From contig NZ_JAHXPQ010000001.1 of NCBI RefSeq assembly GCF_019391655.1, forward strand, positions 248,001 through 312,000: a stretch of 64,000 bases of DNA. The letters are read 5' to 3'. Shown here one piece after another: positions 1-64,000 of the stretch; the first letter of the stretch is position 1, and each line of letters begins with the position of its first letter. The position numbers and the translations under genes are program-made. Under the pieces are notes generated by a model. That model was not told the DNA's origin. It made no database searches and was given only the letters and a program-made list of their open reading frames with translations. The stretch is from Mucilaginibacter rivuli (GTDB lineage: Bacteria > Bacteroidota > Bacteroidia > Sphingobacteriales > Sphingobacteriaceae).

Positions 1-11
1 CGGATATTGAA

Positions 12-19
12 TACTTTTG
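12..19 (+). promoter_or_regulatory. Putative -7 promoter element upstream of the polyamine cluster
   Basis: TACTTTTG fits the Bacteroidota -7 consensus TAnnTTTG and lies 17 bases before the first ATG of the cluster. The matching -33 TTTG would lie left of the window edge, so only half of the promoter can be seen. Confidence 0.4.
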
Positions 20-36
20 GTTACAAGAAATAAAAA

Positions 37-390
37 ATGCCTTATCAACCCGGTCTGCATATTTTAGTGGAATTTTCTGTATCCAATATTTTAAGTCTTT
101 CAACATCTGTAAACTGTAAAGTCTTTTTCGATCGTTTGATCGTTGATCATTCCCTCGAAAAAGTAGGCGAGGTTTATCATGATTTTGATGGAGCCGGTTT
201 TACGGCAGTAGTTTGTTTAACAGAGTCACACCTGTCTATTCACACCTGGCCCGAATTTAACCTGGCTACGTTTGATATTTTTTTATCGAATTATCAAAAA
301 GATAACTCTGATAAGGTTCGGGCTATTTATAGTGATGTATTAGAATTTTTTGAAGCTACCGAAATGAAAAAAACGGAACTGGTAAGGTAA
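37..390 (+). CDS. speD-like: S-adenosylmethionine decarboxylase-like proenzyme (SpeD/SpeH family)
   Basis: A 117-residue protein of the small class 1B AdoMet decarboxylase size. The family self-cleaves before a serine to form a pyruvoyl cofactor and makes decarboxylated AdoMet, the aminopropyl donor for spermidine. The processing motif ESHLSIHTWPE (residues 63-73) is intact, with Ser64 as predicted pyruvoyl precursor and His69 as processing residue, and the N-terminal GLHILVEF matches the family start. The downstream motif that usually reads D-x-F-T-C-G reads DIFLSN here, so the catalytic Cys (Cys83 in the Thermotoga enzyme) is Ser84. Self-processing should work, but the substrate may differ: SpeD homologues that decarboxylate arginine or ornithine are known. 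First of seven co-directional genes; the next starts 1 base after its stop. Family call is firm, the exact reaction is not. Confidence 0.85.
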   Translation: MPYQPGLHILVEFSVSNILSLSTSVNCKVFFDRLIVDHSLEKVGEVYHDFDGAGFTAVVCLTESHLSIHTWPEFNLATFDIFLSNYQKDNSDKVRAIYSDVLEFFEATEMKKTELVR

Positions 391-391
391 T

Positions 392-1708
392 ATGGCTACA
401 ATAAATTTAAGGGCCTTTCCTTACTCAGAAGATGTAGCCTGCCCTAAATGCAAGGACCAGATAGTGCTTTACGACCCCGAGGGTAGTGAATTTTGTGTGT
501 GCCGATCTTGTAATTCACTTATTCGCTTTTCGGGCAAGAGTACGCCTGTTTTTCAAAAACACATTTTACCGCTAAAACAAGAGCCTGTAATTAAACTGGG
601 CTCGATAGGTGCTTTTAATGATTATACCTTTAAGGTAATTGGCTATATAGAAAAAAAGGAAAAAGGCACTGCTTACGCGTGGCGCGAATATATTCTTTAC
701 AACTATGAAAAAGGTTATGCTAATTTTGCAGAGTACGATGGCCATTGGACATTTGTTGCAGGAAAGGAGTTTTACCCTGACCTTGAAGTGCTCAAAAACA
801 ACAATTGGGATTTTATTGACTACGGAGAAAATGAATACAAACTTTTTAATAAATATACCGCTGTAACCACTGCGCTGATTGGTGAGTTTGACTGGGATAT
901 TTTGCACGAGCAGGCCCATGTATCAGAGTTTGTTGCAGCCCCTAATATTATTTATAATGAGCAGGGGAAACCGGGGATATCGGGTGCCGATTTTTATCTC
1001 GGTAAATATGTTCAGCCTGCCGAAATAGCTGAGGCCTTTAAAGTAAACCTTGATCAATTTCCCGAGAAAATAGGTATTGGCGCTAATGAACCATCTGTAC
1101 ATGCTAAACGATGGTTTGCAGTAGCTAAAATTACTCCATTGTTAATCATATTATTGGCGGTTGTCGGGCTTATTGTATCATTTACCCACCCGGAGTACCA
1201 GGTTATGAGTAATGATTATTACATCGTAAATGATTCTACCAAGCTTAACGAGTTTAAGCCGTTTGTTACGCAATCATTCAACTTAAAGAACACCTCATCA
1301 GCATTGGAGTTTTTTATAAGATCGGATATTGACAACAATTGGGTAGAAGCAACCGTAGTATTGGTTAATGAAAGTAATAACCAAAGTTGGGAAGTGACCG
1401 AAAGTATTGAATATTATCACGGATATGAAGATGGAGAAAGTTGGTCGGAAGGTTCGCAGGTTGCCAATGTGCTCTTGTCTGCTATTCCGCGCGGCAAATA
1501 CCATTTAAATATTTACCCGGCATCCGGCGATCTGAACAGTAAAAACATCCATATTAACATTGTTGCTGATCCGATCATATGGCGAAATGTATGGGTTTCT
1601 ATTTTATTACTATGCCTTTACCCGTTTTATGTTTGGTTAAGGATGCGCATGTTCGAAAAAAAGAGGTGGATGAACAGTGATTATTCACCGTATGAAACTC
1701 ACAACTAA
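392..1708 (+). CDS. Zinc-ribbon, DUF4178-domain membrane protein
   Basis: 438 residues. The N-terminus has a treble-clef-like zinc ribbon, CPKC (residues 17-20) and CRSC (about 37-40). A DUF4178-like domain follows at about 65-130 (pattern WREYILYN...GHWTFVAG), with a second, more degenerate unit at about 150-225. Two hydrophobic helices, about 247-265 and 400-420, bracket a polar beta-rich segment predicted to lie outside the cytoplasm. DUF4178 has no established biochemical role; from memory it often sits beside DUF350 and spermidine synthase-like genes, as here. It starts immediately after the SpeD-like gene and is followed with no gap by a small membrane peptide, so it is probably translated from the same mRNA. 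Function unknown; a membrane scaffold or polyamine sensor is speculation. Confidence 0.75.
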   Translation: MATINLRAFPYSEDVACPKCKDQIVLYDPEGSEFCVCRSCNSLIRFSGKSTPVFQKHILPLKQEPVIKLGSIGAFNDYTFKVIGYIEKKEKGTAYAWREYILYNYEKGYANFAEYDGHWTFVAGKEFYPDLEVLKNNNWDFIDYGENEYKLFNKYTAVTTALIGEFDWDILHEQAHVSEFVAAPNIIYNEQGKPGISGADFYLGKYVQPAEIAEAFKVNLDQFPEKIGIGANEPSVHAKRWFAVAKITPLLIILLAVVGLIVSFTHPEYQVMSNDYYIVNDSTKLNEFKPFVTQSFNLKNTSSALEFFIRSDIDNNWVEATVVLVNESNNQSWEVTESIEYYHGYEDGESWSEGSQVANVLLSAIPRGKYHLNIYPASGDLNSKNIHINIVADPIIWRNVWVSILLLCLYPFYVWLRMRMFEKKRWMNSDYSPYETHN

Positions 1709-1709
1709 A

Positions 1710-1886
1710 ATGAAATATATTAAAGCGGTACGCATTTACCTGGTTTTGGCTTTTTTAATAATAGGGTATTACGCTTACAGTTCCTTTTATGGGATAGCCT
1801 TTTGGGAAAGCAGTACAATAACCAAAAACACTGAATATAATAACAATAGCCACGTAAGGGGTGTTCACGTATTTTATCACAAATAA
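1710..1886 (+). CDS. Small single-pass membrane peptide in the polyamine cluster
   Basis: 58 residues starting at ATG 1710, one base after the stop of the DUF4178 gene. That start is preferred over an in-frame upstream codon that would overlap the previous gene by 32 bases. Residues about 7-27 form one transmembrane helix (VRIYLVLAFLIIGYYAYSSF). A short polar tail follows, ending in RGVHVFYHK. I do not recognise the family. Its tight fit between two cluster genes argues that it is a real component rather than a chance frame. Confidence 0.6.
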   Translation: MKYIKAVRIYLVLAFLIIGYYAYSSFYGIAFWESSTITKNTEYNNNSHVRGVHVFYHK

Positions 1887-1898
1887 AAGATTATTATT

Positions 1899-2123
1899 AT
1901 GAGCTTACACGAATTAATTAACTACAAGTACATTATAGCTTCTATATTGTATTCGGCAATAGGGATCATTATCCTGCTGATATCGTATTGGATAATTGAA
2001 AAGATCACACCCGAAAACCTGTGGAAAGAAGTTGTTGATAAGAACAACATCGCGCTTGCTATCGTTTGCGCTTCTTTTATGATAGCAGTAGCTATGATCA
2101 TCAGCTCGGCAATACACGGATAA
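1899..2123 (+). CDS. DUF350 membrane protein, single-unit form
   Basis: 74 residues with two transmembrane helices (about 11-32 and 50-70). It carries the DUF350 signature, a polar N-x-A-x-A-I turn (NIALAIVCASFMIAVAMII) before the second helix. Better known members such as E. coli YjfL contain two such units in about 130 residues; this has one and may act as a homo-oligomer. The biochemical role of DUF350 is not known. It lies 12 bases after the small membrane peptide and 5 bases before the aminopropyltransferase gene, supporting a joint membrane complex. Confidence 0.75.
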   Translation: MSLHELINYKYIIASILYSAIGIIILLISYWIIEKITPENLWKEVVDKNNIALAIVCASFMIAVAMIISSAIHG

Positions 2124-2128
2124 TTGAT

Positions 2129-3637
2129 ATGAATAAAAAACTGCATGCCCTGCTGCTTATATCGGTATTTGTAGTAGCAACCTGCGGTCTGATCTATGAG
2201 TTGATAGCAGGAACGCTTGCCAGTTATCTGTTGGGCGATTCTGTTACGCAGTTTTCTACCATTATAGGAGCATATCTGTTTTCGATGGGTATAGGCTCAT
2301 GGATATCCAAATACTTCGAAAAAAATATCATTTCATGGTTTATCCAGTTAGAGATATTGGTTGGCCTTGTTGGTGGCACCAGCTCTACCATTTTGTTTTT
2401 AGTATTTGAGAGTGTCGCGTCATTCCGCATTATACTTTACAGCCTTGTGGGTATAACAGGGGTATTAGTAGGGCTGGAAATTCCACTGCTGATGCGGATA
2501 CTGAGAGACAGGTACGAGTTTAAGGATCTCGTTTCAAAAATATTTACGTTCGATTATATTGGTGCGCTGCTGGCATCTATTGTATTTCCGTTACTGCTAA
2601 TACCTTATCTTGGGCTGGTAAAAACATCATACATGGTGGGTATCCTTAATGTTGGTGTGGCGCTCATTGTTTGTATCAGTTTTAAAAAAGAAATTAAGGC
2701 AGCAGTATATTTACAAACAAGTGCCATATTGAGTATGATGGCACTTTTAGTTGGCTTTGTATATGCAGGGGTTATTACTAATTTTTCGGAAAGCCTTACC
2801 TATGCGGATACCATAATCTACTCAAAAAGTACACCCTATCAACGGATTATACTTACCAAAAAAGGAAAAGTGCTGCGCCTTTTTTTAAATGGCAACCTGC
2901 AGTTTAGTTCAGATGATGAGTACCGGTATCACGAGGCACTAGTGCATCCAGGTTTGCAGGCTTTGCCTAATGCGCATAATGTATTGGTAATGGGTGGGGG
3001 CGATGGCCTTGCCGTGCGAGAAATATTGAAATACCCAAATATCCAAAGTGTAACGCTTGTTGATCTGGATAAAGGCATGACGGGTTTGTTTAAATCAAAC
3101 CGGATGTTGTTGAATCTTAATAAAAGCTCGCTGTTATCACCTAAGGTAAAGGTAATTAATGCTGATGCCTTTAGCTGGTTGCGACAGGACAAAAAGAAGT
3201 TTGATTTTATGGTGATAGACTTCCCCGACCCATCAAACTATTCAGTTGGTAAATTATATACCAACTCATTTTATAAACTTGCTAAAACAGCTCTTGCATC
3301 CGGGGGGATCATGGTGATACAGGCTACATCGCCATACGTAGCGCCAAAATCATTTTGGACAGTTGATACTACCTTGCGTTCTGTAGGCTTTCATACTATA
3401 CCTTATCACAACAATGTGCCATCGTTTGGTGAGTGGGGCTATATTATGGCAACAGAAAGCCTGGTATATAAAAAACCAACTACCTTTTTACCGGGGATGC
3501 GCTTTATCACCAAAGAGAGTCTTGACCTCATGTTTTATTTTCCAAAAGATATGGCAAAAGTGAAAACAGAAGTGAATAAGCTAAATAACCAGGTGCTGGT
3601 AAAATATTTTGAAGATGAATGGTCATCCGTTTTATAA
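2129..3637 (+). CDS. speE-like: Membrane-embedded spermidine synthase-like aminopropyltransferase
   Basis: 502 residues from ATG 2129; an earlier in-frame start at 2066 would overlap DUF350. The N-terminal ~215 residues form about seven transmembrane helices. The rest is a spermidine-synthase fold: a YQRI substrate-site segment (~235), LNGNLQFSSDDEYRYHE (~250-266), the AdoMet-binding GGGDG (~288-292), the acidic VDLD at the end of the next strand, NADAF, and the catalytic-loop DFPDP (~365). All core motifs are present, so it should be active with decarboxylated AdoMet or a related donor. The membrane half suggests the product is made at, or delivered across, the inner membrane. Its SpeD-like partner is four genes upstream in the same unit. 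Confidence 0.85.
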   Translation: MNKKLHALLLISVFVVATCGLIYELIAGTLASYLLGDSVTQFSTIIGAYLFSMGIGSWISKYFEKNIISWFIQLEILVGLVGGTSSTILFLVFESVASFRIILYSLVGITGVLVGLEIPLLMRILRDRYEFKDLVSKIFTFDYIGALLASIVFPLLLIPYLGLVKTSYMVGILNVGVALIVCISFKKEIKAAVYLQTSAILSMMALLVGFVYAGVITNFSESLTYADTIIYSKSTPYQRIILTKKGKVLRLFLNGNLQFSSDDEYRYHEALVHPGLQALPNAHNVLVMGGGDGLAVREILKYPNIQSVTLVDLDKGMTGLFKSNRMLLNLNKSSLLSPKVKVINADAFSWLRQDKKKFDFMVIDFPDPSNYSVGKLYTNSFYKLAKTALASGGIMVIQATSPYVAPKSFWTVDTTLRSVGFHTIPYHNNVPSFGEWGYIMATESLVYKKPTTFLPGMRFITKESLDLMFYFPKDMAKVKTEVNKLNNQVLVKYFEDEWSSVL

Positions 3638-5285
3638 AGGCGCTAATCTTTTAAGTGGATCGAACCGGCGATCATTCCTGCTTAAAGCGGGTATCATCAC
3701 TACGGGTATTATGCTAAATGGCTGCCTGCGTAAGCTCAAGCCAAATACTCCTTATAAGAATATTACAGGCACTATAAAAGGCCCAAATGCAAAGGCGGGG
3801 CATATTTTGCGCGATAAGTTATCATTACCTGTATCAACAGGTACGCGCCAGGTTAAAACGCTTATTATTGGTAGCGGTATATCGGGCCTGTCGGCTGCGC
3901 GTTATTTAAAAATGCAGGGCCACCTTGATTTTGAATTACTGGAATTGGAAGATCACGTAGGCGGTAATGCACATTCAGGAAAAAACAATGTATCAGCATA
4001 CCCGTTGGGAGCTCACTATATCACTATCGCTAATAACGAAGATACCTTGCTAACGGATTTTTTACAACATTGTGGTGTAATTACCGGTTTTGAAAATAAC
4101 CTGCCTGTTTACAACGAGTACTATTTGTGTTTTGATCCGGAAGAGCGCCTGCTTATTAACGGGCAATGGCAGGAAGGTTTAGTGCCCGAGTTTGGCCTGA
4201 ATAGCACAGACAAATTTGAGGTGAAAAAGTTTTTTACGCTGATAGAGCAGTTTAAAATGGCAAAAGGAAACGACGGTAAATATGCCTTTGATATCCCGAT
4301 AGACAATAGTTCTGCCGATGACAGCTTCAGGGCCCTGGATAGAATAAGTTTTAAAACATATCTAAACCAGCAAAAATTAACCTCCAAATACTTGTTATGG
4401 TATGTAAATTACTGTTGTAAAGATGATTATGGGCAAAAAATAGATAAGATATCGGCTTGGGCCGGTTTGCATTACTTTGCATCGCGCAGGGGCAAAGCCG
4501 CCAACGCCGATGCAAATGCTGTTTTAACCTGGCCAGAAGGTAATGGCTGGCTAACAAAAAAACTGGAAGCCGATGTGAGCGGGCATGTACTTAAAAAGAT
4601 TATGTGTTACAGCATCAGTTACAATCAGCAAGGTAAAGTTGTGGCAGGTATTTATAATATAACATCGGGCACAACAAGTACCATAGTTGCCGATAATGTT
4701 ATTATGGCAACCCCACAGTTTATAAACCAAAGGTTGTTAAAAGAAGGCGTAACCAGGATTATGGATTACAGCAGCTTTAATTATTCGCCATGGTTTATTG
4801 CTAATATTACCGTTAATCATTTACCACAGGCAAAGGGAATGGGTTTATGTTGGGATAATGTTGCTTATGATACCCCATCTGTTGGTTATGTTAATGCAGG
4901 GCAGCAAACAATTAATATGGTTGACGAAAAAAGAGTTTTAACCTGGTACCTCCCATTATGTGATCATGAACCACGGGTGGCGCGTCTTGCAGCTTATACC
5001 CGCACTTATGAGCAGTGGATGGATATAATGATTCCGGAGTTAGAATATATGCATCCGGGCATTACAGAAGCCATTGAACATGTGGAATGCTGGATATGGG
5101 GACACGGCATGATATATCCGGCTGTAAATTACATTTGGGGGCCAAACAGGGATGCGGCTAAACAACCGGTTAATAATACCCTGTTTTTTGCACATACAGA
5201 TCTGAGTGGAATATCGATATTTGAAGAAGCATTTCACCAGGGTATCCGTGCCGCTAAACAGGTTTTGGCTATTTATGGAAAGTAA
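3615..5285 (+). CDS. Tat-exported lipoprotein, FAD-dependent amine oxidase-like
   Basis: 556 residues from ATG 3615, overlapping the previous gene by 23 bases; an alternative TTG lies at 3609. The N-terminus has a twin-arginine signal (NRRSFLLKAG, Arg18-Arg19) followed by a hydrophobic core and a lipobox LNGC with Cys37. A folded, cofactor-loaded lipoprotein outside the cytoplasm is predicted. Residues ~78-110 hold the FAD dinucleotide motif GSGISG and the acidic ELLELE strand end. The C-terminus has the amine-oxidase FAD closing motif FAHTDLSGISIFEEAF. This is the flavin amine oxidase/protoporphyrinogen oxidase superfamily. In this context a polyamine oxidase acting in the periplasm is the natural guess, but the substrate is not shown by sequence. 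Confidence 0.75.
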   Translation: MNGHPFYKGANLLSGSNRRSFLLKAGIITTGIMLNGCLRKLKPNTPYKNITGTIKGPNAKAGHILRDKLSLPVSTGTRQVKTLIIGSGISGLSAARYLKMQGHLDFELLELEDHVGGNAHSGKNNVSAYPLGAHYITIANNEDTLLTDFLQHCGVITGFENNLPVYNEYYLCFDPEERLLINGQWQEGLVPEFGLNSTDKFEVKKFFTLIEQFKMAKGNDGKYAFDIPIDNSSADDSFRALDRISFKTYLNQQKLTSKYLLWYVNYCCKDDYGQKIDKISAWAGLHYFASRRGKAANADANAVLTWPEGNGWLTKKLEADVSGHVLKKIMCYSISYNQQGKVVAGIYNITSGTTSTIVADNVIMATPQFINQRLLKEGVTRIMDYSSFNYSPWFIANITVNHLPQAKGMGLCWDNVAYDTPSVGYVNAGQQTINMVDEKRVLTWYLPLCDHEPRVARLAAYTRTYEQWMDIMIPELEYMHPGITEAIEHVECWIWGHGMIYPAVNYIWGPNRDAAKQPVNNTLFFAHTDLSGISIFEEAFHQGIRAAKQVLAIYGK

Positions 5286-6360
5286 GCCAATATATAAACA
5301 GCCCTGGCTGCATTCGGCAGTTATTGACGGGATATTTATACTATCGCCTCCGTTCATTGCCTTATTGTTGGTTATTTGTTTCCCAAGCCGGTTTCAGGTA
5401 ACAACTACCATCCCGGTTTATTATTGGCTTTTTCTGGTTGTTTTTATAGATGTGGCCCATGTGTACAGTACCCTTTATCGTACCTATTTTAATAGCAGGG
5501 CATATAAAACAAACACGCTGTTAATTATAGTACCAATTGCATGTTATATAGGCGGCGTTTTACTGCATAGTTATGATGGTATGCTGTTTTGGCGCATCCT
5601 TGCCTATCTTGCTGTTTTCCATTTTGTGAGGCAGCAATATGGTTTTATGCGCTTATATTCCAGGCAAGAGAGGGGCAGTTACTGGTTCAGACTTATCGAT
5701 AAACTGGCTATTTATTCGGCAACAGTTTATCCATTATTTTATTGGCATTTTGGAGATAAGAGAAACTTTAGCTGGTTTGTAGAGAACGACATCTTATCCT
5801 ATTCTTCACCCTCATTACAGGCCCTGGGCTTTATGGTTTACCTTGTAATAATAGTGCTTTACTTAATTAAAGAGGGCATTTATATAATCAATACCAAAAT
5901 TATTAACTGGCCGCGAAATATCCTGATAGCAGGCACCTTTTTCTCATGGTATTTCGGCATAATTTACTTTAACGGAGACCTGGCCTTTACTACGCTAAAT
6001 GTGATCTCGCATGGGGTTCCGTATATGACCCTGATATGGGTGTTTGAGAAAAAAAGGTACAAAAAAAGTAAAATCAAAGAGAGCATCATTTTAAAGAATA
6101 CTTTTGGCCGGTATAGTGGCGTGCTGTTTTTTATTATGCTATTGATTTTTTTGGCCTACCTGGAAGAGGGCTTGTGGGACGGGATGATATGGAAAGAGCA
6201 TGGAAGCGTGTTCGGGATATTTACATCATTACCCACAATACGCAACGAGCAGGTGTTATCACTTTTGGTACCGTTACTTGCCTTGCCTCAATCTACCCAT
6301 TATGTGCTTGATGGTTTTATATGGAAGATCAAAAGCACATCAACTCATATGTGTAGTTAA
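5275..6360 (+). CDS. Multi-pass membrane protein of unknown function, last gene of the polyamine cluster
   Basis: 361 residues from ATG 5275, overlapping the amine oxidase gene by 11 bases, which indicates translational coupling. It has about eight hydrophobic segments. Polar residues repeat inside or next to helices: DVAHVYSTLYRTY (His62, Arg69), FHFVRQQYGF (His116, Gln120-121) and ISHGVPYM near 247. This spacing is reminiscent of His-ligated membrane enzymes but does not match a family I can name. Strong terminator just downstream. It may be an integral membrane redox partner for the oxidase or a transporter; both are guesses. Confidence 0.6.
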   Translation: MESKPIYKQPWLHSAVIDGIFILSPPFIALLLVICFPSRFQVTTTIPVYYWLFLVVFIDVAHVYSTLYRTYFNSRAYKTNTLLIIVPIACYIGGVLLHSYDGMLFWRILAYLAVFHFVRQQYGFMRLYSRQERGSYWFRLIDKLAIYSATVYPLFYWHFGDKRNFSWFVENDILSYSSPSLQALGFMVYLVIIVLYLIKEGIYIINTKIINWPRNILIAGTFFSWYFGIIYFNGDLAFTTLNVISHGVPYMTLIWVFEKKRYKKSKIKESIILKNTFGRYSGVLFFIMLLIFLAYLEEGLWDGMIWKEHGSVFGIFTSLPTIRNEQVLSLLVPLLALPQSTHYVLDGFIWKIKSTSTHMCS

Positions 6361-6384
6361 GGATACATTTTTGCTCTTTAAACA

Positions 6385-6418
6385 AAAAACGCTTAAATCA
6401 TTTGATTTAAGCGTTTTT
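6385..6418. terminator. Bidirectional rho-independent terminator
   Basis: A perfect inverted repeat with 16-base arms (AAAAACGCTTAAATCA and its complement) and a two-base spacer gives a stable hairpin flanked by A- and T-runs. It closes the polyamine cluster on the plus strand and could also stop transcription leaving the tRNA-Asp gene on the minus strand. Confidence 0.85.
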
Positions 6419-6433
6419 AGGGAATAAACCCTT

Positions 6434-6510
6434 TGGCGGAATGGACGGGACTCGAACCCGCGACCCCATGCGTGACAGGCATGTATTCTAACCAGCTGAA
6501 CTACCACTCC
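6434..6510 (-). tRNA. tRNA-Asp (anticodon GUC)
   Basis: Read on the minus strand, this folds into a full cloverleaf. The 7-bp acceptor stem is GGAGUGG/CCAUUCC, the anticodon loop CUGUCAC gives GUC, and the T-arm contains GGUUCGAGUCC. The discriminator base is G (as required for Asp) and the CCA end is encoded. GUC with G34 is a substrate for queuosine and hence for GluQRS; a GluQRS-like gene lies 1.3 kb away. Confidence 0.95.
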
Positions 6511-6570
6511 GTGTTTGGGATTGCAAATATAGGGTCTTAATTTCAATCCGCAAATAAATTTTAAAATTCT

Positions 6571-7644
6571 TTATGCAATGCTTCCTTCCTGCAGTTTTTC
6601 GGCGTTCTCGGCAAACTGTAGGGCTTCCATTATTTCTAATAAATTACCGTTCATTACTTCGGGTAAGTTATAGATAGTGAGGCCAATGCGGTGCTCGGTA
6701 ACACGCCCTTGCGGATAATTGTAGGTGCGTATCTTTGCTGAACGGTCACCTGTTGATACCATCGTTTTTCTTTTCTTCGATATTTCTTCGAGGTGCTTTT
6801 GAAGCTCCATTTCGTAAATACGCGAGCGTAAAACGCCTAAAGCCTTGTCATAATTCTTCAATTGCGACTTTTGATCCTGGCATTGTGCTACTATCCCGGT
6901 AGGGATGTGCGTTAACCTTACGGCCGAATAGGTGGTATTTACCGATTGTCCGCCTGGCCCCGAAGCGCAGAACAGATCTTTACGGATATCGTTTACATGG
7001 ATCTCCACGTCAAACTCATCAGCTTCGGGTAAAACCACTACCGATGCAGCCGAAGTGTGTACACGGCCCTGTGTTTCCGTGTCAGGTACACGTTGTACCC
7101 GGTGTACACCCGATTCAAATTTTAGCGTACCATAAGCATCCTCAGCATTCACGTTAAAAATGATCTCCTTGTAGCCACCCGCGGTACCTTCGGTATAATC
7201 AACCAGCTCGGTTTTCCAGCCTTGCTTTTCGCAGAAGCGGATATAAGCACGGTATAAATCGCCGGCAAACAACGCGGCCTCATCGCCACCTGTGCCACCA
7301 CGTATCTCAACAATAGCATTACGGCTATCTTCCGGATCTTTAGGTATTAGCATCAACCGGATTTTTTCTTCCAGCTCAGTTTGCTGTGGTAATAGTTCAT
7401 CCAGTTCGGCTTTAGCCATCTCCCTAAAGTCGGGATCTTTTTCTGTAGCCAAAATTTCGCGGTTAGCTTCAATGTTGCTCATCACGTTGGCATACACGGT
7501 GTACTCTTCAACAACCTTGGTCAGGTCTTTATATTCCTTATTCATCGCGGCAAAGCGTTTCATATCCTTCATAATATCCGGACTGCTTAACTCGCGTTCA
7601 ACATCTTGCCAGCGTTCTTTTATCGCTTCTAACTTATCTAACAT
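6571..7644 (-). CDS. prfA: Peptide chain release factor 1
   Basis: 357 residues, normal RF1 length. Cytoplasmic factor that reads UAA and UAG in the ribosomal A site and triggers peptidyl-tRNA hydrolysis. The peptidyl-transferase loop [10 protein letters not shown] is intact, preceded by the anchoring [20 protein letters not shown] block. The stop-codon-reading tripeptide, PxT in RF1, appears as PDT ([14 protein letters not shown]); the usual form in E. coli is PAT. The family-typical [15 protein letters not shown] closes domain 3. Monocistronic, 60 bases downstream (in its own direction of reading) of nothing but the tRNA; divergent from the gluQ-like gene. Confidence 0.97.
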
Positions 7645-7785
7645 GTTATTTTGAAATTGTTATTGCGTTATATTGGTATCAATAACCTATACCTAATACT
7701 ACAAATAATATGCAAAAGTACAGAATTTAAGTAATAAACGTATTTTGCATGCCAATTAGGCATAATCCCGATATCAGTCAACCAA

Positions 7786-8667
7786 ATGCAACAAGCAAAG
7801 GCTATTTTTAATAAAACACGTATAGCGCCAACTCCAAGCGGGTTTTTACATTTGGGGAATGCGCTGTCGTTCGCCATCACTGCTGCGTTGGCCCATAAAA
7901 CAGGGGCTAAAATATTACTCCGCATTGACGACCTCGACCAGGCCCGCATGCGCAGCGAATATGTTCAGGATATTTTTGATACCCTTAATTTTTTAGAGAT
8001 ATCCTGGCACGAAGGTCCGCGCGATATGGGCGATTTTAACAAACATTGGTCGCAAGTGCAGCGGTTGGGTCTATACAACAATGCGCTTAACCGTCTGAAA
8101 CAAAGCAACAGTATATTCGCCTGTAGTTGCTCGCGCGCCGATATCCCCGAAAGCGGAATTTATCCCGGTACTTGCCTTAATAAAGGATTGCCCTTAGATA
8201 CCCCTAATACCAGTTGGCGCTTTAAAACTGATAGTAATCCCATCGCTGTTCGCACATTTCCTTCCGGGATAGTAAATTCCAGGCTTTCGCCGGATATGCG
8301 ATATTTCATTGTACGGAAAAGGGATGGCTACCCTGCGTACCAGTTAGCATCGTTGGTTGATGACCTTCATTTCGGCATCGATCTCATCATTCGCGGACAG
8401 GATCTTTGGCCTTCAACGCTTGCGCAGTTACAACTGGCAAACAGGCTTGATGAAAATGCATTTGTTAACACAAATTTTTACCATCATCCATTGCTAATGG
8501 CCGATGGTAATAAAAAGCTATCAAAATCTGCAGGGGATACTTCTATCAAATATCTGATAGAACAGGGTAAAAATGCAGCAGATATTTATACAATGATAGC
8601 TGCCCATACCGGGGAGGAACAAAGAGTTAATAACTGGCTGGAACTATCACATCTTTTGGGATCATAG
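7786..8667 (+). CDS. gluQ: Glutamyl-Q tRNA(Asp) synthetase-like protein
   Basis: 293 residues, matching truncated GluRS paralogues that lack the anticodon-binding domain. GluQRS adenylates glutamate and attaches it to queuosine at position 34 of tRNA-Asp. Seen here: RIAPTPSGFLHLGNA (class I HIGH-type motif), LLRIDDLD, a putative zinc site (CSC near 110, then Y and C about 12-14 residues later), and KKLSKSAGD (KMSKS equivalent, with the second K-L-S-K-S form). A full-length GluRS would be about 500 residues, so gltX is expected elsewhere. The match to GluQRS over a degenerate GluRS rests on length and the zinc cysteines. Confidence 0.85.
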   Translation: MQQAKAIFNKTRIAPTPSGFLHLGNALSFAITAALAHKTGAKILLRIDDLDQARMRSEYVQDIFDTLNFLEISWHEGPRDMGDFNKHWSQVQRLGLYNNALNRLKQSNSIFACSCSRADIPESGIYPGTCLNKGLPLDTPNTSWRFKTDSNPIAVRTFPSGIVNSRLSPDMRYFIVRKRDGYPAYQLASLVDDLHFGIDLIIRGQDLWPSTLAQLQLANRLDENAFVNTNFYHHPLLMADGNKKLSKSAGDTSIKYLIEQGKNAADIYTMIAAHTGEEQRVNNWLELSHLLGS

Positions 8668-8679
8668 CTGATATCGATG

Positions 8680-9441
8680 TCAGATTTCCGACCTCTTCTC
8701 AAAATATTCCAACTTCAGCTCTTCGCCATCAAAAACGGCATAGCTAAAATGGTTAAGCCAATCGCCGAGGTTAATGTAGCGGCTTTTGTCGTTGAGTTGG
8801 ATATCAAGTGGGAGGTGCCTGTGGCCAAAAATAAGGTAATCAAAAAAACGGGCTTGCAGCACTTCGCGTGAGTAGGTCACCAGCCATTCCTGCTCCAATA
8901 CTTTACGTACTTCGTTATTCCCCTGTACCACTTTACTTCGGTGCGACCAGTGGTTTGCTACGCCTACGCCCAAATTTGGGTGTATCCGTTCAAATAGCCA
9001 TTGGCAAATTTTACTGCGGAAAAACTTTTTCAACATTTTATACTTGGCATCGCCCGGGCCAAGGCCATCACCATGGTGCAGGTAAAACTTTTTACCGTTT
9101 CGCTCAATCTCCAGTTCGTTAGTAATGATTGTGGCATTAAACTCTTGTTGAAAATACTCGAACATCCACATATCATGGTTGCCTTTAAACATGTAGAGTT
9201 TAATGCCCGCATCGGTAAGCTCGGCAAGTTTGCCTAAAAAACGCACATATCCTTTTGGTACTACGGTAGTATATTCAAACCAAAAATCAAATACATCGCC
9301 CATCAAAAACACCTCGGTGGCATCGGCTTTTATTATATCCAGCCACCGCACTAATTTATCTTCACGCTCACGACTGGTGGCGTAGTTGGGCACTCCCAAA
9401 TGAAAATCAGACGCGAAGTAAAGTTTATGGCGGTTACTCAT
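8680..9441 (-). CDS. lpxH: UDP-2,3-diacylglucosamine diphosphatase (lipid A synthesis)
   Basis: 253 residues from ATG 9441. An upstream in-frame TTG at 9450 is rejected because a -7 promoter element overlaps it. Calcineurin-like metallophosphoesterase with all metal-site blocks: DFHLG, GDVFDFW, GNHDMW, HHGDGLG and GHRHLP. It hydrolyses UDP-2,3-diacylglucosamine to lipid X and UMP at the inner face of the inner membrane. DFHLG where classic LpxH has DLHL is common in Bacteroidota. Convergent with gluQ (12-base gap). Confidence 0.9.
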   Translation of the reverse strand: MSNRHKLYFASDFHLGVPNYATSREREDKLVRWLDIIKADATEVFLMGDVFDFWFEYTTVVPKGYVRFLGKLAELTDAGIKLYMFKGNHDMWMFEYFQQEFNATIITNELEIERNGKKFYLHHGDGLGPGDAKYKMLKKFFRSKICQWLFERIHPNLGVGVANHWSHRSKVVQGNNEVRKVLEQEWLVTYSREVLQARFFDYLIFGHRHLPLDIQLNDKSRYINLGDWLNHFSYAVFDGEELKLEYFEKRSEI

Positions 9442-9447
9442 GGTTGC

Positions 9448-9455
9448 CAAAAGTA
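9448..9455 (-). promoter_or_regulatory. -7 element for lpxH, adjacent to the start codon
   Basis: Minus-strand TACTTTTG matches TAnnTTTG and ends 6 bases before the ATG. The start point would fall on or next to the A of ATG, so the lpxH mRNA is likely leaderless or nearly so. Confidence 0.45.
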
Positions 9456-9538
9456 ATTATTTTGTTGTTAGTTTTTAAGGGTAGTGTAGCAGCACATCCG
9501 TCAAACCCGATATCGAAATTCAGACATCCGAAATTAAC

Positions 9539-12034
9539 TTACTTCCCAACCATAAATACCGCGTTGCTGAATAACAGCTTACCATTCTCCCAAAAACTGC
9601 GGAAAAGCGGATCATCTGCCATATAAATAATACTGCCCCGGCCCGATGATTGTACACCCAAAAGCATACCCTCGCTTAATTTAGCTTTGGTTTTCTGGCC
9701 AACAAAACCGGCCTGGTAGGCGTCTTTTTTTATAGTGCCTACGTTCCAGTCGCCATCGCCAAGGTAGTCGTACAGGTCGTCGCCCTGCTTAAGCGAATAA
9801 TAGAATTTGGGCAGCCCATATGCCAGCGGGTGGGTATTATCTAAACTCAGCTTATAGATAGCGCCCGGGATGCTGCTTTTAAGGGCCTCGCGGTCACGGT
9901 CTTCATAAGGTATCAGGTCTTTTGCTGTAGTGGTTTTCTTGTCATCCTTTTTCTCGGTAGTTTTGCTTTTGATGTTAAAGCCTTTTTTATCAATAAGGCT
10001 GCTTACCGCATTTTCCATGGCTATCAGTTTGCCGCCATCGCGTATCCAGGCCTGTATCTTTTCGAGAGGCGCATTGTCATATCCGCCATCGGGTAATATA
10101 GCCACATCAAAATCGCTCCACTTAATGCGGTTCAGATCCTGTAGCCGAACAACAGTTACAGGGTAACCAATTTGCTGCTCAAATAAATGCCAAACCTCGC
10201 CCACGCTACCCGAGCTTACACCATCCCCTGCCACCAGCATAATGCGTGGCCTGGTAATATAGCGTATCTGCGCCGAGCCAAAATCGGCACCCTTATCTAC
10301 AAAGCCGCTGGCAAGCGCGGTAAGGCTACGGCCAAACTTTAAGGCGGTTTGCTGTATCAACTGGTCAAAGTTGGTTTGCGTGTTCCCTGCATGGGTAATA
10401 ATAAGCGAGCCTGCATCAAATGATTTTCCCGCTGCAGTAAAAGGCCGCTCTGCATAGCGCACTTTTATATTCAGTTTTAGCAAGGCCGCCAAAAAGCGTA
10501 CATCTGCCATCGATTTCCATTGCGATACATAAGCGTAAGGGTGGTCGGTAGCAATAGGTTTCTCGGGCGTAACCGGCATAGCTGATGCCTGGAATTTTAC
10601 GCTTTGTTTTAAACCATAGGTTTTTAAGCCATAAGCATAAGGCAGGGCCCAGGCGGTAATATCATAGGTATTACTATCGGTCATGAAGGTTTTTGGCTCA
10701 AACAATACGCTCAGCAAAACCGATTTTGGCTGGTGCGCATCTATCACCAGATCTTTAGCATCAATAGCGAAATTTTCGGTAGCGCCGGTAAAATAGTTAA
10801 AGCCGGGGCCATTTGCTGTACCACCAAAACCATATTGTATGCCGTTGCGGTCGAGCAGTTGGGCAAGGGTCTCTATTTTATCTGTATTATCATTTTTTAT
10901 CACGTAGCCTTTGAAGTCGCCTGCAGGGCTATTTACACTATTACTAAAAAATTTTTTAAACTCACCTAGCAGTTTGGGCGCATTTGCCGATGCGGTTTCA
11001 ACCGTACTTAGCCCGCTGGTAATATGGTGGTTAATACGTTGGCCCAGCGTAAGTGTATCGCCATCGCGGGTGGCAATGCCCAGGCCCGCTGCAATACCAC
11101 CCTGCTCATACGTCATCCCGATAGCGCCGTTGTATAATGGGTACGTATCGCCGTATGATGGGTATAACAAGTCAAACTCTTCTTTGGTAAAATACATCCA
11201 GTTGTTAAGGTCAAAGTATTTGGCGTTGTTTTTACCAATGGTGATCTGAAAATCCTTTTGCCATTGCGTAATCACTTTATGAAAAGGCTCGGCAGCAGGA
11301 GCAAAGTAATAAGGGTTATTATAACCTTGCTCATGGAAATCGACATGTATTTGTGGCAGCCAATGGTTGTATAGCGCCAGCCTGGCCTGTGTTTCTTTTT
11401 GTGTTTGCCATGCCCAGTCGCGGTTAAGGTCAAAATAATAATGGTTTACGCGCCCGCCCGGCCATGGCTCAAAATGCTCGCGCGATGATGGGTTGTCATC
11501 GGGCACGGCGCTGTGTATGGGGTTATAAAAGTTAACATAGCGGTCGCGGCCATCGGGATTAAGGCAGGGATCAATTACCACAATGGTATTAACAAGCCAT
11601 TTTTTGGCTTCGGCGTTATCGGGATTTGCCAAAATATATGCGGTTTGCATGGCGGCTTCGCTGCTGCTGGGCTCGTTGCCGTGTACGTTATAACTTAGCC
11701 AAACAATAGCCGGGCCGTTGGTATTAGCGGTGCCGCTTTCAAGCCCCGCAATGCGCAGGTTATTTTTGCGTATTTCTTCCAGGTTATTAATATTGGCCTC
11801 GGTGCCAATATATGCCGCAAAGAGTGGCCTGTTCTCATTGGTGCTGCCAAAGGGTAATACTTTTATGTTTTTTGATGCCTGCCCTAAATATAAAAAGTAA
11901 TCAACTATGCGGTAATGCGGGGTAAACTGGCTACCCAAATCATAACCTAAAAACTCTGATGGTGATTTTAGCTTTTGTGCGAAACCATTAAAAAACAGGC
12001 AGACAAATAGTGCAAGGAAGAGGTATTTTTTCAT
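9539..12034 (-). CDS. Secreted M14-family zinc carboxypeptidase
   Basis: 831 residues with a clear Sec signal peptide (MKKYLFLALFVCLFFNGFAQ, cleavage near residue 20). The M14 zinc site is present: HGNEPSSSE (His and Glu ligands), the substrate Arg/Asn region in DPCLNPDGRDRY, FHEQGYNNPYY (third ligand His), and a catalytic-type Glu in MTYEQGG. The C-terminal third (~560-750) looks like a glutamine-amidotransferase-like Rossmann domain (MLVAGDGVSSGSVGEVWHLFE, DVAILPDGGYDN) found in large Bacteroidota M14 proteins. Predicted periplasmic or surface peptidase. No partner genes; divergent from recQ. Confidence 0.88.
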   Translation of the reverse strand: MKKYLFLALFVCLFFNGFAQKLKSPSEFLGYDLGSQFTPHYRIVDYFLYLGQASKNIKVLPFGSTNENRPLFAAYIGTEANINNLEEIRKNNLRIAGLESGTANTNGPAIVWLSYNVHGNEPSSSEAAMQTAYILANPDNAEAKKWLVNTIVVIDPCLNPDGRDRYVNFYNPIHSAVPDDNPSSREHFEPWPGGRVNHYYFDLNRDWAWQTQKETQARLALYNHWLPQIHVDFHEQGYNNPYYFAPAAEPFHKVITQWQKDFQITIGKNNAKYFDLNNWMYFTKEEFDLLYPSYGDTYPLYNGAIGMTYEQGGIAAGLGIATRDGDTLTLGQRINHHITSGLSTVETASANAPKLLGEFKKFFSNSVNSPAGDFKGYVIKNDNTDKIETLAQLLDRNGIQYGFGGTANGPGFNYFTGATENFAIDAKDLVIDAHQPKSVLLSVLFEPKTFMTDSNTYDITAWALPYAYGLKTYGLKQSVKFQASAMPVTPEKPIATDHPYAYVSQWKSMADVRFLAALLKLNIKVRYAERPFTAAGKSFDAGSLIITHAGNTQTNFDQLIQQTALKFGRSLTALASGFVDKGADFGSAQIRYITRPRIMLVAGDGVSSGSVGEVWHLFEQQIGYPVTVVRLQDLNRIKWSDFDVAILPDGGYDNAPLEKIQAWIRDGGKLIAMENAVSSLIDKKGFNIKSKTTEKKDDKKTTTAKDLIPYEDRDREALKSSIPGAIYKLSLDNTHPLAYGLPKFYYSLKQGDDLYDYLGDGDWNVGTIKKDAYQAGFVGQKTKAKLSEGMLLGVQSSGRGSIIYMADDPLFRSFWENGKLLFSNAVFMVGK

Positions 12035-12128
12035 TTCAGCTCATGTGACAAGCTAATCTAAAAAAGATTTATCAAAAAAAGCATTATAGCGTACATAAAC
12101 ATGCCTGCAGATATTAACTTTACCGTGA

Positions 12129-14282
12129 ATGACCACCCACGAAGCACTGCATAAATATTTTGGTTACAACGGTTTCCGCCACGAGCAGGAAGCCATTATC
12201 AATAATGTAATTAAACAACAGGATACGCTGGTGCTGATGCCTACCGGGGGCGGTAAATCAATTTGCTACCAGTTACCCGCTGTGATGTTTGATGGTTTAA
12301 CGGTAGTGATATCACCATTGATAGCCTTGATGAAGGACCAGGTTGACGCGTTGAACATTAACGGCATCAAAGCGGCATTCCTCAACTCATCACAAAATGA
12401 GGGTGAGCAGCGGGTGCTTATCCAGCAATTACGTAATAACGAGATCAAACTTTTATACCTCGCGCCTGAGCGGCTGTTCAGCTCCGAGAGCCGTTTGATC
12501 GATTTCCTCAAAACATTAAAAGTTTCGCTCATCGCGATAGATGAGGCGCACTGTATATCGCACTGGGGACATGATTTCAGGCCCGAATACCTGATGCTGG
12601 CCGGACTGAAAATATCATTCCCCAACATACCGGTAATTGCTTTAACCGCTACGGCGGATAAGATCACACGAAACGATATCCTCGATAAACTTAACCTGAA
12701 CGATCCGGCTGTATTTATCTCCTCGTTCGACAGGCATAACATCAGTTACCGCATATCCCCCAAAAGGAAAAGCTTCGACCAGTTGCTTGACTTTTTAGAT
12801 ACGCATAAAGATGAATCGGGTATTATTTATTGCTTATCGCGACAATCGACCGAAAAGCTTGCGCAAGATCTGCGCGATGAGGGTTTCCAGGCAGAGGCTT
12901 ACCATGCGGGGTTAGACCGCGCTACCAAAGACAAAAACCAGGAAGCTTTTTTACGCGATGAGGTAAAGATCATCGTCGCTACCATCGCTTTCGGGATGGG
13001 TATTAACAAAAGCAACGTACGCTATGTGGTGCACATGGACCTGCCCAAAAACATTGAAGGCTATTACCAGGAAACAGGCCGCGCCGGGCGTGATGGTTTG
13101 TCGAGCGAGGCCCTGCTGTTCTTCTCATACGGTGATGCCGAAAAGCTGAAAGGCTTTGCCAAAGTAGAAGGTAACGAAGAGCAAAGCAGGATCATGCTGA
13201 AAAAGCTGGATGATATGGTACGCTTTTGCCAGTTGCACACCTGCCGGCGCCAGTTTTTGTTGCGATACTTTGATGAACAGGCCCCCGACCATTGCGGCGC
13301 CTGCGATGTATGCCTGAGCGATGTAGAAAAGATAGATGGTACAGTGATAGCGCAAAAACTGTTTTCGGCTATAGCCCGCACCGGCGAAAGCTTTGGGATG
13401 GGTTATATCATTGAATTTTTGCGCGGCTCAAAAAGCGAAAAGATCCGCGAAAGCCATAAACAGCTCAAAACCTACGGCATTGGTGCCGATATCAGCAAAG
13501 CCGACTGGCAGCAATACATTCGCGAACTGATGGCGCAGGATTACATCAACATTGAAGGCGACCCGTACCCGATATTAAAACTGCAGCCCAAAGCATCATT
13601 GGTACTCAAAGGGCAACAGGAAGTGTTACTCACCAAAATACAGGTTATCCACGAGCGGGAAACACCACAATTTGCGTTGCCGTATGAAGCCGGTTTATTG
13701 GCCGAATTGAAACAAATACGAACTACAATTGCCAACAGGGAAAATGTACCACCCTATATCATTTTATCGGATGCCGGCTTGCAGGAAATGGCTACCTATT
13801 TGCCGCAGGAGCTGAGCGAACTAAGGCAAATATCCGGCTTTGGCGATGTAAAGCTTGCCCGCTATGGCGAGGCATTCAGCACGGCGATAGTTAGTTATTG
13901 TAAGCAGCATGATCTTACGTCTAAAATAAGTCTGAAATCTCCCAAAAAGGAACGTAAGGCAAAATCATCATCAGGCCCGAACAATACACAGCGCGAAAGT
14001 TTCACCCTGTTTAAAGCTGGCATGGCTGTGGGTGAAATAGCCAAAGTGCGTGGTTTATCAACCGTTACGATAGAGGGCCACCTCAGCATTTTTGTAAAAA
14101 GCGGCGAGATCGATGTATCGGAAATTACCGCTCCTGAAAAAATACCCGCCATTAAAAATGCAATTGAAAGTTATGGCGATGCTCAGTTAAGTCCGTTAAA
14201 AGAAGTTTTGGGCGAGGGCTACAGTTACGGTGAGATAAAAGCCGTAATAGCCTGGATGCAGGGGATGAAAGAAAATAAATAG
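12129..14282 (+). CDS. recQ: ATP-dependent DNA helicase RecQ
   Basis: 717 residues. 3'-5' superfamily 2 helicase in recombination and fork repair. Helicase motif I MPTGGGKSICYQ (Lys43), motif II IDEAHCISHWGHDFRPEY (DEAH plus the RecQ aromatic loop), motif III ALTATAD, and motif VI QETGRAGRDG are all present. The zinc-binding domain carries C...C..(17)..CGACDVC. A winged-helix region and an HRDC-like segment (~530-600) follow. The tail ends with a helix-turn-helix-like block (GEIAKVRGLSTVTIEGHLSI) typical of the long Bacteroidota/Firmicutes RecQ. Confidence 0.96.
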   Translation: MTTHEALHKYFGYNGFRHEQEAIINNVIKQQDTLVLMPTGGGKSICYQLPAVMFDGLTVVISPLIALMKDQVDALNINGIKAAFLNSSQNEGEQRVLIQQLRNNEIKLLYLAPERLFSSESRLIDFLKTLKVSLIAIDEAHCISHWGHDFRPEYLMLAGLKISFPNIPVIALTATADKITRNDILDKLNLNDPAVFISSFDRHNISYRISPKRKSFDQLLDFLDTHKDESGIIYCLSRQSTEKLAQDLRDEGFQAEAYHAGLDRATKDKNQEAFLRDEVKIIVATIAFGMGINKSNVRYVVHMDLPKNIEGYYQETGRAGRDGLSSEALLFFSYGDAEKLKGFAKVEGNEEQSRIMLKKLDDMVRFCQLHTCRRQFLLRYFDEQAPDHCGACDVCLSDVEKIDGTVIAQKLFSAIARTGESFGMGYIIEFLRGSKSEKIRESHKQLKTYGIGADISKADWQQYIRELMAQDYINIEGDPYPILKLQPKASLVLKGQQEVLLTKIQVIHERETPQFALPYEAGLLAELKQIRTTIANRENVPPYIILSDAGLQEMATYLPQELSELRQISGFGDVKLARYGEAFSTAIVSYCKQHDLTSKISLKSPKKERKAKSSSGPNNTQRESFTLFKAGMAVGEIAKVRGLSTVTIEGHLSIFVKSGEIDVSEITAPEKIPAIKNAIESYGDAQLSPLKEVLGEGYSYGEIKAVIAWMQGMKENK

Positions 14283-14292
14283 TATGTTTTTA

Positions 14293-14398
14293 TTCCCCTC
14301 TTGAGAGGGGGCGCGAAGGGTAAGCGCGGTAGCAGGGGTGTGTTATTTGCCTTGCATTACTTATATAACACACCCCTCCGCCCCTCTCAAGAGGGGAA
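14293..14398. repeat. Palindromic intergenic element (family B, intact copy)
   Basis: Two nested inverted repeats. The outer 18-base arms (TTCCCCTCTTGAGAGGGG at 14293-14310, complement at 14381-14398) are each self-complementary. The inner 13-base arms are at 14334-14346 and 14365-14377. It is followed by ATCGCACAAGG. A diverged relative with the same layout and flank is at 59498-59612. This resembles REP/MITE-like mobile intergenic elements. Its presence shows that an ORF extension upstream of murF is not coding. Confidence 0.75.
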
Positions 14399-14448
14399 TC
14401 GCACAAGGCCATGCTTTTTTACTGATTTTTTTTATACTTGTACAACAA

Positions 14449-15750
14449 ATGACCATCGAACAACTATACGCTATCTATCAACAATACCCGGTTATCAGCA
14501 CCGATACCCGCAAAATAGCACCGGGGAGTATATTCTTCGCCCTTAAAGGCGATAAGTTTGATGCCAATACCTTTGCAGAACAAGCCATTGCCGCGGGTGC
14601 TGCTTATGCCGTTATTGATAACCCGGCCTATCAAACATCCGATAAACAAATACTGGTTAATGATGTGCTTACTACCTTGCAAGAGTTAGCTAAATATCAT
14701 CGCAGCCAACTGCAAATCCCGGTTATCGGGCTAACCGGATCTAACGGGAAAACCACTACTAAAGAGCTTATTAATTCCGTGTTATCGCAACACTATAAAA
14801 CCTATGCCACCATTGGCAACCTGAACAACCATATTGGTGTGCCTTTAACTTTGCTTGCCATAAAAAGCGATGTTGAGGTAGCTATTGTTGAGATGGGTGC
14901 CAATCACCAAAAGGAGATTGAATTACTGAGCAATATTTGCCAGCCTACACACGGACTGATCACCAACGTAGGCCGCGCCCACCTGGAGGGTTTTGGCGGC
15001 CGTGAGGGTGTTAAAAAAGGCAAAGGCGAGCTATTCGACTACCTCAAAACAAGCAAGGGTGTAGCATTTGTAAATGCGGATAGCGAAGTGCTGCTTGATA
15101 TGGTAAAAGAGCGTTCGATGCAAAATGTGGTTTATTATGGTGCTGATGAAGCCAATGCCGTATCGGGTAAGCTCATCGAAAATTCGCCTTTCCTGAAACT
15201 GCAATGGAAACTGAAGGAGAGCACTTATCATATAGCCCAATCGCAACTTACGGGGGCTTATAATTTGGATAATATTCTGGCGGCAATATGCATCGGGCAT
15301 TACTTTAAGCTATCCGAAGAGGAGCTGAACCGCGGTATTGAAAACTATGCACCAACCAATAACCGGTCGCAAATTGTGACAACGGAAACCAACACCCTGA
15401 TATGCGATTACTACAATGCCAACCCCAGCAGTATGCTGGTAGCCATTGAAAATGTGGGACTTTTGGATTTTCCACATAAAATATTGATTTTAGGGGACAT
15501 GTTTGAACTGGGTGATGAAAGCCCCGCCGAGCATACCGCTATAATTAACAAAGCTATGGTTACCCCTGTTGATGAACGTATTTTTATTGGTGAAGAATTT
15601 TATCGCCAAAAGGGTGAAACAAATGCCATATTTTTCCGTGATGCGGATGAAGCCATAACCGCCCTGAAAGCGCAGCCTGTTAAAAATGCTACTGTATTAA
15701 TAAAAGGTTCGCGGGGTATGGCATTGGAACGTTTAGTCAACCTGTTTTAG
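14449..15750 (+). CDS. murF: UDP-N-acetylmuramoyl-tripeptide--D-alanyl-D-alanine ligase
   Basis: 433 residues from ATG 14449. Cytoplasmic Mur ligase adding D-Ala-D-Ala to UDP-MurNAc-tripeptide, the last soluble step of the peptidoglycan precursor. Seen: N-terminal substrate domain with STDTRKIAPGSIFFALKG, ATP P-loop GSNGKTTTKEL (from ~97), EMGANHQKEI, the NNR motif (PTNNRSQ) and the C-terminal CDYYNANPSSM block. An upstream in-frame start at 14338 is rejected because it runs through the palindromic repeat. TATACTTG at about 14433-14440 may be its -7 element. It stands outside the usual dcw cluster. Confidence 0.95.
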   Translation: MTIEQLYAIYQQYPVISTDTRKIAPGSIFFALKGDKFDANTFAEQAIAAGAAYAVIDNPAYQTSDKQILVNDVLTTLQELAKYHRSQLQIPVIGLTGSNGKTTTKELINSVLSQHYKTYATIGNLNNHIGVPLTLLAIKSDVEVAIVEMGANHQKEIELLSNICQPTHGLITNVGRAHLEGFGGREGVKKGKGELFDYLKTSKGVAFVNADSEVLLDMVKERSMQNVVYYGADEANAVSGKLIENSPFLKLQWKLKESTYHIAQSQLTGAYNLDNILAAICIGHYFKLSEEELNRGIENYAPTNNRSQIVTTETNTLICDYYNANPSSMLVAIENVGLLDFPHKILILGDMFELGDESPAEHTAIINKAMVTPVDERIFIGEEFYRQKGETNAIFFRDADEAITALKAQPVKNATVLIKGSRGMALERLVNLF

Positions 15751-15754
15751 CCGA

Positions 15755-16105
15755 ATGATAAAAGCCCGCCGTATATCTAAAGGAAAATTAACGCTTATTG
15801 TATTTAGCGCCTTACTGCCTGTAAATTTTTTGGCCATGGTATGCGTGGGCTGGAATGACCAGGGCGCAATGGAGAACGGTTTTATTGTAAGCACAAGCAG
15901 GGCTATTGATAATATCATCCTGTTCCCGATGCATGCGATTGAGCGGGTATTTCACCTGGAGCCTTTTGCCGATACACTCTTTTTTATTTTTGATATTATT
16001 TGCCTTGCCTTGTGGGCGGTGCTGCTGGTATCGGTTTTTAGATTTTTCCAGCAGAAAACACAAAAGCCAAAACCCAAAAAGCGGAGTACACATGAAAGCG
16101 TTTAA
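15755..16105 (+). CDS. Hypothetical two-helix membrane protein
   Basis: 116 residues, starting 4 bases after murF. Two hydrophobic helices (about 13-31 and 76-98) surround a 45-residue loop; the tail is basic (KPKPKKRSTHESV). Family not recognised. It overlaps the next gene by 14 bases, so the murF, membrane and lipocalin-like genes probably form one transcription unit. Confidence 0.65.
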   Translation: MIKARRISKGKLTLIVFSALLPVNFLAMVCVGWNDQGAMENGFIVSTSRAIDNIILFPMHAIERVFHLEPFADTLFFIFDIICLALWAVLLVSVFRFFQQKTQKPKPKKRSTHESV

Positions 16106-16571
16106 GATTACCATAGCAATTGCCATTTGTTTTGGCCTATTGGCATTTACGGCTAAGCCATTTCAAACCAGTTTAAGCGCGCAACTGATTGGCGAATGGC
16201 GCAATTTTTATGTTAAGATAAAAGCGACATCGTTAAAAACAGGTAAAGTAAACATAATGGAGGCCGATAGCGCTAATTGGCAAACCCGTTTAGGTATTAA
16301 ACCCATCCGCACCTATTTTAAAGCAGATGGCACTTATTACTCTGAGTACCGTAACCTGAAAGACAGTATTTTTAAAGCGCCATCCGGCACCTGGTTCATT
16401 AAAGGCGATTCTGTTACGATGGAACAGTTAAAGCCTGCTAAAACCACCCTGAAAATGAAACTCAGCATTGCCAATAACAAGGCTACCTTTAACGGGATGA
16501 TAGACTTTGACGGCGACGGCGTAGCTAATGATGATTATTTTGGTGTACAGAAAAAGTTTACTGCGCAGTAA
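16092..16571 (+). CDS. Secreted lipocalin-like hypothetical protein
   Basis: 159 residues from ATG 16092, overlapping the previous gene. Signal peptide at residues 1-~24 (ITIAIAICFGLLAFTA). The mature part starts with an LIGEWRNF motif and alternates short beta strands (IRTYFKADGTYYSEYRNL, GTWFIKGDSVTME), as in lipocalin-like Bacteroidota proteins. The end has a calcium-loop-like DFDGDGVANDD. Role unknown, probably periplasmic. Confidence 0.6.
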   Translation: MKAFKITIAIAICFGLLAFTAKPFQTSLSAQLIGEWRNFYVKIKATSLKTGKVNIMEADSANWQTRLGIKPIRTYFKADGTYYSEYRNLKDSIFKAPSGTWFIKGDSVTMEQLKPAKTTLKMKLSIANNKATFNGMIDFDGDGVANDDYFGVQKKFTAQ

Positions 16572-16573
16572 TA

Positions 16574-16942
16574 TCAAGCCTCATCAGGCACAAACTTCAT
16601 CGACAGCGAGTTTACACAATGCCTTGTATTCTTCGGGGTAAACCTTTCCCCTTCAAACACGTGGCCCAAATGCGCATCGCAATTGGCGCAAACGATCTCC
16701 ACACGGCGGCCATCGGCATCCAGCACACGTTTTACCGCGCCGGGTATCTCATCATCAAAGCTTGGCCAGCCGCAATGCGAATCGAACTTATCTGCCGATT
16801 TGTATAACGGCGAATTACACCTGCGGCACTCATAAACGCCGGGCACTTTATTGTTGGTATACTCCCCGGTGTATGGCCTTTCGGTTCCTTTGTGAACGAT
16901 AACGTATTCTTCTTCGGGGGTTAGTTTATTGTAGTTTGACAT
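16574..16942 (-). CDS. msrB: Peptide-methionine (R)-S-oxide reductase
   Basis: 122 residues. Reduces the R isomer of methionine sulfoxide in proteins. The zinc cysteines CRRC and CANC, the [11 protein letters not shown] substrate loop and the catalytic Cys in [12 protein letters not shown] are all present. The second recycling Cys is not obvious. Stand-alone form without MsrA. Convergent with the lipocalin-like gene, separated by 2 bases. Confidence 0.95.
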
Positions 16943-17046
16943 ATTGATTGAATGATTGATTTATTGAATGATCGATTTAATCATTTATATAAATATACGG
17001 TTTAGTCGGGTTTTGGTTTGCAACCTTACAGTCAAAAGTCTTCAAA

Positions 17047-17081
17047 CAAAAAATCCCAACCTCGCAAGAGGTCAGGACTTT
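17047..17081 (-). terminator. Rho-independent terminator of sucD
   Basis: On the minus strand a GACCTC-TTGC-GAGGTT stem, extended by TCC/GGA pairs, is followed by a T-rich run. It lies 32 bases past the sucD stop. Confidence 0.75.
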
Positions 17082-17112
17082 CAATATCTAAATACTATGT
17101 ACTAAATACTAA

Positions 17113-17994
17113 TTACTTTTTCAATTTAGCTAACTCCTCAGCCATGGCAGCGCCAATTTCGGCAGGAGATTCTACTACGCGGATACCGCATTCGGCCATG
17201 ATCTTCATTTTAGCGGCAGCTGTATCATCGGCACCGCCAACAATAGCACCCGCGTGGCCCATACGGCGACCCGGAGGCGCTGTTTGGCCGGCTATAAAGC
17301 CAACTACCGGTTTAGTACCGTTAGCTTTTATCCAAAGCGCAGCTTCAGCTTCCATACCGCCACCAATTTCGCCTATCATAATGATACCGTGGGTATCAGG
17401 GTCGTTCATTAATAACTCAACAGCTTCTTTGGTTGGTGTACCAATGATAGGGTCGCCACCAATACCTATGGCAGTAGTGATACCCAAACCTGCTTTAACC
17501 ACCTGGTCAACCGCTTCGTAAGTTAAGGTTCCCGATTTTGAAACTACACCTACATTACCTGTGCGGAAGATAAAGCCCGGCATAATACCGATCTTAGCCT
17601 CGCCGGCGGTAATGATGCCCGGACAATTCGGACCGATCAAACGGCAATCCCTGTCGCTGATATATTCTTTAACCAAAACCATATCCTTTGTAGGGATACC
17701 CTCGGTGATACAAACAATAACTTTAATACCTGCTTCGGCAGCTTCCATAATGGCATCGGCAGCAAAAGCCGGCGGTACAAAAATGATAGATACATCGGCT
17801 CCGGTTTTGTCAACAGCATCTTTAACGGTATTGAACACAGGGCGGTCCAGATGGCTTTGGCCACCTTTGCCTGGCGTTACGCCACCAACTACCTGGGTTC
17901 CGTACTCTATCATCTGCGACGCATGATAGGTACCTTCGTTACCTGTAAAACCTTGTACTATTACTTTAGAATTTTTGTTGACTAAAACACTCAT
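17113..17994 (-). CDS. sucD: Succinyl-CoA ligase, alpha subunit
   Basis: 293 residues, normal length. Forms the alpha half of the TCA-cycle enzyme interconverting succinyl-CoA and succinate with nucleotide phosphorylation. The CoA-binding Rossmann block ([16 protein letters not shown]), [30 protein letters not shown], and the phospho-histidine loop [11 protein letters not shown] are intact. sucC is not adjacent, so the subunits are encoded apart. A strong promoter precedes it and a terminator follows, giving a monocistronic unit. Confidence 0.96.
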
Positions 17995-18013
17995 GGTTTG
18001 GATTTTTGTTGCG

Positions 18014-18044
18014 CAAATCTAATCTTATTGACTATAAAGTCAAA
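18014..18044 (-). promoter_or_regulatory. Promoter of sucD
   Basis: Minus strand: TTTG (18044-18041), 19 bases, then TAGATTTG (18021-18014). This is an exact fit to the Bacteroidota vegetative consensus TTTG-N19-TAnnTTTG, 20 bases before the sucD ATG. Confidence 0.75.
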
Positions 18045-18090
18045 GCCTGTTTGCATTAAAATGCATTTAGCGCAAAATGTCGCGATATTG

Positions 18091-18654
18091 TTATTGATTA
18101 AGGTCCGGGTCGGTCAGCGCGAAGCCTGTATCGTTCTCCTTTTTCTTGTATATCGAGAGGGGCTCCACCGTCACTACCACCTCCAGCGTGGGCCAAACAT
18201 TGGCCTGGAAAAGGTGGCCGCCACGCACCAGCCCGTCGCTTTGAGCGACCGCCATGTGCACATGCACCGTAGGCTTGCCGTTAAAGGTAGCGATGTTGCC
18301 AATAAACGAAACCGTTTCGGCCTGGCCCTTTACGGGGATGATGTGGTACATTTGCCTGTCGCGATCATAACAACCCAGCCTTGCCGAGCTTACCGCGCCC
18401 AGCCCTGTAAAATGCGCGAAGCCGATATTGTACTTTTCGGCAAAGGCCGTAAGGCCCGACAAAATATCATCGCCGCGGTTCATTACAACCAGGTATACTT
18501 TGTGGCCCTTGCCCGTTTCGTTGAGGAGTTTCACCTTCATGCCCGGTGCAGCGTCTTTAGCGATGGTTTGGCCGGGTTTTACGTATTCTTCCTGGGCGAA
18601 GAGGTGTTGGGATAATAATAAAATGAATAGCGGGAGGAGTAGTTTTTTCAGCAT
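18091..18654 (-). CDS. Secreted PPC-domain (DUF296) protein
   Basis: 187 residues. Signal peptide (LLLPLFILLLSQHLFAQ, cleavage ~ residue 20) followed by a PPC/DUF296 fold: YLVVMNRGDDILSGL, FTGLGAVSSARLGCYD and the metal-site stretch HVHMAVAQSDGLVRGGHLF with three histidines. PPC domains occur in plant AT-hook proteins and as small bacterial proteins, where they are normally cytoplasmic. Export here points to an enzymatic or metal-dependent role. Substrate unknown. Confidence 0.75.
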   Translation of the reverse strand: MLKKLLLPLFILLLSQHLFAQEEYVKPGQTIAKDAAPGMKVKLLNETGKGHKVYLVVMNRGDDILSGLTAFAEKYNIGFAHFTGLGAVSSARLGCYDRDRQMYHIIPVKGQAETVSFIGNIATFNGKPTVHVHMAVAQSDGLVRGGHLFQANVWPTLEVVVTVEPLSIYKKKENDTGFALTDPDLNQ

Positions 18655-18695
18655 CGTGACGTGGTTGGTTAATTATAATAGTGTAAGATATTAAG

Positions 18696-19286
18696 TTAAT
18701 ATTCTCTTTTGCAGCAAAGTAATTTGTAGGTCGAGCAAAGTGTTTTGAAGTAAGTGTAAGTTTTAGGGCCTAACGTTCCCCACCGATAGTGATGAAAAAC
18801 ATGCCCGTTTTTAAACTCCTCGAAAGTCATTTTTCTGCATGCCAGGCAAACTGATATGTGAGCATTAACGATGCCGCCCTTGAAAAACATTATTCCCATT
18901 CGTGGCTGGCTACAGCCGTTAGGGTCGCTGCCGGATACATCAAGATAGCTGTATTTTAGTGTTTTAAGTATGTTTCTTATGTCGTTCTTTTTCAAAACTT
19001 TACCACTATCGGCAAGTGAGGATGCCCAATGTTGAGTGGAATCGATTAACGCCTCGCGATATATATCTTTGTTCTCATCAGGTTCTTCAAGCAATATCCC
19101 TATCGGTGGCTTAATGGGTGTGCCACAAGAAAATGAATATATTTTTACGGAATCGGCTTTAAGGTTATCGATAACGTGTGCCAGTTTTACCTGGTAAGCC
19201 GGTATAGGTTTTTTATGATGAACTGTTTGTGCGAAACTGGGGAGCGTGAAAAACAGGATGAAAGATAGTGTTAAGCTTTTTAGCAT
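18696..19286 (-). CDS. Hypothetical secreted protein
   Basis: 196 residues from ATG 19286; a longer frame to 19316 would remove the clean signal peptide start. Signal peptide SLTLSFILFFTLPSFAQ. The mature protein has six or more cysteines, including GIVNAHISVCLACRKM and a C-terminal LCSTYKLLCCKREY, which may form disulfides. I do not recognise the family. It follows the antitoxin-like gene by 10 bases and may be co-transcribed with it. Confidence 0.6.
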   Translation of the reverse strand: MLKSLTLSFILFFTLPSFAQTVHHKKPIPAYQVKLAHVIDNLKADSVKIYSFSCGTPIKPPIGILLEEPDENKDIYREALIDSTQHWASSLADSGKVLKKNDIRNILKTLKYSYLDVSGSDPNGCSQPRMGIMFFKGGIVNAHISVCLACRKMTFEEFKNGHVFHHYRWGTLGPKTYTYFKTLCSTYKLLCCKREY

Positions 19287-19296
19287 GCGATGAGAA

Positions 19297-19512
19297 TTAC
19301 CATTTACGCATCTCAATCTTCAGGTCTTCGGTAGTTATAAAGCCGCCGCGTTTTATTTCGGCTTCACCACTTTCCAGGTCGGCGTTATACTCCTGCAAAG
19401 TTTGCGGTTTTTCGGTAGCCTGGAAACCAATACCCATTAACTTTAATGATTGTAGCAAACATTCCTTTTTACCTGGTTCCTTAATGTTATCGAAATCGAT
19501 GATCAGTTCCAT
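19297..19512 (-). CDS. Antitoxin-like small protein without an adjacent toxin
   Basis: 71 residues. The pattern YNADLESGEAEIKRGGFITTEDLKIEMRKW is typical of short antitoxins that pair with RelE/ParE toxins in Bacteroidota (from memory of that family). No RelE-like ORF of 90-110 residues follows; the next gene encodes a secreted protein. It may be an orphan antitoxin or a remnant. Confidence 0.55.
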   Translation of the reverse strand: MELIIDFDNIKEPGKKECLLQSLKLMGIGFQATEKPQTLQEYNADLESGEAEIKRGGFITTEDLKIEMRKW

Positions 19513-19559
19513 AAGTTTTGATTTGCTGTGTTATACAAAGCTATCGAAATATAAAGAAT

Positions 19560-19690
19560 GAAGCAAGGGGGCGTACCCCGCCGATAGAAGCGGGCCGGGC
19601 TATCCGCTCATACTGCACGGGCCTTAGCCACGGGCCGGTATCCGCTGCTATCCCTTACGCGAAAAGCAAAGCGGTTAAGAAGAATAACTA
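19560..19690. repeat. GC-rich intergenic repeat candidate
   Basis: A GC-rich block between AT-richer genes contains two similar motifs, GGGCTATCCGCT and GGTATCCGCTGCTATCCC, separated by an imperfect hairpin around CACGGGCC...CCACGGGCC. It resembles dispersed intergenic elements I have seen in Sphingobacteriaceae. No coding frame fits. Confidence 0.45.
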
Positions 19691-19703
19691 CTGGTAATAT
19701 CGC

Positions 19704-19889
19704 CTACTCAAACTGCAATTCCCACTTATCCTCTCCGGCATCAACAATGCGGAAGATGGTTTTTTCGACACTTTGGCTGCCGTCCGAGGAATCGATGCGT
19801 ACTGTTTCGTGGTCGTGGAAGATCTCCGTTTTATTTACCATCAGGGCACGTACCGAATGCGGATCGCCGGGGACTGTTATCGTTTTCAT
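19704..19889 (-). CDS. Small hypothetical protein
   Basis: 61 residues from ATG 19889 (MKTITVPGDPHSVRALMVNK). Acidic, no signal peptide or membrane segment, probably a small beta-rich cytoplasmic protein. Family not recognised. It sits alone between the GC-rich repeat and the OLD-type nuclease gene. Confidence 0.5.
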   Translation of the reverse strand: MKTITVPGDPHSVRALMVNKTEIFHDHETVRIDSSDGSQSVEKTIFRIVDAGEDKWELQFE

Positions 19890-20018
19890 AGTTTGGGTTG
19901 GTTTATGGTGGGACAACAGTTGAGAAGGGAATAAGTTTTAGGGTGTTTCGGGCAGAAGCGTTGCGTACGCCAGCAAAGAGGGATACATGAACCAGCATGT
20001 TAAGATTTAAAAAATAAG

Positions 20019-21920
20019 CTAATTGGCTTCTTCTGCAATTAAAAGTTGAAATGTTTCGGATGTAAGTGCCGAACTTTGATCTACAATTAGATTAGGGTTT
20101 AATTTCAATACGGTCTGCATGTGCAATTTAATTTTACCCAATAACTCTTTACCTGGAGTTAATGCAGTTCCAGTTTCTTTATATATTTTGTCTGTATTGG
20201 CATTAACTATTTTTATGTCCATTTGATTGTTAGAATTTTTGCATAACTCTATTCTCTCACGTAACAAGAAATTAGCAATTTTATCTTTCGTAAATTGCTC
20301 TAAAGAAGAAACTTTTTCGTGATAAATTTGCTCACAGTCAGCATAAGGTAAGTTGTAAATCTGGCTTAAATGTTTTGGCTGACAAAAATAATTTTCTATC
20401 TCAGAGTACTCCGTAATAAAAGATAATATTCCTTGATTTTCACAATCAGCAGTGAACTTTTGTAAGTCTCTATCTAATTCTTCCTTCTGATCTTTATCGA
20501 CGTGTACAATAACTTTTACGTTTGGTATATGTTTTCTAACAAATCCTTCGAGCAATTTCGCAAAATGAACTTTTTTACAACCCTCGTATGAGTGAAGGAC
20601 AAATTCATCTTCCGATAGTCCATTCGCAATCACAAATTTTTTAAGGAATGCTTTCTTTTCTTCAACCCCATCAACAACGTCTTCGGTTACGATAATATAT
20701 TTTAACGACTTCTTCGAAAACAAATAGTCGGCATCAGCAGCTCCAATATCTAACAAGATTTTACTTCCTTTAATTCCAGAAAACACCCCACCATCCTGAA
20801 AATGGATAACTTGTGCTGTTTCTCCTAACGCATCTAATATGTAGCGAGAATGCGTCGAAAAAACTATGCGTAATTCACGGTCCTTTCTCGCGCGATCAGA
20901 TAACTCCTTCGCCAAAAGATGTTGTTTAGTTGGATGTATGTGTGAGTCTGGTTCATCTAAAAGCAAAATTTTGGGGGTAAAATATTCGAGATATGCAAAT
21001 ATTTGAATAGTTTGCAAGACTCCAGTTCCTACTGAATCTATAGGTAAAACAATATTCTTCGTTTTGACTGTGATATTTATAAATTCTGAGACATTTTCAT
21101 CAAAAAAGGCTTCAACAACAATATCAGGATAAATCCTATTTATGGATGTATGAAATCTTTCCCACTTTGACTTGTCCTCAGAAATTCTATAAATGATATT
21201 TCTTAAGTAGCTATTACTATCACCTCGTGTCGCTGATTTTTTTATCGAAATTACAACTTCGTATTTTTCTTCTACTGGAATACCAGCAATACCAGGGACA
21301 TAAACACAAAAAGGTGAATTAATGCTATTAAGTTGTTCCCCCAGTAACCGCCCAACGTGCGTCGTAGTAAAACCGCCGTTTTTTCCTCTTGCAACACTTA
21401 CTCGCGATTCTCCAACAATAGTCTTGAATTTAAAACATATCTCTTTTCGCTCATTTTTTGTTCTTGCGCCCGTTAATTTAACGCCATGATAAAGGTTCTC
21501 AATTTGACGAGTAGGAGTGTATAAAAAATCTGAGGAATCTAACGATAGTGTTCGTGAATCGCCTTTTTTAACCCAGTTAGCTTTTTTGAGTTGTAAAGTT
21601 TGGGCACTTGAAATGGCAAATTGAATGCCTTGAATAAAACTACTTTTCCCGGAATTATTAGTTCCAATAAATATATTCACAGGCTCTAAAAACAATTTTG
21701 CCTTATTAATCTTTTTGAATTTTTCAATTTCTATTTCTATGTTGTTTTCTTGCTTTCGCCTTTCGTATTGAATTGCATTTGCTATTAATAGAGAAAAAAT
21801 TTCAGAGATTCCGGCATCGAAAGATTTTTGTCCACCACTTTCTTTTTGCGATCTTACAGACTCGATAACATTTAATAGTAAAAGAGCTTGATTTTTATTT
21901 GATCTTTTTGTTTTAGCCAT
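20019..21920 (-). CDS. OLD-family ATPase with C-terminal TOPRIM nuclease domain
   Basis: 633 residues. An N-terminal helical extension (1-70) precedes an ABC/SMC-type ATPase: Walker A GTNNSGKS (86-93), an ABC signature-like region before LLLDEPDSHIHP (Walker B) and a switch His in VFSTHSRYILDA. The C-terminal ~230 residues form a TOPRIM-like domain (YIIVTEDVVDG with its Glu; HVDKDQKEELD with acidic residues; SEIENYFCQ). OLD proteins cut DNA and act in phage defence, alone (class 1) or with a UvrD-type helicase (class 2). No partner is adjacent, so class 1 is likely. The gene is clearly AT-richer than its neighbours, suggesting recent transfer. Confidence 0.8.
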   Translation of the reverse strand: MAKTKRSNKNQALLLLNVIESVRSQKESGGQKSFDAGISEIFSLLIANAIQYERRKQENNIEIEIEKFKKINKAKLFLEPVNIFIGTNNSGKSSFIQGIQFAISSAQTLQLKKANWVKKGDSRTLSLDSSDFLYTPTRQIENLYHGVKLTGARTKNERKEICFKFKTIVGESRVSVARGKNGGFTTTHVGRLLGEQLNSINSPFCVYVPGIAGIPVEEKYEVVISIKKSATRGDSNSYLRNIIYRISEDKSKWERFHTSINRIYPDIVVEAFFDENVSEFINITVKTKNIVLPIDSVGTGVLQTIQIFAYLEYFTPKILLLDEPDSHIHPTKQHLLAKELSDRARKDRELRIVFSTHSRYILDALGETAQVIHFQDGGVFSGIKGSKILLDIGAADADYLFSKKSLKYIIVTEDVVDGVEEKKAFLKKFVIANGLSEDEFVLHSYEGCKKVHFAKLLEGFVRKHIPNVKVIVHVDKDQKEELDRDLQKFTADCENQGILSFITEYSEIENYFCQPKHLSQIYNLPYADCEQIYHEKVSSLEQFTKDKIANFLLRERIELCKNSNNQMDIKIVNANTDKIYKETGTALTPGKELLGKIKLHMQTVLKLNPNLIVDQSSALTSETFQLLIAEEAN

Positions 21921-22361
21921 GTAAACTAAATATTAAAAATGAATATTTTTGAAATATAAGAATATAATATTTTTGTATTGTACAAAACATCTACATTAAT
22001 TTTTATCAAGTTAGATTTCCAAAATTCTTTTTTCAGGGAATAGTTGGTGTAATTACTGTGCATTTGCAAGGAAGTTCTCTTGCCAATCTCACCAAAAATG
22101 CGTACCTTGTATGTGATGGGGATTTCACCGATTGATAGGTAATTACACCGATTTTTCTTTGAAATGATTCTTACTTTATCCCCCCTTGTTCAATTATTGA
22201 GTGATTGATTTTCTGAATGATTGAATGGAAAATGAGTTTAGCATCTTACTTATCCCCCTTTAAGAAAGAGGCGAAGCAAGAGTCAAGATGCAAGACAGAA
22301 AACGTTTTATAGTTTACCGCTTTGTAAATATTCCCTACCTTAAATAAAAATTTAAACCATC
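21921..22361. other. AT-rich intergenic region, no gene seen
   Basis: Holds an 11-base inverted repeat GGTGTAATTAC at 22046-22056 with its complement at 22139-22149, a weak hairpin between them, and the left copy of a 16-base direct repeat at 22273. It may be the edge of the segment that carried in the OLD-type gene. No ORF with convincing start and composition was found. Confidence 0.4.
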
Positions 22362-22592
22362 ATGGGACTATTCAGCAAAGAAGAACCAAAAAACTACGAA
22401 ATTGACGGCAAGCAACTCATCTGCACCTTTTGCGGTACAGATACATTTTACACCCGGCAGGAGCAGTTGCATTCGCCGGGGCTTACCATCTTAAACATGG
22501 AATGGGCGGATAAAACAGCTACCTGTTTTGTGTGCGGTAGTTGTGGTTATATGCATTGGTTTATGAGGTAGTGTAAGAAGCAAGAGTCAAGA
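22273..22592. repeat. 16-base direct repeat flanking the zinc-ribbon gene
   Basis: GAAGCAAGAGTCAAGA occurs exactly at 22273-22288 and 22577-22592, on either side of the small zinc-ribbon gene; both are followed by similar GCAAGA text. These may be two copies of a dispersed spacer repeat or the footprint of an insertion. Confidence 0.5.
22362..22571 (+). CDS. Small zinc-ribbon protein
   Basis: 69 residues. Two CxxC knuckles (CTFC at ~22-25 and CGSC near 60-63) around a short beta region make a zinc ribbon. There is no other domain, signal or membrane helix. Similar short zinc-ribbon proteins are common in Bacteroidota and of unknown role. Start ATG 22362 is preceded by AT-rich sequence without a Shine-Dalgarno site. 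Confidence 0.7.
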   Translation: MGLFSKEEPKNYEIDGKQLICTFCGTDTFYTRQEQLHSPGLTILNMEWADKTATCFVCGSCGYMHWFMR

Positions 22593-22657
22593 AGCAAGAA
22601 TCAAGACGAAAAAGTTCATTGAAATATACCCACTTTTACCCCCCCCCCAATCTCAAA

Positions 22658-22776
22658 TTTGTTATTGCGAGCACGAGCGTGGCAATCCCTGAGAAAGGTA
22701 GGCGATATGCATAGTTCCAAACCTGTCTCAGGGATTGCCACGTCGTCCCCGAAAAGGGGACTCCTCGCAATGACAA
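22658..22776. repeat. Palindromic intergenic element (family A, copy 1)
   Basis: The ends TTTGTTATTGCGAG and CTCGCAATGACAAA are near-perfect inverted repeats. An inner 15-base pair (TGGCAATCCCTGAGA and its complement) forms a strong stem. The spacer holds the 19-base core AGAAAGGTAGGCGATATGC (22692-22710), whose complement with one mismatch recurs at 52124-52142 in the same kind of element. This is a REP/MITE-like non-coding element. Confidence 0.8.
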
Positions 22777-23144
22777 AAAAAGAATGCGTGAATTATGACC
22801 TGACAAAAACGATAGGAAGATTACAAATTTCATAATAGGACAAACGGATTTACTTAAAAACACCCAAGAATACCCAAGGAAAATACCCAATATTGGGTAA
22901 ATGGGTTGCGAAATTTGTAATTTGGTTGGTCATTGGGTCATCAGGTCATTAAGTCATTGGCCTGTCGATGGATCAATGTCAGGCGTGACTGGCTCGCAAA
23001 GGTTTGCTTCTCCGCTGAAGGAGCGGATCGCAATGACGTGTTGGGTTAGGTCCAGTGGTTACCTGTATGATGGGGTGCTGAAACAAGTTCAGCATGACAT
23101 AATTTGATATCATTTGCACATCCGCACATTTGCAAATTGGCACA
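22777..23144. other. Repeat-rich intergenic region
   Basis: No gene seen. It contains a 16-base perfect palindrome TACCCAATATTGGGTA at 22884-22899, imperfect tandem copies of a GGTCATTG/GGTCATCAG unit around 22928-22965, and a decayed family A-like end (GGATCGCAATGACGT) near 23025-23039. A run of ten C residues lies just before copy 1, at 22639-22648. Confidence 0.5.
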
Positions 23145-24389
23145 TTAACGGGTCGCTGACAGGTACTTATTCTGGTCAAACTCCTTTTCGCTTTTGGCGA
23201 TGACGATGGCGGCGATGCCGTTGCCGATCATGTTGGTGATGGCGCGTGCTTCGGACATGAACCTGTCCACCGCGAACAATACCACCAGGCCCTCGACCGG
23301 GATCATTTTAGTAGCCATGAGGGTTGAGCTGAGTACGATGAAGCCGCCGCCGGTAACGGCCGCCGCGCCTTTTGAGGTTACCATCAGGATGCCCATGAGG
23401 CTGAGTTCCTGCCCGAAGGTGAGCGGCACGTGGAAGGCTTGCGCCAGAAAGATGACGGCCATACCGAGGTAAATGGTGGTGCCATCCAAGTTGAAGGAGT
23501 AGCCGGTGGGGATTACCAGATCGACAACCGACTTGGAGCAGCCGAATTGCTCCATCTTCTCCATCATGGCGGGGAGAACGGTTTCGGAGGATGAGGTGCC
23601 GAGCACCACCAGTATTTCTTGCCTGATGAATTTGAGGTATTTGAACAGGCTGAATTTGCATAGCCTGCATACAATGAACAGCACCACGAAGATGAAGAGG
23701 AACATGGTGAGGTACACCGAACCCATAAGCGCGGCAAGCGGCCGCAGGGTTTTTACGCCGAAGGTACCCACGGTATAGGCCATACCACCAAAGGCACCCA
23801 GCGGGGCAAGCCGCATGATCATCTTCATGATGTTGAAGAATACCTTGGCTAATTTATCGAAAGTGCCGAGCAGCGATTGACCGGCGGCGCCCATTTTGCT
23901 GATGCCGAAGCCAAATAATATAGCGAACAGCAATATTTGTAATATATCGCCACGGGTAAACGAGTCGAACATATTGGGCGAGATGATGTGGGTGAGGAAA
24001 TCCCAGCCGCTGCCGGCCTGCTTTTCGTAGTCGGCCAGTTTGGTAAGGTCTTTAGCGTTATGCGAGGCAGCAACGGCCAGGCCCTCGCCGGGTTTTAATA
24101 TGTTGGCCACCGCCAGCCCGATGAACAGGGCGAAGGTGGTGATGACCTCGAAATACAGGATGGCCTTACCGCCAACGCGGCCCACCTTTTTGATATCGCC
24201 CATGCTGGCGATGCCCAGCACGATGGTAAGGAAGATAATAGGCGCGATGAGCCACTTGATGAGGTCGATAAATTTTTCGCTGATGATTTTGGCTGTTGGC
24301 GCAAATGTTGGGAAATATTTCCCGACAAGTACGCCCAGCAATATTGCAATAAGTACCTGGAAGTTTAAGTTGAGGAGTACCTTCTTCAT
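23145..24389 (-). CDS. dctA: Dicarboxylate/amino acid:cation symporter (DctA-like)
   Basis: 414 residues from ATG 24389; the longer frame to 24422 adds an unlikely N-terminus. DAACS-family transporter that brings C4-dicarboxylates or acidic amino acids across the inner membrane with protons or sodium. Eight transmembrane helices and two re-entrant loops fit. The substrate-site signatures are GYSFNLDGTTIYLGMAV, VTSKGAAAVTGGGFIVL and VDRFMSEARAITNMIGNG. The last is closer to DctA than to GltP, but the substrate is inferred. Divergent from a TetR gene with a palindrome between them. Confidence 0.85.
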   Translation of the reverse strand: MKKVLLNLNFQVLIAILLGVLVGKYFPTFAPTAKIISEKFIDLIKWLIAPIIFLTIVLGIASMGDIKKVGRVGGKAILYFEVITTFALFIGLAVANILKPGEGLAVAASHNAKDLTKLADYEKQAGSGWDFLTHIISPNMFDSFTRGDILQILLFAILFGFGISKMGAAGQSLLGTFDKLAKVFFNIMKMIMRLAPLGAFGGMAYTVGTFGVKTLRPLAALMGSVYLTMFLFIFVVLFIVCRLCKFSLFKYLKFIRQEILVVLGTSSSETVLPAMMEKMEQFGCSKSVVDLVIPTGYSFNLDGTTIYLGMAVIFLAQAFHVPLTFGQELSLMGILMVTSKGAAAVTGGGFIVLSSTLMATKMIPVEGLVVLFAVDRFMSEARAITNMIGNGIAAIVIAKSEKEFDQNKYLSATR

Positions 24390-24462
24390 TACGGGTTTAG
24401 CTTGAGCAGCATAAGGTAGCAATTTTTTTTAATAGGATTATGCCATACTACTTGTTTGCTAA

Positions 24463-24476
24463 ATACCAATTGGTAT
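24463..24476. promoter_or_regulatory. Probable TetR operator
   Basis: ATACCAATTGGTAT is a perfect 14-base palindrome located 9 bases before the TetR-family start codon and 74 bases before the divergent symporter. Position and symmetry fit autoregulation by a TetR dimer. Confidence 0.6.
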
Positions 24477-24484
24477 ATTTGTTA

Positions 24485-25087
24485 ATGGAAACCAAAGTAC
24501 CTAAAGCCGAGCGTACCCGTAAATTTATTACCGAAGCTACGGCCGCCCTGTTTAACACGCAGGGTTATGCAGGCACTGCCCTGTCGGACATTACGGATGC
24601 TACAGGCCTTACCAAGGGCAGTATATACGGCAATTTTGAAAATAAAGAAGAGGTAGCCCTTGCCGCTTTCGATCATAACCTGAGCATTATTACGCGCTCA
24701 ACCATTGATAAAATAAACCGGGCCGATAGCTATCGCGATAAGCTGATGGTGTACGTTAAGGTGTATCATGCTTATACCGGCAGCGGTTTTCCTAAAGGTG
24801 GATGCCCTATATTAAACACGGCAGTTGAGGCTGATGATACCGGAGGTTTATTAAAAGAACGTGCCGAAAAAGCGGTACTGCGCTGGAAAAAGGGCATCAC
24901 CAACCTGGTACAAGGTGGTATAGATGCAGGCGAGTTTAAACGCAGTACCGATCAGGAAGCTGTTGCCATATCAATTATAGCATTGATTGAGGGTGGCATT
25001 ATGATAGCCAAATTAACCGATACGCCTGCTATTATGAGCACCATAGTACGGTCGGTTTCGGCACTGATAGATGAGTTGAAAGTTTAA
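24485..25087 (+). CDS. TetR/AcrR-family transcriptional regulator
   Basis: 200 residues from ATG 24485. The N-terminal helix-turn-helix reads FNTQGYAGTALSDITDATGLTKGSIYGNFENKEEV, the TetR hallmark. The ligand-binding half includes GFPKGGCPILNTAVEADD, as in the NemR/YxaF-like subgroup that often responds to reactive or aromatic compounds through a Cys. The likely operator overlaps its own promoter. An ABC exporter gene lies immediately downstream on the other strand (8-base gap, convergent). Confidence 0.88.
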   Translation: METKVPKAERTRKFITEATAALFNTQGYAGTALSDITDATGLTKGSIYGNFENKEEVALAAFDHNLSIITRSTIDKINRADSYRDKLMVYVKVYHAYTGSGFPKGGCPILNTAVEADDTGGLLKERAEKAVLRWKKGITNLVQGGIDAGEFKRSTDQEAVAISIIALIEGGIMIAKLTDTPAIMSTIVRSVSALIDELKV

Positions 25088-25095
25088 GCAGAAGT

Positions 25096-26892
25096 TTATC
25101 CCACCCTGATACCTGTCGAGTTAAACTGCAGATCGTACAGTTTACGGTAGTAGCCATCGGTAATGCGCAGCAACTGCTGGTGGGTGCCCATCTCCATAAT
25201 TTCGCCATGGTCAAGCACGATGATCTTATCGGCATTTTGGATGGTAGATAAGCGGTGGGCTATAACGATAGCGGTACGGCCCTCCATTAGCTTGTAAATT
25301 GCGGTTTGTATCAGCTCTTCGGTTTCGGTATCAACAGATGAGGTGGCTTCATCCAGCACCAAAATTTTAGGATCATAAACCAGCGCACGTATAAACGATA
25401 TCAGTTGCGCCTGCCCGGCCGACAAGGTAGAGCCCCGTTCCATCACATTATAATCATATCCACCCGGCAAACGCTCAATAAAATTGTGCGCGCCAACTTC
25501 TTTTGCTGCCGCGATGATACGTTCGCGCGATATGGCAGGGTTGTTCAGGCTGATGTTATTGGCAATGGTATCGGTAAATAAAAACACATCCTGTATAACG
25601 GTAGCTATCTGGGTACGCAAGAAGTCCAGATCATAATCGCGGATATCAAAACCGTCTATTTTGGCGCTGCCTTGTGCTATCTCATAAAAACGGTTCAGTA
25701 TATTAATGGTTGATGATTTGCCGGCACCTGTTGCGCCTACCAAAGCCAGTGTTTCGCCGGGTTTGATGTGAAATGAGATATCTTTCAATACCCAGTTCTC
25801 ATCATTATAAGCAAACCAAACCTTGTTAAACTCAATTTCGCCATTAATATGTTCGGGTTTTAAAGTGCCCGTGTTAACTACCACTTCATCAGTATCTAAA
25901 ACCTTGAAAATACGGTCGGCGCCTACCATACCCATTTGCAGGGTGTTAAACTTATCCGCCAGCTGGCGTATTGGCCTGAACATTAAATTGAGCAGAAAGA
26001 TAAAGGCGAATATTAAACCCGGGGTTACACCTTTGCCATAAAGCAGTACCATTTCCTGGTCGGACAGGATACGTTTGGAGCCGTACCAAACCAACAGGCC
26101 AAGCGAGAAGGCCGAGAAGATCTCCACCACGGGAAAAAAGATAGAATAGTACCAATTAGAGCGGATGTTGGCATCGCGGTGTTTTTCGTTCACCTCGTTA
26201 AACTTGCGCATCTCCTGGTCTTCGCGGGCAAAGTATTGGATAATGCTCACCCCGGTAATGTGTTCAGCCAAAAAGGTATTGAGCCTGGCTACCTGCGTGC
26301 GCACTTCCTGGAAAGAAGATTTAATGGCTTCCTTAAACACATAGGTAGCCAGAATAACAAAGGGGATAGGTATTAGTGTGATGAGCCCTAATTTCCAATC
26401 GCAAATGAGCATATAAGCTACAATGGCTATTACCAATAGCAGGTCGCCGATGATGGAGATCAGCCCTTCTGAAAAGATATCGGCAATGGTTTCCAGGTCG
26501 GATACGGTGCGGGTAATGAGCACGCCGATAGGCGTACGGTCAAAGTATTTTAAACGCAGGCTGGTAACATGGTTAAACACATCTATCCGCAAATTACGGA
26601 TAACCGATTGCCCCAGCGAATTGGTTAAATAAGTTTGATAATACTGCGCCGCGGTTTGGATAATGAGTGTTACCAGCATTAAAGCGATCATGAGCACCAT
26701 GCCGTTGTAATTGCCCGTCAGGATATAATCATCCAATGTTTTTTGGGTAAGGATGGGCTGCACCAAAGCCGCTACGGCTAAAAATACCGTCAAAAAAGCA
26801 GCGATAACAAAAGTTACCTTGTAGGGCTTTACATAACGCATTACGCGTTTCAATAATTTCCAGTCAATTGCCTTACCTGTTACCTGCGACAT
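25096..26892 (-). CDS. ABC exporter, ATPase fused to membrane domain (MsbA/BmrA type)
   Basis: 598 residues. Six transmembrane helices (1-320), then a nucleotide-binding domain with Walker A GATGAGKSS, the signature LSAGQAQLISF (LSAGQ in place of LSGGQ), Walker B ILVLDEATSSVD and the switch IVIAHRLSTI. Exports lipids or drugs as a homodimer or heterodimer. The LSAGQ change is tolerated in many exporters. Overlaps no neighbour; substrate unknown. Confidence 0.92.
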   Translation of the reverse strand: MSQVTGKAIDWKLLKRVMRYVKPYKVTFVIAAFLTVFLAVAALVQPILTQKTLDDYILTGNYNGMVLMIALMLVTLIIQTAAQYYQTYLTNSLGQSVIRNLRIDVFNHVTSLRLKYFDRTPIGVLITRTVSDLETIADIFSEGLISIIGDLLLVIAIVAYMLICDWKLGLITLIPIPFVILATYVFKEAIKSSFQEVRTQVARLNTFLAEHITGVSIIQYFAREDQEMRKFNEVNEKHRDANIRSNWYYSIFFPVVEIFSAFSLGLLVWYGSKRILSDQEMVLLYGKGVTPGLIFAFIFLLNLMFRPIRQLADKFNTLQMGMVGADRIFKVLDTDEVVVNTGTLKPEHINGEIEFNKVWFAYNDENWVLKDISFHIKPGETLALVGATGAGKSSTINILNRFYEIAQGSAKIDGFDIRDYDLDFLRTQIATVIQDVFLFTDTIANNISLNNPAISRERIIAAAKEVGAHNFIERLPGGYDYNVMERGSTLSAGQAQLISFIRALVYDPKILVLDEATSSVDTETEELIQTAIYKLMEGRTAIVIAHRLSTIQNADKIIVLDHGEIMEMGTHQQLLRITDGYYRKLYDLQFNSTGIRVG

Positions 26893-26990
26893 TGGTGAGT
26901 TGTTTGTTATTAGGTTGCTATGTTATTAGCCACATTCAAAATTACGTATAAAGCTCTATTACCATCAACCAATAACTTAATAACGAGCAA

Positions 26991-27752
26991 CTAAAGGTAC
27001 GGGTATTTTATCTCAGTCAAATACAAGCCGCAGGCCGGTACTGATGTTCCGGCGTTTGAGCGGTTTTTACTTTCGATGATCTGTCGTACTTCTTCGGGTT
27101 CAATTTCTTTGCGGCCAACCATCATTAATGTACCAACAATCGCCCTCACCATATTGCGCAAAAAGCGATCGGCAGAGATATAGAATATGGCCTTATCGTT
27201 ATGCAAAGCCCATTCAGCACGCGCTATTTTACAATTATTGGTTTTAACCTGCGTGTTCGATTTGCTGAAGCAGCTAAAATCGGTATACTCCATAACTATT
27301 TGAGCAGCCCTGTTCATCAGCTCCACATCGGGCTTATCCCGCACCTGCCACGAAAAATTATTCCTGAACGGGTCTTTTTCAAAATGGACATGGTACTCAT
27401 AACTCCGCAACGTAGCATCAAAGCGTGCATGCGCCTCAGTATCAACCGGGATCAATCTTTTCGCTGTGATATCAATCGGCAATAAACCATTGATACTGCG
27501 CAGTACGCTATCCACATTTTCCATTTTACCTCTTCCATCTTCCATTACATCAAAGTGCGCAAACAATTGCTTCGCATGCACCCCCGCATCTGTCCGGCCA
27601 CAGCCAACGGTTTCTATTGCTTGCCGCAAAACAGTACTTAAAGCTTTATCCAGCACCTCTTGTACAGTAATGGCATTGGGCTGCGTTTGCCAGCCATGGT
27701 AGCGTGTACCATCAAAAGCGATCTCGATAAAATAACGTTGTGTTTTGGTCAC
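26991..27752 (-). CDS. truA: tRNA pseudouridine(38-40) synthase
   Basis: 253 residues from GTG 27752. The catalytic Asp lies in GCGRTDAGVHAKQ. Other blocks: YFIEIAFDGTRYHGWQTQ, FDATLRSYEYHV, FSKSNTQVKTNNC and FLRNMVRAIVGTLMMVG. It modifies uridines 38-40 of many tRNAs. A -7 element TAACTTTG at 27763-27756 ends only 4 bases before the GTG, so translation probably begins at or near the 5' end of the mRNA. Confidence 0.93.
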   Translation of the reverse strand: MTKTQRYFIEIAFDGTRYHGWQTQPNAITVQEVLDKALSTVLRQAIETVGCGRTDAGVHAKQLFAHFDVMEDGRGKMENVDSVLRSINGLLPIDITAKRLIPVDTEAHARFDATLRSYEYHVHFEKDPFRNNFSWQVRDKPDVELMNRAAQIVMEYTDFSCFSKSNTQVKTNNCKIARAEWALHNDKAIFYISADRFLRNMVRAIVGTLMMVGRKEIEPEEVRQIIESKNRSNAGTSVPACGLYLTEIKYPYL

Positions 27753-27807
27753 GCGCAAAGTTAACCAAAGCTGTAATAACAAGCACGCTAATATTGCGCA
27801 AACAAAT

Positions 27808-27815
27808 TATCTTTG
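27808..27815 (+). promoter_or_regulatory. -7 element of the DUF4293 gene
   Basis: TATCTTTG fits TAnnTTTG and is 17 bases before the ATG at 27833. A -33 TTTG at the right distance is not obvious. Confidence 0.45.
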
Positions 27816-27832
27816 CTTCAAAATATCATATC

Positions 27833-28300
27833 ATGTTACAAAGAATACAATCAGTATATTTATTATTAGCCACGGTGGCGGTTTTGGCCATGTTTGTTTT
27901 ACCTATAGCTCATAATGTAGATATTGGCGGAGCAGCAACTACCTTTAAAATAGATGGTATGTACCAGGATGTTGCCGGCCACCTAACACGCACTACATCT
28001 TTTTTAGCACTTACCATAGTTGCCGTAGTGCTCGCCATCATACCTTTACTCATTATGTTCAGGTACCGGGATCGTAAACAGCAAATAGCGCTTTGTTATG
28101 CCTGGATGCTGGCCCTTATCGGTTTTTATTTTTGGATGACCCAAACCGTTAAAGGTCTTGCCGATGCCAGCACTTTTAAATTCAATAACTTTTACTATGG
28201 CGCCATTATGCCTTCGGTAGCTATAATTTTTGTGCTCATGGCGATAAAAGCTATCAGGAGCGACGATAAACTGGTAAAGTCGGCGGATAGGTTACGATAG
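27833..28300 (+). CDS. DUF4293 membrane protein
   Basis: 155 residues from ATG 27833; frames extended further upstream run into truA. Four transmembrane helices, beginning MLQRIQSVYLLLA, the typical start of DUF4293 proteins. This small membrane family is nearly confined to Bacteroidota and has no known function. Monocistronic, with a terminator right after it. Confidence 0.8.
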   Translation: MLQRIQSVYLLLATVAVLAMFVLPIAHNVDIGGAATTFKIDGMYQDVAGHLTRTTSFLALTIVAVVLAIIPLLIMFRYRDRKQQIALCYAWMLALIGFYFWMTQTVKGLADASTFKFNNFYYGAIMPSVAIIFVLMAIKAIRSDDKLVKSADRLR

Positions 28301-28315
28301 TTCCGGGCAACAAAA

Positions 28316-28345
28316 AAAGGTCTTCTCCAACCGGAGAAGACCTTT
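28316..28345. terminator. Bidirectional terminator
   Basis: Perfect 13-bp stem (AAAGGTCTTCTCC and its complement) with a 4-base loop, A-run on the left and T-run on the right. It separates the convergent DUF4293 and barrel genes. Confidence 0.9.
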
Positions 28346-28365
28346 CAAAAAACTATCTGTTTTAA

Positions 28366-28971
28366 TTAAAACGCTTTAAAAGCTAAACCCAATTGGAATA
28401 CCTGGTTGCGGTATTGCGGGGTTTGGCTGGTACCATCCTGGTTATTCTGTTGCAGATCCAGTGTATAGCGAAACTCAATGTCTATATTTTTGCTGGCCGC
28501 CGCGGTAAAACCAATAACACCGTCAATCAGGCTCTTTTTAAACTTGTCTTTATCATTTTCAAACTGTTGCTGTACAACGGTGGTAAAACCGTTATCATAA
28601 GTGTTTTTGGTGTCAAGTAAAAATGAAATCTGCGGACCAACAACTACACTAAAGCCGGGGGCTAATTTAATTTTGGCTAACAATGGCGCGTCAATAAAAT
28701 TGGTGCGTTGATCAAACACACCATAAGTGGTTTGTGCAGAGTAGCCTTTAGTTGAGTACAATACCTCAGGCTGAAAAGATAAAGGGCCAACCAGGTGAAT
28801 ATCCAACAGTACCCCGGCATTAAAGCCTGCTTTAAAACTGGTATTAAAATTCTTATCGTTGGTTTTTATAATGTTCGACAGGTTACCGCCGCCTTTAATA
28901 CCAAAATTGATCTGTGCATTTACAGCAGCTGCCACCAGCAGGGCCATAGCTAAAAATATAATCTTCTTCAT
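28366..28971 (-). CDS. Outer-membrane beta-barrel protein (PorT/OmpW-like)
   Basis: 201 residues from ATG 28971. Signal peptide KKIIFLAMALLVAAAVNAQ, then INFGIKGGGNLSN, the usual start of small Bacteroidota barrels. Amphipathic strands alternate to a C-terminal aromatic residue (FQLGLAFKAF), as needed for BAM insertion. About eight strands are predicted. No specific ligand can be inferred. Confidence 0.82.
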   Translation of the reverse strand: MKKIIFLAMALLVAAAVNAQINFGIKGGGNLSNIIKTNDKNFNTSFKAGFNAGVLLDIHLVGPLSFQPEVLYSTKGYSAQTTYGVFDQRTNFIDAPLLAKIKLAPGFSVVVGPQISFLLDTKNTYDNGFTTVVQQQFENDKDKFKKSLIDGVIGFTAAASKNIDIEFRYTLDLQQNNQDGTSQTPQYRNQVFQLGLAFKAF

Positions 28972-29171
28972 GTTATTTGTTTTTATTTGGATACCGCAAT
29001 GAAATAAGCATGCCATTGTATCTCCCAAACCCTGTTTTTACACCTAAGTGCATTATTTTAAGGTTCTTGGAGGGTAAGTGTGCCGCCAAGATCAGCCTGC
29101 GAATGCTTGATTGCTGTATATTTTACTATACAATAGGGTGTGTCTTTAGCTCTTTTAGCTATAGAAATTTA

Positions 29172-29195
29172 TTATCAGCACTATTTTGCTGATAA
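29172..29195 (+). promoter_or_regulatory. Inverted repeat upstream of the GH3 gene
   Basis: TTATCAGCA (29172-29180) and its complement (29187-29195) with a 6-base spacer lie 20 bases before the start codon. It could be an operator or an mRNA hairpin near the ribosome entry site. Confidence 0.4.
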
Positions 29196-29214
29196 TTGTG
29201 TTAATTGAATTGAT

Positions 29215-30927
29215 ATGAAGGCAAACGGCAAAGCACTTGTTATTATACTTTTTTTATGGGCGGCATTTGCGGGCGGGGCATGGGCCCAGCAAAGCTTCAT
29301 ACAATCGTTAAACCAGCAAAACCATTGGGTCGATTCTGTTTTTAACAGGCTCACCAAAAGGCAAAAAATAGCCCAGCTATTTATGGTGCGGGCGCATACT
29401 AATTTAAGCCGGCGCTATCAGGATTCGGTAGGGCAGGTAATTAAACACCAGCATTTAGGTGGCATAGTATTTTTCCAGGGTGGCCCTGTGCGCGAGGCTA
29501 CATTAATTAACAAATACCAGCGTTTAGCAAAAGTGCCATTGCTTATTGCTATGGATGGCGAATGGGGTTTAGGCATGCGCCTGGATTCTACCATATCATA
29601 CCCCTACCAGATGACATTGGGCGCCATACAGGATAATACCCTTATATACAAAATGGGCCAGCAGGTGGCGCAGGATTTGAAACGCCTGGGCCTGCAAATG
29701 AATTTCGGACCGGATATGGATGTAAATAACAATCCCAATAACCCTGTTATCGGTTTCCGTTCCTTTGGTGATAATAAATACAACGTAGCCGAAAAAGGTA
29801 TCGCTTACATGAAAGGTATGCAGGATGCGGGCATCCTCACTACCGCGAAACATTTTCCCGGCCATGGTGATACAGATGTCGATTCACATTTCGATCTGCC
29901 GCAGTTGCCTTTTACCCGCCAGCGGCTGGATTCCCTGGAGGAATACCCATTCCGCGAGGCGATAAAAGCAGGTATCAGCGGGGTTATGGTGGCGCACATG
30001 AGCATCCCCGCGCTGGATAATACCGCGCACCTCCCATCCACATTGTCAAAACCCATCATCACCGGGATACTGAGGGATTCGCTGGGTTTTAAAGGCCTCA
30101 TCGTTTCCGACGCGATGGGAATGAAAGGCGTAGTAAAATACTTCCCCGATGGAGAGGCTGATGTTAAAGCATTTATTGCCGGTAACGATATTTTGGAGCT
30201 TTCCGAAAACAGCAGGCGTGCCATCCATAAAATTAAAAAAGCTATCCGCCAGGGCCTCATACCCATGAGCGATCTTGATGCGAGGGTTAAAAAAGTGCTG
30301 GCCGCCAAATACTGGGCCGGGCTTAACAATGTAAAGGATATCCGGACAGAAAACCTGATTGCCGACTTGAACCGCCCGGAAGCCAAAGCCCTGGTGCAGC
30401 AGCTTACCGATGCGGCCATCACCTGCCTTAAAAACGACTATACCATCATCGCGGACGATCTTACAAAAAAAACAGCCATCATCAGCATAGGCACAGCCGA
30501 TACTACCCTATACCAGCGCGAACTGCAAAAAAGCTTTACCCATAGCACCCTGTTCAGCCTAAGCAAAACGGCAAGCGCCCAAAAGATCGATAGTCTGCGC
30601 CAAGCCCTAAAAGCATATGATAAGGTCATTATTGGCGTACACGATACCCGCATCCGCCCGCAAAGCAAGCTGGATTTCAGTAATGAGGTAAAGCTGGTTA
30701 TTACAGAGCTGGCAGCGCAACCAAACGCTGTTATTAGTGTTTTTGCCAACCCTTACACTCTTGCCGGTTTACCCGGGATAGAAAATAGCAGCCTGTTGCT
30801 AATGGGCTACCAAAAAAGCGATGAAATGCAACGCTCGGCAGTAAAGGTTATTTTGGGGCAATTAAAACCAACAGGCAAGTTGCCGGTAAATGTGAATGTG
30901 TTTTTCGGTTATGGTACAGGTTTTTGA
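29215..30927 (+). CDS. Secreted GH3 beta-N-acetylhexosaminidase/glucosidase
   Basis: 570 residues. Signal peptide up to GGAWAQ (~25). GH3 (beta/alpha)8 domain at ~40-370 with KHFPGHGDTDVDSH, the His/Asp pair diagnostic of NagZ-like hexosaminidases, and the nucleophile Asp in IVSDAMGM. A second alpha/beta domain follows (~400-570). Larger Bacteroidota homologues add a beta-lactamase-like domain, which is absent here. Being exported, it probably trims peptidoglycan or chitin-type N-acetylglucosaminides in the periplasm rather than recycling muropeptides in the cytoplasm. Confidence 0.88.
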   Translation: MKANGKALVIILFLWAAFAGGAWAQQSFIQSLNQQNHWVDSVFNRLTKRQKIAQLFMVRAHTNLSRRYQDSVGQVIKHQHLGGIVFFQGGPVREATLINKYQRLAKVPLLIAMDGEWGLGMRLDSTISYPYQMTLGAIQDNTLIYKMGQQVAQDLKRLGLQMNFGPDMDVNNNPNNPVIGFRSFGDNKYNVAEKGIAYMKGMQDAGILTTAKHFPGHGDTDVDSHFDLPQLPFTRQRLDSLEEYPFREAIKAGISGVMVAHMSIPALDNTAHLPSTLSKPIITGILRDSLGFKGLIVSDAMGMKGVVKYFPDGEADVKAFIAGNDILELSENSRRAIHKIKKAIRQGLIPMSDLDARVKKVLAAKYWAGLNNVKDIRTENLIADLNRPEAKALVQQLTDAAITCLKNDYTIIADDLTKKTAIISIGTADTTLYQRELQKSFTHSTLFSLSKTASAQKIDSLRQALKAYDKVIIGVHDTRIRPQSKLDFSNEVKLVITELAAQPNAVISVFANPYTLAGLPGIENSSLLLMGYQKSDEMQRSAVKVILGQLKPTGKLPVNVNVFFGYGTGF

Positions 30928-30992
30928 GTTATTTGAGGAAGAAGCTTCATTCAGTCTGTACAACTGTAATATTTAGATCTTAAAATAGCATT

Positions 30993-32288
30993 ATGAAGAA
31001 AGCGGTTTTAAATTACTTGCTCACTTTGACCTTACTAATTCCAGGAATGATAGGTTTAAGCTTTACTAACAATAATGTTTATCGTACAACTAAAGGTATT
31101 GCTGACATCATTATTTTTGTTAAAAATAATGATGGAAAGGCGATCCCCAATGCTACATTTATCAATAACAGCAAAGCATATACTCTTTTATTTGACTCAA
31201 CAGGTAGGCTAAATATAGCCCGACGACATTTAGATACTGGTGACGAAATTTCAATTACCTGTATTGGATATACACCATTAAAAATCAAAGGAATTGATAT
31301 TCTGACAAAAGGAACGAGAACTTTTGTTTTGGAATATAAGCAAATACTGTTGGGTGAGGTTAAAATTAAAAACAGCGCAGAAAAACTGGTATTTAAAAAC
31401 GTTAGCAATTTGCCTTTTCCTCTGTACTACGAGGCATGTACATCAGATGGGCATTATGGGTATACAGTTAGTGGGTTATCTGGCAGGAGTATTTGTACAC
31501 AGGCATTAAAATATGACCCTCAATCTAATAATTGGTCATTATTAGCACATGACCTTAAACCTACAATACAAGCTACCTCGGCGTATATACCTTCAAATGG
31601 AAAAATATACGTAATTGGTGGTATCACCTCAACGGTTAACTATACGTATTTTGAAAACGTTGAGACAATTGATACTAAAACCGGTAAGGTTGAATTATTA
31701 AAAGTTAAAAATCCGTTGCCAACAGCATACGCGGGATCAGCAGTATGGAATAACAAAATATATGTATTTGGAGGAGGCACTGGCATCAATAATATGACTT
31801 CGAGTGTCGCAGTTAATTCTTTTTATGAATTTGATCCTGTAATGGAGGCATTTAATAAACTTCCGGATATGCCCGAGAAATTGCAGACTTCAGGAACCGT
31901 GATCAATGGTATTTTATATGTCTTCGGAGGCTTTAATCCACAAGGGAATTATACCAGCTCAAATATTTATTCTTATGATATTCAAAACAAGGTTTGGGCT
32001 TTGATCGGCAAATTGCCAAAACCTATTTCAGCTAATGGAATTACTGCTTGTAACGATCTTATCTTTATTGCAGGAGGTTATGATGATAAAGATGCTGTTG
32101 GATTTTTTAATACCCAAACCCGGCAATTTACAGTTGTTAAATCTAATTTTAGTACCCGAAAGCATTTAGGAGCTATCGTAATTTATAATCATATAATGGT
32201 TATTGGTGGTAGTAATGCCATTTATAACACAGGTGTAAGTACCGTGCAAATTGCTGATTTAAAAGATATATTAACAAGAGCGCAATAA
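30993..32288 (+). CDS. Secreted kelch-repeat protein with N-terminal beta-sandwich
   Basis: 431 residues. Signal peptide (NYLLTLTLLIPGMIGLSF), then a carboxypeptidase-regulatory-like beta-sandwich (~36-115: AIPNATFINNSKAYTL, ISITCIGYTPLKIKG). Kelch blades follow from ~150 to 420 (KIYVIGGI, KIYVFGGGTG, ILYVFGGFN, LIFIAGGY, IMVIGGSN), five or six units forming a propeller. No catalytic motif. Distinctly AT-rich compared with the GH3 and GH78 genes on either side. Likely a surface or periplasmic binding protein. Confidence 0.8.
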   Translation: MKKAVLNYLLTLTLLIPGMIGLSFTNNNVYRTTKGIADIIIFVKNNDGKAIPNATFINNSKAYTLLFDSTGRLNIARRHLDTGDEISITCIGYTPLKIKGIDILTKGTRTFVLEYKQILLGEVKIKNSAEKLVFKNVSNLPFPLYYEACTSDGHYGYTVSGLSGRSICTQALKYDPQSNNWSLLAHDLKPTIQATSAYIPSNGKIYVIGGITSTVNYTYFENVETIDTKTGKVELLKVKNPLPTAYAGSAVWNNKIYVFGGGTGINNMTSSVAVNSFYEFDPVMEAFNKLPDMPEKLQTSGTVINGILYVFGGFNPQGNYTSSNIYSYDIQNKVWALIGKLPKPISANGITACNDLIFIAGGYDDKDAVGFFNTQTRQFTVVKSNFSTRKHLGAIVIYNHIMVIGGSNAIYNTGVSTVQIADLKDILTRAQ

Positions 32289-32412
32289 TCAGCCTATAAA
32301 ACGCATTCGCTGTATCAAGTTTAGAGAAGCGTAACTTGTAACAATCCTGCTGTTCGGTCTACCTTAATTTGGCTATATCTAAAAGTTTAAATATTATTGT
32401 TTAGCTAAATAG

Positions 32413-32434
32413 CCTGTTACCAACAGGTGTTTTT
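32413..32434 (+). terminator. Possible terminator after the kelch gene
   Basis: CCTGTT-acc-AACAGG followed by TGTTTTT, a short stem with a T-run, 125 bases after the kelch stop and just before the GH78 gene. Stem is only 6 bp. Confidence 0.4.
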
Positions 32435-32458
32435 ACCAGTTTTAACCCTCCTTATCTC

Positions 32459-35182
32459 ATGAAACATCGTATTAGTTTTTGCTTTTCGGCCATGTTGTTC
32501 TTATTGCTGCCATTTGGCTTATTGGCCGCAAATCCGGGAAAGCCGTTAAACCTGCGTTGCCATAACAAATACTGCCCAATAGGTACCGAAGCAAAACCAT
32601 ACTTTGGCTGGTACGTAAATGATGCCGATGCCAACGAGGTACAAACCGCATACCAGTTACAGGTATCAACAAACCCCAACGCCGCTGCCGCAGATGTTTG
32701 GAACAGCGGTAAAGTAAAATCCGACAAACAGAACTATGTATATTATGCTGGTAAAGCGCTTTTACCCGCAACCCGGTATTACTGGAAAGTGAAAACATGG
32801 GACAAAGACGGGCACGAAAGCCCTTATTCGGCTACGCAATATTTTGATACGGGCCTGTTTGACAGCCAGGATTGGGCAGGCGCCAAATGGGTAAAACGCA
32901 ACACCACCGATAAGGATGATTATACCTACTATCGCAAAACAAAAGCTCTGCCCGCTAAAACCATTAAGCGTGCAATAGCCTATATATCTGCCGTGCATAA
33001 TTACGAGTTTTACATCAATGGCAAATTCATCAGCAAAGGCTCGGTTAATCATTACCCGCAATATCAGTATTACCACGCTTTTGATGTAACTGCCGATATC
33101 CATCCCGGTGAACGGAATCTGATTGCAGCACTAACCCATTGGTATGGCGGCGGCCAGGGTCGTGCTCCCAGTCAGCGTGGCTTTATCATGAAAACCATTA
33201 TCGAGTATGCTGATGGCTCTAAAACAACCATCAGTACTGATAGCACCTGGAAACAACATCAGGCCGAATATTGGATTACCGGGCAGCCACAGCGTGGGGG
33301 CGAGGGTATTGGCTTTCAGGATAAAATAGACTCGCGCAAAGCCATCACCAATTGGTTTACCGCCGGTTGCGATGATACTGCATGGCCAACCGCTACAGAA
33401 ATAGGCGCCCCGCTCGTAGCGCCATGGATAAATAACCTCCAGCCAGACCTGACCCGTGTTATCGAAAAAGAAATTACACCCCTAAGCGTAACCAGCCTCG
33501 GCGGGAACAAATACCTGGTTGACCTTGGCAAAATTTATGCCGGCATACCGGTCATTAATTTTTCGGGTGGCAACGCGGGCGACATGGTAAGCATGCGCGG
33601 TGGCTTTGTGTTAAACAACGATGGCACCATGAACGAAAAGATGAACCAAAGTACCAACCTGGCTTATTACTTTATATTAAATGGCAACAATGCTGTTTTT
33701 AAGCCCATGGTGTACTTGGGAATGCGCTACCTGGAGATCGATAATTCGCCCAATGTGTTAACTACGGTCAATGTTAAATTTATTATGCGCCATTTTGAGT
33801 TGGACGAAAACCGCTCCTCCTTTACCTCATCCAACACCATGCTCAACCGGGTTTGGGAGCTGATGAAATACTCACTGGTAGCAGGTGCTCAGGAAGGCTT
33901 TGTAGATACCCCTACGCGCGAAAAGGGTTCATTTTTAGGTGATGGCTGGTCGGAAGCGGTACCCGCTATGAGCGTGATGGGCGACCGGGTAATGAACGAC
34001 CGGGTACTCAACGAGTTTATGCAGTCGCAAGACCAGTACTGGCCCGATGGCCGCCTAAACTCAGTATACCCAAATGTTGATGGCAAAAGGGATATACCCG
34101 ATTATACACAATCGTATCTTGTTTGGGTTTGGGATTACTATGAGCAAACCGGCAACGCGCAGTTTTTAATTGATAATTATACGCGCCTTAAAAAAATAGC
34201 CGATTACGTTGACCGTTATAAAAGCCCAAAAACCGGGCTTATCCATAACCTGGCCGGCGGCAGCGGGCCTTACCTGTATGGTATTATCGACTGGCCTTCG
34301 CCGATGCGTTATGGCTATGATATGAGTACCGAAGCCCGTACTGTGATCAACGCTTATGCCTATATTGATTTTAGTAACCTGTCGAAAATTGCAGGCGTAG
34401 TAGGTAATACTGCTGATAGCGTAACCTATGCCGATAAAGCCATGGCTATAAAAAAAGCCATCAACACGCAACTCATCAATAGTAATGGCGTTTACAACGA
34501 TGGTTTACACGCTGATCTTTCGCCAAGTACACATACATCGCAACATGCCAATATGTATCCAATGGCAATGGGTATTGTGCCACCTGCCAGCCGGGATGCG
34601 GTTATAAATGAAATAAAAAAGCAAAAAATGAGCGTTGGTATGGTAACGGTTAGATATCTGCCCCTCGCCATTGGCGAAGCCGACCAGGGCGCGCACTTGA
34701 TTAATCTATTCACCAATACCGAATGGGACGGATGGGCCAAAAATATCACCCAAGGCGCTACCGTAACATGGGAATCCTGGGATGCGGATAAACGCAACGA
34801 TAGTATGTCGCACCCATGGGGAGCAGTGGGCTTATTGGGTATGGAGGATTATATTTTGGGCATTAAAGTGCTTAAAGCGCAACATAAGTTGATACAGGTA
34901 AAACCACTCGAATTTAACCATGCACTAGATTATGCCAAAGGAACCTTACCTACAGATCGTGGCGATGTAAGCATTGAATGGAAACGCGGCGCTAAAAGTT
35001 ATGTGATGACCCTCACCATCCCCGCAAACGTAAAGGCGAAGGTATATATACCTAAAAGTGGTACAAGCGGGAACCGGTTAATGGTTGACGGCAAACCGAT
35101 AAACGCCGTTGCTGAGGGAAATTACCTTTTTGCAGGTCTTATGGGATCAGGGAAACACACTTTTGTACGGAACGCAAATTAA
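32459..35182 (+). CDS. GH78 alpha-L-rhamnosidase
   Basis: 907 residues with signal peptide (MLFLLLPFGLLAA). Order: fibronectin-like N-terminal domain (NLRCHNKYCPIGTEAKPYFGW), the rhamnosidase N domain (YISAVHNYEFYINGK...), a beta-sandwich, then the (alpha/alpha)6 catalytic barrel. The last has EGFVDTPTREKGSFLGDGWSE, whose Asp and Glu match the GH78 active-site loop, and the C-terminal jelly roll (PTDRGDVSIEWKRG). Releases terminal L-rhamnose from plant glycans. It stands apart from any SusC/SusD pair, so no polysaccharide-utilisation locus is visible in the window. Confidence 0.9.
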   Translation: MKHRISFCFSAMLFLLLPFGLLAANPGKPLNLRCHNKYCPIGTEAKPYFGWYVNDADANEVQTAYQLQVSTNPNAAAADVWNSGKVKSDKQNYVYYAGKALLPATRYYWKVKTWDKDGHESPYSATQYFDTGLFDSQDWAGAKWVKRNTTDKDDYTYYRKTKALPAKTIKRAIAYISAVHNYEFYINGKFISKGSVNHYPQYQYYHAFDVTADIHPGERNLIAALTHWYGGGQGRAPSQRGFIMKTIIEYADGSKTTISTDSTWKQHQAEYWITGQPQRGGEGIGFQDKIDSRKAITNWFTAGCDDTAWPTATEIGAPLVAPWINNLQPDLTRVIEKEITPLSVTSLGGNKYLVDLGKIYAGIPVINFSGGNAGDMVSMRGGFVLNNDGTMNEKMNQSTNLAYYFILNGNNAVFKPMVYLGMRYLEIDNSPNVLTTVNVKFIMRHFELDENRSSFTSSNTMLNRVWELMKYSLVAGAQEGFVDTPTREKGSFLGDGWSEAVPAMSVMGDRVMNDRVLNEFMQSQDQYWPDGRLNSVYPNVDGKRDIPDYTQSYLVWVWDYYEQTGNAQFLIDNYTRLKKIADYVDRYKSPKTGLIHNLAGGSGPYLYGIIDWPSPMRYGYDMSTEARTVINAYAYIDFSNLSKIAGVVGNTADSVTYADKAMAIKKAINTQLINSNGVYNDGLHADLSPSTHTSQHANMYPMAMGIVPPASRDAVINEIKKQKMSVGMVTVRYLPLAIGEADQGAHLINLFTNTEWDGWAKNITQGATVTWESWDADKRNDSMSHPWGAVGLLGMEDYILGIKVLKAQHKLIQVKPLEFNHALDYAKGTLPTDRGDVSIEWKRGAKSYVMTLTIPANVKAKVYIPKSGTSGNRLMVDGKPINAVAEGNYLFAGLMGSGKHTFVRNAN

Positions 35183-35270
35183 GGGGCCGAAATACACATT
35201 CGGGTATACAATTAATAAGATCAGGTGTTATGTTATATCTGTAATAAAGCGGTTTTATTGTAAAGTATTT

Positions 35271-35420
35271 TTACGTCCCCATAAAAAAGTGAATAATGCT
35301 GTCAGGGTCGATGCCGAGGCCTAATGTTTCATTATTAACTGAAAGTATTTCGATAGTAGGTTTGCGCCAGGTTTCTTTTGATGGCTGATTGGTAAGGGGA
35401 GTAATGTGTTGCGTTTGCAT
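35271..35420 (-). CDS. Putative lasso-type RiPP precursor peptide B
   Basis: 49 residues on the minus strand. Leader: W18-R-K-P-T-I-E-I-L, then Thr32-Leu33 and Gly34. The predicted 16-residue core is GLGIDPDSIIHFFMGT, with Gly1 and Asp7. It is aligned residue for residue with peptide A from the Trp to Gly-Leu at the core start. In lasso precursors an aromatic-x-x-Pro leader motif binds the RRE protein, Thr sits at position -2, and core Gly1 is joined to Asp/Glu at 7-9. Spacing fits. Starts 56 bases after peptide A. No lasso maturation gene is near. Confidence 0.6.
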   Translation of the reverse strand: MQTQHITPLTNQPSKETWRKPTIEILSVNNETLGLGIDPDSIIHFFMGT

Positions 35421-35476
35421 ATATATAATATAGTAGTTTTTGTTTAATGCAATAATAAAGAGCTGGGTATAAAATA

Positions 35477-35626
35477 TTAGGTACCATCGCTGTGCCCATC
35501 ATCGCCTGTGGTTGGTAAACCCAGGGTATTATCTTTAGCTCCTAAAACTATAATTTGCGGCTTATGCCATGCTTCCCTTACTTCTGCGGTTTTTTCAAAT
35601 TGTTTGTCGTGTATTTTTTCTTCCAT
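35477..35626 (-). CDS. Putative lasso-type RiPP precursor peptide A
   Basis: 49 residues on the minus strand, the same length as peptide B. Leader: W20-H-K-P-Q-I-I-V-L, then Thr34-Leu35-Gly36. The predicted 14-residue core is GLPTTGDDGHSDGT, with Asp at 7 and 8 as possible ring acceptors. The core is polar where that of B is hydrophobic, while the leader motif is conserved, the pattern of selection on a leader with variable cores. Both end in Gly-Thr. A promoter-like TAGTTTTG lies 27 bases upstream. Alternatives: another RiPP class using an RRE domain. Confidence 0.6.
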   Translation of the reverse strand: MEEKIHDKQFEKTAEVREAWHKPQIIVLGAKDNTLGLPTTGDDGHSDGT

Positions 35627-35652
35627 AATTAAGGGTTTAAAAATCTTACTTT

Positions 35653-35660
35653 CAAAACTA
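35653..35660 (-). promoter_or_regulatory. -7 element for the precursor peptide pair
   Basis: Minus-strand TAGTTTTG fits TAnnTTTG, 26 bases before the ATG of peptide A. A TTG about 25 bases further upstream is a weak -33 candidate. Its presence suggests the pair has its own transcription start. Confidence 0.4.
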
Positions 35661-35721
35661 ATTTATAGAATAAAAAAATAAAATGCAATATCATTAGGCC
35701 TCTGCACCGCTGTAGTTGCGC

Positions 35722-36381
35722 TTACTGTACAAGATAAATTTTCAAAGCAATAAATACCACGCACATTACGATACCAAGAATGCGTATATTTTTACCATGT
35801 TTCCGGTCGGCCTCGGCAAAGCTATAAACCTGCTCGCCGTTAGGTAGTGTCTTTTTCGCCGTTGATAAATACCAGCCAATAAAAACACCGATCAAGCCAC
35901 CCAAAAGCGAAAAAATATAGCCTAATGTTACCCCTAAAGTTTGCCTTTCTTCGGGTTGTTTCAGCATATCTATCTTGTCCTGCTTAAAATCCGCGATGTG
36001 CCGGTCGTTAATAACCACACCGCGCTCTTTCAGTATTTTCCGGGCAAGGGCAAAATCAAACGCGCTCCATTCATCAAAGTTTTTAACAATATCCACTAAT
36101 TCCTGGTCAGTAAAGTCAAACAGGTAATAACCGGCTTCCACATCATTTAGTGCTTCTTCTTCTTCGGCAACGAGCAGGTTGTTTACCTTATCAAAATCGT
36201 GTTGCTGTAATTTAATCAGGTACTCTCTCATCAATTCATCACCCGATACCATGAGCGGGTTAGCTATTAACGATTCCTCGCCTACTTCATATTCAATTTC
36301 GTTTGCGTCAAGTAAGTCGGTCAGGCTCTTGGCCAAAGCCGGTTCATTAAACCGGCGGAATGTTAAAAATTGCTGCTGCAT
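35722..36381 (-). CDS. DUF2007-type hypothetical protein with C-terminal membrane helices
   Basis: 219 residues from ATG 36381, directly after the helicase stop at 36383. The N-terminal ~70 residues (LTFRRFNEPALAKSLTDLLDANEIEYEV...DFDKVNNLL) match the small signal-transducing DUF2007/YqjL-like fold, an alpha-beta ferredoxin-like unit. Two transmembrane helices lie at about 155-175 and 200-218. It is translated from the same mRNA as the helicase-nuclease, but no functional link is known to me. Confidence 0.65.
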   Translation of the reverse strand: MQQQFLTFRRFNEPALAKSLTDLLDANEIEYEVGEESLIANPLMVSGDELMREYLIKLQQHDFDKVNNLLVAEEEEALNDVEAGYYLFDFTDQELVDIVKNFDEWSAFDFALARKILKERGVVINDRHIADFKQDKIDMLKQPEERQTLGVTLGYIFSLLGGLIGVFIGWYLSTAKKTLPNGEQVYSFAEADRKHGKNIRILGIVMCVVFIALKIYLVQ

Positions 36382-36382
36382 A

Positions 36383-39300
36383 TTATTGTTCAATATCGTC
36401 TTCGGTTGTTTCCTGTAACTCCTCCTTTTGCTCAAAATTACTCCTTACAAAATGGCACCAATCACATTCCTTTTTACCGCAGCCGGTATTAAAATCGTGG
36501 TTCAATATCTTTTGGTAAACATCCTTTATCTGCCCGGTAACCTGTTCCACATCCTGCGGGGTTATCACCACCTTTTCTTTGTGGTACTCGCTTTCGCTAA
36601 TAGGTTCAACAAACTCAAATTCGGTACTTATCACTTCCCAATCCAGCGTGCGGTCGTTATCAATTAAAATCTTATAAAATACCGCCTGGCGCCAGTAATC
36701 CCCACCAATAGGTTCGCTATCGTTAGGGCGGTTAAATTTGCTTTTAGCATTTTTATACTTGCCCGTTTTGTAGTCCACCACGTTTACCTGCTTGCCGGTA
36801 AACTCAATTTTATCCAGGTTACCCTTTATTGGGATGCCCGCTATCTCTACATTCTTTATACCCCTTTCGGTGATGGCGATCTTGTTCCATTTGGTAAGAT
36901 TTTGCTCGTAATACGGTGGCAGTATCTTCTCACCATAATCAAGTCGTAACTTAAAATCTTCCTTGGTGAACGAATCGCGGTTACGGTACATATACCACCT
37001 GAACTGCCCCATAAAATCATCCGTTGCCGGGAACTCGTTATTGTTATCCGCCAAAGCACGAAACACCTTATTTAGCGCCCAGTGCACTGCCTGCCCAAAC
37101 GTAGCCGCCGGACTCTTGCCCGCCGGCACCCTGATCAAATTCTGGAAATAGAATTTCAACGGGCAATCCAAATAATTGCTCAAATGCGTTACCGATAGGG
37201 TGTAGTTTTGCAGCAGATGGTCAATGTAGTTTTTATCTATCAGGCTCACTTTGGGCTTTTCGGCCTCGTTGAACTGGGTCATAAAAAACTCCATCATCGC
37301 ATCCTCATTCACTTTCGGATATTCAATGTTATGGTGCGTATCGGCCAAAATCTCACCAATAAACTGCGACGATTCCTGTGGCTTGCCACTTTTTTCCTTG
37401 CCGGGATAGGATATCATCAGGCATTGCTTGGCCCTCGTCACCGCCACATAAAACAACCTGCGCGATTCTTCTTTTTGCGCGGTATCATCTGCCGAAGCCA
37501 TGGTCAGCGTATCGGGGTAACTAAAGCCCGAGTTGCGGCCCTTGCTGTCCCATATCTTTTTGGTGCAACCTATCAGGAACACATACTCAAACTCCAAACC
37601 TTTGGAGCCATGCGCCGTCATAAAGTTTACTCCGTTCTCGGCAAATATCACCTGGTTCAGTTCCAGCGATATGCTGTTGCGCTTCATCAGGTCAATAATG
37701 GCCACAAAATCTGCCGGGGTGATTTCGGGTAACTTGCGGCTCTCATCCTTCAAAAAGTTGAAGATACTGGTGAGTACCTGCATAAACCAACCCTTATTGG
37801 GCTGCTCCATAATGTATTTGAGGATACCCATCTTGGCTATCATCTTCTGGAACAACTGTTGAAGCGTTAGACTCACAGCATCAGTGAGCAGCATATCAAT
37901 ATCGTTCACCAAAAACTTCATTTTGGTGGTTTGGTCGGCCGGGGTAAACAGATCGGCCTTGGGCGTTTTCATCTCGTGGATGTAGCGGCGCAAGGATGTT
38001 TTACCCTGGTTGTTGGCTAAGCCAAAATTGTTCTTCGACACCTCGATACTGGCCTTGGCTATTTCTATCGGCGCTATCCCAAAAAAATCATAATGCAATA
38101 TCTCGAACAGCAACTCATCGCCGCTATACGGCGAATCGAGCTCCATAGCCAGGTAGCGTAAAATCGAGATCACCTTTTCGCCGAAAGGCAGTTCCAACAC
38201 GTTGATCTTACGGCGGGTGCTTACCGCTATCTTTTTCTGGTCAAGGAAATGCACCAGGTCTTCCACCTGGTTGTGGTTGCGGTATATCACCGCTATTTCA
38301 CCGGGCTCGGTGCCGTTACTTATCAGCTTTTCTATCTGCAATGCCACATCAACAATTTCCTGCTCCGGGTTATCGTATTCGCGAATGACGGGCTCAACGG
38401 CCAGCTCATCAAAACGCGGGTGCGATGATTGCAGGTTTTTATCCAGCGCGAGCTGTTTGGTTAAACGCTCGTTATTATTATCGATCAATACTTTCGAGAT
38501 ATTGAGGATATGCTGGTTGGAGCGGTAATTATGCTTCAATACCACGGTATATAGCGTGCTCACATAATCATTCGCGAAGTCCAGGATGTTCTTCATGTTC
38601 GCCCCCTGGAACTTGTATATCGACTGGTCATCATCACCAACCACAAACACGTTAGGGGTTTCCCAGTAGTTCAGTATAAACTTCAACAACTCATTCTGCG
38701 AACCGCTCGTATCCTGGAACTCATCTACCAAAATATACTGGTAGCGTTCCTGGTAACGGCGTAATATCTCCTCGTTCTCGCGGAAAGCGCGCAGCACCCA
38801 AATGATCATGTCGTCATAATCATACCGCCCCTGCGCCTTCATTTTGGCATCGTAGTTCTGGTATTCGCCAACTGCAGCCAGCAGTTGGTTCATTTTTTCG
38901 GCAACTGCGTCAATATCCTTTTGCTTTGGATCGCCTACGTTAATGCCCAGCTTGGCATTGGCGCGTTTGTAGGTAAACTCATCCCGTAATGGGATATCAG
39001 CCAAATATTCCTCCACAGCTTTTTTGATCAGGGCTGCATCCCAGCTCTCGCGCTTCATGGTCGAGAACAAGCTTTTCAACCGTGAAACATCATAATATAC
39101 ATCGCCTGTAAAGCGTTTCAGAGGGTGCGTGTTAGAAAACTCATCCACCAATTCTCGGAATAGTAAAGCCGAATCCAAATCGGACAGTGGCTCCAGATTC
39201 ATCTTGCCAAAATACTCCAGGTTCTCCTGTATTACCTCATTACAAAACGCATGGAAGGTGTATATATTCACACGATATGCATCCGGGCCGATAAAATCGA

Positions 39301-39550
39301 ACAGCCTTTTACGCATAGCAACTGCACCCGCATCGGTATAGGTTAAACATAAAATCTCATGCGGACGGGCATCTGTTTCGGTGAGTATTTTACCAATACG
39401 TGCCGCCAGGATTTGCGTTTTACCCGTACCCGGCCCGGCTACCACCAATACCGGTCCATCCATTTTATTCACCGCTGCAAGCTGTTGCGGGTTTAAAGTT
39501 TCGAGGGCCTGTTGGAATTTTGCGTTGTATTTATGGTAGGAGGGTTGCAT
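36383..39550 (-). CDS. UvrD-like helicase fused to an AddB-type Fe-S nuclease
   Basis: 1055 residues. Superfamily 1A helicase: Q-motif region NPQQLAAV, Walker A GPGTGKTQILAARI, LVDEFQDTSGSQ (motif II), GDDDQSIYKFQGA (motif III), FMTAHGSKGLEFEYVFLIG and VAVTRAKQCL (motifs V/VI). The C-terminal ~270 residues are a PD-(D/E)xK nuclease: SVTHLSNYLDCPLKFYF, NLDKIEF and VVDYKTGK carry the acidic/Lys catalytic residues. The Cys of YLDCP plus CGKKECDWCHF give a four-Cys 4Fe-4S staple as in AddB. It likely acts in double-strand break processing or as a single-subunit AddAB-like exonuclease. Confidence 0.88.
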   Translation of the reverse strand: MQPSYHKYNAKFQQALETLNPQQLAAVNKMDGPVLVVAGPGTGKTQILAARIGKILTETDARPHEILCLTYTDAGAVAMRKRLFDFIGPDAYRVNIYTFHAFCNEVIQENLEYFGKMNLEPLSDLDSALLFRELVDEFSNTHPLKRFTGDVYYDVSRLKSLFSTMKRESWDAALIKKAVEEYLADIPLRDEFTYKRANAKLGINVGDPKQKDIDAVAEKMNQLLAAVGEYQNYDAKMKAQGRYDYDDMIIWVLRAFRENEEILRRYQERYQYILVDEFQDTSGSQNELLKFILNYWETPNVFVVGDDDQSIYKFQGANMKNILDFANDYVSTLYTVVLKHNYRSNQHILNISKVLIDNNNERLTKQLALDKNLQSSHPRFDELAVEPVIREYDNPEQEIVDVALQIEKLISNGTEPGEIAVIYRNHNQVEDLVHFLDQKKIAVSTRRKINVLELPFGEKVISILRYLAMELDSPYSGDELLFEILHYDFFGIAPIEIAKASIEVSKNNFGLANNQGKTSLRRYIHEMKTPKADLFTPADQTTKMKFLVNDIDMLLTDAVSLTLQQLFQKMIAKMGILKYIMEQPNKGWFMQVLTSIFNFLKDESRKLPEITPADFVAIIDLMKRNSISLELNQVIFAENGVNFMTAHGSKGLEFEYVFLIGCTKKIWDSKGRNSGFSYPDTLTMASADDTAQKEESRRLFYVAVTRAKQCLMISYPGKEKSGKPQESSQFIGEILADTHHNIEYPKVNEDAMMEFFMTQFNEAEKPKVSLIDKNYIDHLLQNYTLSVTHLSNYLDCPLKFYFQNLIRVPAGKSPAATFGQAVHWALNKVFRALADNNNEFPATDDFMGQFRWYMYRNRDSFTKEDFKLRLDYGEKILPPYYEQNLTKWNKIAITERGIKNVEIAGIPIKGNLDKIEFTGKQVNVVDYKTGKYKNAKSKFNRPNDSEPIGGDYWRQAVFYKILIDNDRTLDWEVISTEFEFVEPISESEYHKEKVVITPQDVEQVTGQIKDVYQKILNHDFNTGCGKKECDWCHFVRSNFEQKEELQETTEDDIEQ

Positions 39551-39604
39551 AGTGTAAAGTTACGAAAATTGCAGACCATAGTCCATGGTCGATAATCCAT
39601 AGTT

Positions 39605-40105
39605 TTATGGATTGTTAGCTGCAACAGCCTTTTGTTTATATATCTGGTAGGGGATATTCTTCAGATCAAATTCATCTTTTTTCCTACAAGCGTAAACTTT
39701 AGCTATCAAATTATTGCCTTTATTGATACAGAGAGTAAGCATGTATTGCTTATTAGGGTTTCTCCAGTATAATCTCGTGTTGATATCTTCTATTAGTATT
39801 TGAAACGATCGTTCTTCATCCTTATTTACAATTATGATAGTAAAAACGTCATTCGAAAATGTTACGCTAATTATTTTACAAGTCATCCATTTATAGCATT
39901 GCCAAATATTAAAAGCGATAAGGACTAAAAGTATTAAGCCCGAAAAAACTGCTAATTCAATACTGCCGTTTGAGAAAATTGCTGTATTAAGAAAAACGAG
40001 AAAAGGGATACAAATCAAGCTATGAATAATTGAGAAGGTAGTCAAATAAGTTTGCCATATCCTTTTTAAAAATGGGTCAGCGCTCTTTTGGAAAATAACA
40101 TCCAT
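39605..40105 (-). CDS. Hypothetical two-helix membrane protein
   Basis: 166 residues from ATG 40105. Two hydrophobic helices (about 23-45 and 52-75), then a polar domain of about 90 residues with alternating beta strands (ISVTFSNDVFTIIIVNKDEERSFQIL). This resembles bacterial PH-like YcxB-type proteins but is not certain. AT-rich. The stop codon lies within a small hairpin (39594-39613). Not recognised beyond that. Confidence 0.6.
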   Translation of the reverse strand: MDVIFQKSADPFLKRIWQTYLTTFSIIHSLICIPFLVFLNTAIFSNGSIELAVFSGLILLVLIAFNIWQCYKWMTCKIISVTFSNDVFTIIIVNKDEERSFQILIEDINTRLYWRNPNKQYMLTLCINKGNNLIAKVYACRKKDEFDLKNIPYQIYKQKAVAANNP

Positions 40106-40182
40106 ATTGTAAATATACGAAATCACAAACACAGGTATTGGACTTAATCGCTATATTTAAACCTTAACACAACACCACAAAA

Positions 40183-41493
40183 ATGAAGAAACCACTACTC
40201 AGCATACTATGCAGCTTAACCATGGCTGCTTCCTTCGCGCAAAGCACATCAAAAGCAGAAGTCGCCAAACGTGCCGATGCCATCGAAAAAAAGATCATCG
40301 CCTGGCGCGAGGATTTCCATGAGCACCCGGAATTGGGTAACCATGAGGTGCGCTCGTCGGAAATCATTGCAAAGCACCTGCGTTCTTTGGGTATCGAGGT
40401 TAAAACAGGCGTAGCTACCACGGGTGTAGTTGGTTTATTGGTTGGAGGGAAGCCCGGCCCGGTTGTTGCACTGCGTGCCGATATGGATGGCCTCCCCGTT
40501 ATAGAGCGTACCAATGTGCCTTTCGCATCAAAGGCTACATCAACTTATATGGGTAATCCTGTGGGCGTAATGCATGCCTGCGGGCACGATTCGCACATGG
40601 CGATACTGATGGGTGTGGCAGAAGTATTATCTTCTATGAAAGCTGACATCCACGGTACAGTTAAATTCATTTTCCAACCCGCCGAAGAGGGCGTACCCCC
40701 CGGCGAAGTGGGCGGCGCGCAGGAGATGGTAAAACAAGGCGTAATGGAAAATCCTAAAGTTGATGCCATATTTGGCCTGCACATACAATCATACCAGCCG
40801 GTAGGTACTATTACCTACAGCTCGGGCCCTGATATGGCGGCGGTGAACGATATGCAAATTGTGGTAAAAGGCCGCTCGTCGCACGGGGCCTACCCCTGGA
40901 ACAGCGTTGACCCGGTAGTTACTTCGGCCGAAATCGTTACCGCTCTGCAAACGGTGGTGAGCCGTAACCTGCACATTACCGATAACCCCGCCGTGGTAAC
41001 CATAGGCGCTATTAATGGTGGTAACCGATCAAACATTATCCCCGAGCAGATCACCATGTTGGGCACCATCCGTACGTTTAGCGATGCGGATGAAAAAATG
41101 ATCATCGAACGCATCAAAACCATAGCCACCAAAATTGCCGAAGCCAATGGCGCTACTGCCGAGTTAAAAATACCTTACAGTGCCCATTACCCCGTAACCT
41201 ATAACGACCCGGCCCTGGTGGCAAAAATGCTGCCTACGCTGCAAGCTACCGCCGGCCCGCAAAATATTGTACCCCGCCACCCCGAAACCGGTGCCGAAGA
41301 TTTTAGCTTTTACCAGCAAAAAGTACCGGGCATATATTTGCACTTAGGCGGCTTACCCAAAGGCGGCGACCCGCTAACCGCCCCAGCTCACCACACCCCC
41401 GATTTTTTTATTGATGAAAGCGGGTTTACGCTGGGCGTTAAAGCGCTTTGTAATTTGACTTTGGATTATATGGGGATGAATGTTAAAAAATAA
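40183..41493 (+). CDS. Secreted M20-family amidohydrolase
   Basis: 436 residues. Signal peptide LLSILCSLTMAASFAQ. Zinc-dependent M20D fold: ALRADMDGLP, HACGHDSHMA, FIFQPAEEG and GAEDFSFY supply the metal ligands and catalytic Glu. The dimerisation domain (~210-330) has RSSHGAYPWNSVDPV with its His. Family members remove N-acyl groups from amino acids or cleave dipeptides; the exact substrate cannot be read. Predicted periplasmic. Confidence 0.88.
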   Translation: MKKPLLSILCSLTMAASFAQSTSKAEVAKRADAIEKKIIAWREDFHEHPELGNHEVRSSEIIAKHLRSLGIEVKTGVATTGVVGLLVGGKPGPVVALRADMDGLPVIERTNVPFASKATSTYMGNPVGVMHACGHDSHMAILMGVAEVLSSMKADIHGTVKFIFQPAEEGVPPGEVGGAQEMVKQGVMENPKVDAIFGLHIQSYQPVGTITYSSGPDMAAVNDMQIVVKGRSSHGAYPWNSVDPVVTSAEIVTALQTVVSRNLHITDNPAVVTIGAINGGNRSNIIPEQITMLGTIRTFSDADEKMIIERIKTIATKIAEANGATAELKIPYSAHYPVTYNDPALVAKMLPTLQATAGPQNIVPRHPETGAEDFSFYQQKVPGIYLHLGGLPKGGDPLTAPAHHTPDFFIDESGFTLGVKALCNLTLDYMGMNVKK

Positions 41494-41595
41494 TGTGCAA
41501 ATGTGCAGGTGTGAAAATGATGAAATTGATTTGACCAGGGTTTACTAAAAATGGTATATCCCTGATGGTATATTTAAATCGTTACACTTTCAATA

Positions 41596-41919
41596 ATGCC
41601 TAACCTCCTCTTCATCTGCAGCAAAAACCAATGGCGCAGCCCAACGGCCGAATTGTTGTTTAAAAACCATCCAAACCATAATGCGCGCTCTGCGGGTACA
41701 AGCGGGCAGGCCCGCATCAGGGTAAGCGAAAAGCTCATTTTATGGGCGGATGTAATATTTGTAATGGAGCGCAAACACCGCGACATTATAAAGCAACGTT
41801 TTGCTTCGGCTATAGCCGGAAAGAAGTTGGAAGTGCTGGATATTGAAGATAACTACCCGTTTAACGATCCTGAACTTATTGAATTGTTAAGACATGCCTT
41901 GGCGGCTTATATTAATTAA
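41596..41919 (+). CDS. Low-molecular-weight protein tyrosine phosphatase-like protein
   Basis: 107 residues, shorter than classical LMW-PTPs (about 150). P-loop CSKNQWRS gives Cys8-X5-Arg14, followed by PTAE. The general acid loop is DIEDNYPFNDPEL with Asp. All parts for phosphatase chemistry are present but several helices are missing. Convergent and overlapping by 8 bases with the TonB-like gene. Confidence 0.75.
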   Translation: MPNLLFICSKNQWRSPTAELLFKNHPNHNARSAGTSGQARIRVSEKLILWADVIFVMERKHRDIIKQRFASAIAGKKLEVLDIEDNYPFNDPELIELLRHALAAYIN

Positions 41920-42886
41920 GTGCAAAGTTTACCGGCAACGTATAAAGTACCCTAACATTACGGCCATACATCATTCCCGGGGTCCATTTGGGTGAGTTTT
42001 TCAGCACGCGTATAGCTTCTTGCGTCAGCTGAGAATCGGGGCTTTTCAATATCTCTATATTGGCTACCGAGCCATCTTTTTCAACTATAAATTTGAGAAT
42101 AACCCTGCCCTGTATGCCATTCTCTTTAGCTTCGTTCGGGTATCTTATCGCATAACCCAAGTATCTGTACAAAGCGCTTTCGCCTCCCCTAAACTCTGGT
42201 TCAACATTGCGTTTGGTATATCGGTATTCCTTTTTGTTCTTATCAATAGCCGCGCCGCTTATTATTTTGCCATTGGCATAATGCTCAACAAAACGTATGG
42301 TGTCGTATTTATTCTCTTCGCTGCCTTTCCACTCGCCATCCTTTAATCCGGCTTTTACATCGCCTTCTTCAAACACTCGTTTAAAGTCGCCATCATTATA
42401 ACCAACGTAGTGCCCGTTGCCATCGGTAACTAAAGCTTTCCCGGTCGAGTCGTTACACGCGTCAATAAGGTAATCATCGTTCACATAACCCGTTACCTTT
42501 GCGGGATATTTTTTTGCGGCATAGAGCTTTCCGTTCGGGAAATATTCAAACGCATCGCCAAATACTTTTCCGCCGCTATATCTTAAATCTGTTTTCCTTT
42601 TACCCGATGGGAAGTAGGTGATGCATTGCCCCTCTAACACCGGCGGTTCTATTTTTGATGTCCTACCTATCAGTTTAATATTTCCTTGCGGGAAATACTC
42701 TTTTATGTTATAAAGATTTAAACCCGAGTCGGGTTCGCTAACTATCCTGATAAAATCTGCGCTGTCGCGGGTACTTACCTGCTTGCCACTATCTTTCATA
42801 AAATAAACGTTTTGGCGTTTTTGAGCGCTAACGCTTATACATATTGTTAGTAATAAACATAAACAAGTAAAGCGTTTCGCATTCAT
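41912..42886 (-). CDS. TonB C-terminal domain protein with YwqK-like repeats
   Basis: 324 residues. Signal peptide (LCLLLTICISVSAQ). Residues ~60-220 contain repeated YFPQGNIK / YFPSGKRK / YFPNGKLY units of MORN/YwqK type. Residues ~230-324 are a TonB C-terminal fold (GYAIRYPNEAKENGIQGRVILKFIVEKDGSVANIEILKS). The N-terminus has no membrane anchor, so it is not a standard energy-transducing TonB. Such fusions are common in Bacteroidota and of unknown function. Ten bases downstream of panC. Confidence 0.8.
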   Translation of the reverse strand: MNAKRFTCLCLLLTICISVSAQKRQNVYFMKDSGKQVSTRDSADFIRIVSEPDSGLNLYNIKEYFPQGNIKLIGRTSKIEPPVLEGQCITYFPSGKRKTDLRYSGGKVFGDAFEYFPNGKLYAAKKYPAKVTGYVNDDYLIDACNDSTGKALVTDGNGHYVGYNDGDFKRVFEEGDVKAGLKDGEWKGSEENKYDTIRFVEHYANGKIISGAAIDKNKKEYRYTKRNVEPEFRGGESALYRYLGYAIRYPNEAKENGIQGRVILKFIVEKDGSVANIEILKSPDSQLTQEAIRVLKNSPKWTPGMMYGRNVRVLYTLPVNFALN

Positions 42887-42895
42887 GGTTTTATT

Positions 42896-43732
42896 TTATG
42901 ATAATATCACATTGTCAATTAAGCGTGTATTACCCACACGTGCTGCAACCAGCGCTACTATTTTTTTAGACAGTGGCGTTGCCGGGTACAGGCTGTCGCC
43001 ATCGGCTATTTCAAAATAATCCAGCTTAACGCCCGGTTCGGTGTTTATAAAATCTGTAGCCAAATTAGTTAATTCGGTAAAAGTATGGTGTGCAAACTGC
43101 TCTTTTGCCAGGTTTAGCGCTTTGCTTAAAACCAGGGCATGTTCCCTGTCGGCAGCGTTCAGGTAAACGTTCCTCGAGCTCATGGCCAGGCCGCCATCTT
43201 CGCGTACAATAGGGCACATTACCACTTTAACCTTCATGTTCAGCAATTGCACCATCTTATCAATTACCAATACCTGCTGGTAGTCCTTTTGGCCGAAGAA
43301 GGCGATATCAGGTTCAATCAGGTTAAACAGTTTCGATACAATTTGTGTAACGCCCTGGTAATGGCCGGGCCTTATGGCGCCTTCAAGCAGGTGCTCCAGG
43401 TGGCCAATGTTAAGGTGCCAGGTTTCGTTGGCGGTATACATTTCGCTAACCGGTGGGTTAAAAAGTACATCGCAGCCGGCGCTTTCTAATTTTTTTATAT
43501 CGCTTTCTATCGGCCTGGGGTACTTTTCCAGATCAGTTGGGTCGGTAAACTGGGTTGGATTTACAAATATGCTGCAAACCACTTCGTCGGTTTGGCTTTT
43601 GGCAAAATCTAAAAGCGATAGATGGCCATTGTGTAAAGCTCCCATGGTAGGTACCAAGCCTATGGTTTTATTATTTAAACGCCTTTCATCTAAATAATTA
43701 TGAAGGTTTTCACGGGTTGTAAAGATTTTCAA
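42896..43732 (-). CDS. panC: Pantothenate synthetase
   Basis: 278 residues. Ligates pantoate and beta-alanine with ATP in CoA synthesis. Class I nucleotidyl transferase motifs are present: PTMGALHNGHLSL (HxGH), FVNPTQF, FGQKDYQQ and the KMSKS-like MSSRN. Divergent from the GT5-domain gene, a neighbourhood common in Bacteroidota. Confidence 0.95.
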   Translation of the reverse strand: MKIFTTRENLHNYLDERRLNNKTIGLVPTMGALHNGHLSLLDFAKSQTDEVVCSIFVNPTQFTDPTDLEKYPRPIESDIKKLESAGCDVLFNPPVSEMYTANETWHLNIGHLEHLLEGAIRPGHYQGVTQIVSKLFNLIEPDIAFFGQKDYQQVLVIDKMVQLLNMKVKVVMCPIVREDGGLAMSSRNVYLNAADREHALVLSKALNLAKEQFAHHTFTELTNLATDFINTEPGVKLDYFEIADGDSLYPATPLSKKIVALVAARVGNTRLIDNVILS

Positions 43733-43804
43733 GGGCTTTGGTCTTTAAAAAGAGCGCAAAGATTAATAATTGGTTAAATATTACCAAAAGAACTTGCATA
43801 AATC

Positions 43805-43856
43805 GTTGATATATCTTAAGATAATGCTTATATTTGCAAACTCAAATTTTTTGAGT
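43805..43856 (+). promoter_or_regulatory. Promoter and leader hairpin of the GT5-DUF4270 unit
   Basis: TTG (43806-43808), 20 bases, then TATATTTG (43829-43836) fits the Bacteroidota promoter. It is followed at about 43839-43856 by an inverted repeat AACTCAAA...TTTTGAGTT that would fold in the first bases of the mRNA. Confidence 0.6.
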
Positions 43857-43885
43857 TCTTTACATAAAATTAATACAGACTAGAG

Positions 43886-44710
43886 ATGGCTAAATCTAAG
43901 CTTTTGTTCATAACTCATGAAATGTCTCCCTTCCTTGAACTAACAAAAATTTCTGAAATCACACGCCAGCTTCCGCAAGCAATGCAGGATAAGGGTTTTG
44001 AGATCAGGATTCTGATGCCAAGGTTTGGTAACATCAATGAGCGCAGGAACAGGTTACATGAAGTGATTCGCTTGTCGGGAATGAACATCATCATCAACGA
44101 TAACGATAACCCACTCATCATTAAAGTTGCTTCTATCCCGGCTGCACGCATGCAGGTTTATTTTTTGGATAACGAAGAATATTTTCAGCGCAAGCACGTT
44201 TTTACAGATAAAGATGGTAAGTTTTATGCCGATAATGACGAAAGAACGATTTTCTTTTGTAAAGGAGCATTGGAAACAGTTAAAAAATTAGGTTGGGCAC
44301 CGGATGTGGTTCATTGCCATGGATGGATGAGTGCTTTGGTACCTGCATATTTAAAAACTACGTACAAAGACGATCCTACCTTTAAAAACTCGAAAGTAGT
44401 TTATTCTATTTACGAGAACGATTTTACCGGTAAAATGAGTAATGATTTTGCACGCAAAGCAGTGATGACAGATATGACGGAAAGCAATACCGAAGTATTC
44501 CAGCCGGGTACCAACTCAGCTTTATATGCGGGTGCTATCCAGTACTCGGATGCGATAGTTCTGGGCAGTGCTAATATTGACCAGGATGTGTTAAATAATG
44601 TTAAAAACAGCAATAAATCGGTTTTAGATTACGAATCTACTTCAGATTACGAAAATTATTACAATTTTTACGACGAAATAACCAATGAAGAATTGGTGCA
44701 TGTTGCATAA
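43886..44710 (+). CDS. Stand-alone starch-synthase N-terminal (GT5) domain protein
   Basis: 274 residues. Matches only the N-terminal Rossmann half of glycogen/starch synthases (LLFITHEMSPFL..., DVVHCHGWMSALVPAYLK, VYSIYENDF). The second GT-B half, which carries the ADP-glucose site, is missing, and the usual KxGGL loop near the N-terminus is replaced by LELTKISEI. The tail is acidic. It is therefore unlikely to be a glycogen synthase. The arrangement panC / this gene / DUF4270 / glmS is, from memory, conserved in Bacteroidota, suggesting an envelope-linked or regulatory role. Confidence 0.8.
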   Translation: MAKSKLLFITHEMSPFLELTKISEITRQLPQAMQDKGFEIRILMPRFGNINERRNRLHEVIRLSGMNIIINDNDNPLIIKVASIPAARMQVYFLDNEEYFQRKHVFTDKDGKFYADNDERTIFFCKGALETVKKLGWAPDVVHCHGWMSALVPAYLKTTYKDDPTFKNSKVVYSIYENDFTGKMSNDFARKAVMTDMTESNTEVFQPGTNSALYAGAIQYSDAIVLGSANIDQDVLNNVKNSNKSVLDYESTSDYENYYNFYDEITNEELVHVA

Positions 44711-44734
44711 AAATTGTTTTAGATAAAATTATAT

Positions 44735-46216
44735 ATGAGATTTATAAAATCAGACTTATTAACCCTGTTGATAAGTCTTTTTATTTTAGCGAGTTGTAAA
44801 AATCCGGATAGCATAGGATTGGGTATCGACCCGTCCAAAAGCCTCGAGGCTAACCTGGTAGATAGTACTACAATAAACACTACCACCGCCACAGATGATA
44901 CAGTTAGCACAAGCAGCATCACTAATGTGCCATTAGCGTTTTTTAAAGACCCTACTTTAGGTACAACCGAAGCTAATATTGCCACATCACTTAATTTACC
45001 CGGCGAAACGTCTTTTACCGCAATTGGCGATCCTTTGGTTATTGATTCGGCAGTATTAGTACTTAATTATGTAAAAGGAGCATATGGCGACCTGACGGGT
45101 AATTTAAACGCCACAGTTTATCAGCTTAATACACCAATAAGCACTAATAAATCATATTACAGTAATAGTACATTCCCGCATAGTTCAACGGTTTTGGGTG
45201 CAAAAACTTTTGCCCTTCGCCCTAACGATTCACTGTACATCAGGCAGATTGTTGTTGGTGGTCCTGATACATTGAAAAAAGTGCCTGCTCACATTCGCAT
45301 ACCTATTGATAAAACCTTTCTTAAGAATAGTTTCTTTGGTGCTTCTGCCAGCGCGCTTGCTACCAATCAGGTTTTCCAGAACGAGTTAAAGGGCTTATAC
45401 ATTACAGTAAATACCACAGCTGTAACACTTGCACACCCGGGAGCTGTATTGTTCTTTAACATGTCATCATCAGCTTCGGTAAATATTTACTATCGTGTGC
45501 TGCACCCAACAACTACGCCTGATACCTTACTGGCCGCCTTGCCATTAGGATACCCGCACGCCGTAGAAATAAAGCACGACCATAGTATTAACGCTGATAT
45601 TGTAAACCAAACTAACCCGCTTAATCCGTCAACAGCATCATTTGCCAATGTATATTTACAAGGTTTGGCCGGTTTGCGTGGTAAATTGAGTTTCCCGTAC
45701 TTAAGTGGTAAAGGGGCAAGGTTACTGCACGATATCCGTAAAAAAAGTTTTGCCGATAACCCGGCAGTTGATACCAATAGTATTATAGATTACAGTATAA
45801 ATCAGGCCGAGTTACGCATTACCCCGGTTGCAGGATCGGGCATACCGTATGCACCCCTGCCAAGGTTAACCATGTATAAATATGATATTGCACACCAACG
45901 GGCATTAATACCTGATGCATACTCATCGGACCCAAGATTCTTAGGTCTGGGTTATTTTGGAGGATTTTTTGATAAATATCATCAATCATACAGTTTCATT
46001 GTTACAGGTTATATTGATGATCTGCTACGTGGTAAATTGAAAGACTACGGCACCTTTATTGCCGCAGGCGATACAACAGGCGTATCAACCGGAGGGGCTT
46101 CTATAAGCTTCGCCAGTTCGCCTCAAATATATGGCCGCTCGGTTATAGGTGGTGGTAAAAATACCGCGGGCTATAAAATGAAGTTGAACATACTTTATAA
46201 TAAAGTGACGAAATAA
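44735..46216 (+). CDS. DUF4270 lipoprotein
   Basis: 493 residues. Lipoprotein signal with lipobox ILASC (Cys21). DUF4270 opening pattern (NPDSIGLGIDP...) and a long beta-rich body. Family restricted to Bacteroidota, function unknown. Follows the GT5-domain gene by 24 bases in the same unit and ends before a terminator-like hairpin. Confidence 0.85.
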   Translation: MRFIKSDLLTLLISLFILASCKNPDSIGLGIDPSKSLEANLVDSTTINTTTATDDTVSTSSITNVPLAFFKDPTLGTTEANIATSLNLPGETSFTAIGDPLVIDSAVLVLNYVKGAYGDLTGNLNATVYQLNTPISTNKSYYSNSTFPHSSTVLGAKTFALRPNDSLYIRQIVVGGPDTLKKVPAHIRIPIDKTFLKNSFFGASASALATNQVFQNELKGLYITVNTTAVTLAHPGAVLFFNMSSSASVNIYYRVLHPTTTPDTLLAALPLGYPHAVEIKHDHSINADIVNQTNPLNPSTASFANVYLQGLAGLRGKLSFPYLSGKGARLLHDIRKKSFADNPAVDTNSIIDYSINQAELRITPVAGSGIPYAPLPRLTMYKYDIAHQRALIPDAYSSDPRFLGLGYFGGFFDKYHQSYSFIVTGYIDDLLRGKLKDYGTFIAAGDTTGVSTGGASISFASSPQIYGRSVIGGGKNTAGYKMKLNILYNKVTK

Positions 46217-46247
46217 GAATTTGTATTTCGCAACTTAATCAGATATT

Positions 46248-46288
46248 AGCATCAATTTTGCATTAAGCAGATTGATGCTTTTTTTTTA
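46248..46288 (+). terminator. Terminator or attenuator between the DUF4270 gene and glmS
   Basis: AGCATCAAT (46248-46256) and its complement (46271-46279) form a 9-bp stem followed by a run of 9-10 T residues. It ends only 20 bases before the glmS ATG, leaving no room for a full promoter downstream. Confidence 0.8.
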
Positions 46289-46308
46289 CATTCGATAAAT
46301 TTTATACT

Positions 46309-48144
46309 ATGTGCGGAATTGTAGGTTATATAGGTTACAGGGATGCTTATCCGATCATAATAAAAGGCCTTCACAGGTTAGAATATCGTGGTTATGACAG
46401 CGCCGGTGTAGCATTGTTTGATAAAGAATTAAAAGTTTATAAAAAGGCAGGTAAGGTAAGCGACCTCGAAAATTTTGTAAAAGATATTAGCCTGAAAGGC
46501 CATATAGGCATGGGCCACACCCGTTGGGCAACCCACGGTGCACCGAGCGACAGAAACTCGCATCCCCACTCATCCGGCGATCGTAAGTTAACCATCATAC
46601 ACAATGGTATAATAGAAAACTATGGCATTATAAAGGAAGCTTTGCTTGCCAAGGGGCATGTTTTTAAAAGCGATACCGATACCGAAGTTTTAATACACCT
46701 GGTAGAAGATATTCAGAACGAAACGGGTCTTGACCTGCGCGAGGCTGTGCGTGTGGCTTTAAACAAGGTAGTTGGTGCTTACGCGATAGTAATTATGAGT
46801 GCTGACGACCCTGATCAGATAATAGCGGCCCGTAAAGGTAGCCCACTGGTAATTGGCGTTGGTAAAGATGAGTATTTCGTAGCTTCAGATGCTACACCGA
46901 TTGTGGAGTACACCAAAAACGTAATTTATCTTAACGATAACGAGATCGCGTACATCCGCAAGGATGACCTGCTGGTTAAAAATATTGATAATACCATTCA
47001 AACCCCGTATATCCACGAGCTTGAGCTTAAGCTGGAGATGCTGGAAAAAGGTGGTTATGATCACTTTATGATCAAGGAAATTTATGAGCAGCCCCGCTCT
47101 ATCCGCGATTGTTTACGTGGCCGTATTTACCCTACAACCGGCAAGGTTCAATTGGGCGGTATAAAAGAATACACAGAGAAACTCAAAAACATTGACCGTA
47201 TCATCATTGTAGCCTGCGGAACATCATGGCATGCAGGTTTGGTAGGAGAGTATTTGATAGAGGAGTATGCACGTGTCCCTGTTGAGGTTGAATACGCATC
47301 AGAGTTTAGGTACCGCAACCCCATCATCACCGAAAAAGACCTGGTAATTGCCATCTCCCAATCGGGCGAAACTGCTGATACCATGGCAGCTATTGAGTTG
47401 GCTAAAGAGCGTGGCGCAACTATATTTGGTGTTTGTAATGTGGTAGGCGCATCCATCCCGCGCACCTCGCATGCGGGTATCTATACACACGCCGGGCCTG
47501 AGATTGGTGTGGCATCAACAAAAGCATTTACCGCGCAGGTTACCGCCTTAACCATGATTGCGTTTTACATAGCACAGGTACGTGGTGCCATAACCCAAAG
47601 TAAACTGATAGAATACCTTACCGAACTGAACGAGATACCTGGTTTAGTTGAACGGGCATTAGTGGCCAATGATCATATCAGGGATATTGCAGCTGTGTTT
47701 AAAGATTCGCGCAACTTCCTGTTTTTGGGTAGGGGGAGTTCTTTCCCTGTAGCTTTAGAGGGTGCTTTAAAGCTGAAAGAGATATCATACATCCACGCCG
47801 AAGGTTATCCCGCAGCCGAGATGAAACACGGCCCTATCGCTTTAATAGATGAAGAAATGCCTGTTGTATTCATTGCCACTAAAAACTCATCGTACGAGAA
47901 AGTAGTAAGCAATATACAAGAAGTAAAGGCCCGTAAAGGAAAGGTGATCGCTATCGTATCCGAAGGTGACATTGATGTAAAGGAAATGGCGGACTACGTT
48001 ATCGAAATTCCCGAAACACATGAAGCATTTGTGCCACTGGTAGCAACTATTCCGTTGCAATTGTTATCATACCACATTGCGGTAATGCGTGGCTGTAACG
48101 TTGATCAGCCACGTAACCTGGCAAAGTCTGTTACGGTAGAATAA
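46309..48144 (+). CDS. glmS: Glutamine--fructose-6-phosphate aminotransferase
   Basis: 611 residues. Makes glucosamine-6-phosphate, the first step to UDP-GlcNAc for peptidoglycan and lipid A. The N-terminal Ntn amidotransferase starts with the catalytic Cys2 (MCGIVGYIG), and HTRWATHG is present. Two SIS domains follow (GTSWHAGLVGEYLIEE, SQSGETADTMAAIE, GRGSSFPVALEGALKLKEI), and the end is DQPRNLAKSVTVE. All key residues are intact. Own promoter unclear because of the hairpin directly upstream. Confidence 0.97.
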   Translation: MCGIVGYIGYRDAYPIIIKGLHRLEYRGYDSAGVALFDKELKVYKKAGKVSDLENFVKDISLKGHIGMGHTRWATHGAPSDRNSHPHSSGDRKLTIIHNGIIENYGIIKEALLAKGHVFKSDTDTEVLIHLVEDIQNETGLDLREAVRVALNKVVGAYAIVIMSADDPDQIIAARKGSPLVIGVGKDEYFVASDATPIVEYTKNVIYLNDNEIAYIRKDDLLVKNIDNTIQTPYIHELELKLEMLEKGGYDHFMIKEIYEQPRSIRDCLRGRIYPTTGKVQLGGIKEYTEKLKNIDRIIIVACGTSWHAGLVGEYLIEEYARVPVEVEYASEFRYRNPIITEKDLVIAISQSGETADTMAAIELAKERGATIFGVCNVVGASIPRTSHAGIYTHAGPEIGVASTKAFTAQVTALTMIAFYIAQVRGAITQSKLIEYLTELNEIPGLVERALVANDHIRDIAAVFKDSRNFLFLGRGSSFPVALEGALKLKEISYIHAEGYPAAEMKHGPIALIDEEMPVVFIATKNSSYEKVVSNIQEVKARKGKVIAIVSEGDIDVKEMADYVIEIPETHEAFVPLVATIPLQLLSYHIAVMRGCNVDQPRNLAKSVTVE

Positions 48145-48163
48145 CCCGTTCAATATAAATTGG

Positions 48164-48200
48164 AATGCCGAATTGGGATGAAACCTGGTTCGGCATTTTT
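48164..48200 (+). terminator. Terminator of glmS
   Basis: AATGCCGAA (48164-48172) and its complement (48189-48197) with a 16-base loop, followed by TTT. 20 bases past the stop. Confidence 0.75.
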
Positions 48201-48259
48201 ATTTAACATATATAACGTAACTATTGTAACGCTTGATAAGATATTATCGTCTTACTAAT

Positions 48260-48955
48260 ATGAAAACCTTATCATATTTAATGATGGGGATAATATTGGT
48301 AATGTTGTCCTCATGTTCGCACGATGTTTATAATAACCGTTCGTATTTATCTTCGCATGATTTTAACGGGAAAAAATTAGCGGTGCTGCCTGTTGAAGTG
48401 TACTATACCGGCGTACCTGCAGCTACAACAGACGATGCCCGTACCGAAGAGAATGCGACAAGCCTTTCAACCCAAACACAGGTTGAGCAAACCTTTTTAA
48501 TGCATACCTCAAAACATGGTGCTAAAAAGTTCCAACAGCAGGTGCAGATGATGAACAGCAACCAGGTGAACGACCGTATTAAAAGTGCCGTTCCCGATCT
48601 GAGAACTGCCTGGAAAATGGCACCTGATAGCCTTGGCCGTTTAGCAAGGGCCGACCTGGTACTTAAAGTGCGCCTGGTGCGTACACGATATATGTCTGAA
48701 GGATTAGCGCGCGGTATTAATACCGGTAAAGCCATATTTGATGCTGTGGTGAATACCAGCACCAACGGCCTGGCTTTTACGCCCCGTATTAAAGCATATG
48801 GCATTCAATACGAGATCAGCCTGATAGATGCCAAAACCGGTACATTGATATCCAGCTATATTAACAAGCCCGAAGATGATAAGAACGGGAATAGCATTGA
48901 AAAGGGTAACGAACTAATGGCTAAACAAGCTGCTGTGTATGCAGCCGCTAATTAA
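48260..48955 (+). CDS. Hypothetical lipoprotein
   Basis: 231 residues from ATG 48260. Signal peptide with lipobox MLSSC (Cys about 19). The following text (GKKLAVLPVEVYYTG...) resembles LpoB/CsgG-like periplasmic lipoproteins with an opening beta strand LAVLP, and TGTLISSYINKP near the end, but the match is loose. A terminator follows. Probably anchored to the outer membrane. Confidence 0.65.
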   Translation: MKTLSYLMMGIILVMLSSCSHDVYNNRSYLSSHDFNGKKLAVLPVEVYYTGVPAATTDDARTEENATSLSTQTQVEQTFLMHTSKHGAKKFQQQVQMMNSNQVNDRIKSAVPDLRTAWKMAPDSLGRLARADLVLKVRLVRTRYMSEGLARGINTGKAIFDAVVNTSTNGLAFTPRIKAYGIQYEISLIDAKTGTLISSYINKPEDDKNGNSIEKGNELMAKQAAVYAAAN

Positions 48956-48975
48956 ACAGATGATTTTAGAAAACG

Positions 48976-49001
48976 AAAAGGCGGCTAAGGCTGCCTTTTT
49001 T
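48976..49001 (+). terminator. Rho-independent terminator
   Basis: AAAAGGCGGC-taag-GCTGCCTTTTTT, a 10-bp stem with one G-T pair and a T-run, 20 bases past the lipoprotein stop. Confidence 0.85.
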
Positions 49002-49032
49002 GTTTCAAATGAGTGTGGATTTTGATCACATT

Positions 49033-49081
49033 ATATCATTGATTTATGGTATAGAAAAAATCAATGATATTGTTATATTTG
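49033..49081 (+). promoter_or_regulatory. oxyR promoter with inverted repeat operator
   Basis: A perfect 12-base inverted repeat (ATATCATTGATT at 49033-49044; complement at 49059-49070; 14-base spacer) ends 3 bases before the -7 element TATATTTG (49074-49081). It covers the region where RNA polymerase and the -33 contact would bind. Likely site for autoregulation by the LysR-type protein encoded just downstream. Confidence 0.6.
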
Positions 49082-49106
49082 AATAGATTAAAACTATACT
49101 GTAGAT

Positions 49107-50045
49107 ATGACCATTGTACAATTAGAATACATAGTTGCCTTAGATAGCTACCGCAGCTTTGTTTTAGCTGCCGAAAAGTGCTTTGTAACGCAGCCAACGC
49201 TAAGTATGCAGATACAAAAGCTGGAGGATACTTTGGGCGTAAAAATATTTGACCGCAGCAAACAACCTGTTGTACCTACCGAAATAGGCGAAGAGATCAT
49301 TGCGCAAGCACGTGTGCTGCTATCTGAAAGCCAAAAGATAAAAGAGATCATCAGCGACAGGCAAAAAGAATTATCAGGCGAACTGAAGATCGGTATCATC
49401 CCAACGGTATCGCCATACCTGCTGCCGCGTATAATTGCCCGTTTTATCGAGAAATACCCTGCAGTTAAACTCATTGTATGGGAGCAAACCACAGAAGAGA
49501 TCATCCAAAAGCTAAAATTAGGAACCTTGGATTGCGGCATCTTATCTACGCCATTACATGAGGCGGCTATTTTAGAGATCCCTGTTTTTTACGAGAACTT
49601 TATTGCCTACGCATCTAAAAACAGTAACCTCTTTAAAAAGAAAACCATCAATCCAGATGATATTGATATGGAAGAGATATGGATATTGAACGAGGGCCAC
49701 TGCATGCGCGAGCAGGTATTGAACATTTGCCAACGCCGCCGTGCAACCAAAGGGTTCCAGCATTTTGAGTACAATACAGGCAGTGTTGAAACCCTGAAAC
49801 GCATGGTTGACCAAAACAGCGGCGCTACTATATTACCCGAGCTTTCATTATCAGACCTGACAGAGAAGCAACTCGATAAAGTACGCTATTTCAAATCTCC
49901 CGAGCCTGTACGCGAGGTAAGCATCGTTATCCAGAAAAACTACCTTAAGCGCCGGATGATAGAGGCCCTTAAAGCCGAAATACTGGACTTTGTACCAAAA
50001 CGGATGCGCAGTAAAAAGAAGAAAGAGGTTATGGAAATCCAATAA
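49107..50045 (+). CDS. oxyR: OxyR-type hydrogen peroxide sensor, LysR family
   Basis: 312 residues. N-terminal winged helix (YRSFVLAAEKCFVTQPTLSMQIQKLEDTLG). The sensing loop NEGHCMREQVLNIC places cysteines at residues 199 and 208, the same numbers as the disulfide pair of E. coli OxyR. It should be oxidised by peroxide and then switch its promoters. The 3' end overlaps the convergent reductase gene by 17 bases. Neighbouring genes encode redox enzymes and a superoxide dismutase. Confidence 0.94.
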   Translation: MTIVQLEYIVALDSYRSFVLAAEKCFVTQPTLSMQIQKLEDTLGVKIFDRSKQPVVPTEIGEEIIAQARVLLSESQKIKEIISDRQKELSGELKIGIIPTVSPYLLPRIIARFIEKYPAVKLIVWEQTTEEIIQKLKLGTLDCGILSTPLHEAAILEIPVFYENFIAYASKNSNLFKKKTINPDDIDMEEIWILNEGHCMREQVLNICQRRRATKGFQHFEYNTGSVETLKRMVDQNSGATILPELSLSDLTEKQLDKVRYFKSPEPVREVSIVIQKNYLKRRMIEALKAEILDFVPKRMRSKKKKEVMEIQ

Positions 50046-51054
50046 TCACATCATCACTCACCGGGTGACCTGTACAGGTAAGTATCCAGCCATTCTGCAT
50101 GTCCTCATCCGTCAGTACATCATTAACACTCATGGCAACTTTGCCGCTGCTGCAAATTGCCGTACAACTTGAGCAAATGCCTGCCTTGCAACTGTAAGGT
50201 AAATGGATGCCGTTTTGCCATGCCGCATCTAATATGCTTTGGTTTTCACCGACGATGAGATCGTATACCTTACCTGCAAAATCTACTTTTATTTCCCTGG
50301 TAGGATAGGTGGTAAAAGTAACTTCGGGTATGGCCTCTATCACAAAATTCTCTTTGCGTATCTGCGAGGGTTTAAAGTGCATGGTTACCAGTGTTAGCTT
50401 TATCATACGCATATACACAAACGGGCCGCACAAAAAGAACGCCGCATCGTTTGCCGGGTATTTCAAACCATTATTCACCAATTGAATAACCAGTTCATTA
50501 TTTAAACGCCGTGGCCGCAAACCCTTCTCGCTTTCGCTGAAAAGATTAACAAGCGTAAACCGATTGGCGTAGGCTATGGCCATTTGGTTCAACTCTGCAT
50601 AAAATAGTGTTGACTGTGTATTTCGGCTACTATAAACCAATGTAACATGGCTTTTGCCGGATTCTGAAAAAATAGTTTTTAGCTGTGAATAGACCGGCAC
50701 AATACCACTCCCTGCCGCGAAGTAAAACAGATTTTTTGCTTTTTGATGATCGGCCACAACAAACTTACCCGAAGGCTCCAAGGCGTTCCAAACATCACCA
50801 ATTTTAGTTTTACTCAATAAAAAGCGTGATATCTCACCATTGGGGATACGTTTTACAGTAATAGCAAGCAAAGCTTCACCGGGAGATGAACTGATAGAAT
50901 AGGAACGGCGTATCTCGGTTTGATGATGCGTAAATACCAGTGTAATGAATTGTCCTGCTTTATAAGCTATATGCTTACCATCAACCTCGCTTAAAAAAAA
51001 CGTAGCCGTATCTGCAGTTTCCCATTTAATGGCATATACCCGTAACTGCAGCAT
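50029..51054 (-). CDS. PaaE-like NAD(P)H oxidoreductase with 2Fe-2S domain
   Basis: 341 residues. Order: FAD-binding barrel (RRSYSISSSPGEALLAITVKR), NAD(P)-binding domain (LFYFAAGSGIVPVYSQLK; FFLCGPFVYM), then a C-terminal plant-type ferredoxin domain with CKAGICSSC and a fourth Cys (ILTCTGHP), giving C-x4-C-x2-C...C. It passes electrons from NAD(P)H to an oxygenase or other acceptor. No paaABCD genes lie nearby, so the partner is unknown. One base separates it from the MDR gene upstream: an operon. Confidence 0.88.
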   Translation of the reverse strand: MLQLRVYAIKWETADTATFFLSEVDGKHIAYKAGQFITLVFTHHQTEIRRSYSISSSPGEALLAITVKRIPNGEISRFLLSKTKIGDVWNALEPSGKFVVADHQKAKNLFYFAAGSGIVPVYSQLKTIFSESGKSHVTLVYSSRNTQSTLFYAELNQMAIAYANRFTLVNLFSESEKGLRPRRLNNELVIQLVNNGLKYPANDAAFFLCGPFVYMRMIKLTLVTMHFKPSQIRKENFVIEAIPEVTFTTYPTREIKVDFAGKVYDLIVGENQSILDAAWQNGIHLPYSCKAGICSSCTAICSSGKVAMSVNDVLTDEDMQNGWILTCTGHPVSDDVIIGFP

Positions 51055-51055
51055 A

Positions 51056-52051
51056 TTACATGCGGATAACGATCTTGCCGAATTGTGTAGAGTGCTCCAT
51101 CACAGCAAAGGCCGCTTTTGCTTCATCCATAGTAAATACCTGGTCAACTACAGGTATAATGTGATGCTCATCAACCAGTTTAAGCATGGCCTCAAACTCT
51201 GTAACAGTACCCATCATAGAGCCCGATAGGTGTAATTGCTTATAAAAAAACTTACGCGCGTTAAACTCCGGGAAATTGCCTGCCGTACCGCCGAAAGTAA
51301 CAATATGTGCGCCGGGTTTGCAAAGGTCGGGTATTTTGGAAAAACCCTCACCCAGGGCGCTGTCAATAACTACATCAAAACCGCCTGCCAGCTTTTTAAG
51401 CTGTTCATCCCAATCTGCATCTTTATAATTAACGCCGGCCGTTGCCCCCAAGCTTTTGGTCAAAGCAATCTTTTCGGCCGAGCCTGATGTTGTGTATACT
51501 TCGCAACCTGCCGCTACGGCCCATTGTATCAAAAATGTACCCGTACCGCTGCCCGCGCCTATAATCAATACTTTATCGCCTTTTTTGGCTTTACCTTTGG
51601 TAAATAATGCCCGGTAAGCCGTCAATCCAGCAAGAGGAATGGCCGCAGCCTGTTCCCAGCTTAAATGTGCCGGTTTATCATATAAATATTCGGCGTTTAC
51701 TTTTACATATTGGGCAAAGGTGCCGTCATCTGGCAAGCCTAATATCTTAAAATCCTTACCCTGAAATTCAGGGTTATCACCATAATCATGGCTGGCGTTA
51801 ATAATAACCGCTTTATTTATTAATCCGCTATCCACACCTTCACCAACCTCAACAACTACACCTGCTCCATCCGAACCTAAAATGGTTGGATATTTTATGC
51901 CCGCGTATTTGCCAACAGTTATCCAGTAATCGCGCCGGTTTAATGCCGCGGCTTTTACCTGCACCAAAACTTCGCCGGGTGATAACGTCGGTTTGGCAAC
52001 TTCTTTTATAACAATAGGATTTTCGGCACTTTCCAGTACGATAGCTTTCAT
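51056..52051 (-). CDS. MDR-family NADPH:quinone oxidoreductase-like
   Basis: 331 residues. GroES-like N-terminal half (GEVLVQVKAAALNRRDYWITVGKYAG, LGSDGAGVVVEVG) and Rossmann half with GAGSGTGTFLIQWAV. The catalytic-zinc Cys/His set of alcohol dehydrogenases is absent, as in quinone oxidoreductases and enoyl reductases. Probably reduces quinones or enones formed under oxidative stress, in line with its neighbours. Confidence 0.87.
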   Translation of the reverse strand: MKAIVLESAENPIVIKEVAKPTLSPGEVLVQVKAAALNRRDYWITVGKYAGIKYPTILGSDGAGVVVEVGEGVDSGLINKAVIINASHDYGDNPEFQGKDFKILGLPDDGTFAQYVKVNAEYLYDKPAHLSWEQAAAIPLAGLTAYRALFTKGKAKKGDKVLIIGAGSGTGTFLIQWAVAAGCEVYTTSGSAEKIALTKSLGATAGVNYKDADWDEQLKKLAGGFDVVIDSALGEGFSKIPDLCKPGAHIVTFGGTAGNFPEFNARKFFYKQLHLSGSMMGTVTEFEAMLKLVDEHHIIPVVDQVFTMDEAKAAFAVMEHSTQFGKIVIRM

Positions 52052-52074
52052 GGTGGGATCATTTTAAATAAAAT

Positions 52075-52174
52075 ACGTCATTGCGAGGCACGAAGTAATC
52101 CTAAATTATTCATTTGCGCCAAAGCATATCGCCTGCCTTTCTATCGAAGATTGCTTCGTGCCTCGCAATGACGT
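52075..52174. repeat. Palindromic intergenic element (family A, copy 2)
   Basis: Perfect 21-base inverted ends: 52075-52095, starting ACGTCATTGCGAG, and 52154-52174. The 19-base core GCATATCGCCTGCCTTTCT at 52124-52142 matches copy 1 (22692-22710, opposite orientation) with one difference. Size is 100 bp. Non-autonomous REP/MITE-like element in the gap upstream of the MDR gene. Confidence 0.85.
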
Positions 52175-52182
52175 TATTCAAA

Positions 52183-52214
52183 AAAACGGTTGAACCAATG
52201 GCTCAACCGTTTTT
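52183..52214 (-). terminator. Terminator of superoxide dismutase gene
   Basis: AAAACGGTTGA (52183-52193) and its complement (52203-52213), 11-bp stem with a 9-base loop. It is flanked by A/T runs, so it works in either direction. 25 bases past the stop. Confidence 0.85.
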
Positions 52215-52238
52215 AATATTTAATAAAAGACTGTATAA

Positions 52239-52850
52239 TTAAGCTATTGCTTTTTTGTACAGATCAGCAACGTGGTTCCAGTTCACTACATTCCAGAAAG
52301 CCGCGATGTAATCAGGGCGGCGGTTTTGGTAGTGCAGGTAGTAAGCGTGTTCCCAAACATCTAAACCTAAAACCGGGGTACCTTTAACTTCGGCAATATC
52401 CATTAAGGTATTGTCCTGGTTTGGGGTTGATGTTACAGCTAATTTTTTATCGGCAGTAACAATTAACCATGCCCAGCCCGAACCAAAACGTGTAGCACCT
52501 GCATTAGCGAAGGCCGTTTTAAAATCGGCGAAAGAACCGAAAGTGCTGTTAATAGCTGCTGCCAGATCGCCTGTTGGCTCGCCACCACCATTTGGAGTTA
52601 AAATGGTCCAAAAGAAAGTGTGGTTGTAATGGCCGCCGCCGTTATTACGTACAGCAGGTGGGAATTTAGAGATATTGTGAATGATATCATCGATGCTGCT
52701 TGTAGCCTCAGGTTTGCCTTCCAAAGCTTTGTTCAGGTTGGTAACGTAAGCCTGGTGGTGCTTGCCATGGTGAATTTCCATAGTAGCTTTATCAATGTGT
52801 GGTTCAAGTGCGTCGGTAGCGTATGATAACGCTGGTAATTCAAAAGCCAT
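52239..52850 (-). CDS. sodB: Superoxide dismutase (Fe or Mn)
   Basis: 203 residues. Converts superoxide to oxygen and peroxide in the cytoplasm. Metal ligands: His in [16 protein letters not shown] (27 and 75-equivalents), HFFW-type NHTFFWTIL, and [18 protein letters not shown] with Asp and His. GG(G)HYNHTFFW and the DVWEHAYY signature are classical. Mn versus Fe cannot be settled from sequence; symbol chosen for convenience (sodA equally possible). Confidence 0.95.
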
Positions 52851-52891
52851 AGTGATTTATTTTTAAAGGTTAAATTAGAATATGTGAAGTA

Positions 52892-52899
52892 CAAATATA
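52892..52899 (-). promoter_or_regulatory. -7 element of the superoxide dismutase gene
   Basis: Minus-strand TATATTTG matches TAnnTTTG, 41 bases before the ATG. The -33 element is not clear, consistent with activator dependence, but that is inference. Confidence 0.45.
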
Positions 52900-52932
52900 A
52901 AGGCAACTAATGGTTATTTGTTTAATTAAATG

Positions 52933-53409
52933 TCAACTTTTCAGTCTTTTTCGTCTGAAAAATTCTTTCACCAGTTCAGAGCATTCATTTTGCATAATGC
53001 CGCCTGTTACCAATGTTTTGGGATGCGTTACCTTTTGGTTCAACCTGCCAAAACCTAATTTTGTATCATAAGCTCCAAAAACAATTTTACCAACCTGGAA
53101 CCAGTAACTGGCACCCGCGCACATTACGCAGGGTTCCATGGTAACATACAGCGTACACTCGGGCAGGTATTTACCACCCATATAGTTGGCGGCGGCCGTT
53201 AAAGCCTGCATTTCGGCATGCGCCGATACATCGTTCAGCCGCTCGGTAAGGTTATGCCCCCTGCCTATAATTTGTCCCTTACACACTACCACAGCGCCAA
53301 TAGGTATCTCATCTTCGGCAAAAGCCAGTTGGGCTTCTTTAAAAGCCTCCTTCATAAAAAACTCATCGGGCACTATGGCCGGCTCATCTTCAAAATTATA
53401 ATAGCGCAT
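52933..53409 (-). CDS. tadA: tRNA adenosine(34) deaminase
   Basis: 158 residues. Zinc-dependent deaminase fold with SAHAEMQAL (zinc His and catalytic Glu) and PCVMCAGA (two zinc cysteines). Converts A34 of tRNA-Arg(ACG) to inosine. Guanine deaminases of the same size are an alternative, but the N-terminal FMKEAFKEAQLAFAEDEIPIGAVVV favours TadA. Overlaps the SdpI gene by 14 bases. Confidence 0.9.
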   Translation of the reverse strand: MRYYNFEDEPAIVPDEFFMKEAFKEAQLAFAEDEIPIGAVVVCKGQIIGRGHNLTERLNDVSAHAEMQALTAAANYMGGKYLPECTLYVTMEPCVMCAGASYWFQVGKIVFGAYDTKLGFGRLNQKVTHPKTLVTGGIMQNECSELVKEFFRRKRLKS

Positions 53410-53773
53410 TGCCGTCCTTATCGAAAGTTTTATCCATATACTTTTCTGTCATCACCATCATCACAATGGGCGATGCAATGCCCGATGCCATGGCCAGCAA
53501 AGGCATGGCAGGTTCGGCATGGCTCCCTAATATTAATGCTAAAGCAATACCTCCAACAATGCATATCAGCCCTATTTTCATCATCAGCTTACCCGAATAG
53601 CTATTGGCGGCGTCCCATGTTTGCTGATTTTTTAAAGCGAGCCCCATGCGGTAGCCATAATACTTGTTGATGTGCTTTGGCGGGAAGCGGTATTGAATGA
53701 ACCCAACCAAAAGCATAATTATCCCGATCAGTTGAGGGCCGATGATGAGATTTATAATTTGAAATGTTGTCAT
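53396..53773 (-). CDS. SdpI-family membrane protein
   Basis: 125 residues, three hydrophobic helices. Signature NKYYGYRMGLALKNQQTWDAANSYSGKLM matches the SdpI/YhfL domain (NxxyGYRT...W..AN.y.g). SdpI in Bacillus gives immunity to a toxin; most family members are uncharacterised. Overlaps both neighbours: ATGA with the CsaA gene and 14 bases with tadA, so the three are co-translated. Confidence 0.85.
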   Translation of the reverse strand: MTTFQIINLIIGPQLIGIIMLLVGFIQYRFPPKHINKYYGYRMGLALKNQQTWDAANSYSGKLMMKIGLICIVGGIALALILGSHAEPAMPLLAMASGIASPIVMMVMTEKYMDKTFDKDGNALL

Positions 53774-54105
53774 ATCAGTTTGTATCCGTTTGGTACCGGT
53801 TTATCTACCCCCGAAAGAACGATATCGCCGTTCTCATCGGCAAAGCCGGTCACCAAAAATTCCGACATAAAGGTAGCAATTTGCTTTTTAGAGAAGTTAA
53901 CCACCCCTATGATCTGCCTGCCTGTCAATTCTTCTTTGGTGTAATGCTTCGTGATCTGCGCGCTGCTCCATTTAATGCCCAGTTCGCCAAAATCAACCTG
54001 CAGCTTGTAGGCAGGCTTTCTGGCTTCGGGGAAATCAAGCACCTGCAACACCGTACCAACACGCAATTCAACCTTTTCAAAATCATGCCATGTTATGGTT
54101 TCCAT
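53770..54105 (-). CDS. csaA: CsaA-type tRNA-binding protein
   Basis: 111 residues. EMAP-II/OB-fold: FEKVELRVGTVLQVLDFPEARKPAYKLQVDFG, QITKHYTKEELTGRQIIGVVNF. Thought to act as a tRNA-binding or chaperone-like protein. First gene of the csaA-sdpI-tadA unit (stop and next start share ATGA). Confidence 0.9.
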   Translation of the reverse strand: METITWHDFEKVELRVGTVLQVLDFPEARKPAYKLQVDFGELGIKWSSAQITKHYTKEELTGRQIIGVVNFSKKQIATFMSEFLVTGFADENGDIVLSGVDKPVPNGYKLI

Positions 54106-54202
54106 GGTTCAAAGATAAAAGTTATTAGTTATTGGGTTGTTGAGTTATTAAGTATCCGGTAATCCAAACTTAATAACTCAGTAACTAAACAACTCAAATA
54201 AT

Positions 54203-54210
54203 TACCTTTG
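54203..54210 (+). promoter_or_regulatory. -7 element directly before the rlmI-like gene
   Basis: TACCTTTG fits TAnnTTTG and ends 8 bases before the ATG at 54218. The predicted start point is at, or one to three bases before, the ATG, so a leaderless mRNA is likely. Confidence 0.5.
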
Positions 54211-54217
54211 CCCCATC

Positions 54218-55405
54218 ATGATCGACGTTATACTAAAAAAAGGCAAAGAGAAAGCGGTACTACATAAACATCCCTGGGTATTTTCGGGTGCGATAGAACG
54301 TGTTAAAGGTAAACCCGAAAATGGCGAGATTGTAAAGCTGCTCGATGCTAAAGGCGCCTTCATGGCCTATGGTTTTTATAACGATAAGTCGCGCGTGGCA
54401 CTGCGCCTGTTGGAATGGAATGAAGACGTAACCATCGACGAGGCTTGGTGGCGGGCAAGAGTGGCAGGAGCAGTGGCAGCAAGGCGGTTTCTTCTTGAAC
54501 CCGGCGTTACCGATACCTGCCGCCTTATCTTCTCCGAATCTGACTACCTTCCGGGATTGATTGTTGACAAATATGCCGATCACCTTTCCCTGCAAATATT
54601 GACCTCGGGGATGGAGAACATCAAACCGATCATCATTGATGAGTTGCAAAAGCTGCTTAACCCTGCCAGTATATTCGATCGTTCTGACGCTTCATCGCGC
54701 GAGCACGAAGGCATGGCGCCATCATTCGGTATCCTTGCGGGAAACCAGCCGCCCGAACTGGTAGCGGTTGTGGAGAATGGCATTAAGTATCATATCAACA
54801 TTGCCGAAGGGCAAAAATCAGGCTTTTATTGCGATCAGCGCGATAACCGCAAAATTGTAGCAGAATACACAAAAGGAAAGAACGTATTGGACTGCTTTAG
54901 TTATACCGGTGGCTTTACACTAAATGCCTTTAGCCATGGTGCTAAATCAGTAACCAGTGTGGATAGTTCTGAGCTGGCGATAGAAACACTTAAAAGTAAC
55001 CTCGCGCTCAATGGTTTCGCTGCGGTGGAGCATCGCAGTATTAAGAGCGACGTAAACAAGCAACTGCGCAAGTTTAAAGAAGATAACGAAACATTCGACC
55101 TCATCATCCTCGACCCGCCAAAATACGCGCCATCACGCTCGGCATTAGACCGCGCCGCACGGGCTTATAAGGACCTGAACCGCCTTGCCATGCTCATTCT
55201 TGAAAAAGGGGGCTTACTGGCCACCTATTCCTGCTCCGGCGCTATGGACATGACCACCTTTAAACAGATCCTCGCCTGGGCCGCGCTTGATGCCGGTAAA
55301 GAGGTGCAGTTCATCCACCAGTTTTGCCAACCTGCAGATCACCCCGTTCGTGCCTCCTTCCCCGAAGGAGAGTATTTGAAAGGGCTGTTATGTAGGGTAT
55401 TTTAG
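54218..55405 (+). CDS. rlmI: Class I SAM-dependent rRNA methyltransferase (RlmI-like)
   Basis: 395 residues. N-terminal PUA-like domain (KEKAVLHKHPWVFSGAIERVKG), EEHG-type central domain, then a Rossmann methyltransferase: VLDCFSYTGGFTLNAFSHGAKSVTSVDSS (AdoMet site), FDLIILDPPKYAPSRSAL (NPPY-like DPP), and a catalytic Cys in ATYSCSGAMD. Probably makes m5C in 23S rRNA (position 1962 in E. coli). Full length. Confidence 0.93.
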   Translation: MIDVILKKGKEKAVLHKHPWVFSGAIERVKGKPENGEIVKLLDAKGAFMAYGFYNDKSRVALRLLEWNEDVTIDEAWWRARVAGAVAARRFLLEPGVTDTCRLIFSESDYLPGLIVDKYADHLSLQILTSGMENIKPIIIDELQKLLNPASIFDRSDASSREHEGMAPSFGILAGNQPPELVAVVENGIKYHINIAEGQKSGFYCDQRDNRKIVAEYTKGKNVLDCFSYTGGFTLNAFSHGAKSVTSVDSSELAIETLKSNLALNGFAAVEHRSIKSDVNKQLRKFKEDNETFDLIILDPPKYAPSRSALDRAARAYKDLNRLAMLILEKGGLLATYSCSGAMDMTTFKQILAWAALDAGKEVQFIHQFCQPADHPVRASFPEGEYLKGLLCRVF

Positions 55406-55581
55406 TTTAATGATTGAGTGATCAGGCGGCAGGAATGTTATAAATTTCCTTCTTCACGCTGGTTGAAGCAGGATGCTTTGACCCAAAATGTCTTAAGCTT
55501 TCAGCTTAATTTGCTGCATTATGCGACAGGCTACCACTGCGTGTGGCTACCAATTTGTTAAATCGAAATTTTTATAATAGA

Positions 55582-55604
55582 AAGTCCCGTTAAGGGGCTT
55601 TTTT
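55582..55604 (+). terminator. Short terminator
   Basis: AAGTCCC-gttaa-GGGGCTT stem (7 bp, one T-G pair) with TTTTTT after it. It is 177 bases past rlmI, so it may end that transcript. Confidence 0.7.
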
Positions 55605-55667
55605 ATTATAGGGTATTGTACTGTAGTTAATACCTGAAGCAGGTCAATAATTTGAATGTTATTTTTA

Positions 55668-55698
55668 TTTGGATTTATTCTAAATAAGAGTACTTTTG
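55668..55698 (+). promoter_or_regulatory. Promoter of the TonB receptor-PepSY unit
   Basis: TTTG (55668-55671), 19 bases, TACTTTTG (55691-55698): exact consensus. It implies an mRNA leader of roughly 130 bases before the ATG at 55832. Confidence 0.7.
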
Positions 55699-55831
55699 TC
55701 AAAAATATCAATATGTACCTGCCCCTTCCCCCTTAACAAGCTGATACAAAAAAACCCGATGATCCGTCGCCAAACTTCCTATCGGGTACAATCAACAGAT
55801 TTTTCAAACCATTAATTATTCTTACAAACGT

Positions 55832-58240
55832 ATGTATTCTTTTTTACGAAACAGCTATTTCTTTAGCCGATGTTTGATCGTCATCACATTATTTATCTTT
55901 TCTTTTTCGGCCTTTGCCCAGCAGGCAGGCACCATTCGCGGAACAGTAAAAACATCCGATGGTAAACCCGCCGAAATGGTGAGCATAATGCTTACCGGTA
56001 CAACCAAAGGTACTTTGGTTAATCAGGCAGGCCATTATCAATTAAAAAATATTACGCCGGGCCAATACACCATTATGGCGCGCCTTGTAGGTTTGGTACC
56101 ACAAAGCAAAAACATTACCGTAGCTGCGGGCCAAACCCTTACGGTTGATTTTGTACTGGCCGAAAATAACAAGGCCCTGCAGGAAGTTATTGTGACTGCC
56201 CGTAAAAACAAATTTGCCAATTTTGAAAGCAAAATGGTGGCAAGGATGCCCTTAACTAACCTGGAAAACCCGCAGGCTTACAGTACGGTTTCTAAAGAAC
56301 TGATGGCCGAACAGGTAGTAACCAACTTTAGCGATGCATTAAAGAATGCGCCGGGGCTGGATAAGTTATGGACATCTACCGGCCGCAACGGCGATGGGGC
56401 TACCTATTATAGCTTACGTGGTTTTAGCACACAGGTAAGCGTTGTTGATGGTATAGCCGGCCAAACCAATGGCGATATTGACCCTGCAAATATTGAAAAG
56501 ATAGAAGTAATAAAAGGCCCTTCGGGTACTTTATTTGGCGGCGCCTTAACCACCTTTGGCGGTTTGGTAAATGTGGTAACAAAAAAGCCTGTTGATACAC
56601 TCGGTGGCGAGATTGGTTATACAGGCGGCAGTTTTGGCTTAAACCGTTTAACGGCCGATGTGTATGGTCCGTTAAGTGCTAAAAAGGATTTACTTTTCCG
56701 TTTAAATACCGCTTATACTAATCAGAACAGTTTTCAGGATGCCGGTTTTTCTAAATCAACATTTATAGCCCCGGCCATTGAGTACCGGGCTACAGATAAG
56801 CTAACCTTTAACTTTGGTGCTGAATTTTACCAGTACGAAGGTACCAGCCCGGCATCGGTGTTCCTTAACCGTTCGCGGGCTTTCATTGCTACAACACCTG
56901 CCGACCTGAATTACGACTGGAAACGCTCATACACCAGTAACGATTTGACCATGCAAACGCCTACCGCTAACATTCACGGGCAGGCCACGTTAAAATTATC
57001 AAATAGCTGGACATCGCAAACCATATTCTCATCAAACACACGCAAATCGGATGGATTTTACCAGTACGAGTTTATTCGTTCGGCAACTACTGATGACCTT
57101 TTGGAGCGCAACATCTCATTGCTAAATTCTACCAGTACAGCAGTTGATATTCAACAGAATTTTATTGGCGATTTTAAAATAGGCAACCTGCGCAACCGCC
57201 TGGTAGTTGGTGTTGATTACCTGAACCAGAATACCAATAACAGCAACTCGCCTTATATCGCTTTTGATGTCATCAGCGGTTCGGCTGCCAGTACAAATTA
57301 CCTTGCTATTAACCGCTCGGCGGTAATGGCAAAATTAGGTGCCAGCACCGATGCGCCTACAAAAAACAGTACTTATGGCTATGTTTATAGCGTATACGCA
57401 TCGGATGTGCTGAACGTAACCGACCGCCTGTTAGCGATGCTAAGTTTACGTGCCGACCGCTTTGACAGCCAAACTACAACCAGCTATACCCAAAACGCCA
57501 TATCGCCAAAATTGGGCTTGGTATACCAATTGGTAAAAGACCAGGTATCTGTGTTTGGTAACTATATGAACGGCTTTAAAAACGTAGCGCCGGTTACCCA
57601 GCCCCTGGCCGATATTTCGGGTACGTTTAAACCGCAGCATGCCAACCAATTGGAGGGTGGTATAAAACTGGACGCTTTTGAGAGCAAGCTGAGCGTAACG
57701 GCAAGCTACTATGATATACAGGTAGATAATGTAACCCGTACAGATGTACTTACACGCGACGGCAAAAACTACAATATAACTGTACAGGATGCAAGCCAGT
57801 TAAGCAAAGGCGTAGAGTTTGATGTGATAGCCAACCCCATTAACGGATTGAATGTTATAGCCGGCTTTAGTTATAACGATAGCAAATACACCAAAAGTAC
57901 CGTACAGTTAGAAGGCCGTAGGCCAAACTCGGCTGGGGCCGCGCAACTGGCTAACCTTTGGTTAAGCTATACCTTACACAAAGGCGACTTGAAAGGTTTG
58001 GGCATAGGCTTTGGTGGTAACTACGCAGGAAAGAACATGACGGCCAATACGCTTACTACAGGTGTGTTTACCCTGCCCGAATACATAATACTTAACGGAA
58101 GCTTGTTTTACAATACCAAAACATTCCGTTTGGGTTTAAAAATGAACAACCTTACCGGGAAAGAATACTTTAAAGGTTGGAGCACTATAGAGGTACAGGC
58201 GCCGAGGAACGTTGCCGCTAACATCAGTTTTCGTTTTTAA
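55832..58240 (+). CDS. TonB-dependent siderophore receptor
   Basis: 802 residues. Signal peptide to SAFAQ (~30), a carboxypeptidase-like beta-sandwich (~35-115: GTIRGTVKTSDGKPAEMVSIML), TonB-box region (EVIVTARK), plug (YYSLRGFSTQVSVVDGIAG; IEKIEVIKGPSGTLFGG), then a 22-strand barrel ending in NISFRF. The plug pattern is that of iron-siderophore receptors. It carries iron chelates across the outer membrane. The PepSY gene starts 3 bases after it. Confidence 0.9.
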   Translation: MYSFLRNSYFFSRCLIVITLFIFSFSAFAQQAGTIRGTVKTSDGKPAEMVSIMLTGTTKGTLVNQAGHYQLKNITPGQYTIMARLVGLVPQSKNITVAAGQTLTVDFVLAENNKALQEVIVTARKNKFANFESKMVARMPLTNLENPQAYSTVSKELMAEQVVTNFSDALKNAPGLDKLWTSTGRNGDGATYYSLRGFSTQVSVVDGIAGQTNGDIDPANIEKIEVIKGPSGTLFGGALTTFGGLVNVVTKKPVDTLGGEIGYTGGSFGLNRLTADVYGPLSAKKDLLFRLNTAYTNQNSFQDAGFSKSTFIAPAIEYRATDKLTFNFGAEFYQYEGTSPASVFLNRSRAFIATTPADLNYDWKRSYTSNDLTMQTPTANIHGQATLKLSNSWTSQTIFSSNTRKSDGFYQYEFIRSATTDDLLERNISLLNSTSTAVDIQQNFIGDFKIGNLRNRLVVGVDYLNQNTNNSNSPYIAFDVISGSAASTNYLAINRSAVMAKLGASTDAPTKNSTYGYVYSVYASDVLNVTDRLLAMLSLRADRFDSQTTTSYTQNAISPKLGLVYQLVKDQVSVFGNYMNGFKNVAPVTQPLADISGTFKPQHANQLEGGIKLDAFESKLSVTASYYDIQVDNVTRTDVLTRDGKNYNITVQDASQLSKGVEFDVIANPINGLNVIAGFSYNDSKYTKSTVQLEGRRPNSAGAAQLANLWLSYTLHKGDLKGLGIGFGGNYAGKNMTANTLTTGVFTLPEYIILNGSLFYNTKTFRLGLKMNNLTGKEYFKGWSTIEVQAPRNVAANISFRF

Positions 58241-58242
58241 GC

Positions 58243-59355
58243 ATGACTGTTAAACAAAGTATTTTATGGATACACCGCTGGCTCGGCTTTATTTCCGGGC
58301 TGGTGGTGTTTGTAGTAAGCGCTACCGGCTGCCTGTTTGTATTTCAGGATGATATTCAGGACGCCTTGTACAGCTACAGGCACGTGGTACAACAAAACAG
58401 GCCATACGTACCCCCATCGCAACTCAAAAAACAAGCCCTGGCGCTTTACCCCGGTGGCAAGGCTGGTGTCCGTATTATTTATTACGGGCCAGACCGCCCG
58501 GCTGCTATAACCGTAACAACCCCTAAAAAGGAGAGCTTTGCTTTATATTTTAACCCGTATAACGGCAAGCTGCTGCATACAGAAAACCCTGCACGTAATT
58601 TCTTTATCATAGTAGAGTTTATTCACCTATACTTATTATTACCCCCCGTAATTGGCAAACAAGTAGTGGGTATCTCCGTCATTATTTTTGTGATACTGAT
58701 GATAACAGGTATAGTGCTGTGGTGGCCAAAGCGCAAAAAGGATGTGAAGCGTAGCTTAACTATTAAATGGGGCGCCCGCTGGCGGCGTGTAAATTATGAT
58801 CTGCATAATGTGCTGGGTTTTTATGCCTGTGCTGTAGCGCTGATATTGGCACTTACAGGCTTATCATTCGCTTATGATTGGATGCATACAGGGATATACC
58901 AGGCTACCAACCTTGGTCGGGGTTTTCCGGATGATAAGCCGCCTGCTAAACTGAAAACTCCCGTTGATAGCGTTGTAACCCAATTACCTGTTGATGCCGC
59001 GTTTGCATATTCGGTAAGCCACTCGCCGCAGGCGCAGATGTTTTTTGTGAGCAACATTACGGTAACGGCCTATTATAAATCGATGCGCTTTTATTTGAGC
59101 GACAGGTATACATTTAATAACGGTGGAGGGTTAATTCAATTTTTACCGCAGGATAGTAAGAGCCCGGGTATGAAAATGAATGATGCCAATTACGATTTGC
59201 ACACAGGGCAAATATTGGGCTTATTCGGCAAAATAATAGCCTTTTTAGCCAGTCTGATCAGCGCAAGTTTACCCATAACAGGTTTAATGGTGTGGGTAGG
59301 AAAGCGTAATAAAAAAGGTAAAAAACTAAAGGCCGCTAAAATAGCCGCAAGCTAA
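58243..59355 (+). CDS. PepSY-associated transmembrane protein
   Basis: 370 residues. Four membrane helices (about 12-35, 137-160, 187-207, 330-352) and two PepSY-like periplasmic parts. HRWLGFISGLVVFVVSATG is the usual N-terminal helix with conserved His, and YDLHNVLGFYACAVALILALTGLSF repeats it. Such proteins accompany siderophore receptors and are proposed to reduce the iron chelate. Same operon as the receptor. Confidence 0.88.
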   Translation: MTVKQSILWIHRWLGFISGLVVFVVSATGCLFVFQDDIQDALYSYRHVVQQNRPYVPPSQLKKQALALYPGGKAGVRIIYYGPDRPAAITVTTPKKESFALYFNPYNGKLLHTENPARNFFIIVEFIHLYLLLPPVIGKQVVGISVIIFVILMITGIVLWWPKRKKDVKRSLTIKWGARWRRVNYDLHNVLGFYACAVALILALTGLSFAYDWMHTGIYQATNLGRGFPDDKPPAKLKTPVDSVVTQLPVDAAFAYSVSHSPQAQMFFVSNITVTAYYKSMRFYLSDRYTFNNGGGLIQFLPQDSKSPGMKMNDANYDLHTGQILGLFGKIIAFLASLISASLPITGLMVWVGKRNKKGKKLKAAKIAAS

Positions 59356-59383
59356 GTTTAACAATTTTAAGAGGCTCGGTACA

Positions 59384-59433
59384 ACAGGTAAAAGTATAAT
59401 GAACACGGTAGTGTTTTTACCATACCTGTTTTT
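59384..59433 (+). terminator. Terminator of the receptor-PepSY unit
   Basis: ACAGGTA and its complement TACCTGT with an inner AACAC/GTGTT stem, then a T-run. 28 bases past the PepSY stop. Confidence 0.65.
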
Positions 59434-59497
59434 AACAGCTTCCGCCGTAGTTGGTGTTACCAACACAGGTGTTCGGAAGATTAATAGAACTACCAAA

Positions 59498-59612
59498 ACT
59501 CCTTCCTCGGGGAAGGGTGCGGCTGAATGGTGTAGTGGTGGGTAGGGGTAAATGCACGATGCAATGTCGCATAAACCCCTCCCTATACCCTCCCTTTGGG
59601 AGGAAATCGCAC
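59498..59612. repeat. Palindromic intergenic element (family B, diverged copy)
   Basis: Same layout as 14293-14398: outer arms with TCCTTCCTCGGGGAAGGG and CCCTCCCTTTGGGAGGAAA, inner TAGGGGT/ACCCCT pair, and the flank ATCGCACAA. Arms are more degenerate. It lies in the gap between the PepSY and GH43 genes, which are convergent. No gene seen in the rest of that gap. Confidence 0.6.
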
Positions 59613-59699
59613 AATACCAACGCTTTTTTAAATCTCAGAACAGGTCTGGTGTCATTAATAACTCTTTGGGTGTTGATTCCCGATTCTTGCCTCCTGATT

Positions 59700-61307
59700 C
59701 TATAACCCTCCCATTGGCCCATCATAACTATACTTAAACCAATCGAATAGCGCCACGCCGCCATCTTGCTTTACGTTATAACTGAATAAGCCCGGCCGCA
59801 CACCTTTCCAGTAGTTTTTGCGGCTCAGTGCACATTCATCGCCCAGTTGCATAAAGCTTTTGCCGTCCAAACTGTATTGCATTATGGTGTGGTTGCCTTC
59901 CAGGTCGGCGGCAAGGCGCAGGTAAATGGTTTGTTGCGATAGTACTGCCCCCAATATTATCTTTCCATTATTATTCGCGAAAAGCATGGTTTTACCATTG
60001 GTATCTATTACACCTATTTCGTAAATATTTTGCCCTAATAGCGCCAGGCCTGCACGCTGGCCTTCTGCCAAATTTTGCAGGTCGAGCTTTGTAGTCATTG
60101 CGCCTTTTTTACCCATCAGCTTTTGAGTGATGGTGTTTTTGGCTAATTTATTATTTGGCGATTGTATAGCTGTTAAGCTCAAATATCCTTTCGTATTCGT
60201 TAAGCTCCATTTGCCATCTACCGGGTTATGGTTCCATTGCCATTGCAGGCCTAAGTTTGGTTTATTAAACTCGTCGGATGTTTGGGGGGCGCTGATCTTA
60301 TAACTCTTCGCTACGTTGGGTTTCTTGTAAACAGCTACCGGCTCGCCTACGCCGTTACCGTCAATATCAACGCCCATAACGGGCCAGTCGTCTACCCACT
60401 TCATGGGTTGCAAATGCACAACACGGCCAATAGGCCCATCGTCCTGAAAATGCATGAACCATGATTCGCCCGAATCCAGTTCTACCCAGCCGCCCTGGTG
60501 CGGGCCATTTACTTTGGTAGTCCCTTTTTCTAATACGATCTTGCGCTCATACGGCCCGTAAATGCTTTTCGACCGAAGTGCGGTTTCATAACCGTTAGCT
60601 ACACCACCTTCGGGGATGATGATATAATAATAACCATTGCGCTTATAAATTTTGGTGCCCTCGGCTGTCGGCCCGCGGTAAACCACGGTACCCGTATCCA
60701 GCAACTGCGTACCATCGGCACTCATTTTATGGATAATGATGGGCCCGGCACCTGTACGGCTATGCCCTAAATATGCCTGTCCGTTATCATCCCAAAAAGG
60801 GCAGGGGTCTTCCCATTTAGCCACCCGCTTTACCTCAACTAATGGCGACCATTTGCCCGCCGGATCGGTAGCAGTACTCATATACAAACCCTCCTCGGGT
60901 GTGCAAAAATAAATATAGAATTTACCATTGTGATAGCGTAGCGCCGGTGCCCAGCTACCCTTGGCATACTTGGTCATGTTGCTGTAGCCAGGTTCAATAT
61001 CCATGCGGTTATACACCTGGGCAATAATGGTCCAGTTCACCAGGTCGGTAGAGTGCAGCACCGGGATCCCCATAAAATGAAAATCGGAGCATACCATATA
61101 AAAGTCGCGCCCTACTCGTATCACATCCGGGTCTGAGTAATCGGCGTTAAGCACCGGGTTTTTATAAGTGCCGTCACCTTGGTCGCCCCAAACGCCAACT
61201 TGTTTTGCTGTGCTTTGCGCCAAAGCGGTATTGAAAGTTAAGGCTAAATATACCATCAGAAAAAGCAGGTAAAAACAGGTATTTTTCAAACTTAATTTAC
61301 CCGCCAT
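59700..61307 (-). CDS. Secreted GH43-family glycosidase
   Basis: 535 residues from ATG 61307, giving a compact signal peptide (NTCFYLLFLMVYLALTFNTALAQ); a frame to 61382 adds 25 residues without a better signal. Five-bladed GH43 propeller: NPVLNADYSDPDVIRVGRDFYMV (catalytic Asp), WAPALRYHNGKFYIYFCTPE, TAEGTKIYKRNGYYYIIIPEGG (catalytic Glu). The C-terminal ~190 residues form a beta-sandwich binding domain. Acts on arabinoxylan-type chains as beta-xylosidase or arabinofuranosidase. Confidence 0.9.
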   Translation of the reverse strand: MAGKLSLKNTCFYLLFLMVYLALTFNTALAQSTAKQVGVWGDQGDGTYKNPVLNADYSDPDVIRVGRDFYMVCSDFHFMGIPVLHSTDLVNWTIIAQVYNRMDIEPGYSNMTKYAKGSWAPALRYHNGKFYIYFCTPEEGLYMSTATDPAGKWSPLVEVKRVAKWEDPCPFWDDNGQAYLGHSRTGAGPIIIHKMSADGTQLLDTGTVVYRGPTAEGTKIYKRNGYYYIIIPEGGVANGYETALRSKSIYGPYERKIVLEKGTTKVNGPHQGGWVELDSGESWFMHFQDDGPIGRVVHLQPMKWVDDWPVMGVDIDGNGVGEPVAVYKKPNVAKSYKISAPQTSDEFNKPNLGLQWQWNHNPVDGKWSLTNTKGYLSLTAIQSPNNKLAKNTITQKLMGKKGAMTTKLDLQNLAEGQRAGLALLGQNIYEIGVIDTNGKTMLFANNNGKIILGAVLSQQTIYLRLAADLEGNHTIMQYSLDGKSFMQLGDECALSRKNYWKGVRPGLFSYNVKQDGGVALFDWFKYSYDGPMGGL

Positions 61308-61569
61308 GTCATTGCGGGCAATAGCATGGGAATCACCGGGGCATATATATTTGCAGATATTCATTTTATTCAGGATGTTCAATTTAGGTTGAGTTATTAT
61401 GCTCTCGATTCTGACAAATTTTTACAGGCCGGTTTATGTAACAGGGGAGTAAAAGTAGGTATTATCAAAAATTTTTAGAGGTTTAATTGGTTTAAATCTT
61501 CTCATACAAATATACAAAATTTGGCATTGGTAATGTCGCGTCAACCACAGTTATTTGTACATTTATGAT

Positions 61570-62142
61570 ATGATAGACGCTTCTCAACTTATCAATACAA
61601 TAAATAATCTGTCTATTTTATCTGTCGAACTTCAAGATAAAATAACATCATATTTAGTAGAAGAGCATTTTAATAGGAAAACCCTTTTATTAAAAAGCGG
61701 CCAGGTAGCGCATCGCATTTACTTCGTTAAACAAGGTTTATTACGCTCATTCTTTCATCAAAATGCCAACCAGTATACCAACTGGTTTATGGGCGAAGGT
61801 GAATTTATTATTTCAGTATATAGCTTTTTTACACAAAAGCCGTCGTTCGAAAATATCGAGGTGCTGGAAGATTGTGATTTGCAATCCATTACCTGGGATC
61901 AACTGCAAAGTCTTTATCAGCAATATCCCGAGTTTAACCGTACAGGCCGGTTGATTACAGAAAGATATTATATCCGTAACGAAGAAAAAACAATTCAGTT
62001 GCAAACCCTATCGGCTGCGGAGCGATATCAGGCTTTACTAAATAATTATCCTGGTATCCTGCAACAGGCATCGCTTGGACACATCGCATCATTTTTAAAT
62101 ATTAAGCAAGAAACGCTTAGCAGAATAAGAGCAGGAAAGTGA
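61570..62142 (+). CDS. Crp/Fnr-family transcriptional regulator
   Basis: 190 residues from ATG 61570 (a TTG lies at 61555). Cyclic-nucleotide-binding-like beta barrel (LLLKSGQVAHRIYFVKQGLLRSFF) and a C-terminal helix-turn-helix (ASLGHIASFLNIKQETLSRIRAGK). No typical cAMP Arg-Ser pocket and no Fe-S cysteines. Short Bacteroidota members of this group have unknown ligands. The fatty acid hydroxylase gene 70 bases downstream may be its target. Confidence 0.85.
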   Translation: MIDASQLINTINNLSILSVELQDKITSYLVEEHFNRKTLLLKSGQVAHRIYFVKQGLLRSFFHQNANQYTNWFMGEGEFIISVYSFFTQKPSFENIEVLEDCDLQSITWDQLQSLYQQYPEFNRTGRLITERYYIRNEEKTIQLQTLSAAERYQALLNNYPGILQQASLGHIASFLNIKQETLSRIRAGK

Positions 62143-62212
62143 TTTTTTGACCTAAGTCAAAAGGAACCAAAAACAATAGGCAGACATTTGACTAAACAAA
62201 AAATCAAACGTT

Positions 62213-62935
62213 ATGCTTATCATTATTCTTATTTGTTTCGCAGCCTGTTTTCTTATTGAAAGGCTCATCCCCGGCTGGAAACTTCCCGAGGTGCCTACAT
62301 GGACCATACGTGTACTGGCCATCAACTTTTTCCAGTTATTAATAGTTACACTTGCAGGCTATAGCTGGGAAAAATGGCTGTCAGTAAGTTCAGTATTTAA
62401 CCTTTCGGCGATAATGCCCGATTGGGCAGGTGGCATTGTTGCTTATTTTATTGCCACTTTTATTTTTTACTGGTGGCACCGCTGGCGCCATCAAAGCGAT
62501 TTGTTGTGGCGACATTTTCACCAGATACATCACAGCGCCCAACGGATTGAGGTTATCACTTCATTTTACAAACATCCGGTCGAAATGCTGGTCAATTCAA
62601 TTATCGGCAGTCTGTTAGTTTACACCTTGCTGGGCTTGAGTTTGGAAGCAGGTGCCATATATACCCTTTGTACCGCTCTTGGCGAATTTTTCTATCATAC
62701 CAACATAACCACACCCCGGTGGATAGGCTATATATTTCAACGGCCCGAGATGCACCGTATACATCATGAGTATGAAAAGCATAGCAATAATTATGGCGAT
62801 ATTGTTTGGTGGGATATGTTATTTGGCACTTATAGTAATCCGGAAAAATTTACTACTTCCTGCGGTTTTGATACCGACAAAGAATTGAAACTGATTGACA
62901 TGATAAAGTTTAAAGATGTACATAAACCCGATTAA
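62213..62935 (+). CDS. Membrane fatty acid hydroxylase/sterol desaturase family
   Basis: 240 residues with four membrane helices. Di-iron histidine boxes: HRWRH (HxxxH), HFHQIHH (HxxHH), and MHRIHHEYEKHSNNYG, the usual three-box layout. Adds oxygen to a lipid chain in the inner membrane. Substrate (fatty acid, sphingolipid or carotenoid) cannot be told. Confidence 0.9.
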   Translation: MLIIILICFAACFLIERLIPGWKLPEVPTWTIRVLAINFFQLLIVTLAGYSWEKWLSVSSVFNLSAIMPDWAGGIVAYFIATFIFYWWHRWRHQSDLLWRHFHQIHHSAQRIEVITSFYKHPVEMLVNSIIGSLLVYTLLGLSLEAGAIYTLCTALGEFFYHTNITTPRWIGYIFQRPEMHRIHHEYEKHSNNYGDIVWWDMLFGTYSNPEKFTTSCGFDTDKELKLIDMIKFKDVHKPD

Positions 62936-62973
62936 TTATTTCAAAAAACATTCGCCTAAACCGTTCAAAAACC

Positions 62974-62981
62974 TATCTTTG
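62974..62981 (+). promoter_or_regulatory. -7 element of carB
   Basis: TATCTTTG fits TAnnTTTG, 104 bases before the carB ATG. Leader about 95-100 bases. Confidence 0.45.
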
Positions 62982-63085
62982 CATCCCGAAGCCGAAAACG
63001 GGAATTTGCCCAATTCAGCGCATAGAAAAAGTCCTATACTATCAGACTTTTAACTTAGAACTTTTGACTTTCATATCAAAGCCCT

Positions 63086-64000
63086 ATGCCCAAAGATAAC
63101 TCCATAAAATCCATTTTAATTATTGGTTCAGGCCCTATTATTATTGGTCAGGCCTGCGAATTTGATTATGCCGGCTCGCAAGCGGCCTTGTCATTAAAAG
63201 ACGAAGGTATCTCGGTATCCATCATCAACAGTAACCCCGCTACCATCATGACGGATAAGGTTATTGCCGATCATGTTTACCTGCTGCCCTTAACCACTGC
63301 CAGTCTTGAGCAAGTTTTACAGGAGCAAAAAATTGATGCCGTATTGCCAACTATGGGTGGCCAAACTGCATTAAACCTTTGTATTGAGGCTGATGAGCAA
63401 GGCCTTTGGAAAAAATACGGGGTTAAAATTGTAGGTGTTGATATTGCCGCGATAGAGAAAACTGAAAACCGCGAAGCCTTCCGCCAGTTGATGGTAGATA
63501 TAGGTGTTGGTGTGGCAACTTCAAAAATTGCCAACTCATTCCTTGAAGGTAAAGAAGCCGCCCAAACCATTGGCTTCCCGCTGGTTATTCGCCCAAGCTA
63601 TACGCTTGGTGGTAAAGGCGCGGGCTTTGTACACAAAAAAGAAGATTTTGACGCCGCCCTTAGCCGTGGTTTACAGGCCTCGCCTACACACGAGGTTTTG
63701 GTAGAGCAGGCTGTTTTGGGTTGGAAAGAATATGAGTTAGAGTTGCTGCGCGACAGTAACGATAACGTGATCATCATCTGTTCGATAGAGAATTTCGACC
63801 CGATGGGTATCCACACCGGCGACTCGATCACCGTGGCCCCGGCCATGACACTGAGCGACCGCTGCTACCAGGAAATGCGTAACCAGGCCATCAAAATGAT
63901 GCGTGCCATTGGTAACTTCGCGGGTGGCTGTAACGTGCAGTTCTCGGTTAACCCGGCTGATGAATCGATCATCGCTATAGAGATCAATCCGCGTGTATCA
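63086..64000 (+). CDS. carB: Carbamoyl-phosphate synthase large subunit (5' part)
   Basis: First 305 residues of a protein usually about 940-1070 long; it runs off the right edge in frame. Makes carbamoyl phosphate for arginine and pyrimidines. N-terminal pre-ATP-grasp (ILIIGSGPIIIGQACEFDYAGSQA), first ATP-grasp with RPSYTLGGKGAGFV, VLVEQAVLGWKEYELE, CSIENFDPMGIHTGDSITVAPAMTL and IEINPRVS. No carA upstream in the window. Confidence 0.95.
   Translation, partial: MPKDNSIKSILIIGSGPIIIGQACEFDYAGSQAALSLKDEGISVSIINSNPATIMTDKVIADHVYLLPLTTASLEQVLQEQKIDAVLPTMGGQTALNLCIEADEQGLWKKYGVKIVGVDIAAIEKTENREAFRQLMVDIGVGVATSKIANSFLEGKEAAQTIGFPLVIRPSYTLGGKGAGFVHKKEDFDAALSRGLQASPTHEVLVEQAVLGWKEYELELLRDSNDNVIIICSIENFDPMGIHTGDSITVAPAMTLSDRCYQEMRNQAIKMMRAIGNFAGGCNVQFSVNPADESIIAIEINPRVS

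What the first reader, a model, noticed from the sequence alone, without database searches (positions are those of the whole stretch)
35271..35626. Two orphan lasso-type precursor peptides with matching leaders and different cores
Two unannotated 49-residue ORFs in tandem share W-x-K-P-x-I-x-[VI]-L and, at identical spacing, T-L-G-L. They differ in the core: GLPTTGDDGHSDGT and GLGIDPDSIIHFFMGT. Conserved leader with Trp-x-x-Pro, Thr at -2, Gly1 and Asp at 7 fits lasso peptides, and a seven-residue ring would be at the small end of the known range. Both cores end Gly-Thr. No RRE protein, leader protease or asparagine-synthetase-like cyclase is within the window; downstream lies only a convergent rhamnosidase gene. 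They may be matured in trans.
Basis: partly seen in the sequence, partly recalled or inferred. Interest (0 to 1): 0.8.

Follow-up and report, generated by a model that had tools for sequence, protein, structure and literature searches.

The report
Lasso-peptide precursors scattered around the genome
Two small genes in this Mucilaginibacter-type genome look like precursors of knotted "lasso" peptides whose maturation enzymes are encoded on another contig, and related species carry up to about 18 such scattered precursors, an arrangement I did not find described for lasso peptides.

Summary
In detail: two 49-residue minus-strand ORFs, A (35477-35626) and B (35271-35420), share a lasso-type leader and differ in the core. 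The window holds no lasso enzymes, but the genome has one lasso cluster on another contig (B1, B2, cyclase C, two HprK-like kinases, sulfotransferase, nucleotidyltransferase) with a leader-matched precursor. A profile of in-cluster precursors only recovers that precursor, B, A and a fourth, orphan precursor on a third contig, then nothing below E 0.8. A relative carries a B-type precursor inside its cluster. A, the fourth and the cluster peptide fit Gly1-Asp8 rings; only B needs a seven-residue ring.

The pattern is wider. Among 149 genus genomes, strong precursor matches occur in 9, each of them among the 15 with B2. One single-contig genome has 18 (one degenerate), none within 26 kb of its B2 or cyclase; two others have 17 and 13. 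In 11 Chitinophaga-type genomes precursors sit beside lasso enzymes. One scattered locus shared by two species shows purifying selection. Best reading: lasso precursors matured in trans, a lasso counterpart of prochlorosins. Expression, maturation, ring and threading are inferred, not shown.

The parts
35477..35626 (-). Precursor A (49 aa): leader 35522-35626 (35 aa, ends NTL), predicted core GLPTTGDDGHSDGT 35480-35521, stop 35477-35479
   Evidence: ORF; found at E 9.3e-6 by a profile of in-cluster precursors only; core boundary inferred from the T(-2)-x-G1 alignment
35271..35420 (-). Precursor B (49 aa): leader 35322-35420 (33 aa, ends ETL), predicted core GLGIDPDSIIHFFMGT 35274-35321, stop 35271-35273
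   Evidence: ORF; E 4.9e-10 with the in-cluster-only profile; in-cluster homologue in G135, L023 10261-10413
35653..35660 (-). TAGTTTTG, a TAnnTTTG element (Bacteroidetes-type -7 box, recalled) 34 nt before the start of A; B has none and may be co-transcribed
   Evidence: weak, since the element is not enriched before the scattered precursors (8 of 57 against 233 of 2200 random places)

Best explanation
A and B are lasso-type precursor genes separated from their enzymes. The single B1 (PqqD/RRE type) of the cluster on contig C8 would bind the W-x-K-P-x-I leader, B2 would cut after T(-2)-L(-1), and C would join the amino group of Gly1 to Asp8 (A, the C14 peptide, the cluster's own peptide) or to Asp7 (B). 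One enzyme set would thus serve four precursors at three places on three contigs. Tailoring by the cluster's HprK-like kinase or sulfotransferase is possible. Other genomes of the genus carry the same division of labour further, with up to about 18 scattered precursors. Shown: the ORFs, the leader family, one enzyme set elsewhere in the genome, in-cluster homologues of both types, co-occurrence with B2, shared and conserved scattered loci. Inferred: expression, processing in trans, ring size, threading, tailoring.
For: One B2 (NF033537, over its cut-off) and one lasso-type cyclase in a complete cluster on C8. In-cluster-only profile finds exactly four precursors in the genome before noise. A B-type and an A-type-ring precursor lie between C and B1 in G135. 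In 149 genus genomes, matches at E <= 1e-5 occur in 9, each among the 15 with B2; without the six genomes that gave seeds, 3 of 3, hypergeometric 1.8e-4, relatedness not corrected. In 399 family genomes the 8 with E <= 1e-5 are all among the 18 with B2; only two of the 8, G337 and G474, were not sources of the model. 41 of 43 non-seed scattered precursors end in Ser against 178 of 2245 other small ORFs. One scattered locus with shared flank in two species has dN well below dS. B2 keeps Cys and His and K2 its His by eye.
Against: No expression or product data. A and B end in Thr, not the Ser of 55 of the 57 relatives. A has no NCBIfam hit and B only a sub-cut-off one. The TAnnTTTG element is not enriched before scattered precursors. 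The B1 and C models are below their curated cut-offs. The four precursors of this genome are few; the strong dispersal is in a second precursor family of other genomes. Tails of A, C14 and the cluster peptide are only 5-6 residues beyond the ring, so stable threading is not obvious.
Confidence: 0.8

Rival explanations
1. A and B are relics: lasso precursors left behind after a cluster was lost or moved, no longer expressed or matured.
For: They stand alone; B and C14 have no TAnnTTTG element of their own; degenerate scattered copies exist in relatives (L074 6011-6145 ends in Arg).
Against: Both ORFs are intact with every leader landmark and a usable D ring residue, and a leader-matched enzyme set is present in the same genome. 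In the wider family, scattered loci persist between species (L078/L151, L073/L070) and at L078/L151 dN is below dS in leader and core.
Confidence: 0.12
2. A and B are substrates of another enzyme system with a similar leader (another RRE-dependent RiPP class), not of the lasso cyclase.
For: RRE-type leaders are shared by several RiPP classes (established knowledge); no lasso gene lies beside the pair.
Against: The homologues of both types sit in lasso clusters with C and B1; matches track B2 in 149 and 399 genomes; Gly1 and an acidic residue at 7 or 8 are kept.
Confidence: 0.05
3. Chance ORFs with a look-alike motif.
For: A has no NCBIfam hit and only a weak, unrelated Pfam hit.
Against: Whole-genome E-values of 4.9e-10 and 9.3e-6 with a model that contains neither, and a clean gap to the next match.
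Confidence: 0.03

Closest known systems
Phosphorylated class II lasso peptides with split B1/B2 (paeninodin PadeA/PadeK; NCBIfam NF033524)
   Same: Same gene set B1, B2, C, HprK-like kinase, nucleotidyltransferase; C-terminal Ser in most relatives; B hits NF033524 at E 0.0021, below cut-off. PadeK modifies the C-terminal Ser of the precursor (PMC9266682, passages).
   Different: A and B lie away from the cluster and end in Thr; below the family cut-off.
BsfA-type lasso precursors with Ile(-2)
   Same: The second, larger precursor family in the genus has I/V where T(-2) is expected; PMC10368454 (abstract and passages) reports Ile(-2) precursors with kinase and nucleotidyltransferase.
   Different: BsfA is in its cluster; here most are not. 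A and B have T(-2).
Prochlorosins (one ProcM lanthionine synthetase, many precursors)
   Same: One enzyme set for many precursors (PMC10783134, abstract in the listing: a solitary promiscuous enzyme); spread around the genome is recalled.
   Different: Lanthipeptides; here macrolactam-forming lasso enzymes with a separate RRE and protease.
Caulosegnins I-III and other multi-precursor lasso clusters
   Same: Several precursors matured by one enzyme set, with 8- and 9-residue rings (PMC13352647, passages).
   Different: There, by recall, the precursors are inside the cluster.
Citrulassin
   Same: A lasso pathway with a part encoded outside the cluster (PMC8498205, passage).
   Different: There the outside part is a tailoring deiminase; here it is the precursor.

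Membership tests
Lasso peptide precursor | Leader with aromatic-x-x-Pro RRE motif and T (or I/V) at -2 | tested here: met
   A and B have W-x-K-P-x-I and T(-2); aligned with 16 others
Lasso peptide precursor | Residue 1 (mostly Gly) and Asp/Glu at 7-9 | tested here: met
   A: G1, D7 and D8; B: G1, D7 (D5 too close); 16 of 18 aligned precursors have D8. Range 7-9: PMC8498205 passage
Lasso peptide precursor | B1, B2 and C encoded in the genome | tested here: met
   cluster on C8
Lasso peptide precursor | Precursor gene beside B1/B2/C (usual, not essential to the chemistry) | tested here: not met
   no such gene in the 64-kb window; pair on C1, cluster on C8
Lasso peptide precursor | Threaded macrolactam product | not testable with these tools
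   needs co-expression and MS/NMR
Paeninodin family NF033524 | Score over the curated cut-off (27 bits) | tested here: not met
   B 17.7 bits; A no hit
Paeninodin-type phosphorylated lasso peptides | C-terminal Ser for the kinase | tested here: not met
   A and B end in Thr; the cluster and C14 peptides end in Ser
Prochlorosin-like one-enzyme-set, many-precursor arrangement (works like) | Many precursors, kindred leader, variable core, away from one enzyme set | tested here: met
   G031: 18 precursor places on one contig, nearest 26 kb from B2 or cyclase, none recognised inside its cluster. In G000: 4 precursors, 3 of them orphan
Prochlorosin-like one-enzyme-set, many-precursor arrangement (works like) | Enzymes promiscuous for all cores | not testable with these tools
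   needs reconstitution

The most novel reading that the evidence does not exclude
Some Mucilaginibacter species run a dispersed lasso-peptide library: one B1/B2/C set, with few or no precursors of its own, matures up to about 18 precursors scattered over the chromosome, whose leaders are held while cores diversify. The window's pair is a small T(-2)-type instance, and B adds a seven-residue-ring member. Cluster-centred mining would miss nearly all of these peptides.
Probability: 0.65. Interest if true: 0.85.

Novelty: new variant of a known kind. Interest (0 to 1): 0.77.

Why it matters
Lasso mining usually looks for precursors next to the cyclase (general knowledge). If precursors are matured in trans, lasso peptides in this group are undercounted, and these genomes offer natural sets of 4 to 18 substrates for one enzyme set: a direct test of how tolerant B1, B2 and C are, and of why a bacterium keeps many lasso peptide genes apart from each other and from their enzymes.

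Tried and rejected
Seven-residue ring for A: D7 is possible, but D8 is the aligned residue in 16 of the 18 precursors (the two exceptions are B and its homologue), so D8 is preferred.

Shared promoter: TAnnTTTG within 200 nt upstream in 8 of 57 precursors against 233 of 2200 random places, no real enrichment. The sigma-70 scan of 35150-35800 gave one plus-strand site against 2.9 expected, and one plus-strand terminator-like site against 0.4 expected; neither is on the strand of A and B.

Synteny of the window site: the 237-aa neighbour has relatives at 41-47% identity in nine same-genus genomes and 33-38% in two same-class genomes, 41 genomes searched; too distant to compare the intergenic stretch, not followed further.

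The first genome-contig scan, with the single cyclase, found nothing; the second allowed one, with three cyclases, found 33 loci.

Dispersal as a general habit of these clusters: not borne out by the control (21 genomes, chosen from the 33 loci). In 9 of 11 Chitinophaga-type genomes the matches fall in the coordinate range of the cyclase locus; in the other two (G167, G168) the precursor lies beside B1, B2 and a kinase, with the cyclase found elsewhere. Emticicia has three of four matches beside lasso enzymes and one weak one beside a sulfotransferase only. MAG G165 has two on contigs of 4 and 6 kb, undecidable.

Literature: the search listings showed no paper on lasso precursors scattered away from their cluster or on Mucilaginibacter lasso peptides. 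Only open-licence papers are held and I looked inside five (passages only).

Full report
What is in the window. Searches confirm two 49-residue ORFs on the minus strand, A (35477-35626) upstream of B (35271-35420), 56 bp apart. They lie between a convergent alpha-L-rhamnosidase gene (32459-35182) and a 237-aa gene on their own strand (35722-36435) with no Pfam match over cut-off. The leaders share W-x-K-P-x-I-x-[VI]-L and end T-L before the Gly; the cores differ. The seven enzyme genes of the genome's own lasso cluster match the window at best with E 0.31.

The enzymes are elsewhere in the same genome. G000 has 4.58 Mb in 14 contigs, 99.84% complete. Its one B2 match lies on C8 beside a lasso-type cyclase; a second Asn-synthase-type gene is on C9. 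L004 (C8:598000-617900) shows: 6786-7064 (+) PqqD-type B1; 7073-7963 (+) HprK-like kinase K1; 7926-8810 (+) sulfotransferase; 9001-9138 (-) precursor MENIITQNNDQPVKENWSKPEIFVTNAVEDTLGSTVMGGDGSALS; 9234-11123 (-) C; 11132-11542 (-) B2; 11542-12441 (-) kinase K2; 12481-13722 (-) nucleotidyltransferase. B2 passes its cut-off (86.7 bits, cut-off 33); B1 and C have lasso models as best NCBIfam hit but below cut-off (70.1 of 80 and 373.7 of 525). The pair is on C1 and the cluster on C8; their distance on the chromosome is not known.

Same leader family. With a model of A, B and the cluster peptide, the genome gave a fourth precursor that was not in the query, C14:185099-185212, E 1.3e-7: MKQNDEIRQAINLQTKQTWSKPELTLLSVNQDTLGLLSSGNDTYASHS, directly after a gene that I read as dnaN. 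The stricter test used four in-cluster precursors only (G000 cluster, two of G135, one of G075): in G000 it found the cluster peptide (5.1e-24, itself in the model), B (4.9e-10), C14 (1.5e-8), A (9.3e-6), then a non-precursor at 0.85.

Both peptide types occur inside clusters. G135, whose contig length equals that of a MAG of uncultured Mucilaginibacter, has between C and B1 the precursors METITTIENNSTQVKENWSKPEINIISVNEETLGSGTNGSDSMNGS and MDNYSIAKTKDLAPEKEAWSKPEVDITSVNEETLGLGVDAEKVIHFLSSS. The second core is a homologue of B (G-L-G-[IV]-D-x-[DE]-x-[IV]-I-H-F). G075, whose contig length equals one of Mucilaginibacter sp. E4BP6, has one more. I call the genus Mucilaginibacter on this ground. 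In-cluster precursors of other Bacteroidota align as T/I(-2)-x-G1 with Asp at 8, in 16 of 18 rows of A7. A, the cluster peptide and C14 fit G1-D8; B has D7, matched by Glu in its homologue.

A second, larger precursor family in the genus. Weak matches led to precursors of the form K-K-x-W-x-x-P ... [IV]-x-[SG]-[G/other] ... E. A model of 14 of them (A4) gave 78 places at E <= 0.1 in 24 of 149 genomes. I took 62 of the 78 on; left out were one place of G135, three of G000 and twelve weak or T(-2)-type ones. Of the 62, 57 gave a small ORF; five, in five genomes without B2, gave none. The 57: G031 18, G057 17, G128 13, G075 5, G099 2, G085 1, G041 1; 54 have W-x-x-P and 55 end in Ser. Two of 57 (one in G075, one in G041) lie within 20 kb of a B2 or cyclase on the same contig. 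G031 is one contig of 6.16 Mb; its nearest precursor is 26 kb from the enzymes, and I recognised no precursor inside its cluster or that of G128; an unrecognised one cannot be excluded. One ORF of G031 ends in Arg and one of G057 in Lys and look degenerate. In G057 the best lasso-type cyclase is on C5 and B2 on C3. G128 (350 contigs, 86% complete) and G099 (500 contigs, 84%) are fragmented, so 'elsewhere' there means another contig. From Trp, the acidic residue stands mostly at position 23 to 25, which gives an 8- or 9-residue ring if residue 1 is the S/G after [IV]-x; where the core starts is inferred.

Controls. B2 occurs in 15 of 149 genus genomes. Matches at E <= 1e-5 with A3 or A4 occur in 9 of 149 (G000, G031, G041, G057, G075, G085, G099, G128, G135), each B2-positive; the best in a B2-negative genome is 1.0e-4. 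The hypergeometric value is 6e-11, but six of the nine supplied seeds; for the other three it is 1.8e-4, relatedness not corrected. Six B2-positive genomes (G022, G082, G097, G118, G120, G142) gave no such match; G120 has an in-cluster candidate without Gly1. In 399 genomes of the family (25 genera, a sample that lists neither G128, G099 nor G041 among its matches), 11 matched A8 at E <= 0.001; the 8 at or below 1e-5 are among the 18 with B2, the three weaker ones are not, and ten B2-positive genomes had no match. Only G337 (precursor 1 kb from B2) and G474 (26 kb) among the 8 were not sources of the model. Of the 43 of 57 precursors not used as seeds, 41 end in Ser, against 178 of 2245 other small ORFs in the same loci. 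In 11 Chitinophaga-type genomes the matches lie at the cyclase locus (9) or beside B1 and B2 (2), so dispersal is not general.

Scattered loci as genes. Two orphan precursors of G031 have a homologue in G128 with shared flanking DNA: L078/L151 (upstream, 87% over 321 bases, offset by about 190) and L073/L070 (downstream, 88% over 443). L138 and L072 share a neighbouring stretch, but on opposite sides of the precursor. At L078/L151 leader dN/dS is 0.08/0.38 and core 0.27/1.07. In the five pairs compared the core is less conserved than the leader in each (0.71, 0.42, 0.28, 0.47, 0.61 against 0.83, 0.54, 0.42, 0.71, 0.71). Against uniform constraint: for L135/L077 core dN 0.45 is close to dS 0.54, and some dS values are saturated. 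Counts are small. For A and B themselves no such test was possible.

Mechanism. In split-B lasso pathways B1 binds the leader, B2 cuts it and C closes the ring (established knowledge; leader removal and Ile(-2) in PMC10368454, abstract and passages); kinases can act on the linear precursor (PMC9266682, passages). This chemistry does not require the precursor gene to be adjacent. By eye B2 keeps its Cys and His, and K2 the His, Lys and Asp-Asp positions, and C the SGGLDSS motif. K1 has Asn at the His position, so its activity is doubtful. Sulfotransferase genes are known from some Firmicutes lasso clusters, and 7-9 is the stated ring range (PMC8498205, passages).

Judgement. Lasso-type precursor identity of A and B is well supported by sequence; maturation in trans is the simplest reading; product and function are untested. 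The novelty lies in the arrangement, not in the chemistry: a new variant of a known kind.

Noticed in passing
L069 9088-9234 (+) (G000 C14:185087-185233): Fourth precursor of the window's genome, an orphan directly after a gene read as dnaN, convergent with a thioredoxin-like gene.
   Followed up: yes
L004 7073-7963 (+) and L024 14974-15927 (-): HprK-like kinases in lasso clusters with Asn or Tyr in place of the His that the other kinases keep; possibly inactive or changed in function.
   Followed up: partly
L004, L024-L026, L028-L031: Kinase and sulfotransferase genes lie side by side in most of the lasso clusters of the genus, which suggests phosphorylated or sulfated lasso peptides.
   Followed up: no
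L025 (G057 C3) and G057 C5:352133-353506: In G057 the best lasso-type cyclase is on a different contig from B1, B2, kinase and sulfotransferase: the enzyme set itself is split.
   Followed up: partly
L187, L188 and L246, L247 (Chitinophaga, G167 and G168): The precursor lies with B1, B2, kinase and nucleotidyltransferase, while the cyclase was found elsewhere (in G168 about 310 kb away, if contig lengths identify the contig): another split lasso enzyme set.
   Followed up: partly
L026 13090-13269 (+) (G120): In-cluster precursor candidate without Gly1 (ring would start at Leu or another residue).
   Followed up: no
L074 6011-6145 (-) (G031): Degenerate scattered precursor with a short leader and an Arg end, next to an intact copy: a decaying family member.
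   Followed up: no
L248 672-845 (-), L249 5841-5990 (+) (MAG G165): Two T(-2)-type precursors on contigs of 4 and 6 kb on which no lasso enzyme was found, besides one in a cluster; possible dispersal in another Bacteroidota lineage.
   Followed up: partly
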